A stretch of 35,998 nt of DNA from Myxococcales bacterium (GCA_012798435.1 JAAZNF010000062.1:1-35998), one strand, 5' to 3'. Numbered from the stretch's first letter, positions 1 through 35,998 are shown. Numbers and translations: made by a program. Notes: a model not told the origin generated them from the sequence alone.

Positions 1-60
1 CCCGTGTCGCCGCCCGTGTCGCCACCCGTGTCGCCACCCGTGTCGCCACCCGTGTCGCCA
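1..60. repeat. Five tandem 12-bp units encoding a GDTG-type linker
   Basis: Five head-to-tail copies of a 12-bp unit (CCCGTGTCGCCA; the first copy ends in G) run to the window edge. Read on the minus strand they code for repeated Gly-Asp-Thr-Gly in the amidase linker. The array may continue beyond base 1. Such in-frame arrays can change copy number by slippage without breaking the frame. Confidence 0.9.
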
Positions 61-1634
61 CCGCCAGACCCTCCGCCGCTGGTCACGCGCACCAGGCCCA
101 CGGAGCACCAGGTCGAGCCGTTCTGGGTCACCGTGCAGGTGCGCGAGCGGGACTGGTATCCGGAGAGAGAGGCCGTGACGGTGACGCTGCCTGCCGGGAC
201 TTCCTTGGACCAGAAGGCGTCGTCGGCGCGAGCCGTCATGCTCCCTCCGGTCGAGAAGCGTACCGTCGCGCCGGGTAGCCGGTGGCTCATGTCATTGGTG
301 CCGACGCCGATGTCCTCGAAGATCACCCCCTGGATGGTGCCCTTGGCCGTGCTCACCGCTTTTACCAGCCCGATGGAGCACCACACGCTCCCGCCGGAGG
401 TCACCGAGCAGGAGCGGGAGGATGTCTGATAACCGGAGAGGGATGCGGTCACGGTGTAGCTCCCGGCCGGAACCGAGAAGGACCAGTAGGCGTCACCTGC
501 CGCGGCGGTCTTCGATGCGCCTGTGTTGAGACGCACCGTCGCTCCGGGGAGGCGATGGCTCATGTCGTCGGTCCCGGAGCCCTGATCCTCGAACACCACG
601 CCCTGCAGGGTCCCGTTGCCGCCGCCGCCGCCCCCACCGCTGTCTCCGCCTCCTCCGCCTGCGGCCATGGTGCACAGGTCGCCGAGCTTGGCGTACACCT
701 TGTCGCCCGGACAGTCGCCGGCGTTGTTGCCGCGGTACTGGCGGTGTCCCTTGACGTAGGTGCGGTTCATGGGAATGCCGTAGCGAGTGTGCAACCAGGC
801 CATGAGGTTCGCGGTGTGAGTGAGCTGGCTGGAGGTCGGCGACCTGCTGTTGTACGTGCCCATGAAAGAGATGCCCACGTTGTTCGAGTTGTTGTTGGCC
901 ACGTGGGCACCGAGCGTCGTCTCGTTGCGCCCCTGCCACAGCTCGCCGTTCCAGTCCACCAGGAAGTGGTAGCCGATGTCGCACCAGCCCTGGGTGTTGA
1001 TGTGGTAGTTCTGGATCTGACGCAACCGGGCCTGGGGAGAGATGGAGTCGGGCAGCGGCGTGGCGGTGTGGTGGACGGTGATCTTGGCGGGCGTCGTCGA
1101 ACCCGAGTTGCACGCCGGCGCGCGCGCGCCCCAGTCGGACCGCGGATGGACGAGGCTCGAAGGAGCCAGCGCCTGTTGGAGGGTGCCGTACTGGCCTTCA
1201 TCTTCTCCGTCCGCCGACGCTTCTCCCACCTCGGCGATGGCCTCCGCGAAGAGATAGGCCGGCCTGGGCCCGGAGACATGACGTAGCTGGAAGGCGACCC
1301 CGCGCTCGCCGAGGTCGACGTAACCGTTGTGCGCGATACCTTCCGACCAGTTGGCGGCGAGGGGCGCCCAGTTGCTCCAGGCTCCGTCGCTGTCCATCAC
1401 CCGCGCCTCGAGCACGCACCCTTCATCCGCGTCCCACATCACGCCGGCCCTGCGAAAAGAGAAAGGCGCAAAGGCTTGCGGCGCCAGGCCCTCCTCGTCG
1501 AACAACGAGGCGTTGTCGAGTCCGAGCGTATTGTAGAGTTCGTTTTCCTCGATCGCCCCGGTGTCTCCGTTGTACCCACATGCGGAGATTGCGATCGCCA
1601 AGGCCAATTGAAGCGATAGAAGTTTTTTACTCAT
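1..1634 (-). CDS. Lipoprotein PGRP-type N-acetylmuramoyl-L-alanine amidase (3' end outside window)
   Basis: This predicted zinc amidase would cut the bond between N-acetylmuramic acid and L-alanine in peptidoglycan. The frame is open from ATG 1634 to the window edge (about 544 residues), so the C-terminus is missing. A GGAGGAG ribosome site precedes the start. The N-terminus is a short signal peptide with lipobox AISAC (Cys19). Residues about 160-320 match the PGRP/Amidase_2 fold: VHHTA (His188), GYHF (Tyr222), KGHRQY (His297) and DCPG (Cys308) supply the usual His-His-Cys zinc ligands and the catalytic Tyr. A glycine-rich linker then leads to two similar copies of about 85 residues (roughly 340-423 and 430-515) resembling carboxypeptidase-regulatory or Cna-B-like beta domains. 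The last visible stretch is a Gly-Asp-Thr-Gly repeat. It is divergent from the lipoprotein operon that begins at 2106. The amidase call is firm; whether it remodels its own wall or attacks prey or competitors is unknown. Confidence 0.9.
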   Translation of the reverse strand, partial: MSKKLLSLQLALAIAISACGYNGDTGAIEENELYNTLGLDNASLFDEEGLAPQAFAPFSFRRAGVMWDADEGCVLEARVMDSDGAWSNWAPLAANWSEGIAHNGYVDLGERGVAFQLRHVSGPRPAYLFAEAIAEVGEASADGEDEGQYGTLQQALAPSSLVHPRSDWGARAPACNSGSTTPAKITVHHTATPLPDSISPQARLRQIQNYHINTQGWCDIGYHFLVDWNGELWQGRNETTLGAHVANNNSNNVGISFMGTYNSRSPTSSQLTHTANLMAWLHTRYGIPMNRTYVKGHRQYRGNNAGDCPGDKVYAKLGDLCTMAAGGGGGDSGGGGGGGNGTLQGVVFEDQGSGTDDMSHRLPGATVRLNTGASKTAAAGDAYWSFSVPAGSYTVTASLSGYQTSSRSCSVTSGGSVWCSIGLVKAVSTAKGTIQGVIFEDIGVGTNDMSHRLPGATVRFSTGGSMTARADDAFWSKEVPAGSVTVTASLSGYQSRSRTCTVTQNGSTWCSVGLVRVTSGGGSGGGDTGGDTGGDTGGDTGGDT

Positions 1635-2105
1635 GGCACTCCTCCGTTTCCCGCGCTGGCTGCTTTTGCAATTGAAGTGCCATGATGGTGTTTGTTGTAG
1701 CATGGCGTAAATAAATAAAATTTTTGTATATATCGCCATTTCTGGTTCGCCGGTGGGACAGAGTGTCGCAATTTCGTTGAGACCCAAAGATGGTTCTGTT
1801 GTTTTATTTTCATTTTTATCAGGTAGTTATTCGGACGGAGGTTTTTGCTGGATGCGGTAACTCTTGTTACCACTTTCCGTGGTTCATGATGGCAAAGTAA
1901 AGTTGCCTTTGTCCTGCGATTGACAGGTTTCGGATCTGTGCGATCCGAATCGCGTCGCGAGAATCAACTTTCCTCTCTCCCCCGTGTTCTTCCTGGGCTG
2001 GGGGTTCTTGATTGCGGTGCTTGCGCTTTTTCCATGCCGCATGATAGCATCTAGGCGGCCTGACGCATGCGGCAGGCGCATCTGCGCTTTGCGGAGGACG
2101 AGAGC
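1635..2105. other. AT-rich divergent intergenic region (471 bp)
   Basis: This gap separates the divergent amidase (minus) and lipoprotein operon (plus), so it should hold both promoters. Bases about 1690-1870 are far richer in A and T than the surrounding genes, including a run of alternating A/T around 1707-1732 flanked by a 6-bp inverted pair (1702-1707 and 1734-1739). No -35/-10 pair is convincing. The best guess for the plus operon is TTGCGC at 2021-2026 with GATAGC at 2043-2048. Short frames here lack ribosome sites and codon bias, so I call no gene. Confidence 0.6.
1929..1960. repeat. Two adjacent perfect inverted repeats upstream of the lipoprotein operon
   Basis: TTCGGATC (1929-1936) and GATCCGAA (1942-1949) form an 8-bp perfect inverted repeat with a 5-nt spacer. 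It is followed at once by TCGCG-T-CGCGA (1950-1960). The pair lies about 150 bp upstream of the operon start. It could be a repressor site, or a structured leader if transcription starts upstream. No function is demonstrated. Confidence 0.55.
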
Positions 2106-3497
2106 ATGATGTCAAGATTGTTTGTTTGCGCCCGGTTACTTTTGCTGGGAGGGACAATGGCACTTGCGGCCTTCCTCGCGGCCTGTGGCAGCAGCAAGGC
2201 GGGCCCGGGGAAGTATTGCGACAAGAACTCCGACTGCCAGGCCGGGTTGGAGTGCAAGAGCCACACCTGCCAGAAGCCCGACCCCGGTCAGTGTGTCCCG
2301 GCCTGCAAGCCCGATGTGGAGGCCTGCATCAACGGTACCTGCAAGCCCATCGCCGATCCCAACGACAAGGACGGCGATGGGTTCCAGACCGGAGTGGACT
2401 GCAACGACATGAATCCCTACATCAACCCGGCGGCCTACGAGTACTGCGACGGGGTGGACAACAACTGCAACAACCAGGCCGACGAGGGCTGCCCGAGCTG
2501 CACCGAGGGCGCGGTGCAGCCATGCGGTACGGACATGGGCGACTGCGTGGCCGGCATGCAGACCTGCACCGGCGGCACCTGGAGCGCCTGCACCGGCACC
2601 GGGCCGGTCCTGGAGAGCTGTGACGGGCACGACAACGACTGCGACGGTCTGGTGGACGAGGTATGCCCGTGCCAGAACGGCCAGCAGGTTGCTTGCAGCA
2701 GCAACGTGGGAACCTGCATCGAGGGCGTCCAGACCTGCGAGGAAGGAATGTGGTCCGCCTGCCGCAACGGCGAGGTCCCGCGCTCCGAGGTTTGCGACGG
2801 GCGCGACAACGACTGCGACGGGCTCACTGACAACGGGTTCTCGACGGGCAGTGACTGTCAGGGGACGGGAGAGTGCGGCGCCGGGGTGCGCGAATGCGCC
2901 GGAGACATCGAGACCCGCTGCAGCACCATGCCCGGCGGGAGCCAGGATCGTTCCGAGACCGAAAAGTGCGATCATTTGGACAACGATTGCGACGGGCTGA
3001 CCGACGAGGGGCTGGAAGCCGACACTGTTCCCAACAACTGCCAGATCGCCAAGGACCTGGGTGGCCTGCCCGACGACGGATCCGAGATCAAGGTCACCGG
3101 CAACCTGTGGCCGGACAATGACGAGGATTGGTACAAGGTGACGGCCACCGACGACGGCCAGGCCGATGCCACCACCCTGTGCGATCGCTTCCATTTCCGG
3201 GTGAGGTTCTTGGCGCGGGTGGAGAACATGGTGATGGACGTGTACGTGGACGGGTGCGACGGCTCCCAGGTGGATTGCCTGTCGGACACCGAGTACGATC
3301 ACGCCTACGACGGACGCTGGAACGAGAACACCACGCCCATCGGCCAGTGCGAATGCCGCAACGAGAGCGTGCCCGGGTACAACCTGTGCCTGAGCGAGCC
3401 GCGGGTGTTCTACATCCGAGTGCACGGCGGCTCCGGGCACGTGTTCGGCTGCGAGAACTACCAGCTCTCTATCTCCAACGGCCTGATCGCGCCTTGA
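2106..3497 (+). CDS. Lipoprotein with MopE-like putative metal-binding repeats
   Basis: This is a predicted surface or periplasmic lipoprotein of 463 residues. ATG 2106 is preferred because GGAGG (2093-2097) lies 8 nt upstream; the frame is open further upstream but without a ribosome site. The signal peptide ends in lipobox FLAAC (Cys27). A cysteine-rich segment (YCDKNSDCQAGLEC) follows, then a DKDGDG segment and four units of the type CDGxDNDCDGxxDE (residues about 115-310), matching the putative metal-binding motif family seen in MopE-like and myxobacterial proteins. From about residue 320 the protein becomes a beta-rich domain with a GNLWPDNDEDWYKV motif, like secreted pre-peptidase-type domains. 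Many Cys pairs suggest disulfides. Calcium or copper binding is inferred from the Asp-rich units. The gene at 5311 encodes a longer paralog. It heads a three-gene operon. Confidence 0.9.
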   Translation: MMSRLFVCARLLLLGGTMALAAFLAACGSSKAGPGKYCDKNSDCQAGLECKSHTCQKPDPGQCVPACKPDVEACINGTCKPIADPNDKDGDGFQTGVDCNDMNPYINPAAYEYCDGVDNNCNNQADEGCPSCTEGAVQPCGTDMGDCVAGMQTCTGGTWSACTGTGPVLESCDGHDNDCDGLVDEVCPCQNGQQVACSSNVGTCIEGVQTCEEGMWSACRNGEVPRSEVCDGRDNDCDGLTDNGFSTGSDCQGTGECGAGVRECAGDIETRCSTMPGGSQDRSETEKCDHLDNDCDGLTDEGLEADTVPNNCQIAKDLGGLPDDGSEIKVTGNLWPDNDEDWYKVTATDDGQADATTLCDRFHFRVRFLARVENMVMDVYVDGCDGSQVDCLSDTEYDHAYDGRWNENTTPIGQCECRNESVPGYNLCLSEPRVFYIRVHGGSGHVFGCENYQLSISNGLIAP

Positions 3498-3535
3498 GCG
3501 GTGGCCGGGGACGTCGTCACGAGGACGAAAGAACC

Positions 3536-5314
3536 ATGACGGGCAACGGGCGTCTGGCAAGAAGCTGCGTATTGGCGTTGTTCGTGGCCGGTTGCGGCGC
3601 GGAGGAGGGGGGCGGCCTGGCGGTCCAGATCTTTTTCACCCCCGCGCCGGGGGAGGCGGCGTCGGAGCTGCGCGGCGATCCGCCCGCAGACATCAGCGAC
3701 TTCCGCCTGTGCGTCACCGCACAAGACATGGAGGGGCGGCGCTGCGCCAACTTCTCGGTGGCGGACTACCAGAAGGCCGGGCGGAGCCGCCTGGGCGACA
3801 TTCCCACGGGCAACGACCGCAAGGTGAGCTTCCAGGGTTTCCAGTACTCGCGACAGGAGGCCTCCTGGTGCGGGGAGCTGAGCGGCGTCACCATCCGCAA
3901 GAACCAGACCACCAAGGTGAGCCTGTTCATCAGCGGCTGCAGCGACTTCACCGCCACTCGCAACGCCATGAGCTCGCCCCGGGTATTCCACACCGCCACC
4001 CGCCTCGCCGACGGACGGGTGCTCATCGCGGGCGGCTTCAAGTCTTTGAGCGGCGCGCCCGAGATCTGCACGGCCGGTGGGATCCAGTTCTCCTGCCTGC
4101 GACTGCAGGCCACCGACCAGCTGGATGTGTACGATCCGACCCGCGGCGAGTTTCAGGCCCTGACCCAGGCGCAGTTGAAGCACCCGCGAGGGCTCCACAG
4201 CGCGAGCTTGCTGCCGGACGGCCGGGTCCTGCTGGTGGGCGGGTGCGAGCGCGCCGTGCTGCGCCTGACCTTTCCCGCCGGGCCGGCCCCGGTCCTCGTG
4301 GTCGACCCCCAGGACCAGGGATTGGGCGACGGGTGGGGCCTGGCCGGCGCCACCGCCGAGATCCTCGACCCGGCCACCTTCACCACGGCCGAGCTGCCCA
4401 TGACCGGTGTCACGCCGCGGGCCTGGCACGTGCCGCTGGCGGTCCCCGGCGGGCAGGTGCTGCTGGTGGGCGGCACCGGACCCGGCGACCCGCCCGTGGA
4501 GCTCTCCACCGCTGTCCGGTTCGATCCGCTCTCGATGGCCTTCAGCGAGGTTCCGGCGCTGACGCTGGCTCGCCACGGCAGCGCACCCGCGTCATTTGGC
4601 GATCCCGCCGCCGGCGAGTTCCTGTTCTGGGGAGGAAGCCACGCGGCCGGGCCGCAGAACCCAGGGCTGTTCGCGGAGATCCTGACCGTGTCAGCCGGCA
4701 GCGACCCCGTGTCGCGCACGCCGGCCTTCGTGACCACCCAGGTCTCGCGGGGCTGGCCCGGCTTCTATGGCGCGAACGCCGAGTTGCCCAGCACCGGTGG
4801 CACGCCGCGGGTGCTCATCACCGGCGGCATGATCGTCGACAAGAGCTTCAATAACCAAGATCTGCCGTTCACCCTCAACCAGTTCCGCCTCATCGATCTC
4901 GCCGCCGGCAGCGAGACCATGCAGGAGAACCAGAACTTCATGTCCCGCTTCCGGGCGTTCCACACCGCGACCACCCTGTCCTCGGTGATCACCGAACAAG
5001 ACGAGGTCATGGTGGCGGGCGGGTTCATCTCCTACGACTCGGTGAACGGCTACAAGACCCAGAACTGGGTGGAGTTCTTTTCGCCGAGCACGATGGCGTT
5101 CACCAGCAAACAGGTGGGGGCCCGCACCGTGACGCTGCTCATCGCCCGGGCCGGCCACACCGCCACCTTGCTTTCCGATTGCACGGTGCTCGTTGCCGGT
5201 GGATTCACCGGGGATCCCCCGCTCACCCGGCTCTCGATCACGGACACCGCCGAGGTCTTCAACCCCACCCCCCGCGCCCTGGAGCATCTCCCGGTGGTAG
5301 GAGACTGTCGATGA
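3536..5314 (+). CDS. Kelch-like beta-propeller lipoprotein
   Basis: This is a predicted lipoprotein of 592 residues with a signal peptide ending in lipobox LFVAGC (Cys20). ATG 3536 was chosen because the signal peptide starts there; the open frame continues upstream inside the previous gene but as an out-of-frame shadow. Residues about 25-140 look beta-rich and Ig-like. From about residue 140 onward, repeated units of the form HTAxLxDGRVLIxGG recur (for example TRLADGRVLIAGG, SLLPDGRVLLVGG and TLLSDCTVLVAGG), matching kelch/galactose-oxidase-type blades; I count about seven. No obvious copper-oxidase residues were identified, so a binding or scaffolding role is more likely than enzymatic. It starts 38 bp after the preceding gene and its stop overlaps the next start (ATGA), so the three genes are probably one transcript. 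Confidence 0.88.
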   Translation: MTGNGRLARSCVLALFVAGCGAEEGGGLAVQIFFTPAPGEAASELRGDPPADISDFRLCVTAQDMEGRRCANFSVADYQKAGRSRLGDIPTGNDRKVSFQGFQYSRQEASWCGELSGVTIRKNQTTKVSLFISGCSDFTATRNAMSSPRVFHTATRLADGRVLIAGGFKSLSGAPEICTAGGIQFSCLRLQATDQLDVYDPTRGEFQALTQAQLKHPRGLHSASLLPDGRVLLVGGCERAVLRLTFPAGPAPVLVVDPQDQGLGDGWGLAGATAEILDPATFTTAELPMTGVTPRAWHVPLAVPGGQVLLVGGTGPGDPPVELSTAVRFDPLSMAFSEVPALTLARHGSAPASFGDPAAGEFLFWGGSHAAGPQNPGLFAEILTVSAGSDPVSRTPAFVTTQVSRGWPGFYGANAELPSTGGTPRVLITGGMIVDKSFNNQDLPFTLNQFRLIDLAAGSETMQENQNFMSRFRAFHTATTLSSVITEQDEVMVAGGFISYDSVNGYKTQNWVEFFSPSTMAFTSKQVGARTVTLLIARAGHTATLLSDCTVLVAGGFTGDPPLTRLSITDTAEVFNPTPRALEHLPVVGDCR

Positions 5315-7410
5315 GAAGGAGAGGTTGGATCTGTTTCGGTCTGTGGTTCGCGGTGGCGGGCGGATTCGGTGGTTGCGGCAGCACCAACGCGGGTCGGGGC
5401 GAAGGGGAGTATTGCGACCAGACGTCGGACTGCCAGGCGGGGCTGGAATGCAGGAGCCACGTCTGCCAGAAGCCCGCCGCCGAATGCCGCCCCCCCTGCG
5501 GCGAAAACGAGATGTGCGTCGACGGGGTGTGCAAGCCCATCCAACCCGTGCGCGATCAGGACGGGGACGGTGTCGGCAGCGACCGCGACTGCGACGATCT
5601 GGACCCGCTGACCCACCCGGCCGACGAGGCGCAGGGGATCCCGGCGGGTTACGAGTACTGCGAGGGGAGAGACAACGACTGCGATGGCTCGACCGACGAG
5701 GATTGTCCGCCCTGCGCGGAGGACGCGGTGCAGGATTGCGGAACCGATGTCGGCGAGTGTACTCCCGGCGTCCAGCGCTGCCGGGGCGGCGTCTGGGAGG
5801 CTTGCAGCGGCCAGGGGCCGGTGGCCGAGGTCCCGGACGAGAAGGACAACGACTGCGACGGCGCCACCGACGAGGGCATGCCCTGCACCGCGGGGCAGAC
5901 CCGGGCCTGTGGCGGGACCGTGGGGGTGTGCACCGCCGGCGTTCAGGAATGTCAAGATGGCCTTTTCAGCGAGTGCCGCAGCGGAGTGAACCCCGGTACC
6001 GAGAAGTGCAACGGGCTGGACGACGACTGTGACGGGATCACCGACGACGGTTTCATGACCGGACAGACCTGCGACGGCCGGGGCGAGTGCGGCGCTGGCG
6101 TCATCGAATGCGCCGCCGATTTTGGCCTGCGCTGCTCGACCGAGCCCGGCGGCAGCCGCGACCAGTCCCGCCCCGAGCGCTGTAACGGGAGAGACGACGA
6201 CTGCGACGGCGAGACGGACGAGGACTTTCGCATCGGCCAGCCCTGCCTCGGTACCGGGATGTGCGGCAACGGGGTGTGGGAGTGCGGCGGCGAGGAGGCG
6301 GCGCGCTGCAGCACCGACCCGGGCGGCAGCCGCGACCAGTCCCAGGCCGAGCGCTGCGACGGGCTGGACAACGATTGCGACGGTTCGACCGACGAGGACT
6401 TCTTTGTGGGCGCGACATGCGACGGCCTCGGCGAGTGCGGCGCCGGCACTATCGAGTGCGCCTCGACGGCCACCACCCGGTGCAGCACCGAGCCCGGCGG
6501 GAGCGCAGACCAGGCGCAAGCCGAGCTGTGCGACGGGCTCGACAACGACTGCGATGGCGAGAGCGACGACGGCTTCGGCATTGGCGGGGGCTGCGACGGG
6601 GTGGGAGAGTGCGGCGTCGGGGTCATCGAGTGCGCCTCCGCCAGCGCCACCCGCTGCAGCACCGATGCCGGCGGCACCCAGGACCAGTCTCAGGCGGAGC
6701 AGTGCAACGGGCGGGACGATGACTGCGACGGCAGCACCGACAACGGCGACGACCAAGCCCTGTGCCAGCCGCTGCCCGATCATGTGGTGCGGGCCACCTG
6801 CGCGCGACCGGCTGGCGCCTGCCAGGTGGCCAATCCCCTCTCCGACTGCCAGGGCGGGTGGTGGGACTTCAACGGGGTGTGGGCCGACGGCTGCGAGGTC
6901 CGCCTCGACAACGGCGCCGAGGTCGGGAACACCTGCGCCGCCGCCGCGGCGTTGGACACCCTGAGCGACGCCGCCGCGGGCAGCCAGATCACGGTGAGCG
7001 GCAACCTGGTGCCGGCGGGCGACGAGGACTGGTACCGGGTGCTCGGATTCGACGACATCGCCAGCGACGAGAGCGTGGACCAGTGCGACAACTACCACTT
7101 CAAGGTGCGCTTTGGACAGAAGCCCGCCGGGGTGGTGTTCGATGTGAGCCTGGACTCCTGCACCGAGATGGGGTGCCGGCAGGAGATCTGCTACGACTTT
7201 CGCACCAACTTTCGGGACGTGTCCGGTTCGACACCGCTCGGAGAGTGCGGCTGCCGCATGAGCAACACCGCCGGGTACAACATCTGTGCGCAGACGCACC
7301 ACACCTACTACATCCGGGTGTACCGCCAACCGGGCTACGCCGTCACCGCGGATCCCTATACCCTCACCATCAGCAACGGAAACATCAGCGGCGGCGTGAC
7401 CTGTCCCTGA
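5311..7410 (+). CDS. Long MopE-like metal-binding-repeat lipoprotein
   Basis: This 699-residue lipoprotein is a longer paralog of the one encoded at 2106. ATG 5311 overlaps the upstream stop by 4 bases and follows GGTAGGAG. The lipobox is GGFGGC (Cys22). The N-terminal Cys-rich segment (YCDQTSDCQAGLEC, then CVDGVCKPI) closely matches the paralog. A DQDGDG/DRDCDD segment follows, then about seven units such as CDGLDNDCDGSTDE, each separated by spacers of the type TGxGECGAGxIECA and CSTxPGGSxDQS. The C-terminal domain starts near residue 545 with GNLVPAGDEDWYRV and ends in a YYIRVYRQPGY and LTISNG motif shared with the paralog. Metal binding and surface location are inferred from the repeats and lipobox. 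The extra units relative to the paralog suggest expansion by unit duplication. Confidence 0.9.
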   Translation: MRRRGWICFGLWFAVAGGFGGCGSTNAGRGEGEYCDQTSDCQAGLECRSHVCQKPAAECRPPCGENEMCVDGVCKPIQPVRDQDGDGVGSDRDCDDLDPLTHPADEAQGIPAGYEYCEGRDNDCDGSTDEDCPPCAEDAVQDCGTDVGECTPGVQRCRGGVWEACSGQGPVAEVPDEKDNDCDGATDEGMPCTAGQTRACGGTVGVCTAGVQECQDGLFSECRSGVNPGTEKCNGLDDDCDGITDDGFMTGQTCDGRGECGAGVIECAADFGLRCSTEPGGSRDQSRPERCNGRDDDCDGETDEDFRIGQPCLGTGMCGNGVWECGGEEAARCSTDPGGSRDQSQAERCDGLDNDCDGSTDEDFFVGATCDGLGECGAGTIECASTATTRCSTEPGGSADQAQAELCDGLDNDCDGESDDGFGIGGGCDGVGECGVGVIECASASATRCSTDAGGTQDQSQAEQCNGRDDDCDGSTDNGDDQALCQPLPDHVVRATCARPAGACQVANPLSDCQGGWWDFNGVWADGCEVRLDNGAEVGNTCAAAAALDTLSDAAAGSQITVSGNLVPAGDEDWYRVLGFDDIASDESVDQCDNYHFKVRFGQKPAGVVFDVSLDSCTEMGCRQEICYDFRTNFRDVSGSTPLGECGCRMSNTAGYNICAQTHHTYYIRVYRQPGYAVTADPYTLTISNGNISGGVTCP

Positions 7411-7574
7411 ACTTCGCCGTTTTCGGCCCAATCCATGAGCGGTTTCGTGACATTGTTTTGCCTGGCGAGACAGGTGTCATCCGCGTGTGCGTCATTCGCG
7501 ATCGGCCGCGGGGCCCACTCGACCAGCGCGAGCGGTTGAGAGATTGGGTGACACCGAAGGCCGCGCCAGGCGCA

Positions 7575-8465
7575 TCATGGTCGGAGACGCTTCTTCACCT
7601 TTGCCAGGATGGAGGACAGCGCGTCGGTGAGGCCGGGTAGTTGCGCGAGGGCCGCCTCGGCCTCGGCCAGCAATTCCTCCCCGCGGCGCCGGGAGTCTTC
7701 CAATCCCGCCGCCAGGGGGTGGGTGCGCCGCCCGCGCTCGCGGTCGGTGCGCGGGTCCTTTCCCAGGGTGCGCGCGTCGCCGCTCTCGGCCAGGCAGTCG
7801 TCGGCGATCTGGAAGGCCAGCCCCAGCGCCTCCCCGAATTTCTGCAAGGCGATGCGGCTGCTCTCGGGCGCGTGGGCCAGCAGGCCTCCCAATCCCAGGG
7901 CGGCCCGCATGAGCGCACCGGTCTTGCGCCGGTGGATGGATTCCACCTCGGCAATGGTCGGAGCCTGGGTCATCGGCGTCAGGTCGTCGGCTTGACCCCC
8001 AACCAGCCCTGCGGGACCCGCGGCCGCAGAGAGCAGCAGAGTGGCCTCGCCCGCGAGCTCGGGGCCGGCGGCGCGGGCCAACACCTCGAACGCCAAGGTG
8101 AGCAGCCCGTCCCCGGCCAGGATGGCCAGACCCTCGTCGAAGGCCCGGTGGCAGGTGGGGCGTCCCCGGCGCAGCTCGTCGTCGTCCATGGCCGGCAGGT
8201 CGTCATGGATCAGGGAGTAGGTGTGCAAGAGCTCCAGGCTGCACGCCGCCTCGACCGCGCGGGGGTGCGTCCCGCCGGCGGCCCGCAGCGCCGCAAGGCA
8301 CAGCAGCGGTCGCAGGCGCTTACCGCCGCCCTCCAGCGAATAGCGCATGGCGCGGCGCAGCCGCTCCGGGCAATCCGGCGAGGTGAGGCCGTCGATGATG
8401 GACGCGAGCGTCTCCTCGACCCGTTGTCGCTGCTCGGAGAGCCACGCCTCGCCCGCTGCGCTCAT
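7575..8465 (-). CDS. ispA: Polyprenyl synthetase family protein (farnesyl diphosphate synthase-like)
   Basis: This is a predicted cytosolic prenyltransferase of 296 residues that condenses isopentenyl diphosphate with allylic diphosphates, probably giving farnesyl diphosphate for quinone, carrier-lipid or terpenoid synthesis. Family marks are GGGKRLRP (residues about 46-53), the first Asp-rich motif DDLPAMDDD (88-96) preceded by LLHTYSLIH, GGQADDL (near 156) and FQIADD (to 223). The second Asp-rich motif, normally DDxxD, reads DDCLA (222-226), so its last Asp is replaced. Length and remaining motifs are ordinary. The start overlaps the xseB stop by 4 bases. The xseA-xseB-ispA order is common in bacteria. 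dxs, which often follows, is absent here: the cluster ends at a convergent gap with the lipoprotein operon. Confidence 0.93.
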   Translation of the reverse strand: MSAAGEAWLSEQRQRVEETLASIIDGLTSPDCPERLRRAMRYSLEGGGKRLRPLLCLAALRAAGGTHPRAVEAACSLELLHTYSLIHDDLPAMDDDELRRGRPTCHRAFDEGLAILAGDGLLTLAFEVLARAAGPELAGEATLLLSAAAGPAGLVGGQADDLTPMTQAPTIAEVESIHRRKTGALMRAALGLGGLLAHAPESSRIALQKFGEALGLAFQIADDCLAESGDARTLGKDPRTDRERGRRTHPLAAGLEDSRRRGEELLAEAEAALAQLPGLTDALSSILAKVKKRLRP

Positions 8466-8719
8466 GACGCCGGCTCCGATTGGGCCTCAGCCTCGGCGGG
8501 GGGTTCTCCCTCCAGCAGCACCCGCACCCGGGTCTCCGCCTGATCCAGTAAACGGGTGCAGTCGGTGCACAGGCGCATGCCTTCCTCGAACAGTTGCACC
8601 GAGTCCTCCAGGGGCAGGTCTCCTTTTTCAAGCCGGGCGACGATCTCCTCGATGCGGGCCAACAGGGATTCGAACCCCGGCCCGGCCTGGGCCGACTTCG
8701 CCCTACGATTCTGTGCCAT
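8462..8719 (-). CDS. xseB: Exodeoxyribonuclease VII small subunit
   Basis: This 85-residue protein is the small, mostly helical subunit that binds XseA in several copies and is needed for exonuclease VII activity on single-stranded DNA. The family core is visible as FESLLARIEEIVARLEKGD and LPLEDSVQLFEEGMRL, followed by a helix and an acidic tail (EGEPPAEAEAQ). ATG 8719 is preceded by AGAGGAGG. It overlaps the end of xseA by 17 bases and the start of ispA by 4, so the three are almost certainly translationally coupled. Confidence 0.96.
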   Translation of the reverse strand: MAQNRRAKSAQAGPGFESLLARIEEIVARLEKGDLPLEDSVQLFEEGMRLCTDCTRLLDQAETRVRVLLEGEPPAEAEAQSEPAS

Positions 8720-10124
8720 GATCGCCTCCTCTGGCGGGTCGCTCCGGCCGATCCGCCGCTTCCGCCGCTTGCTCCACCTCTTCGACCCGTGTCCGCAGCG
8801 CGCCCCGGTGCAGGCGCACCCGCAGACGCTCCCCCGGCCTCACCTCGTCGCTGCGCCGCAAAAACGACCCCGCCGGTCCCGTGACCAGGGCGTAACCGCG
8901 CGCCAGCACCGCCGCCGGATCCAGACCGCGCAAGCTCCGCTCCATCACCTGCACGCCGGCGCGCCGCCGGCTGAGATTCGCCGAGACGGCCGCTCGCAGT
9001 CGTTGTCGCGAGCGTTCGATGGCATGCCGGCGTGACATGAGCGCCAGGCGTGGATCGATCGCGTGCAGGCGCCGCTCCTGGTCGGATAGCCGCTGCCGAA
9101 CCCGTCGCAGCCGGTCCTGGCTCGAGCGGCGCAACGCCTCTCGAAGTTCGTCGAGGCGGATCCGCTGCGCCGCCAGGAGCAGCCGGGGATCGCGCAGGCG
9201 CCCTTGCGCCCGAAGCAAGCGCGCCCGTCCTGTGGCCAGGCCCCGGTGGAGCGTGAGCGCCAGTTGGCGTCGCCGCTGCGAGAGCAGCGAGAGCAGCTCG
9301 ATTCGATCCGGCACCACGGCCGCGGCGGCCGCGCTGGGGGTCGGGGCGCGCAGATCGGCCGCCAGATCGCACAGCACCACGTCGGTTTCGTGCCCCACCG
9401 CGCTCACCACCGGCACGGTGCAGGTCGCCACCGCCCGCACCACCGCCTCCTCGTTGAAGGCCGACAGATCCTCGCGCGATCCTCCGCCGCGGGCCAGGAT
9501 GAGCACCTCCCCGTGGTGGCCGTCGCCCAGGCGTCGCAGCATGTCGGCGATCTCGTCGCCGGCGCCCTTCCCCTGCACTCGTACGCCGCCGAGCACCACC
9601 TCCACCGCCGGGAAGCGCGCCGAGAGCACCTTGAGGATGTCCTGCAGGGCCGCCCCGTGCGGGCTGGTCACCACCGCGACGCGCCGGGGAAAGCGCGGCA
9701 AGGGCCGCTTGCGCTCCGGTTCGAACAACCCCTCGGCCTGCAAGCGGGCGCGCAGGCGCAGCAGCTGGATGCTGAGCGCCCCCGCGCCGCGCGGCGCCAG
9801 CCACTCCGCCACAAGCTGGGCGCGGCCGCGCGGCTCGTAGAGGGTGAGCCGGCCCAGGCACTCCACCTCCGTGCCCTCGGGCGGCATGACGCCGCCGAGG
9901 CGGGCCAGCGCGCCGCGGAACATCACTGCCGGGAACACCGCCCGCGCGTCGCGCAGCGAAAAGTAGGCGTGCCCGGAGGAGGCCAGGCTGAGGTCGGTGA
10001 TCTCCCCGATCACCCGCAGCAGCGGGAAGTTCTTCTCCAGAAGCTCGCGCACCCGGCCCGCCAGCTCGCCCACCGAGAGGGCCAGCTCCGAGCCCGCGAA
10101 GAGGTCAATGGGGGCCTGCTCCAT
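8703..10124 (-). CDS. xseA: Exodeoxyribonuclease VII large subunit
   Basis: This 473-residue protein is the catalytic subunit of exonuclease VII, which degrades single-stranded DNA in both directions to oligonucleotides in repair and recombination. An N-terminal OB-fold (residues about 18-110, LSVGELAGRVRELLEKNFP and the VIGEITDL strand) precedes the exonuclease core. Core hallmarks are AVVTSPHGAALQD, ILARGGGSREDLSAFNEE, VSAVGHETDVVLCDLAAD and RAPTPSAAA. A long Arg- and Leu-rich helical region (about 290-400) binds the small subunit. Length is normal. It is the first gene of xseA-xseB-ispA, and its promoter should lie in the gap shared with the divergent gene at 10272. Confidence 0.97.
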   Translation of the reverse strand: MEQAPIDLFAGSELALSVGELAGRVRELLEKNFPLLRVIGEITDLSLASSGHAYFSLRDARAVFPAVMFRGALARLGGVMPPEGTEVECLGRLTLYEPRGRAQLVAEWLAPRGAGALSIQLLRLRARLQAEGLFEPERKRPLPRFPRRVAVVTSPHGAALQDILKVLSARFPAVEVVLGGVRVQGKGAGDEIADMLRRLGDGHHGEVLILARGGGSREDLSAFNEEAVVRAVATCTVPVVSAVGHETDVVLCDLAADLRAPTPSAAAAAVVPDRIELLSLLSQRRRQLALTLHRGLATGRARLLRAQGRLRDPRLLLAAQRIRLDELREALRRSSQDRLRRVRQRLSDQERRLHAIDPRLALMSRRHAIERSRQRLRAAVSANLSRRRAGVQVMERSLRGLDPAAVLARGYALVTGPAGSFLRRSDEVRPGERLRVRLHRGALRTRVEEVEQAAEAADRPERPARGGDHGTES

Positions 10125-10271
10125 GACGGCCGACCATAGCAGAAGCTACCCCGATGGGAAAGACCGCGACCGGCCGCGCTCATCGCTCTTTCGCGCTCGA
10201 ACCATCTCCATCAGGGCGAAGGGCCAGAGCGCTTGCATGCGAGGCGGGGTTGCGGTACGGGTCAAGCCAGC

Positions 10272-11192
10272 ATGCGCCTCGATCTCGACGACATTCCCGA
10301 GCTTCCCGCCGAGGGCGCGGAGATGGGCCTGCGCCCGCGGCACCACCTCGACCTGCCGCTCGCCGGAGGTCGGGTGCCGCTGGTGTGGTGCGAATCCGGC
10401 CACGGGCGGCCGGTGCTTCTTCTCCCGGAGCCCTTCGCTTCTGTCAGCGCCTCCTGGGGAATGCTGACGGCCCTGCCGGAGTCGCTGCGGGCGCTGCTCG
10501 TCGAGACTGTCCCCCTGGTCGACGCCGCCGTGAAGCCGCCGGGCGACCCCACCCTGGATTCGCTTTCGAAGATGCTCGGCGCGGTCATGACAGCGCTCGA
10601 GCTGGAGCGGCCGCTTTTGGTTTGCGAGGGTGCCTTGGGACTGGCGGCGCTGCACCTAACCCTCGACCGGCCGGCGTCGGTGGCGGGGCTGGTGCTCATC
10701 GATTGTTCCTTCGAGCCGCGTCGATCGCCGAGCTTTTTGCGCCGGATGTTCTCGCGAAAATCCTCGGACACCCGCGCGGCGCGGAGCATCAGCCGCCACC
10801 CGGTGGCGCAGGCGCTGGCCGGGCTCGCCTATGCCGACCCAGCCGTGGTGTCGCGCCTGGAGCTGCGGGAGCGGGCCGAGCCGCTGTCGACCGTGCCCGG
10901 GGCGCTCTCGTTCCTGCGCTGGCGCTCGTGGGTGGAGTCCCCCGCCTTCGCCGCCGGCCTCCTCTCGGAGCTGCGGGCGCGGGCCGGAAAGCCGTTGCCG
11001 GTGCCGCTCCGCCTGCTGTTCGGCGAGCGCGGGGCCCCGGCCCGGCGGGCCGCCGGCGAGGAGGTGGCCCGCGGTTTTCCCGGGGCCGAGGTCTTCGTGG
11101 CCGAGCAGTCGTCCCACTCCGTCCACGCCGAGAAACCCCCATGGACCGCGCGCATCATCGCCGAGGCCGCCGGCCTGTCGCCCCGATCCTGA
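10272..11192 (+). CDS. Alpha/beta hydrolase-fold protein lacking the nucleophile serine
   Basis: This 306-residue protein aligns by eye with alpha/beta hydrolases. A first strand VLLLPEPF sits where HGF is usual; the stretch LERPLLVCEGALGLAAL matches the nucleophile elbow; VAGLVLIDCSFEP and a C-terminal SSHSVHAEKP with the family-type histidine follow. At the elbow the usual G-H-S-x-G reads C-E-G-A-L-G, so the Ser is Gly, and the oxyanion HG is PE. I infer a non-catalytic or altered protein. ATG 10272 starts at the first conserved segment; a TTG 39 bases upstream is possible. G/C at third positions supports this frame over the overlapping long frame. Its last 52 bases overlap the next gene, suggesting coupled expression. 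Confidence 0.72.
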   Translation: MRLDLDDIPELPAEGAEMGLRPRHHLDLPLAGGRVPLVWCESGHGRPVLLLPEPFASVSASWGMLTALPESLRALLVETVPLVDAAVKPPGDPTLDSLSKMLGAVMTALELERPLLVCEGALGLAALHLTLDRPASVAGLVLIDCSFEPRRSPSFLRRMFSRKSSDTRAARSISRHPVAQALAGLAYADPAVVSRLELRERAEPLSTVPGALSFLRWRSWVESPAFAAGLLSELRARAGKPLPVPLRLLFGERGAPARRAAGEEVARGFPGAEVFVAEQSSHSVHAEKPPWTARIIAEAAGLSPRS

Positions 11193-13477
11193 TCGCGAGC
11201 GTCCTTTTCGGGCTCGGGGCCGGGTCGGGGTGTCATCATCGGATCGTGCGCCAGGGCGAGGTCGACGTCCGCGCCGTGGCGGCCCAGGCCGAGCGCGTGA
11301 GCGCGGCGCGCGGCTTGCCTTTCTTGCGCCCGGTGACGGTGGGGCTGGCCGAAGAGCGAGAGCTTCGCTCCCTGGCCCGGGCGGAGGCCCGGCAGGACGC
11401 GGGTCGGTCGGCGGCCCGCGCGCGGCTGCTTTCGCACCTCTCGCTGCTTCCCGCCGGGAGCGACGCGGGCGCCGCCCGGCAAGCCATCCTGGAGAGCCAG
11501 CCCGCGGGCTTCTACCTGGCCGGCGCTGACCGCTTGCAGCTCGTCCGGCGTCCGACGGTGCGCGGCGAGATCCTGGAAGTAGCCGGCGCCTTCACCGGCC
11601 GCGACCTGGTCTTCGGCGAGATCGTGGGCCACGAGCTTGCGCATGCCTTGCAGGACCAGCACTTTGGCCTGGAGCGCCCTCCCTCCGACCCGCCCTCGCA
11701 GGACGCGGAGCTGGCCTGGGCGGCGCTGGTCGAGGGTGACGCCTTGCTGGCCTCGTTCGCGCTCGGGCCCGGGGCCCTGTTCTTCGACGAGGAGGGGTTT
11801 TTACGCTTCGCGGCGAAGAACGCCCCGGCCCTCGGGGAGGACCTCCCGGCCTTCGAGGAAGAGCGCTTCAAGTTCCCCTATCTTTCAGGTGGGAACTTTG
11901 CGCTTTTTCTGCGCCGCCGGGGTGGCACGGAGGCCCTCGACCGGGCCTTCGAAAGGCCGCCGCTCTCCAGCGCAGAGATCCTGGCTCCCGAACGCTACCT
12001 CTCGGGCGCCGCCCCGCGCCTCCCCGATCTGGACGGCATCGACTACGGTGTGTTTCCTCTCACCCCCGCCATCTTCGAGACCCTGGGGGTCTTCGGGATC
12101 CAGTTCCTGGTCGACACTCCTGATCCGCAGGCGCTGGCCGCGTCCTGGGTCGGCGACCGCGCCGCGCTCCTCGATGCCCCGGCCGGGGACAGGACGGCGG
12201 TGCTATGGGTCTCCGACTGGACCACGCCGGCCGCGGCGGTGGCCGTATTCGACGGGCTGGCCATGCGCCTCGAGAGGCGCATGGGACCGCCTACGGAAGC
12301 GGAGGCGGAGCGGCTCGCCTGGACACGGCCCGAGGGAACGCTTCGCCTGGAGGTCTCGGGCGAGCGTGTGGTGTGGCTGGATGATTCGGCGGGAGACGAC
12401 GGTTATGGCTTGTGGAACGCGGCATATCGAGCGCCGGCGCGGGCGCTGTCGTCTCCGATTTTCAAGAAACCCGAGGGGGAACCGATGGCAGTCTCGGACG
12501 CCGTGCGGGCCGAGCCCTCCGCCGCGCCGGCTTCTCCGGGGCCCGAACCGTTGCTGCGCCTGGCCGGAGAGGGCGCCGAGGCCAGCTTTCAGTCCGTGCT
12601 CGACGTCCGTTTTCGGCAGGCCGAGCTCGATGGCTCCTCGGGCGCCACGGTGGCGGCGCTCAAGGCCCGGCTGCGGGGTCACATCACCCGGGCCATCGAC
12701 CTGGGCCTGGCCGTACAGCTCGAGTGCAACGGGATCGACGATCTGCTGGAGGACGCCTACCTCTCCTTTTCGCCCGTGTCGCCGCAGCTCTTGTACCTGG
12801 GGAACTTCCGCGCCGGGCGCTTCCGCGTGCCGTTCGCCTTCGAGCGGGGGCTCGCGGAGGAGCTGCGAATGCTCGGGTGGCTCTCCCTGCCCGAGCGGGA
12901 GCTGGCCCCCGACCGGCGCGCCGGGATGGGCTACCAGCTCGATCTCTCGCGCTACCGTGTCCCGCTGCGCCTCGACCTCGGGCTGCACGAGGGAGAGCCT
13001 GCGGGCGCGGGGCAGGGGCCGCTGTTCGCCGCGCGGTTCTCGCTCGAGCCGCTGCGCCTTCGCGCCGGGCTGTTCGTGCGCGCCGGGCTGGGGGTGCTGT
13101 ACGAGCGCAACCATCAGGCCGACTCGGGCGAGCGGCGCCCCCTGCTCGCCGTGGCCGCCGATGCCGGGCTGGGTCTTCACCCGTTCTCGCTGGAGGCGGA
13201 GGCGCTGTGGTTCGATCGCGCGGCCGGCGGCGGCGCCGAAGCCCACGGGTTCAGCGTGACCGCCGGCGTCGAGCTCTTGCCGGAGTTCATGCGGGTGCTC
13301 TTCCGCTACGCCGAGCTTTCCCTGCCCGGGTCCGCGCTGAGGCGCGAGTACGGCCTGGGCGCGCACCTGTTCTACTTCGGCCAGCGTTTCCGCCTGTCCT
13401 ACTTCCTGCTCGCTCCGCGGGCCTCCTCGCAGCCGGAGGCCTTCTACCACCAGGTCTCGTTCCAGGCGGTCCTGTAA
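11141..13477 (+). CDS. HExxH metalloprotease-like lipoprotein fused to a porin-like beta-barrel domain
   Basis: One open frame from ATG 11141 gives 778 residues. The N-terminus has a basic start, a hydrophobic stretch (APILIASVLFGLGAG) and Cys31 after GSG, a weak lipobox. Residues about 40-430 look like a zinc peptidase domain: HELAHALQDQHF (His164, His168) and LVEGDA (Glu198), with later PYLSGGNF and ILAPERYL segments that recur in such peptidases. After a Pro/Ala-rich stretch near residue 450-480 comes a region of alternating strands (LLYLGNFRAGRFRVPFAFE, then AGMGYQLDLSRY, then AFYHQVSFQAVL at the C-terminus) resembling OprO/OprP-type porin barrels. The barrel part has no signal peptide of its own and no stop precedes it, although ATG 12485 follows GAGGGGGA and could be an internal start. 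Function is unproven; a protease anchored by an outer-membrane barrel is the simplest reading. Confidence 0.75.
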   Translation: MDRAHHRRGRRPVAPILIASVLFGLGAGSGCHHRIVRQGEVDVRAVAAQAERVSAARGLPFLRPVTVGLAEERELRSLARAEARQDAGRSAARARLLSHLSLLPAGSDAGAARQAILESQPAGFYLAGADRLQLVRRPTVRGEILEVAGAFTGRDLVFGEIVGHELAHALQDQHFGLERPPSDPPSQDAELAWAALVEGDALLASFALGPGALFFDEEGFLRFAAKNAPALGEDLPAFEEERFKFPYLSGGNFALFLRRRGGTEALDRAFERPPLSSAEILAPERYLSGAAPRLPDLDGIDYGVFPLTPAIFETLGVFGIQFLVDTPDPQALAASWVGDRAALLDAPAGDRTAVLWVSDWTTPAAAVAVFDGLAMRLERRMGPPTEAEAERLAWTRPEGTLRLEVSGERVVWLDDSAGDDGYGLWNAAYRAPARALSSPIFKKPEGEPMAVSDAVRAEPSAAPASPGPEPLLRLAGEGAEASFQSVLDVRFRQAELDGSSGATVAALKARLRGHITRAIDLGLAVQLECNGIDDLLEDAYLSFSPVSPQLLYLGNFRAGRFRVPFAFERGLAEELRMLGWLSLPERELAPDRRAGMGYQLDLSRYRVPLRLDLGLHEGEPAGAGQGPLFAARFSLEPLRLRAGLFVRAGLGVLYERNHQADSGERRPLLAVAADAGLGLHPFSLEAEALWFDRAAGGGAEAHGFSVTAGVELLPEFMRVLFRYAELSLPGSALRREYGLGAHLFYFGQRFRLSYFLLAPRASSQPEAFYHQVSFQAVL

Positions 13478-13524
13478 TCACCACCCGAGGGATATGAAGC
13501 GCTCCCGCGGCTCGCGGTCCTGCA

Positions 13525-14193
13525 TCAGCACAACAGGTTCTCCCGCGCCAGCGAACGGTACCCCTCGCGCCCCACCACCAGGTGATCCAGCACCCGCACC
13601 CCGAGCAGCGCCCCCGCCCGCACCATCCGGCTGGTGAGCTCGACGTCGTCTCGGCTGGGGGTGGGGTCGCCCGAGGGGTGGTTGTGCACCAGGATGACGG
13701 CCGGCGAGCGGTGCAGCAGGCAGGCCGAGAACAGGCGCTTGGGATCGGCCGGGCAGGCGTTCCACGAGCCATCGGCCACCTTGAGCCACAGCAGGGGCCG
13801 GTTGCGGCCGTCGAGGAGCAAGGCGTGGATGGTCTCGCGGTCCAGATCCGAAAGCCGCGCCCGGGCGAACTCGGCCACCTCCTCCGGTGAGGTGATGGCC
13901 CGGCCCGCGGGTGGCGGCGGCGAGAGCAGGCGCCGGCCCAGCTCCGCCGCGGCCAGCAGGCGCAGCGCCTGGGTCTTGCCGAGCCGGCCGGGCTGCATCA
14001 GCACATGGCAGGGGACCCGCCCCAGGCCCGCGGCCCCGCCGGCCTCGGCCAGGATCTCCTCCGCGGCCTGGACCTGGCGCGGGCGTTCGGCGCCGATGAG
14101 GAGCAGCAGAAGATCGCGATCCGACAGTGATTCGCACCCCTCTCCGAGGAGACGGGCGCGGGCTGCGGCTAAAGACGTCGACCTTGCGAACAT
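13525..14193 (-). CDS. radC: RadC-family JAB/MPN domain protein
   Basis: This 222-residue protein belongs to the RadC family. An N-terminal helix-hairpin-helix-like part (LSDRDLLLLLIGA and GLGRVPCHVLM) precedes the JAMM metalloprotease-type fold. The metal-binding pattern is complete: RETIHALLLD supplies the Glu and HNHPSGDPTPSRDD the two His and the Asp. Despite the name, a DNA-repair role has not held up in the family, and the biochemical role is unknown. ATG 14193 is chosen over ATG 14244 because only the former has a ribosome site (GGAGG, 5 nt away). It is convergent with the metalloprotease gene, leaving a 47-bp gap with no clear terminator. Confidence 0.93.
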   Translation of the reverse strand: MFARSTSLAAARARLLGEGCESLSDRDLLLLLIGAERPRQVQAAEEILAEAGGAAGLGRVPCHVLMQPGRLGKTQALRLLAAAELGRRLLSPPPPAGRAITSPEEVAEFARARLSDLDRETIHALLLDGRNRPLLWLKVADGSWNACPADPKRLFSACLLHRSPAVILVHNHPSGDPTPSRDDVELTSRMVRAGALLGVRVLDHLVVGREGYRSLARENLLC

Positions 14194-14198
14194 GGCAT

Positions 14199-14203
14199 CC
14201 TCC
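14199..14203 (-). promoter_or_regulatory. Ribosome binding site deciding the radC start
   Basis: On the minus strand this reads GGAGG, five bases before ATG 14193. The alternative in-frame ATG at 14244 is preceded by an A-rich stretch with no such site, so the shorter form of RadC is preferred. Confidence 0.75.
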
Positions 14204-14305
14204 GGATGTTGTTCTTTTGATAAAGGATGCAATTTCCGCGCCATGGATTTTTAGGGCGCAAGTGCTTGATATTATTGAACCAGTTTTTTGGGGATGCCTG
14301 CCGTC

Positions 14306-14340
14306 GTCCGGATTTCAGATGGCATGTAAGAAATCCGGAC
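14306..14340. repeat. 11-bp perfect inverted repeat between the kinase and radC
   Basis: GTCCGGATTTC (14306-14316) and GAAATCCGGAC (14330-14340) are perfect complements around a 13-nt spacer in the 223-bp gap between the kinase stop and radC. No T-run follows on either strand, so it is not a standard intrinsic terminator. It may be an operator, a dispersed palindromic element or a hairpin protecting an mRNA end. The surrounding sequence is unusually AT-rich, with several A or T runs. Confidence 0.6.
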
Positions 14341-14416
14341 AGCGAGCAGGCGAGGCAGAACGGCCTGGTCGCGCAAAGATGCATTTTTTACAACGCGAAT
14401 CTTGCGTCAGGAGACG

Positions 14417-16903
14417 CTATTCGTTCTCCAGCGCCTCCTGGACTTTTGCCGCCAGTTCGTTCTGCGTGAAGGGCTTCTGCAAGAAGTGCACGCCCTCGTC
14501 CAGCACGCCGTGGTGCGCGATGACGTTCGCCGTATAGCCCGACATGAACAGGCGCCGGATGGCGGGGTAGATGGACATGAGGTTCTTGGCCAGGTCGCGG
14601 CCGTTCATCTCGGGCATGACCACGTCGGTTATGAGCAGATCGATTTGCCCCTCGTGCTCGCGGGCCAGGCGGATGGCCTCTCCCGGCGTGGCGGCCGGGA
14701 TCACCGTATAGCCAAGCCCTTCCAGCATCCGCTGGCAAAGCGTCCGAAACGATGGCTCGTCCTCCACCACCAGGATCGTCTCGCCGCCCGCCGATGGCGC
14801 CGGGGTCGGGGCCTGTCTGGGTTCGGGCATGGCTTTGGCCTTCTCGGTGTGGCGCGGCAGGTAGATCTTGAAGGTCGTCCCCTGGCCCGGCTCGCTGTAG
14901 ACGTTGATGAAGCCGTCGTTCTGCCGCACGATGCCGTAGACCGTGGCCAGTCCCAGGCCGGTGCCCTTGCCCACCTCCTTGGTGGTGAAGAAAGGCTCGA
15001 ACAGGTGGCTGCGGGTCTCGGCGTCCATGCCGCAACCGTCGTCGCTCACGGCCAGCATCACGTACTCGCCGGGCGAAATCCCGGGATGGTCGGCGCAGTA
15101 CTCCGCGCTCAACGTGACGTTGTTCGTCTCGATGGTGACCTTGCCCGTGTCGGCAATGGCGTCCCGGGCGTTGACGCACAGGTTGGCCAGGACCTGGTCC
15201 ACCTGCGCCGGGTCGATCGCGACGCGCCACAGGTCGGCCCCCGGCCGCCAGGCCAGGTCGATGTCCTCGCCGATGAGCCGGCGCAGCATCTGGAGCGTGC
15301 CCGCCACCTTGTCGTTGAGGTCGAGCACCCGCAGGGTCACGGTCTGCTTGCGGGCGAACGCCAGCAACTGGCGCGTGAGGTCGGCCGAGCGCTCGGCGGC
15401 CTGGCGGATCTCCTGGAGGGACTCTCGCAGCGGATGGTCAGGCTCGAGCCGCTCCAGGGCCAGCTCGGCATGGCCCAGGATGACCCCCAGCATGTTGTTG
15501 AAATCATGGGCCACGCCGCCCGCCAGGCGGCCGATCGATTCCATCTTTTGTGCCTGCATGAGCTGCGCCTGCAGCTTGGCCTGCTCCTCCTCCGCCCGCT
15601 TGCGATCGCTGATGTCGAGGAACGCCCCCACCAGGCCCGCCACCTTCCCGGCGCTGTCCAGGAAGAAGTCCTTGGCGAAGATGACGGGGTGTATTTTGCC
15701 GTCCTTGGCCTTCACCTTGAACTCGTACGTCTGGTGCTCCCTGCGCCGCATGAGCTCCAGATCCATCTGGTGATACTTCTCGGCGAGTTCGCCCGGCCAG
15801 AGCTCATGCACGGTCTTGCCCTTGATCTGTTCGGAGGTCACGCCCATGATCTCGGTGAAGGTGTCGTTGCACCCGAGGTACCGGCCCTGGCTGTCCTTGT
15901 AGAAAACCGCCACGGGTATGGCGCGCAAGAGAGACGCGATGAACTGGATCTTTTCGTTCAGGGCCTGTTCGGCCCGCTTGCGCTCGGTGATGTCCTGCGA
16001 CAGGCCGAGCACCTCCGTGATCTTGCCTTCCCGGTTCCGCACCGGCGAGAGCCGCGCGTCGATCCACCGGTCCTGGCCGGGAAAACGCTCGAGGAGTTCT
16101 GATGAGAAGGTCTTCCCGGAGGAGATGACGGCGCGGATGGCCTGTAGGTGACGCTTGGCGAACTCCGGCAAGTAGAGCTCGCTCAGGTGCTTTCCCGCCA
16201 CCGCCGCGGCGCCGCCCGGGAACATGGCCGCCGCGGTCGGGTTCAGGTACTTCACGAACCCCTGTTCGTCGATGAGGTAGATCATCTCGGGGGAGGACTC
16301 GGCCAGCGCGCGATACTTTTCTTCGCTCGCAGCCAGCGCAGCCATCGTCTCCATGCGGGAGATGGCGCTGCCGATGATCTCCGCCAGCACGACGATCAAC
16401 CCGATCTGTTCGTCCGTCCAGGCGTGAGGGGCACGCACGGTGTCGAAACCCATGAACCCCAGCAGGCGCGAATGCTCGTCTCCAAACGGCACCGTCAGCA
16501 AGGACCGAATGCCCAGCGTTTGAAGCGCCGCTTTTTCGTTCGCCGCTTCCTCGGACAGCATGGCCACGTCGGGAATATGAAGCGGCTGCCTCCTCGACAT
16601 CTGGGTCATCCACCAGGGAAACACGCCGGTTGGTTGCCGCTGCAGCTTGTCTTTTTGCGGCGGTACTCCCGCCCTGCACCACTCGTGCGTATTGCTGCAA
16701 ACCGACAGGTCCTGGGAGAAGCGATAGAGGTAGCTGCGGTCAGCGTCGAATAGATTGCCGAGATCGGACAACATGTTGTCGATGGCCTCGCCAAACGCCT
16801 GCAGGTCATTGACCTTTAAGAATGTCAACGACATCCGCGCGATGACCTGGCCAATCGTTTTCTCGAGGCTCGAATTCTTGCCCGCCACGGGTTTGTTCCT
16901 CAC
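14417..16903 (-). CDS. Hybrid sensor histidine kinase (GAF-PAS-PAS-HisKA-HATPase-REC)
   Basis: This is a cytosolic two-component hybrid kinase of 828 residues with no membrane segment. Domains in order are a GAF-like sensor (about 30-185, DADRSYLYRFSQD), two PAS domains (about 195-310 and 320-440; the WIDARLSPV and YLGCNDTF segments), a histidine kinase A domain with phosphoacceptor His466 in GGVAHDFNNMLG, an ATPase domain (N-box VLANLCVNARDA, G-boxes DDGCGMD and GKGTGLGL), and a C-terminal receiver (ILVVEDEP, Asp760 in LLITDVVMPEM, Lys810). The HDFNN H-box is typical of stand-alone kinases that pass phosphate to a receiver. The start is GTG 16903, with only a weak G-rich ribosome site. No separate regulator gene is adjacent, so the output partner is elsewhere. 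It is divergent from pgi. The signal sensed is unknown. Confidence 0.95.
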   Translation of the reverse strand: MRNKPVAGKNSSLEKTIGQVIARMSLTFLKVNDLQAFGEAIDNMLSDLGNLFDADRSYLYRFSQDLSVCSNTHEWCRAGVPPQKDKLQRQPTGVFPWWMTQMSRRQPLHIPDVAMLSEEAANEKAALQTLGIRSLLTVPFGDEHSRLLGFMGFDTVRAPHAWTDEQIGLIVVLAEIIGSAISRMETMAALAASEEKYRALAESSPEMIYLIDEQGFVKYLNPTAAAMFPGGAAAVAGKHLSELYLPEFAKRHLQAIRAVISSGKTFSSELLERFPGQDRWIDARLSPVRNREGKITEVLGLSQDITERKRAEQALNEKIQFIASLLRAIPVAVFYKDSQGRYLGCNDTFTEIMGVTSEQIKGKTVHELWPGELAEKYHQMDLELMRRREHQTYEFKVKAKDGKIHPVIFAKDFFLDSAGKVAGLVGAFLDISDRKRAEEEQAKLQAQLMQAQKMESIGRLAGGVAHDFNNMLGVILGHAELALERLEPDHPLRESLQEIRQAAERSADLTRQLLAFARKQTVTLRVLDLNDKVAGTLQMLRRLIGEDIDLAWRPGADLWRVAIDPAQVDQVLANLCVNARDAIADTGKVTIETNNVTLSAEYCADHPGISPGEYVMLAVSDDGCGMDAETRSHLFEPFFTTKEVGKGTGLGLATVYGIVRQNDGFINVYSEPGQGTTFKIYLPRHTEKAKAMPEPRQAPTPAPSAGGETILVVEDEPSFRTLCQRMLEGLGYTVIPAATPGEAIRLAREHEGQIDLLITDVVMPEMNGRDLAKNLMSIYPAIRRLFMSGYTANVIAHHGVLDEGVHFLQKPFTQNELAAKVQEALENE

Positions 16904-16980
16904 GCCGCCGCCAAGGTTTGAAAAAAAACTATCGCCTAGGCCCTTGAGATGTCAACGCGAAAGGGGATGCCCGCCGGGTC

Positions 16981-17008
16981 TTGCCCGGGCGCCGGGTTGT
17001 GCGATAAT
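16981..17008 (+). promoter_or_regulatory. Candidate sigma-70-type promoter of pgi
   Basis: TTGCCC (16981-16986) and GATAAT (17003-17008) are separated by 16 bases, and a TG lies one base upstream of the -10 box, giving an extended -10. Transcription would begin near 17014, leaving about 45 bases before pgi. It is the best-looking promoter in the window; activity is not shown. Confidence 0.5.
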
Positions 17009-17058
17009 GCCGCCCGACGCGATCGCCCGGACGATCCGGATCCAACCCGGGAGGAGCC

Positions 17059-18690
17059 ATGCGCACTCATCTTTCGGAATGGCAGGCGTTAGCACAACAC
17101 GCCCAGACGGCGCGCGAGCTGCACTTGCGGGATCTGTTCCGAGAAGATCCCAGGCGCGCCGAGCGCTTTTCGCTGGAGGCGGCCGGCTGGCTGCTCGACT
17201 ACAGCAAGAACCGCATCACCCAAGAGACCATGGAGCGCCTGCGCGCGCTGGCCCGCGCCTGCGACGTGCCCGGCGCCATCCGGGCCATGTTCGCCGGCGA
17301 GCGCATCAACCGCACCGAGAACCGCGCCGTGCTCCACGTGGCGCTGCGCAACCGCTCGAACACGCCCATCCGGGTGGACGGCCAGGACGTCATGCCCGCG
17401 GTGAACGGAGTGCTCGAGCGCATGGCGGCCTTCGCCCGCCAGGTGCGCGATGGATCCTGGACCGGCTACCGCAGCCGCCGCCCCGTCCGCAACATCGTCA
17501 ACCTGGGGATCGGCGGCTCCGATCTCGGCCCGGCCATGGCCGCCGAGGCGCTGCGCTTCTACTCCGACCGGCGTCTGCGGGTGCGCTTCGTCTCCAATGT
17601 GGACGGGACCCACCTGGCCGAGACCCTGCTCGGCCTCGAGCCGGTCGAGACCCTGTTCGTGGTGGCCTCCAAGACCTTCACCACGCAGGAGACCATGACC
17701 AACGCCGAGAGCGCCCGCCGCTGGCTCTTGCGCGCGCTCAAGGATGACGCGGCGGTGTCGCGGCACTTCGTGGCGGTGTCCACCAACCGCGAGGCGGTGA
17801 GCCGCTTCGGCATCGATCCGCAGAACATGTTCGAGTTCTGGGACTGGGTGGGCGGGCGCTACTCGCTGTGCTCGGCCATCGGCCTGCCGCTCATGATCGC
17901 CATCGGCCCGGAGAACTTCTTCCGCATGCTGGACGGCTTTCACGCCATGGATCGGCACTTCGCCGAGGCGCCCCTGGAGAAGAACCTCCCCGTCACCCTG
18001 GCCCTGCTCGGGGTGTGGTACCGCAACTTCCTTTCCGCCGAGAGCCACGCGGTGCTGCCCTACGATCAGTACCTGGCGCGCTTCCCGGCCTACTTGCAGC
18101 AGCTCGACATGGAGAGCAACGGCAAGGGTGTCGACCGCCAGGGGCGCCCGGTCGACTGCGCCACCGGCCCCATCCTGTGGGGCGAGCCGGGCACCAACGG
18201 CCAGCACGCCTTCTTCCAGCTCATCCACCAGGGGACCGCGCTGGTCCCCGCCGACTTCATCGGCTTCTGCCGCTCGCTGAACGACGTCGGCGATCACCAC
18301 CTGAAACTCATGTCGAACTTCGTGGCCCAGACCGAGGCGCTGGCCTTCGGCAAGACCGCCGCCGAGGCGGCCGCCGAGAAAGTCCCGCCCGAGCTCGTCC
18401 CCCACAAGACCTTCCCTGGCAACCGCCCCAGCAACACCCTGCTGGCCGACGCGCTCACCCCGGACGCACTGGGCGCGCTGATCGCCCTCTACGAGCACAA
18501 GGTGTTCGTGCAAGGCGTGATCTGGGACGTGTTCTCCTTCGATCAGTGGGGCGTGGAGCTGGGCAAGGTGCTGGCCAAGAAGGTCCTGGACGAGCTCTCC
18601 GCCGGCGCCGAGCCGCAGCTTTCGCACGACAGCTCCACCAATGCGATTGTCCGGCGCCTGCGCGCGCGCCGCTACCCGGCGCTGGAATAG
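17059..18690 (+). CDS. pgi: Glucose-6-phosphate isomerase
   Basis: This 543-residue enzyme interconverts glucose 6-phosphate and fructose 6-phosphate in glycolysis and gluconeogenesis. The family is unmistakable: [94 protein letters not shown] and DQWGVELGK. Catalytic residues fall where expected for the E. coli-type enzyme: Glu352 (MESNGKG), His383 (GQHAF) and Lys503 (LGKVL). ATG 17059 follows CGGGAGGAGCC. Length is normal and no residue is missing. A candidate extended -10 promoter lies just upstream, and a hairpin follows the stop. Confidence 0.98.
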
Positions 18691-18720
18691 CGCCCCATGG
18701 GACGACGCGCCCCGGGACCG

Positions 18721-18741
18721 GACCCGCTCTTGAAGCGGGTC
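18721..18741 (+). terminator. 8-bp hairpin after pgi, without a T-run
   Basis: GACCCGCT (18721-18728) and AGCGGGTC (18734-18741) form a perfect stem with a 5-nt loop, 31 bases after the pgi stop. No T-run follows, so it may only reduce read-through into the next gene or protect the mRNA end. A second GC-rich inverted segment (GCGGC/GCCGC) lies downstream before 18819. Confidence 0.4.
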
Positions 18742-18818
18742 GTGTGCGTGAGAGCGGCGCGGCTGGCCGCGCTGCCGCAAGAGCGGGTGCGGCCCGGCGC
18801 GACAAAACGGAGGCAGAC

Positions 18819-19580
18819 ATGACCGGAAAACTGGAAGGAAAGCTGGCCCTCATCACCGGCGCGAGCCGTGGCATCGGCGAGGCCATCGCCCGCGCCTACC
18901 TGGCCGAGGGGGCGCGCCTGGTCCTGGTATCGCGCAAGGCGGAGGCCCTGGAGCAAGCCGTCGCCCGCCTGGCCGCTCCCGCCGGGCGGGTGTGGACTCG
19001 CGCCTGCCACGTGGGGCAGCTCGCCGCGCTCGACGAGCTGGTGGCCTTCTGCGAGCAGGGGCCGGGCCTGCCCGACATCCTGGTCAACAACGCCGGCACC
19101 AACCCGCACTTCGGGCCGCTCTTCGAGTGCACCAGCGAGCTCTTCGACAAGATCTTCGAGGTCAACCTCAAGGGGCCCTTCGAGCTTTCGCGCCGGCTGT
19201 GCCAGCGCTGGATCGCGGCGGGGCGGCCCGGCTGCGTCATCCACATCGCCTCCATTCTGGGCCAGCGCGCCGCGCCGCTGCAGGGCGTGTACGGCATGAC
19301 CAAGGCGGCGCTGATCTCGCTCACCCGCAGCATGTCGTTCGAGCTGGGGCGGCAGGGTATCCGGGTGAACGCCATCGCCCCGGGGCTCATCGAGACCCGC
19401 CTCTCGCAGGCGCTGGTGGGAAGCCCCGACATCCTCAAGCTCTTCACCGACCGCACCGGCCTGGGGCGCCACGGGCAGCCGCAGGAGATCGCCGGGGCGG
19501 CGGTGTTTCTGGCCTCGGACGACGCGGCCTACATCAACGGCGCTACCCTGAACGTGGACGGGGGCTACGGGGTGTCCTGA
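18819..19580 (+). CDS. Short-chain dehydrogenase/reductase (3-oxoacyl-ACP reductase-like)
   Basis: This is a classical SDR of 253 residues. The NAD(P) Rossmann motif is GASRGIG (14-20), NNAG follows at about 90, and the catalytic set is Asn116, Ser145 (IASILG), Tyr158 and Lys162 (YGMTK). The stretch NAIAPGLIET and the C-terminal LNVDGGYG are typical of FabG-like and related oxidoreductases. GGAGG lies just upstream of ATG 18819. The substrate cannot be read from sequence; nearby genes for a crotonase and a HAD phosphatase make acyl-CoA or lipid metabolism plausible but do not prove it. Its last 16 bases overlap the end of the convergent HAD gene. Confidence 0.9.
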   Translation: MTGKLEGKLALITGASRGIGEAIARAYLAEGARLVLVSRKAEALEQAVARLAAPAGRVWTRACHVGQLAALDELVAFCEQGPGLPDILVNNAGTNPHFGPLFECTSELFDKIFEVNLKGPFELSRRLCQRWIAAGRPGCVIHIASILGQRAAPLQGVYGMTKAALISLTRSMSFELGRQGIRVNAIAPGLIETRLSQALVGSPDILKLFTDRTGLGRHGQPQEIAGAAVFLASDDAAYINGATLNVDGGYGVS

Positions 19581-20242
19581 GCCGGCGCGCGACCCCAGTC
19601 GAGCACGGGCAGGCCGCGGCGCCGGGCCTCGCGGCGCAGGCGGGGGTCGGGGTTCACCACCCGCGGGTTCCCGACCCGGAGCAGGATGGGCAGGTCGGTG
19701 ATGCTGTCGCCGTAGTAGTAGCAGGTCTTCAGATCGACGCCTCGGCGCTCGGCCAGGCGCTCGGCGTAGTGGACCTTGCCCTCGCCGTAGCACACCGGCG
19801 GCACCACCTCGCCGGTGAAGCGGCCATCGCGCACCTCGTAGCGGGTGGAGAGGATCTCGTCCATGCCGAACAGCCGGGCCGCCGCCCCGGCCTCGTAGGG
19901 CGAGGACGAACTCAGGATGGCGAGGACATGGCCCTCTCGCCGGTGTTCTTCCACCGCCGCCCGGGCGCCGGGGGCGACGTGCGGCACCACCTCCTCGGCG
20001 AACCAATCCTCGGTCCAGCGGCGCACCGTCTCCTCGGGGAGACCCTTCACCGTCTGCAGCGCCTTGCGCATGGCGCGCTCGATGTTGACGAGCCCGAAGC
20101 GGTAGGCCGCCAGGTAGAACCCCGCCTCGACGACCTGGAAGCGGCTGATGCGTCCCAGGCGTCGCTCGCGCCGCATCCACAGCCGGCCGGAGTTGACCGC
20201 GAGCAGCGTGCCGTCGAGGTCGAAGAAGGCGATGGGCTTCAC
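19565..20242 (-). CDS. HAD-superfamily (subclass IB) phosphatase
   Basis: This protein of 225 residues (from GTG 20242) is a HAD-IB hydrolase, the group that includes phosphoserine phosphatase-like enzymes. Motif I is FFDLDGTLL (nucleophile Asp8, acid Asp10), motif II is in ILSSSSPYEA, motif III Lys is in GEGKVHYAE and motif IV is YYYGDSITDLPIL. A helical cap (RRERRLGRISRFQ onward) sits between motifs I and II. GTG 20242 is favoured because the core begins two residues later; an ATG at 20329 would add 29 residues without clear domain content and would run through the divergent promoter region. The natural substrate is unknown. It converges on the SDR gene. Confidence 0.88.
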   Translation of the reverse strand: MKPIAFFDLDGTLLAVNSGRLWMRRERRLGRISRFQVVEAGFYLAAYRFGLVNIERAMRKALQTVKGLPEETVRRWTEDWFAEEVVPHVAPGARAAVEEHRREGHVLAILSSSSPYEAGAAARLFGMDEILSTRYEVRDGRFTGEVVPPVCYGEGKVHYAERLAERRGVDLKTCYYYGDSITDLPILLRVGNPRVVNPDPRLRREARRRGLPVLDWGRAPAQDTP

Positions 20243-20292
20243 GGGGCCGAGTCTTGCGAAATTTCGAGCGTCGCGCAAGCGCCGAAAACCGT

Positions 20293-20320
20293 TTGCATCC
20301 GGGAGCGGGGCCGGTATCTT
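20293..20320 (+). promoter_or_regulatory. Possible promoter upstream of the crotonase gene
   Basis: TTGCAT (20293-20298) and TATCTT (20315-20320) are spaced by 16 bases and lie about 30 bases before the start codon. A 10-bp perfect palindrome (CGAAATTTCG, 20257-20266) sits upstream, between the divergent HAD and crotonase genes, and could be a regulator site. Both readings are tentative. Confidence 0.3.
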
Positions 20321-20337
20321 GAGGTGCATGCCGTACC

Positions 20338-20345
20338 GGAGGTGA
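20338..20345 (+). promoter_or_regulatory. Near-perfect Shine-Dalgarno for the crotonase gene
   Basis: GGAGGTGA is an almost ideal match to the 16S rRNA tail, placed 4 bases before ATG 20350. It fixes the start and suggests strong translation. Confidence 0.85.
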
Positions 20346-20349
20346 ATCC

Positions 20350-21135
20350 ATGAGCCCGTATTCCTTTCTCACCGCCGAACGCGAAGGCGGCGTGATGTCG
20401 GTGGGTCTCCACCGGCCCGACAAGCGCAACGCCTTCTCGGTGCAGATGTTGCGGGAGCTGGCCGAGGCCTACACGGAGTTCGAGCACGACCGGGAGGCGC
20501 GGGTGCTACTGCTCTTCGCCCACGGGCAGCACTTTACCGGCGGGCTCGATCTGGCCGAGGTGGGCCCGGCGGTGGCCGGCGGCGAGCCGCTCATCCCGGA
20601 CGCTCTCGTCGACCCGCTCGACCTGCGGCCGCCGCGGCGCACCAAGCCGGTGGTGTGCGCGGCGCAGGGCTGGTGCCTCACCATCGGGGTGGAACTTCTG
20701 CTGGCCTCGGACATCCGCCTGTGCGGAAGCGACGCGCGCCTGGCCCAGATGGAAGTGAAGCGCGGCATCATGCCCTTCGGCGGGGCCACCCTGCGCCTGC
20801 CGAGATTGTGCGGCTGGGGCAACGGCATGCGCTGGCTGCTTTCCGGCGGCACGTTCGACGCCGCCGAGGCGCTGCGCATCGGGCTGGTGCAGGAGGTGGT
20901 CGAGCCGGCGCGCTTGCTGGATCGCGCCCGGGAGATCGCCGCCGAGGTGGCCGCCCAGGCGCCGCTGGCGGTGCAGGCCTGCCTGCGCTCCGCCCGGCTG
21001 GCCCAGGAGCAGGGCGACCGCGCGGCCGTGGCGGAATTCGAGAAGGAGGTGCGCGCCCTGATGGCCACCGAGGACGCCGCCGAGGGCCTGATGAGCTTCA
21101 TCGAGCGCAGGGCGGCGCGTTTTACGGGGCGCTAG
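20350..21135 (+). CDS. Enoyl-CoA hydratase/isomerase (crotonase) family protein
   Basis: This is a 261-residue crotonase-fold protein acting on an acyl-CoA. The oxyanion-hole segments are HGQHFTGGLDLAEVG and AAQGWCLTIGVELLLASD; LAQMEVKRGIMPFGGATLRL carries the Glu that matches the first catalytic acid of hydratases. The second Glu of classical hydratases should fall near GNGMRWLLSGG, where I see no acidic residue, so it may be an isomerase, lyase or other crotonase reaction. The start is fixed by GGAGGTGA. It is divergent from the HAD gene and followed after 119 bp by cutA. Confidence 0.9.
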   Translation: MSPYSFLTAEREGGVMSVGLHRPDKRNAFSVQMLRELAEAYTEFEHDREARVLLLFAHGQHFTGGLDLAEVGPAVAGGEPLIPDALVDPLDLRPPRRTKPVVCAAQGWCLTIGVELLLASDIRLCGSDARLAQMEVKRGIMPFGGATLRLPRLCGWGNGMRWLLSGGTFDAAEALRIGLVQEVVEPARLLDRAREIAAEVAAQAPLAVQACLRSARLAQEQGDRAAVAEFEKEVRALMATEDAAEGLMSFIERRAARFTGR

Positions 21136-21173
21136 CGGTTATGCCCGTCGATTCTGCGGCAAATCGGAAGAGC

Positions 21174-21240
21174 GCGTCTGGCTGCGCTTGCTCCAGGGGT
21201 CATCGCAGCCAGACGCAACAGACAATGGTCTGACCGTTGC
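21174..21240 (+). repeat. Tandem hairpins between the crotonase gene and cutA
   Basis: GCGTCTGGCTGCG (21174-21186) pairs perfectly with CGCAGCCAGACGC (21204-21216): 13 bp with a 17-nt loop. Directly downstream, CAGAC-AATG-GTCTG forms a second small hairpin inside outer GCAAC/GTTGC arms, ending at 21240, about 15 bases before ATG 21255. No T-run follows. This could be a terminator-like end of the upstream transcript or a structured 5' leader of cutA. No known riboswitch class is recognised. Confidence 0.6.
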
Positions 21241-21254
21241 CAACCGGAGGCGGC

Positions 21255-21647
21255 ATGAGGTTCTACTCGGTGTACCTGACGGCGGCGAGCGCCGCCGAGG
21301 CCGAACGCATCGCCACGCGGGTGGTCGGGGAGGGGCTGGCGGCCTGCGCCAACGTGTTTTCACGCGTCCGCTCCATCTACCGCTGGGAGGGCCGGCTCCA
21401 CCGCGATCCCGAATCGGCCGCCATCCTCAAGACCACCGCGGGGCGGTTGCGCGCGCTGATGTCGCGCATCCGGGAGCTCCACTCCTACCAGGTGCCGTGC
21501 ATCGTGGCCTGGCCCATCGCCGCCGGCCACCGGCCGTACCTCGAGTGGGTGGCGGCCGAGTGCGCCAGGCGGCCGAAAGCGCCAGCGCGAACGGGCGCGC
21601 GTTCTGGTGGCGGTCGCAGGACCGGTAGGGCGAAGCGCAAGGGCTGA
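21255..21647 (+). CDS. cutA: CutA1-family protein with a basic C-terminal tail
   Basis: This 130-residue protein matches the trimeric CutA1 family, linked by genetics to divalent metal tolerance in E. coli though its molecular job is unclear. Marks are the N-terminal strand FYSVYLTA, the segment GLAACANVFSRVRSIYRWEG, the strand AAILKTT, HSYQVPCIVAWPI and PYLEWV. Compared with the usual length of about 105-115 residues it has an added Arg/Lys/Gly-rich tail of about 24 residues (KAPARTGARSGGG onward), which could bind nucleic acid or be simply disordered. ATG 21255 follows CCGGAGGCGGC. The next gene starts 4 bases after its stop, so they are co-transcribed. Confidence 0.93.
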   Translation: MRFYSVYLTAASAAEAERIATRVVGEGLAACANVFSRVRSIYRWEGRLHRDPESAAILKTTAGRLRALMSRIRELHSYQVPCIVAWPIAAGHRPYLEWVAAECARRPKAPARTGARSGGGRRTGRAKRKG

Positions 21648-21651
21648 CCCC

Positions 21652-22200
21652 GTGCCCACCGTCATCACCCATGCCGTGGTCGGCCTGACGGCGGTGAAGG
21701 TGCTCGTGCCGCCGCCGGTCCGGCCTCGGATCTGGCTGGCGGGCATCCTGGCGGCGGTGCTCGCCGATCTCGACTCGTTCGGGTTGTATCTTGGCATTCC
21801 CTACGGGCACCCGCTCGGCCACCGCGGCCTCTCTCACTCGCTGCTCTTCGGTCTCTTACTGGGCATGCTGCTCGCGGCCATCCTGCTGCACGGTCGGCCC
21901 CGCCAAGAGCAGTTGCGCCTGGGCCTTGTCTTTTCGCTCGCGGCCATGCTGCACGGCACGCTGGACGCGCTGACGAACGGTGGGTTGGGGGTGGCCCTGT
22001 TCGCCCCCTTCGACAACGGCCGGATTTTTTTTTCCGTCACGCCCATCGAGGTGTCGCCCATCGGGCTCTCCGGCCCGGCCCTCCGGCGCCTGGTGACTGT
22101 GATCGGCAGCGAGGCGTTGTGGGTGTGGCTGCCCTGCGGGCTTCTTATGCTCGTCAGCGTGCTCGTTCGCCGGTTGCGCAGGGAGCGAGGACAGACGTAG
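21652..22200 (+). CDS. YdjM-like membrane-bound metal-dependent hydrolase (DUF457)
   Basis: This is a predicted inner-membrane protein of 182 residues. It shows the family arrangement: THAVVGL near the N-terminus, then ILAAVLADLDSFG, then HRGLSHSLLFGLLLG, which give conserved His and Asp residues beside membrane segments; a further His is in AMLHGTLDALTNGG. About four hydrophobic segments are visible, the last followed by a basic tail (VRRLRRERGQT). GTG 21652 is preferred because the family normally begins Pro-Thr followed by THA; an ATG 45 bases upstream lies inside cutA. The family is named as metal-dependent hydrolase, but the reaction is poorly defined; roles in membrane or LPS maintenance have been proposed for relatives. 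Confidence 0.85.
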   Translation: MPTVITHAVVGLTAVKVLVPPPVRPRIWLAGILAAVLADLDSFGLYLGIPYGHPLGHRGLSHSLLFGLLLGMLLAAILLHGRPRQEQLRLGLVFSLAAMLHGTLDALTNGGLGVALFAPFDNGRIFFSVTPIEVSPIGLSGPALRRLVTVIGSEALWVWLPCGLLMLVSVLVRRLRRERGQT

Positions 22201-22241
22201 CGCGGCTGGAAATCGACGAGGGGCGCGGCTGTCGGCCCGGG

Positions 22242-23735
22242 TTATTCCCGCACCCGGCCGGTCTTGGGGGGGGGGTAGAACGTCCCGCCGGCGCAGTCGC
22301 AGGTGTTGCGCGTGTTGATGCGGATGCGTCCCGAGCCGCCGCCGCCGCCGCCGCCGCCGAGCTTGTCGAAAGTCTCGGGGCACTGCAGCGCCTGGAACTC
22401 CTGGCCGTCGCCGCCGGGCACATCGCCGACCGCCCCCGCGCCGCCGTTGCCGCCCTGGGTGAGGCCGTACAGCGCGCAGCCGCGTCCGTCCTTGCCGTCG
22501 CCGCCGACCGCCGCGGTGGCCGAGTTCTGGGCGTCCTGGCCAGGATCGCCGAACTCGCCGGCGGAATTGCCGCCGCCGCCGCCGGCGCCGCCGTTGGCGT
22601 AGATGCTCCCGGTGACCGTCACCTCGGGGGCCTCCAGCAGCACCGAGCCGCCGCTGCCCCCACCGGCGCCGCCCAGGCACTCGCTCATGCTCTGCCCGTT
22701 GCCGCCCTGGCCGCCGCCGCCCCCGGCGTGGATGGCGCCGGAGACGGTCACGCGCACGCCCGCCGAGAACTGCACCGCCCCGCCGCCGCCGCCGCCCTTG
22801 CGCGCCTTGCAGCCGTCCTGGCCGGTCTGGCCGCCGAGAAGCGGGGTGATGGTCTGGTTCAGCGCCGCCACGCCGCCGTTCCCACCCGTGGTGCCGTTGC
22901 TACCGCCGGCCCCGCCGAACATCCCCGCCGCCTCGCTCTTTTCCGGCGCGCGCGCGCCCGCCCCGCCGCGGGAGCCGCTGCCCGAGAGCGACAGGGTGCC
23001 GCTCACCGTCACCGACTCGTAGGCCAGCACCGCCAGGGCGGCTTCCCCGGAGAGGGAGAGGTTCTGCACGGTGAGCCGGTCGAGCTGGCAGCGGCAGATG
23101 CGCGGCACGCCCGCCGGCGCCACCAGGGCGCAGTCGCCGAGCGCGGCGCCGGCATGGCAGTCGTTGACGGTGTCGAAGGAGCCCGCGGCGGTCTTGGAAA
23201 GCCCGGTGGGGACGAGCTCGCCGAGGTCGGTGTTGTTCGAGGGGATGATGAGGCAGCAACGCGTCTGGCAGCACCCCACCGCGCCGCAGTCGCGTGTGGA
23301 GGAGGCGTAGTTGCACTGGCCGCCGCTACAGGTGCCGGGGGTCGAGTAGAAGGTGAGGGTGCTCCCCTGGCAGCTCCCCGCGGGCGGGCTGAGGCAATCG
23401 GCGTCCACGCTGCAGCCGCCCTGGGGAAGACAAGACAGCTTGTCGGCGCTCTGGACGTAGCCGCTCTCGCAGGTGCAGGCGGGCTGCTTGTCCAGGCCGA
23501 CCACGCACACCCCGTGCCCGGAGCATGTCTGGCCGGTGCAGGCGTTGGCCGGCAGACACTCGTCGCCGCGGGCCGAGGGCGTGTAGCCCGGGTCGCACAC
23601 GCAGGCCCACTCGCCGGATGGCTTTTCACAGTGGCCGTGGCCGGAGCAGCTGTAGGGGCAACCCTCGCTGCCCGAGCAACCGGCATAGAGCAGAAGAATC
23701 CCGCCAAGGATGGCTCCAAGGCTTGCGTTCTTCAT
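22242..23735 (-). CDS. Glycine-rich EGF-like lipoprotein
   Basis: This 497-residue lipoprotein starts at ATG 23735, after GAGGTG, with lipobox LLYAGC (Cys20); the open frame continues 54 bases upstream without a signal-peptide reason to use it. Two EGF-like cysteine modules follow (CPYSCSGHGHCEKPSG to about residue 60; CTGQTCSGHGVC to about 100), then further Cys-rich sequence. From about residue 240 the protein is dominated by short beta strands (LTVQNLSLSG, VTVSGTLSLSGSG, VTVTGSIYANGGAG) separated by glycine-rich loops, suggesting a beta-helix with many GGxGG turns. No catalytic residues were seen. It is probably a surface adhesin or matrix protein; this is inference. The gene is convergent with the DUF457 gene across a short gap. 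Confidence 0.82.
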   Translation of the reverse strand: MKNASLGAILGGILLLYAGCSGSEGCPYSCSGHGHCEKPSGEWACVCDPGYTPSARGDECLPANACTGQTCSGHGVCVVGLDKQPACTCESGYVQSADKLSCLPQGGCSVDADCLSPPAGSCQGSTLTFYSTPGTCSGGQCNYASSTRDCGAVGCCQTRCCLIIPSNNTDLGELVPTGLSKTAAGSFDTVNDCHAGAALGDCALVAPAGVPRICRCQLDRLTVQNLSLSGEAALAVLAYESVTVSGTLSLSGSGSRGGAGARAPEKSEAAGMFGGAGGSNGTTGGNGGVAALNQTITPLLGGQTGQDGCKARKGGGGGGAVQFSAGVRVTVSGAIHAGGGGGQGGNGQSMSECLGGAGGGSGGSVLLEAPEVTVTGSIYANGGAGGGGGNSAGEFGDPGQDAQNSATAAVGGDGKDGRGCALYGLTQGGNGGAGAVGDVPGGDGQEFQALQCPETFDKLGGGGGGGGSGRIRINTRNTCDCAGGTFYPPPKTGRVRE

Positions 23736-23787
23736 GGGCACCTCGCTTGCGGATATTATCCGCTTTCGAAAAAGACCAGCATGTAGC

Positions 23788-23806
23788 AAGGGGGCTGCGC
23801 CCCCTT
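23788..23806 (-). terminator. Hairpin after the zinc-ribbon gene
   Basis: AAGGGGGC (23788-23795) and GCCCCCTT (23799-23806) form a perfect 8-bp stem with a 3-nt loop, 10 bases past the zinc-ribbon gene stop on the minus strand. A T-rich stretch (TCTTTTTC) follows on that strand but only about 14 bases later, so termination is plausible rather than classical. Confidence 0.5.
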
Positions 23807-23815
23807 GGACCCCCG

Positions 23816-24295
23816 CTAGCTCCTCCCGATGATGTCCAGTTCACCGGCGTCCACCCAGATGAGCCGGCAGGTGTTGCAGGCGTCGATCACCACCCGTCCC
23901 GGCCCGTGGTAGGGGTAGGTGTCCATCTCGGCGTTGCAGGTCGGGCAACGGATGCGGCGCTCGAGCTCCTCGGGGTTGAGGCGACGATCGGAGAGGCGCG
24001 GTCCGTCGTGCAGCGCCCGGCGGAGGTTCACCAGGCGCGAGAAGGCCGTCTGGCTGCACAGGATGCCCCGGCAGTTGGGGCAGCACAGCACCATGTTGTC
24101 GAGCACCGAGCCCAGCGAAAGCTCGCGCGCGCACACCGGGCAGCTCGTGCCGCTCTTCCCGCCCAGCAGCCGCACCCCGTCGCGGCTCTCTGCGGGGAAG
24201 CGAAAAGTAGAGCAGTGATCGCACACCAGGCAACCGCGCTCCGCCACCGCCCGCATGGGCGCGCCGCAGTTCGGACAGTTGGTGTCGAGCGTCAT
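23816..24295 (-). CDS. Multi-zinc-ribbon protein with a TFIIB-type C-terminal finger
   Basis: This 159-residue cytosolic protein has repeated zinc-ribbon cysteine pairs: CPNCGAPM with CLVCDHC, then CPVC with CCPNC, then CPTCNAEM with ACNTCRLIWVDAGELDI. The last unit matches the zf-TFIIB family closely (Cys pairs followed by xxWVDxGEL). No membrane segment or enzyme motif is seen. Such proteins usually bind metal for structure, and partners are not known. It starts 18 bases after the upstream RMD1-like gene, so the two are probably one transcript and may work together. Confidence 0.88.
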   Translation of the reverse strand: MTLDTNCPNCGAPMRAVAERGCLVCDHCSTFRFPAESRDGVRLLGGKSGTSCPVCARELSLGSVLDNMVLCCPNCRGILCSQTAFSRLVNLRRALHDGPRLSDRRLNPEELERRIRCPTCNAEMDTYPYHGPGRVVIDACNTCRLIWVDAGELDIIGRS

Positions 24296-24313
24296 GGGGC
24301 CCTCCCCGCCATC

Positions 24314-25099
24314 TCAGCGCCACATCTCGTAGAGCACGAAGGCCAGAAGCTCCAGCGCGATCAGGATCACCACCACCCACTCCAGGCGCAGGCTGTTGCG
24401 GCTGGAGAGGAAGTCGTACAGGTTGGAGGTGGAGTCGGCCAAAAACTGCAACTTCCGCTCGATGGCCTCCTGGCGCTCGGGCAGGTCGAACATGTCGAAC
24501 AGCGACTTGTAGAGCTGCTCCAGGCTCTCCGACTCCCAGGTGGCGTCCGGCTTGTCGAACAGCGTCAAGTTGGCCAGCACCGCGTGCCGGGTCTGGCCCA
24601 GAAAGCCGATCACCCGCAGGATCTTGCGCGAGGAGATGCGCACCCGGCCCCGCTCGTGCAGCTCGCGAAGATACGGCAGGAAGCGCTGCAGCGCCGCGTC
24701 CACCTCCCGCTCCAGGTACTCCAGCGCCACCGACTGGGCCAGCAGGTTGGCGATCACCCGCACCTGGTCGAGCGTCGGCTCGCCGGGCAGCCAGACCTCG
24801 TTGAACAGCACCTTCTGCTGCTCGCGGCCGATGTCCACCTGGAGGCGGTCCTCCACCTCCTCCACCAGCGTGGGGTCTTCCAGCGTCTCGCGGACGCGCC
24901 CGGCCACCAGCCGCGCCAGCGCCTCGTCGAACGACCAGAACACCACCGCGCCGAAGTTGGTGATGATCACCCGCCGGCTGCTCCCCAGGTCCACCACCAA
25001 GGGGTCGGCGTTCAGGATGGCGAACTCGGCGAACCGCTCGCGCACCTTCTTGAGGTCCACCGTCGAGCTGAAGTACCAGGCGCGCAGCGACACTCGCAT
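24314..25099 (-). CDS. RMD1/YagE family protein (DUF155)
   Basis: This 261-residue protein matches the DUF155 family, which includes yeast Rmd1 and Sif3-type mitochondrial proteins and bacterial YagE. Visible marks are the strand VIITNFGAVVFWSFDE, the helical region ALEYLEREVDAAL, then ILRVIGFLGQTRHAVL and a Leu-rich C-terminal helix (EWVVVILIALELLAFVLYE) that looks like a single membrane anchor. Trp in ATWESESLEQLYKS and the charged helix before the anchor fit the family. Molecular function is unknown; the fold may be a membrane-associated scaffold. It sits upstream of the zinc-ribbon gene and is divergent from the lipoprotein operon at 25346. Confidence 0.88.
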   Translation of the reverse strand: MRVSLRAWYFSSTVDLKKVRERFAEFAILNADPLVVDLGSSRRVIITNFGAVVFWSFDEALARLVAGRVRETLEDPTLVEEVEDRLQVDIGREQQKVLFNEVWLPGEPTLDQVRVIANLLAQSVALEYLEREVDAALQRFLPYLRELHERGRVRISSRKILRVIGFLGQTRHAVLANLTLFDKPDATWESESLEQLYKSLFDMFDLPERQEAIERKLQFLADSTSNLYDFLSSRNSLRLEWVVVILIALELLAFVLYEMWR

Positions 25100-25345
25100 G
25101 TCGGCCTCCAGCTTCGCATCATACCCGTGCCCGGCCGGGGCCTCAAGCGATGAAACCGCGGCACCTCTCGCGGCCGCTGTATGGCGGATTCGTACAGGCT
25201 GGCCGCGCTCCGCTGGACCTCGTGAACCCAGATACGAGATGTGCTAGGACGCAAGAATCGGGGTTGGATTTCCTTGAATGCGCAAGTTCGGAAGTCGTCG
25301 GAGATACACGACGGTCTTTTCCGCATCTCCTAGAGGGAGGCGAGC

Positions 25346-28090
25346 ATGCAGAACCGAGTGACCGCTCTTCGCGTGGTGGCGAATCTGACGGTGGTGTTGG
25401 CGGCAGCCTGGGGCGTGGGAGCGTGCGGAGGCGGTACAAACACCTCCCCAGACGGCAGCGCGGAAAATCAACCACCGGTTGCAAACACCTTTGAACTCTC
25501 GGTGCGCGCCGACACGCCGCGGACCATCGTTCTGCAAGGGACCGACCCCGACGGCGATCCCCTGACCTACCGCATCGTGGACCAACCTTACAACGGGACG
25601 TTGTCGGGCTCGGGTGACACCTTGACCTATACCCCGAATGCCGGCGAGCTGGGCACGGACTCGTTCACCTACCAGGTGAACGACGGCAAGCTCGACGCCG
25701 AGTATCATGGGTTCGTCTTCATCACCATCCAGGAGGCTGGTTATAACGAGCCACCGCAGCCGGGTGACTGGATCGTGGTCACCCAACCCAACCAGCCGGT
25801 GGCCATCTCGCTCGCGACGTACGATGCCGATGGTGACGAGCTGAGCTACGCCATCTTCACCCAGCCGGCGCACGGCACGCTCTCCGGCTCGGGGAGCGAG
25901 CGGACCTACACTCCGTCCAAAGACTGGATCGGCAGCGACGAGTTCGTGTTTTCCGTAGACGATGGCCGCGGGCCGGCCACGGCCACCGTGACGGTGGTGG
26001 TGACCCCCAAACCGGTTTTCGGCGAGATGACCGAGGAGGAGCGCACCGCGGCGCTCTCACAGATCACCAGCCGAGTCGCCGCGGCGCCGGCCCTCTCTTC
26101 AGCGGCCGACCTGCGCGCCCTGGAGAGTGCCGTGCGCGGCGTCGCCGGCGTGGTTTTCGTAGGCTCCGATCGGAACGGCGTGTTCGGTCAGTTCCGGGAC
26201 GGCGTGGCCTTCATCGTGGGAGCGGATGCCATGCTGGAGCCGCTGACTCCGGCGCCTGTCTTGCCCATCCCCCAGCTGCCGCCCAGGGCCACGCTCGATG
26301 AAGCCCGTGCGGTCGTCGCGCCGGCGGCCTGGCTGAACCATCCGGCGAACCCGCTGGCGATGACCCCCCAGGGCATGGTTCTCCCCGGCAGCAAGACCGC
26401 GCTCATCATCTCCGCCTTCGGGAATCATCCCGATTTCCCGCCGGACAACTCCACCAAGCTGAAGGCCATGTTGGATCATGCTGGATACCAGACGACCATC
26501 CGCGCCAACGCCGGCATTCTGGACTTCGAGATCGACGGCCTGGTGGGGGTGGTGCACGTCCGCACGCATGGAGGCGTGGGGTCGATCATCAACACAGACG
26601 ACGAAACCGTGGGGCACCTGGAAGCCTTCTGGACAGCCACGCCGGACAGCGAGCTGCTGCGCGCGGCCAACCGGGCCGAGTTGAACTCTGGCGAACTGGT
26701 CATGATGAACGAGAACGTGTCGAGCAGCGCCCGGGAGTGGCACTTCGGCGTGACCGGCAAGTTCATTGAGAACCACTGGAGGTTGGACGACGCCTACGTG
26801 CATGCCAGCTCCTGCACGCTGGGCACCTTCGCCCCGTATCAGCCGTCCGCCGGGCAGCGCTATCAGCCCGGCCAGACCGGCCTGCAACGGGCCATCCTGT
26901 CCCGCGGCGCCAAGCTGTTTGCCGGCTGGACGGAGCCCACCCACGTGGCCAAGCTGGATCAGGTGGCCAACTACGTGTTCGATCGAATGCTGGGCGAGGA
27001 TGGCGAGTCGGGGTCCGATGCGCCGCAAGAGACGCCGCTCCAGCGTCCCATGGGAGCGGCGTCGATCAAGAGGGACATGAGCGGCAAGGGCCTCGATCTG
27101 GACCACGTCACCACCAGCGACGGCTCCTGGACCTCCGTGTTCCGCTTCATGAAACCCGGAGGAGGTCGTTACACGGTGGACCGGCTGGCGCCGAGCATCA
27201 CTCACCTGATGGTGGATCCGGACCAGAAGAAGCTCTTCGTGTACGGCGACCTGGAGGTGGCCGGCAGCGTGGACCGGCGTATTTCCATCGGCGGCAACGA
27301 GTCCCCGGCGGAATCGGACGGCGATGGCTTCAACTGCAATCTGCCCGGCGGCGCCTCGGGCGACGTGCGCGTGATCGTGGATGGGCGCAAGAGCAACCGA
27401 GTGCGCCTGGGTTCTTACTCGGGCACGCTGACCTACACCATCACCGGACCGGGAAGCCTCAAGCAGGTGTGGACCTTCGAGGTGAAAATGCTGGGGGACC
27501 TCCACAAGTACCGCGACTGGGCCGGTGAGAATCCAACCACCCACAAGAGCTACCTGCGCCTGATGGCCGATGGCACCCGCGCCACCTTCAACGCCAGCGG
27601 CCAGCACAACGACGGCCACTACGACGTGAGCTGGTCGGGCGAGGGCACGCTCACGCCCTTCGTGTCGGAAACCGCCACACCCCCCGACGGTTCGTTCGCC
27701 TTGTTCGGGCAATTGAACCCGACCTACCCTGACAATCTGTGGTGGAACATCATGATCTCGCTCTCCGAGGACAAGGGCTTCCGCGAGGTGATCAAGGTCA
27801 AGCAGCCCGACGACACCTGGAAGACCATGAACGATCGCCAGGTGGGCTCAGTCTTCCCCCTCGACAACAGCGGCATGATCTCCACGCAGTCCGGCACCGG
27901 CTTCTTCGCCCTGAAACAGCCCGCCAGCATCGCCACGGACGGCAGCCTGCCGGACGGCGCCATCGGCCCCGAGGCCATGAATTTCATTGGCGCCGGCGAC
28001 TACACCGGCTGGAGCTTCCAGCACGAGTTCAAGTGGAGCGGCTTCACCCCTGAGCAGGGCAGCGAGATCGACGACAAGATGCCGCGCTGA
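25346..28090 (+). CDS. Large lipoprotein with two Ig-like domains and a caspase-like (clan CD) domain, first paralog
   Basis: This 914-residue lipoprotein starts at ATG 25346 after AGAGGGAGG; the lipobox is WGVGAC (Cys27). Two tandem Big_9/cadherin-like domains (about 42-130 and 136-222; GTDPDGDPLTYRIV, ADGDELSYAIF) precede a pre-domain (about 225-300) shared with the product at 28940. Residues about 345-545 read like a caspase-type fold: strand KTALIISAF, helix LKAMLDHAGYQ, strand VVHVRTHGG (His408-Gly409), then YVHASSCTLG (Cys490), then GAKLFAGWTE and YVFDRMLG. His and Cys are placed like a clan CD dyad, but the Cys motif differs from metacaspases. C-terminal beta domains follow (IPT/TIG-like near 615; a KYRDWAGENP segment shared with the paralog). 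Peptidase activity is inferred, not shown. Confidence 0.7.
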   Translation: MQNRVTALRVVANLTVVLAAAWGVGACGGGTNTSPDGSAENQPPVANTFELSVRADTPRTIVLQGTDPDGDPLTYRIVDQPYNGTLSGSGDTLTYTPNAGELGTDSFTYQVNDGKLDAEYHGFVFITIQEAGYNEPPQPGDWIVVTQPNQPVAISLATYDADGDELSYAIFTQPAHGTLSGSGSERTYTPSKDWIGSDEFVFSVDDGRGPATATVTVVVTPKPVFGEMTEEERTAALSQITSRVAAAPALSSAADLRALESAVRGVAGVVFVGSDRNGVFGQFRDGVAFIVGADAMLEPLTPAPVLPIPQLPPRATLDEARAVVAPAAWLNHPANPLAMTPQGMVLPGSKTALIISAFGNHPDFPPDNSTKLKAMLDHAGYQTTIRANAGILDFEIDGLVGVVHVRTHGGVGSIINTDDETVGHLEAFWTATPDSELLRAANRAELNSGELVMMNENVSSSAREWHFGVTGKFIENHWRLDDAYVHASSCTLGTFAPYQPSAGQRYQPGQTGLQRAILSRGAKLFAGWTEPTHVAKLDQVANYVFDRMLGEDGESGSDAPQETPLQRPMGAASIKRDMSGKGLDLDHVTTSDGSWTSVFRFMKPGGGRYTVDRLAPSITHLMVDPDQKKLFVYGDLEVAGSVDRRISIGGNESPAESDGDGFNCNLPGGASGDVRVIVDGRKSNRVRLGSYSGTLTYTITGPGSLKQVWTFEVKMLGDLHKYRDWAGENPTTHKSYLRLMADGTRATFNASGQHNDGHYDVSWSGEGTLTPFVSETATPPDGSFALFGQLNPTYPDNLWWNIMISLSEDKGFREVIKVKQPDDTWKTMNDRQVGSVFPLDNSGMISTQSGTGFFALKQPASIATDGSLPDGAIGPEAMNFIGAGDYTGWSFQHEFKWSGFTPEQGSEIDDKMPR

Positions 28091-28143
28091 GAAATTTTGA
28101 ACGTTCTTTGAACACGGGCAGACCAAACCGAGAGGAGGAACCG

Positions 28144-28923
28144 ATGAACGCGCGAACCCTGGGGACGGTGGTGTTGGCGGCCCTGCTGTGCGGTTGCGGC
28201 GGCTCGAGCAAGGGTGAGGGTGACGGCGGCAGCGACGGCAAGGACGGCAGTAGCGGTACCGACAACGGCGGCGGCGGGACTGTCGAGCTCAACGCCTCGC
28301 TGGGCATCTGGCTGACCCAGTACCCCATCACCAAGTCCACCACCTTCAAGGAAGGCCCGGTCAGCGGCTTCTTCATGCTCAAGAAGGACGGCGACGACCT
28401 GGCCGGCGCCACGGTGAAGATCAACGGCACCCTCATCCCCGAGGCTCCGGGGCAGTTCCAGTCCCCCGGAAGCTACGATCCGGCCTACGCCGCGGACATC
28501 CCCATCGCCCCTGGCGGCACCATGACCATCACCGTCGATGAAAACGGTCACCACCATGAATTTAGCTTCGTCTGCCCGGCGGAGGTCACCATCACCGAGC
28601 CGGCCGAGAACACGTCGGTGTCGGTGAACGATCAGATCACCGTGCGCTGGACCGGGACCATCAAGTACCAGAACTCGGTCTACGACCCCATCCTGAACCT
28701 GTTCGAGTACGATCCCGACACCGGCACCAACATCTCGCTGCTCGGCTTCGATCCCGGTCCCTACCACCTGAACGAGAACGACACCAGCCTCACCCTGACG
28801 CTGCCGGACACCAGCCGGCCGCAGTACTTCGTGGAGCTTTCCATCCCCGGCGATCTCACCCAGAACGACACCGCCATGGGCTACTGCGGGTTGAGACGCC
28901 GGGTGCATCTGGTCCGGCAGTGA
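28144..28923 (+). CDS. Small Ig-like lipoprotein between the two caspase-like genes
   Basis: This 259-residue lipoprotein starts at ATG 28144 after GAGAGGAGG. The lipobox is LLCGC (Cys18) and is followed by a Gly/Asp/Ser-rich linker (to about residue 46). The body is beta-rich: a domain around LGIWLTQYPI to VTITVDENGHHHEF, with three consecutive His (about 136-138) and a single Cys (CPAEV), then a second Ig-like segment (ITEPAENTSVSVNDQITVRW and onward) ending CGLRRRVHLVRQ. I recognise no family with certainty; it looks like a binding or inhibitor module. It sits 53 bases after the first caspase-like gene and 16 before the second, on the same strand, so a role with them is likely. Not assigned a function. 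Confidence 0.8.
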   Translation: MNARTLGTVVLAALLCGCGGSSKGEGDGGSDGKDGSSGTDNGGGGTVELNASLGIWLTQYPITKSTTFKEGPVSGFFMLKKDGDDLAGATVKINGTLIPEAPGQFQSPGSYDPAYAADIPIAPGGTMTITVDENGHHHEFSFVCPAEVTITEPAENTSVSVNDQITVRWTGTIKYQNSVYDPILNLFEYDPDTGTNISLLGFDPGPYHLNENDTSLTLTLPDTSRPQYFVELSIPGDLTQNDTAMGYCGLRRRVHLVRQ

Positions 28924-28939
28924 GCGAAGGACATGTGGC

Positions 28940-30943
28940 ATGAAAGTGTCTATCAAGAGCAAAGCGGTGGTCTGGTCCTGGTGCCTTCTGGCCTCGTTCA
29001 TCCTGTTCACGATCGGGGCGGGTTGTAGCTCTACGACGTCATCGTCCACCTATTCCGACGAGGAGCTCACGGCCATCTTGGACATGGCGAGTGAAGTCCG
29101 CGCCCGCGTGGAGGCGCTGCTGGCCAGCAATGCCAATCCCACCTCGGATCAACTGTTGCAGGTCATCCGGGACGTTCCGGGCGTTTCCGCGTCTGGAACA
29201 GGCGAGGGAGCACACGCCTCCGCGTGGGTCGAGCTGGGTTCTGGCAAACCCATCCAGTGGGTGATGATGGATCCCCAACCGAATCTGGTGCAGCCACCGC
29301 CTCAGGCGATGCCGGCGCCGTTGCCGCCACCCGGCCAGGGGAACGGCAAGAACTACGCCTTCTTCAATATCGCCTATGCGAGTAGCGTAAATTCCACCCT
29401 GTCCAGCATGCTCAGCAACAAAGGATACGTTCGGACTGGCGGGACCACCGGAACCTACAACGAACTTCGTAGCCTGGGCACCCTCAAGGTGCTCTATATC
29501 TCCAGCCATTCCACCATTCCAACCCATGGACCGGCGGTTTTCTCGGTCATGCTTGCCGACAAACTGCCGCCCCATGAGAAGGGCAAGCTCAACACGGGCG
29601 CGTGGCCGGACGCCATCCGAATGGATCTCCATGAAGGCCGCCTCGGTTTCTGGACGCTTTGCAGCCCGAAACAACCGATTTGCAATGACACCCTCTTCTT
29701 CAACGACAAGTTCGCCGGCGCCTATTTTTCCTTCGAGGATGACAGCCTCTTCTTCCTCGACTCATGCCACAGCGGTTCGCCCAGCGCCGAAGACTTCCGC
29801 AACACACTCATGTTCTGGGGTCCGAAGCTGACCGTCTATCTGGGCTGGTCCTGGGAAGTGACCTGGCCGGATGGCTGGTACGCGGCCAACTTGTTCTTCG
29901 ACCGGTGGCTCGGTGCCAACCAACAGCAGCCCGTACCCGATCCGCCGCAGCGGGCCTTCGACGCCAAGAGTGTACTGGCCGAGATGACCGAGAAAAATCT
30001 CAACCGCGTGATCGGGGAGGATGGGAAGATCTCGTACCTCAAGGTGTTTCCCGAGAGCAAGATCAACTTCGCCGGCGCGCCCAGCATCCAGCTCATCCAG
30101 GTCAAGGAGAAGGACCAGGAGATGAAGATCGGCGGCATCTTCGGCAAGGATCCCGGCTCCGATCGACGCAAGGTGAAATTGGCTGGCCAGGCGCTCGAGG
30201 TGAAGGAGTGGAAGGAAGAAGAGATCACCTGCACCCTGCCGAAGAGCAGCGGCGGCTCTCAGGTGGACGTGGAGATCAGCGCCGACGATCACGAGGGCAA
30301 CAAGGTCCAGATCACCGAGTGGACGGTCAAATTCAAGCACGAGGGCCACAGCGAGATGAAGGACACCGACACCGGCGAGGTGTTCGCCAGCTCGGACGGT
30401 ACCTACACCTTCGACGTGAAGTTCCGCGCCGACGTCCACGAGTACCGCGAGGAGGCGGGCCAGGAGCCCATGAACAAGGTGATCGTCCCCTTCGAGATCG
30501 AGGACGACGGCAGCATGTCCTGGAGCGGCACGGCCCGCTTCAAGGACCAGACCGAACCCTTCTCCGGCACCACCAGCAACCTCTACGACATCGACTACAC
30601 CGACCCCGCCTGGCCCGGCAACCTCCCGGCCGATACCGACCTTTTGGCCGGCGAGGGTTACATCGACATGAACACCAGGAAGCTCTATCTGTTCCTGGTC
30701 GGGGTCGGTGACGACAGCGGCAGCGGCACCTACAACCTGGGCCCCCAGACCGACTGTCAGTACGAGCACGACCAGTACACCAACCGGGTGTACCTGGTCT
30801 TCAATCTCGACGAGAACTTCGAGATCGAAAACAACTCCTGCACCGACCAGATCACGGACCAGGATGGACAGTTCACGTACAGCGGCACCCGCTCATGGGA
30901 GTTCACCACCCGCTCACCGCCGGACAAGGACGCCGCGCGCTAG
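28940..30943 (+). CDS. Caspase-like (clan CD peptidase-type) lipoprotein, second paralog
   Basis: This 667-residue lipoprotein has lipobox TIGAGC (Cys29). After a Ser/Thr-rich linker and a helical pre-domain (about 38-110, also in the product at 25346), the core shows a metacaspase-like pattern: strand YAFFNIAYA, strand VLYISSHS (His190, at the place of SGHG), and FFLDSCHSGSPS with Cys276, closely matching the DCCHSG-type active-site loop of bacterial Peptidase C14 proteins. GPKLTVYLGWSW and FFDRWLG align with the paralog. A Pro-rich segment, a TIG-like part (about 380-470) and beta domains with VHEYREEAGQEP follow. It lacks the two Ig-like domains of the paralog. In caspase-like enzymes His and Cys form the dyad cutting after specific residues. 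Substrate and activity are unknown. The start follows AAGGA. Confidence 0.78.
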   Translation: MKVSIKSKAVVWSWCLLASFILFTIGAGCSSTTSSSTYSDEELTAILDMASEVRARVEALLASNANPTSDQLLQVIRDVPGVSASGTGEGAHASAWVELGSGKPIQWVMMDPQPNLVQPPPQAMPAPLPPPGQGNGKNYAFFNIAYASSVNSTLSSMLSNKGYVRTGGTTGTYNELRSLGTLKVLYISSHSTIPTHGPAVFSVMLADKLPPHEKGKLNTGAWPDAIRMDLHEGRLGFWTLCSPKQPICNDTLFFNDKFAGAYFSFEDDSLFFLDSCHSGSPSAEDFRNTLMFWGPKLTVYLGWSWEVTWPDGWYAANLFFDRWLGANQQQPVPDPPQRAFDAKSVLAEMTEKNLNRVIGEDGKISYLKVFPESKINFAGAPSIQLIQVKEKDQEMKIGGIFGKDPGSDRRKVKLAGQALEVKEWKEEEITCTLPKSSGGSQVDVEISADDHEGNKVQITEWTVKFKHEGHSEMKDTDTGEVFASSDGTYTFDVKFRADVHEYREEAGQEPMNKVIVPFEIEDDGSMSWSGTARFKDQTEPFSGTTSNLYDIDYTDPAWPGNLPADTDLLAGEGYIDMNTRKLYLFLVGVGDDSGSGTYNLGPQTDCQYEHDQYTNRVYLVFNLDENFEIENNSCTDQITDQDGQFTYSGTRSWEFTTRSPPDKDAAR

Positions 30944-31011
30944 CACGGTTCGACGAGGAACCGGCAAGAGACTGGCGGGAACGGCTGGCGGAAACATTAA
31001 GGAGGAAGGGC

Positions 31012-31518
31012 ATGCGCCACCTATCATGGATGACTCTGTGTCTTGTTGTGTTTTGCGGCTCTCCGGTCCCGGCCGCCGGCCCACAGCCGCCGGCCGACTG
31101 GAACAAGCCGAAGGCCCTGGCTCCGGCGAACGGCGAGGGGCAGGTATCGTTCCAGCACGGGGGCAAGGCCATCACCCTGCCGCTGCAACACATCTCTATC
31201 GACAAGGAGGACGACCTATTCCTGGTCGAGCTCCGATACGTGGACGCGAAGCAGGAGAACCGCCTGGAGATATTCTTCGGTAGCTCGCCCAGGCTGGGAA
31301 AGAACGATCCGCGCACCATCACCGGGTTCACCGTCAACACCAAGGCCGGGGGCCTCTCTCGCGCTGCCGCCAACAAGACGAAGTGCGTGTGGGCGGCGCT
31401 GGAGGTCAAGGAGCGCGAGGTGAGCGGCGCCCTCTCCTGCACCGGCCTGACCGACATGAGCTCTCAAAAGAGCGCGCCGGACGTGACCGAAGTGAAGTTC
31501 TCTGGCAAGCTCAAGTAA
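31012..31518 (+). CDS. Small secreted beta-rich protein of unknown function
   Basis: This 168-residue product has a clear Sec signal peptide (hydrophobic WMTLCLVVFCG, likely cleavage near VPAAG) and no lipobox of normal form. ATG 31012 follows AAGGAGGAAGGGC. The mature protein has repeated hydrophobic/charged strands (AITLPLQHISIDKEDD, DLFLVELRYVD, RLEIFFGSS) and two Cys (CVWAALEVKE and LSCTGL), which could form a disulfide. The pattern resembles a compact beta-barrel or jelly-roll carrier, but I recognise no family. It is 68 bases after the second caspase-like gene and 31 bases before the OmpA-like gene, consistent with one operon. Confidence 0.82.
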   Translation: MRHLSWMTLCLVVFCGSPVPAAGPQPPADWNKPKALAPANGEGQVSFQHGGKAITLPLQHISIDKEDDLFLVELRYVDAKQENRLEIFFGSSPRLGKNDPRTITGFTVNTKAGGLSRAAANKTKCVWAALEVKEREVSGALSCTGLTDMSSQKSAPDVTEVKFSGKLK

Positions 31519-31549
31519 ACCAGGGAGCTTTCCCGCAAAGGAGGTCGCC

Positions 31550-32377
31550 GTGAAAAAACGCATGATGTGGGTGGCGTGGTTCTTGGCGTTCCCGCTCGCC
31601 GCCAATGCCCAGGAGGACGAGGAGGGTTGCAAGGATCACCGCGACATCCCCCGCTACCCCGGCTACTACATCGCGGCGTGTAGCGAGAAGGACTTCACCA
31701 CCTTCGAGTTCCCGCTCGACAACGATCAGGGAGAGACCAAGGAGGGGCGCTATTTCCGCATCGAGTATCGCCTGAAGGACGGCCAGAAGGACCCGGGGGC
31801 GACCGCCATCGCGCGAAACTTCCAGAACGCCTTCCAGAAGAAGGGCGGGAAGATCCTCTACAAGTACGATGATGGCACGAGCGCCGAGAGCACCCTGAGC
31901 ATGCCGCTCGGAAAATCCGAGCGCTGGATGCTGGTGCGCGCCACGACGGGGGCCTACGACCTCGACATCCTCGACCAGAAGGGCATGGAGCAGAAGGTGG
32001 AAGTCTCGGCCAGCGAGATGCTCGAGGCCCTCAACCAGAACGGCTCCATCGCGCTCTACGGCATCCTGTTCGACACCGGCAAGGACACCATCAAGCCCGA
32101 GTCCGAGCCGCTGCTCTTAGAGATCGTGAGCCTGCTGAAGACGAACCCCAACCTCAAGCTCTCGGTGGAGGGGCACACCGATAGCCAGGGCCAGGCCAAG
32201 TTCAACCAGGTGCTCTCGCAGAAGCGCGCCGAGAGCGTCAAGAAGTTCCTGGTGAAGAAGGGCGTCGCTCAGACCCGCCTCTCTGCCAAGGGTTGGGGGG
32301 ACACGAAGCCGGTCGAGTCGAACCAGACCGAGGAAGGCCGCGCCAAGAACCGGCGCGTCGAGCTGGTCAAGAAGTAA
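31550..32377 (+). CDS. OmpA-family peptidoglycan-binding protein
   Basis: This 275-residue protein has a Sec signal peptide (MWVAWFLAFPLAANA, cleavage after ANA). GTG 31550 is the start, preceded by AAAGGAGGTCGCC. An N-terminal domain (about 25-150) contains CKDHRDIPRYPGYYIAAC, a cysteine-framed segment seen in periplasmic OmpA-type proteins. The C-terminal OmpA domain (about 165-275) shows LYGILFDTGKDTIKPES, LSVEGHTDSQG, NQVLSQKRAESVKKFL and KNRRVEL, with the conserved Asp and Arg that bind diaminopimelate in peptidoglycan. It is the last gene of the 25346-32377 group and may tether the group to the cell wall. Membership in the operon rests on spacing and orientation only. Confidence 0.92.
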   Translation: MKKRMMWVAWFLAFPLAANAQEDEEGCKDHRDIPRYPGYYIAACSEKDFTTFEFPLDNDQGETKEGRYFRIEYRLKDGQKDPGATAIARNFQNAFQKKGGKILYKYDDGTSAESTLSMPLGKSERWMLVRATTGAYDLDILDQKGMEQKVEVSASEMLEALNQNGSIALYGILFDTGKDTIKPESEPLLLEIVSLLKTNPNLKLSVEGHTDSQGQAKFNQVLSQKRAESVKKFLVKKGVAQTRLSAKGWGDTKPVESNQTEEGRAKNRRVELVKK

Positions 32378-32452
32378 TCACTTTCCTCCCGCGCCTGGTC
32401 GCGCTGGCTCCGTTGGTTCCTCAACGAGGCGCAACAGGAAATCCGGTGAAGA

Positions 32453-32476
32453 GAGGAGCATGCTTGCATGCTCCTC
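32453..32476 (+). terminator. 10-bp perfect hairpin after the OmpA-like gene
   Basis: GAGGAGCATG (32453-32462) and CATGCTCCTC (32467-32476) form a perfect 10-bp stem with the 4-nt loop CTTG, about 75 bases past the OmpA-like stop. The following sequence is not T-rich. It could end the operon transcript or stabilise its 3' end. Confidence 0.5.
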
Positions 32477-32497
32477 ATATCAGCGGATCCAGCAGAA

Positions 32498-32569
32498 GCT
32501 CGGCTGCTGTCAAGGGTGAGCGAAGCGAATCCCGCAGGGACCGAAGGCCCTTGACAGCGCAAGCCGAGC
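32498..32569. repeat. 19-bp imperfectly continuous stem-loop with internal hairpin (possible ncRNA or palindromic repeat)
   Basis: The left arm 32498-32516 pairs fully with two right-hand segments, 32548-32558 and 32562-32569, separated by a 3-nt bulge (GCA). The 31-nt loop contains a further small hairpin (TCCC-GCA-GGGA, 32530-32540). Nineteen perfect pairs are far more than expected by chance in so short a stretch. It may be a structured RNA, a bidirectional attenuator, or one copy of a dispersed palindromic element. Confidence 0.65.
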
Positions 32570-32582
32570 GAAGGCTATGCGC

Positions 32583-32636
32583 GGCTCGCAAGGCGAGTCC
32601 TCCAGGTAGCGGAACCGGCTTGGGGGCGAGCCTTTT
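32583..32636 (+). terminator. Candidate intrinsic terminator or hairpin with T-run
   Basis: GGCTCGC (32583-32589) can pair with GCGAGCC (32626-32632), followed at once by TTTT (32633-32636). A local alternative pairs GGCT/AGCC near 32617-32632. The stem-then-T layout is the most terminator-like in the gap, but the long loop lowers confidence. Confidence 0.4.
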
Positions 32637-32732
32637 CTGGTGAATGCAAGGTTTTATCGAATGCGGAACTTGATTCGGGACGGCGACTTGCGAGATGATG
32701 GCGGCGGGCAGGAATCCACCGGGAGAGCGGCC

Positions 32733-34820
32733 GTGATCGTCGAGTGCAACCAGTGCCACACCCGCTTCAAGGTCGGTGACGACAAGATCGTTCCGGGCGG
32801 GGTCAAGGTCCGCTGCTCCAAGTGCAAGACCGTGTTCACCGTCACCAAGGACTCGGCGGCGCAGGCACCGCCCCCGCCGCCCGCCGCCGCGCGTTCCGCC
32901 ATCCCTCCGGCACCACCCAAGGCCGCGGCGCCGGCCCCGGCCGCGCCAGCGCCCGTGGCGGGAAAAGCGGCTGCGCCTCCCGCTGCGGGGAAGGCCTCAC
33001 CTCCACCTCCGCCGTTGTCTCCGTTCGATGTCTTCGGGGATGTCCCGGACGACATCTTCGCCTCGCCGACCAAGGTGGGCCCGCCGCCACCGCCGCCGGT
33101 CAAGCCGCCGACGTTGCCGCCGCCGCCAGCGGTTCCTGCGGCCTCCCTCGCCGATCAGATCGACCTGGATTCCGATCTGTTGCCGCCCCCCAGTGTAGAG
33201 GGCGGGCCTGCGCCTGGTCTACCCTTGCCGAAGGCGCCGCCGGCCGCCATTCGACCGCCGACGGTCCCGCCACGGCCGGCCTCGCCGCCCCCGTTGCAAC
33301 CGCCCGCCAAGCCAGCCGCACCTGCCAAGCCCGCGGCTCCGGTGTCGAAGCCACCCCCCGTATCTCCGTCAGTGTCCCCACCGGTGCCACCCAGACCGCC
33401 ACCGCCCCCTCCGCCCATCGCGGGAGGCGGGGAGGATCTGTTTGGCGATCTGCCGCCCATGGCTCCTCCACCGGCGCCTGCGGGAGGGGCAGCCGCGATG
33501 GATGATCCTTTTGCCGACCTCGATCGGCCAGGCACGTCGCCTCGGCCGGCGGTCGACTTGCCAGATCCGTTCGGTGGCGGCGACGTTTTTGGTCGTCCTC
33601 CCGCGTCTCCCGCCGCGCCCGCCCGCGCCGCGGCTCCCGCGCCGTCCGCGCCCGGGGAGGATCTCTTCGGCGACCTGGGCGACCCGTTTGCCGGCCTTCC
33701 CGCGAAGGCCGCTCCGGCCGGATCGGCGCCGGCGACGCCACCGGCGCAAGTTCCGGCTGCCGCGGAGCTGGGCGCCGACCTGTTCCCCGGGGCGCCGCCG
33801 CCGGTCGCGGCACCGGCGGCACCGCCACCGGCCGCGGGGGCTGCGAAGCCGGGCGATGATCCCTTCGCCGCGCTCGACGCCGGTCCCTGGGCTGGAGCCG
33901 CACCGGCCGGCCAGGACACCGTGGGGCATGATCCCTTCGGAGGGGCCAGCGCGGACGGCCCGGACGATGGAATGGAGCTGGCTCTGGATAGCGACGGCAA
34001 GCTCACCGGCAAACCGCCGCCGCCCCCGCCGCCGCCCACTCACACCATCGCGCCGACGCCGAAGGAGCCGGCGGCGACTCCGACGGGGCGCACCGCGCCG
34101 CCGCCCATGCAACCGTCGGTCATCGAGGTCCCGGCCAAGCCCAGCGTCGCCTACAAGGTGGCCTTCGCCGTGCTCTCGCTCGTGGTGATCCTGTTCCTGT
34201 TCATCGTCTACCGCTCGGGCGGCAAGCCCGATCTGACTCGCTGGTCGACTTACGTGGAGGCATTCACCGGCAAGGCCCCGGAGGACGCTCCGGTGGGGGA
34301 AATCCAGGCGGTGCGCGTGTCGCACACCCTGTTCCCCAACCGGCACGGGTATCGGTTGTTGGTCACCTGGGGTGAAGTGGAGAACGGCTCTCGTGAGAAT
34401 GCGCGCCATCTGGCGGTCAGGACTCAGCTCATGTCGCGCGACCGGCAGATCCTGTCGGAGGCGGTTTTACCCGCCGGGGTGGTGTTCACGCCGCTGGATC
34501 TCGTCGCCATGGAGGATCCCGAATCGGTGTTTCAGGCCTATCGTGTGCGGCTACCCGAGGTGGTGGGACGGGAGCTGGCCCCCGCTCAGAGGCTCCCCTT
34601 CATGGCGGTGCTGTATGCCCACCCGGAGAGCTTGAAGGATACCTTCTTGCGAGTGGAGGCTGTCTCGAGTTCGGATCCCAACCTGGGGTTGCCCCCAGCT
34701 CCCCCGCCCGTACCCGAGCCCGCACCACCGGCCCCGGAGCCGGCGCCGGCTCCCAAGAAGGGCCCGAAAAGCCCCGCACCGGCGGCGGCCCGCCCCGCCA
34801 CCCCGCCGGCGGGCCCATGA
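32733..34820 (+). CDS. MJ0042 zinc-ribbon / DUF3426-type membrane protein with long Pro-rich linker
   Basis: This 695-residue protein opens with an MJ0042 zinc ribbon (CNQCHTRFKV ... CSKCKTVFTV; Cys5, Cys8, Cys28, Cys31). A long Pro/Ala-rich, probably disordered region (about 45-470) follows, punctuated by short acidic-aromatic motifs: VFGDV, DDIFA, EDLFGDL, DDPFADL, PDPFGGG, EDLFGDLGDPFAGL, ADLFPG, DDPFAAL and HDPFGG. A single membrane segment lies at about 475-495 (VAFAVLSLVVILFLFIVYR), and a DUF3426-like domain follows (about 540-640, LLVTWGEVENGSRENARHL) with a Pro-rich tail. So the ribbon faces the cytoplasm and DUF3426 the periplasm if the topology is N-in. GTG 32733 places the ribbon at the N-terminus. 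Function is unknown; related proteins are common in deltaproteobacteria. Confidence 0.88.
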   Translation: MIVECNQCHTRFKVGDDKIVPGGVKVRCSKCKTVFTVTKDSAAQAPPPPPAAARSAIPPAPPKAAAPAPAAPAPVAGKAAAPPAAGKASPPPPPLSPFDVFGDVPDDIFASPTKVGPPPPPPVKPPTLPPPPAVPAASLADQIDLDSDLLPPPSVEGGPAPGLPLPKAPPAAIRPPTVPPRPASPPPLQPPAKPAAPAKPAAPVSKPPPVSPSVSPPVPPRPPPPPPPIAGGGEDLFGDLPPMAPPPAPAGGAAAMDDPFADLDRPGTSPRPAVDLPDPFGGGDVFGRPPASPAAPARAAAPAPSAPGEDLFGDLGDPFAGLPAKAAPAGSAPATPPAQVPAAAELGADLFPGAPPPVAAPAAPPPAAGAAKPGDDPFAALDAGPWAGAAPAGQDTVGHDPFGGASADGPDDGMELALDSDGKLTGKPPPPPPPPTHTIAPTPKEPAATPTGRTAPPPMQPSVIEVPAKPSVAYKVAFAVLSLVVILFLFIVYRSGGKPDLTRWSTYVEAFTGKAPEDAPVGEIQAVRVSHTLFPNRHGYRLLVTWGEVENGSRENARHLAVRTQLMSRDRQILSEAVLPAGVVFTPLDLVAMEDPESVFQAYRVRLPEVVGRELAPAQRLPFMAVLYAHPESLKDTFLRVEAVSSSDPNLGLPPAPPPVPEPAPPAPEPAPAPKKGPKSPAPAAARPATPPAGP

Positions 34821-34829
34821 GGACGGTGG

Positions 34830-35630
34830 ATGTCCCGCCCGAGCAGCCGCTTCCAGTCGCTCTTGCGCACGTTGCGATCCCTCCCGGAGCTGGCCATGCG
34901 GCGCGAGGTCCTGGCGGAGCGGCTGGTCGACCTGGGCCCTGAGGAATCGCTCGCCTTTCTGGCGGAGGTGGTGGCGGGGATCCCACGACGCCAGCCGCTT
35001 TGCCTGTGCGCCCTGGAGGCCGTCGGCGAGACCATCGCCAGCGCTGGCGAGAAGGGACCGCTGTACGAGCTGCTTTCGGACACCTACCGCCTGGCCCGTG
35101 AGCGCGAGCTTCCGGCCGTCGTGAACCTGTTCGTCAGCGCCCGGGCGCAACGCGGGCCGGTGGCGCGAGAGGATCTCCCCGTCGATCCCGACCTGCTGCG
35201 GCTTCCCCTGGGAGAGCGAAAGTTCCTGGCCCGTGGGCATAACCCGCTCAGGCTCCAGCGGCTGCTCAAGGACCCGGATCCCGCGGTGCTCGTCAACCTG
35301 CTACGCAACCCGTCGATCACCGAGCGGGAGGTGGTGAACCTGGCCGCCCGCCGACCGACCCGGGAGGACCTCCAGTGGGAGGTTCACCGCAGCCGTTTCG
35401 GGCAGCGCTACCGGGTGCGCCTGGCGCTGGCCCAGAACCCGTACTCGCCGCCCGAACTGGTCCTGAAGATCATCGGGTTCATCTTGAAGAAAGACTTGCG
35501 CCGGATCGCCGGTGACGGGGGCTTGCACCCGCGGGTGCGCGCCGAGGCGCAGCGCATCCTCGAGGAGAAGGCCGCGAAGAACGAGCCCGCCACCGAAGCA
35601 CCCGTGAGCGACTCCGGCGGGGAGGCGTGA
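34830..35630 (+). CDS. Alpha-helical repeat protein (HEAT/LRV-like), unknown function
   Basis: This 266-residue cytoplasmic protein begins 9 bases after the MJ0042 gene at ATG 34830. It is Leu- and Arg-rich and lacks signal or membrane segments. A helical N-terminal part (FQSLLRTLRSLPELAMRRE, then SLAFLAEVVAGIP) is followed by short repeated helix pairs in the middle and C-terminal parts (LLKDPDPAVLVNLLRNPSI, then TEREVVNLAARRP, then RVRLALAQNPYSPPELVL) resembling HEAT or leucine-rich-variant repeats. The C-terminus is acidic and flexible. Tight coupling with the MJ0042 gene suggests the two proteins act together, perhaps in polarity or motility; that is inference. Confidence 0.8.
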   Translation: MSRPSSRFQSLLRTLRSLPELAMRREVLAERLVDLGPEESLAFLAEVVAGIPRRQPLCLCALEAVGETIASAGEKGPLYELLSDTYRLARERELPAVVNLFVSARAQRGPVAREDLPVDPDLLRLPLGERKFLARGHNPLRLQRLLKDPDPAVLVNLLRNPSITEREVVNLAARRPTREDLQWEVHRSRFGQRYRVRLALAQNPYSPPELVLKIIGFILKKDLRRIAGDGGLHPRVRAEAQRILEEKAAKNEPATEAPVSDSGGEA

Positions 35631-35793
35631 GTTCTCGCCGTTCGCGCCCGGTCAGGACCGGCCTGGCCCCCGGCCGCGACCCCGCGTCGCGTTCGACCGC
35701 GCCGGCCGCTCTGGCCCGGCGGCAGAGGTGCCCACGGAGGTGCGTCCATGCGCTGGATGCGTTGCGGCGAGTGAGGGGTCGGCGCGGGCGGGA
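35631..35793. other. Short convergent gap with no recognisable element
   Basis: This GC-rich stretch separates the repeat-protein gene from the partial minus-strand gene. I see no hairpin with a T-run, no promoter and no gene. Confidence 0.5.
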
Positions 35794-35998
35794 TCAGTTC
35801 GCGGGATCGGTCGGCGCGCTCTTGGGCGCCGCCTCTTCCGGGGCGGGCGAGGCAGCCGACGGCGCGAGCTTTTTCTCCAGCCAGGCGATCTTCTCCATGG
35901 CCAGGTCCAGCTTGCTGCGGGTCACCCGGTACACCTGGGCGTCGGAGCGGGCCTTCCGCTGCGCCGCATCGAGTTTCTTCTTGAGGTCGGCGATCGTC
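35794..35998 (-). CDS. C-terminus of a coiled-coil protein (5' end outside window)
   Basis: This is an open frame on the minus strand, from the window edge to the stop TGA at 35794-35796 (67 residues visible). The visible part is a Lys/Asp/Ala-rich heptad-like helix (IADLKKKLDAAQRKARSD, then LDLAMEKIAWLEKKL) followed by an Ala/Pro/Glu-rich flexible tail. This suggests the end of a coiled-coil protein. The start, domain content and function cannot be read here. Confidence 0.7.
   Translation of the reverse strand, partial: TIADLKKKLDAAQRKARSDAQVYRVTRSKLDLAMEKIAWLEKKLAPSAASPAPEEAAPKSAPTDPAN

Follow-up and report, generated by a model that had tools for sequence, protein, structure and literature searches.

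Discussion of caspase homologues in prokaryotes has mostly treated them as cell-death enzymes acting inside the cell. The lineage considered here, represented by a 35,998-nucleotide stretch of a Myxococcales bacterium genome (GCA_012798435.1 JAAZNF010000062.1:1-35998, hereafter the window), has many exported clan CD peptidases. The host genome (5.05 Mb, 97% complete), whose phylum is probably Myxococcota judging by gene content, has six Pfam matches to family C14, which holds the caspases and metacaspases/orthocaspases (PF00656), and five to the gingipain family C25 (PF01364), whose members are exported clan CD peptidases. Most of the C14 genes inspected encode a signal peptide and are preceded by genes for an ECF sigma factor and a zinc-finger-like protein. 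Three further genomes of the phylum (G039, G005 and G072) each have a Pfam C14 caspase that carries a lipobox, is followed by a lipoprotein gene and has ECF sigma genes of its own. Furthermore, of 671 prokaryotic metacaspases, 30 fall into the extracellular and 98 into the membrane category, many with a possible signal peptide (PMC3501461). Lipid anchoring of a caspase-type domain, which a first-pass annotation of the window had regarded as unusual, therefore has precedents of its kind; the novelty of the locus described here is a family outside known models.

The locus consists of five plus-strand genes, A to E, between positions 25,346 and 32,377 (Table 1). According to the gene calls, they are separated by 53 (A/B), 16 (B/C), 68 (C/D) and 31 bp (D/E), and a purine-rich ribosome-binding site lies ahead of each. 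Their GC content is 61-65% as compared with 68% across the window. A divergent DUF155 gene lies upstream of A and a gene for a zinc-ribbon protein downstream of E; no sigma, anti-sigma or kinase gene was found within the predicted operon or adjoining it. The ECF-sigma cassettes of the same phylum resemble this arrangement in that an exported caspase domain adjoins a lipoprotein gene, with a lipobox in the three genomes mentioned above. They differ from it in having sigma genes and true Pfam C14 domains, whereas A to E have no regulator and peptidase candidates outside the C14 model. A terminator scan returned no terminator-like site in the four gaps and a stem with a T run about 240 bp past E, which may be a chance match as the scan overall performed at chance level (four sites found, 5.8 expected).

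All five products are predicted to enter the secretory route. A PROSITE PS51257-style lipobox pattern matched A, B and C at the cysteines listed in Table 1, as well as Cys19 of a Variovorax relative introduced below, and did not match D or E, which by inspection have plain signal peptides. Export of all five products is supported by these features, as is lipid anchoring of the four predicted lipoproteins. Protein E contains a Pfam OmpA domain at residues 173-268 (E 5.9e-26; 91.1 bits, cut-off 27.2). Models of defence systems gave just generic OmpA/MotB matches, for E. The outline given in the first-pass annotation (five closely spaced plus-strand genes with signal peptides, three lipoboxes, an OmpA-type peptidoglycan binder in last place) was therefore borne out. 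Proteins A and C are both composed of a caspase-like core, a TIG-like segment and a beta-rich C-terminus, preceded in A by two Big_9 Ig repeats, the second at approximately residues 144-222. Ig-like partners had also been noted: a Pfam-recognized Ig domain (Big_9) was found in A only, and the match of B to Big_7 remained below the cut-off. With modest confidence, we lean towards the explanation that A and C are uncatalogued, divergent clan CD lipoprotein peptidases of predicted fold and activity and that B, D and E are accessory or anchoring proteins, the whole forming a lineage-specific set.

Table 1. Positions of genes and features at the A-E locus, counted from the first nucleotide of the window
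Feature	Position	Strand	Description
DUF155 gene	24314-25099	-	divergent upstream neighbour of A
Gene A	25346-28090	+	914-aa lipoprotein, lipobox VGAC, Cys27
A, first Big_9 Ig repeat	25466-25690	+	residues 41-115; Pfam Big_9 E 1.1e-30, two stretches
A, caspase-like core	26378-27025	+	~residues 345-560; alignment with C and Variovorax relative
A, predicted catalytic His408	26567-26569	+	VVHVRTHGG
A, predicted nucleophile Cys490	26813-26815	+	HASSCTLG
A, IPT/TIG-like segment	27179-27415	+	~residues 612-690; common to A, C and Variovorax relative
Gene B	28144-28923	+	259-aa lipoprotein (Cys18), Ig-like, two conserved Cys
Gene C	28940-30943	+	667-aa lipoprotein, lipobox IGAGC, Cys29
C, caspase-like core	29348-29944	+	~residues 137-335; C-Variovorax z 27 and three-sequence profile against C14 and CHAT
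C, predicted catalytic His190	29507-29509	+	VLYISSHS
C, predicted nucleophile Cys276	29765-29767	+	LFFLDSCHSGS
C, IPT/TIG-like segment	30077-30304	+	~residues 380-455; Pfam TIG E 0.055, below cut-off
Gene D	31012-31518	+	168-aa secreted protein, plain signal peptide, without lipobox
Gene E	31550-32377	+	275-aa exported protein, C-terminal OmpA domain
Terminator-like stem with T run	32617-32632	+	~240 bp past E; chance match possible

BLASTP shows proteins A and C to be homologous (1e-11, residues 481-730 of A with 267-510 of C). Searching plasmids by tblastn, we found a sole further relative, QRF62393.1, a hypothetical protein encoded on the megaplasmid CP063167.1 of Variovorax paradoxus VAI-C (E 4e-16 with C, 2e-3 with A). 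It resembles A and C in being a predicted lipoprotein of a similar length class with the core, the TIG-like segment, the His and the Ser-Cys pair. It differs from the A-E locus in being encoded by a solitary gene, which has regulator and transporter genes around it and no neighbours of the B, D or E type, and in lacking Ig repeats. In a three-way alignment, the His (408 in A, 190 in C) and the Ser-Cys pair (Cys490 in A, Cys276 in C) are invariant at an identity of about 25-29%.

The three proteins were compared segment by segment against 400 shuffles. For the core, the comparison of C with the Variovorax relative gave a z value of 27 and that of A with the Variovorax relative 5.4, reached by none of the 400 shuffles. 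The direct comparison of the A and C cores was weak (z 2.3, reached by 17 of 400), and their relation rests on the third sequence. The TIG-like segment is common to all three (z 6-14; 11 for A with C), and the strongest similarity between A and C lies C-terminal to the catalytic core, from this segment up to KYRDWAGENP / HEYREEAGQEP. The C-termini of all three are weakly similar. For the pre-domain, the similarity between A and C was weak (reached by 7 of 400 shuffles) and none to the Variovorax relative was detectable in A or C by the segment shuffles. Hence, of the earlier proposal that A and C share a pre-domain, a His/Cys core and C-terminal segments, the homology and the invariant His and Cys hold, whereas the pre-domain and the direct core comparison are weak. 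As C is nearer to the Variovorax relative than to A, the two genes of this locus would not stem from a recent duplication, and further members of the family must exist.

The first-pass annotation had proposed an undescribed five-gene envelope system. No genome of a 195-genome phylum sample that includes the host has A to E together elsewhere, an outcome that the annotation had itself named in advance as refuting. Relatives of A or C beyond the host genome were found neither in this sample nor in about 189 genomes beyond the sample nor in 369 genomes of one gammaproteobacterial class. Phages yielded no close relative of C, and neither did genome and viral contigs, in scans that need short near-exact peptides and can miss distant relatives. 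Weak tblastn or HMM matches to A or C in other genomes of the phylum were judged to be due to chance: the four loci inspected (L010, L012, L014 and L016) turned out to be ordinary genes and overlapping frames, with no lipoprotein bearing the His/Cys motifs. Another weak match (G597) is a collagen-repeat protein that has just the TIG-like segment in common.

The remaining genes have histories of their own. In the phylum sample, the B family comprises six sequences; relatives with 20-30% identity are present in at least five further genomes, where they occur without A, C, D and E. The same search, which for E was made with its N-terminus, gave a single weak relative of D, in G047. The E family occurs widely across the phylum (in G004, a genome of the same family as the host, with 68% identity), and its members mostly stand alone in the neighbourhoods inspected. 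Since E is widespread and mostly alone, B is found without the other four and the set recurs in no other genome, a conserved undescribed five-gene envelope system is not supported; a lineage-specific assembly is most likely.

These distributions also speak for a further explanation, namely that A to E are merely neighbouring envelope genes, forming one transcript at most, in which A and C are peptidases while B, D and E serve unrelated functions. The absence of the A-E order from every other genome searched and the solitary position of the Variovorax gene point the same way. Set against this are the short gaps of 16-68 bp on one strand, the export of all products and the presence, in some genomes, of B- or E-family genes right beside genes for other predicted exported peptidases. 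In G161, a B relative lies 66 bp upstream of a gene for a lipoprotein with an HExxH motif (HEIFH), and in G010 another is transcribed divergently from the gene for a true C25 peptidase. In G004, the E orthologue follows at 43 bp the gene for an 872-aa lipoprotein with the sequence HEYMH, for which a sub-threshold match to DUF6055 was the only one. The two HExxH lipoproteins, from G161 and G004, have a short N-terminal motif in common. No peptidase gene adjoins the B relatives of G025 and G032 or the majority of E relatives. Together with the place of B and E beside predicted clan CD peptidases in the window, these few cases suggest that the two families may be accessories accompanying chemically different envelope peptidases. 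Weighing both sides, we regard mere neighbourhood as a serious alternative, if a somewhat improbable one.

Our preferred explanation, a set built around two clan CD lipoprotein peptidases, depends on the nature of the core. Pfam and NCBIfam peptidase models gave no match with A and C, nor did Pfam models with the Variovorax relative, and none of the three exceeded the curated Pfam cut-off for C14 or CHAT (PF12770). We therefore built a profile from the three core sequences and aligned it by hhalign with C14, C25 and CHAT profiles built from the phylum. Against C14, the core profile reached a probability of 85.6 and a score of 43.1, with His placed on His; 100 column shuffles did not exceed 17.8 and the reversed profile gave 13.2. 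The Cys half alone still scored 28.7 on the DAC-x-SG motif of C14 (60 shuffles, at most 15.8). Against CHAT, the probability was 72.1 and the score 39.2, over 136 columns that run through the His, the Cys and the following segment. As a specificity control, profiles of three unrelated families (sigma factor, B and E) gave 0.1-0.3. The score against C25 (23.2) was at shuffle level (highest shuffle 23.7). For scale, our own C25 and C14 profiles, which represent two accepted clan CD families, matched each other with a probability of only 14.3. With single sequences, C reached 75 against C14 in an alignment covering only 13 columns, at the Cys motif, and the Variovorax relative reached 5, while A gave nothing above shuffles.

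In their details, the cores show likenesses to C14 and CHAT alongside clear differences. As in C14, the order is His then Cys, with a hydrophobic strand leading up to each residue; A, C and the Variovorax relative all show this, and SC-x-SG resembles DAC-x-SG. Distinct from C14 are the lack of a Pfam match, the long insert between His and Cys and the TIG-like and beta-rich C-terminal parts. A Gly beside the His is typical of clan CD (PMC12445089); A carries HGG at this position, whereas C and the Variovorax relative have HS, with Ser instead of Gly. The likeness to CHAT extends over the aligned columns into a following segment that ends in a GW / DR motif, but A and C lack a CHAT match in Pfam, and in the genomes sampled most CHAT matches belong to open frames of some 650-3200 aa with another make-up. 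With C25, A and C have in common that they are exported, the profile similarity being no better than that of shuffles. AlphaFold2 models made from two-sequence alignments of A and C had mean pLDDT values of 34.5 and 35.4, too low for use, and Foldseek with one of them returned noise. Searches of PDB sequences with C, the Variovorax relative and the three-row profile yielded nothing credible. In our judgement, the profile matches to C14 and CHAT and their shuffle controls uphold the caspase-type His/Cys cores proposed in the first-pass annotation. They make a strong case that C and the Variovorax relative constitute a predicted divergent family of clan CD; A is placed in the clan indirectly, through these two proteins.

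The same data bear on the alternative that A and C have kept a caspase-like fold without being peptidases and serve as binding or adhesion lipoproteins in which Ig and TIG modules surround a degenerate core, similar to pseudo-orthocaspases. This would fit the large beta-rich flanks, the strong divergence of the core, the failure of the A core alone to rise above shuffles in comparison with C14 and the lack of the HG motif in C and the Variovorax relative. It would leave unexplained why the His and the Ser-Cys pair are invariant at such low identity across distant bacteria, which is unexpected if catalysis has been lost, and we consider it unlikely.

If A and C are indeed clan CD peptidases, as we favor from these comparisons, both would reach the envelope as exported lipoproteins and be retained there by their lipid and by Ig/TIG-type beta modules. 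The His-Cys peptidase domain would then face the periplasm or the cell surface, where A and C would most likely make limited cuts in envelope proteins of the cell itself or in foreign proteins. B, D and E would be produced from the same transcript, and the small Ig-like lipoprotein B, the small secreted protein D and the OmpA-type peptidoglycan binder E may have accessory or anchoring roles. Of the surface or periplasmic proteolytic or signalling module envisaged in the first-pass annotation, the predicted clan CD cores and export are thus supported, and the five-gene system is not. A module in which the caspases cut B or D and the cleaved partner relays an envelope signal appears very improbable: small exported proteins are indeed encoded between the two predicted peptidase genes and behind them, and exported C14 caspases elsewhere in the phylum sit beside ECF sigma genes, suggesting envelope signalling there, but the operon has no such regulator in or beside it and the A-E set is not conserved.

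Taken further, A and C may be the first of a new clan CD family positioned between caspases and CHAT proteins and acting in the envelope as proteases with a lipid anchor. The B and E families may then be general partners of envelope peptidases, paired according to lineage with clan CD enzymes (here), HExxH metallopeptidases (G161 and G004) or C25 (G010). We offer this wider proposal as a speculative and rather doubtful one. Should B and E turn out to be common partners of unrelated envelope peptidases, they would provide a handle for finding more envelope proteases. With the family of A and C, clan CD would gain an envelope branch, lipid-anchored in a myxobacterium-like genome and on a Variovorax plasmid, and this would help to trace the relationship between caspases and CHAT proteases.

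Cassettes uniting an ECF sigma factor with a C14 caspase (PF00656) recur in the genome to which the contig belongs and in other genomes of the phylum. The zinc-finger-like protein encoded in them is, judged by its position, a putative anti-sigma factor; neither of the two such proteins tested had a Pfam match. Three of the cassette caspases end in ...W/YRF, which resembles an outer-membrane barrel strand. On contig C18 of the same genome (L136), a gingipain-type C25 gene lies about 1 kb or less from an exported C14 caspase cassette.

Cassette members and other lipoprotein genes
Feature	Location	Remark
ECF sigma factor gene	L133-L136 (own genome); L126-L131 (other phylum genomes)	cassette member 1
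Zinc-finger-like protein, 250-280 aa	after ECF sigma factor	cassette member 2
Pfam C14 caspase, ~520-880 aa		cassette member 3; exported or lipobox-bearing
Lipoprotein or carboxypeptidase-regulatory-like protein	after caspase	cassette member 4, often present
Large HExxH lipoprotein	L058:6733-9351	adjoins E-family (OmpA-domain) gene
Large HExxH lipoprotein	L055:7316-9520	adjoins B-family (Ig-like lipoprotein) gene
Hypothetical lipoprotein gene, A/C (caspase-like) family	L026:7359-9449 (CP063167.1)	Variovorax paradoxus VAI-C megaplasmid

Both HExxH lipoproteins have a short N-terminal motif of the LI..A...A.......LPAEY type, and Pfam returned either DUF6055 under the cut-off or nothing. Three large lipoproteins follow one another at window 2157-7410, the first and third sharing the cysteine-rich start YCD..SDCQAGLEC.SH.CQKP. 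Among 72,556 plasmid records, the A/C family was found on no plasmid besides CP063167.1, where its gene is solitary and surrounded by LysR and transport genes.
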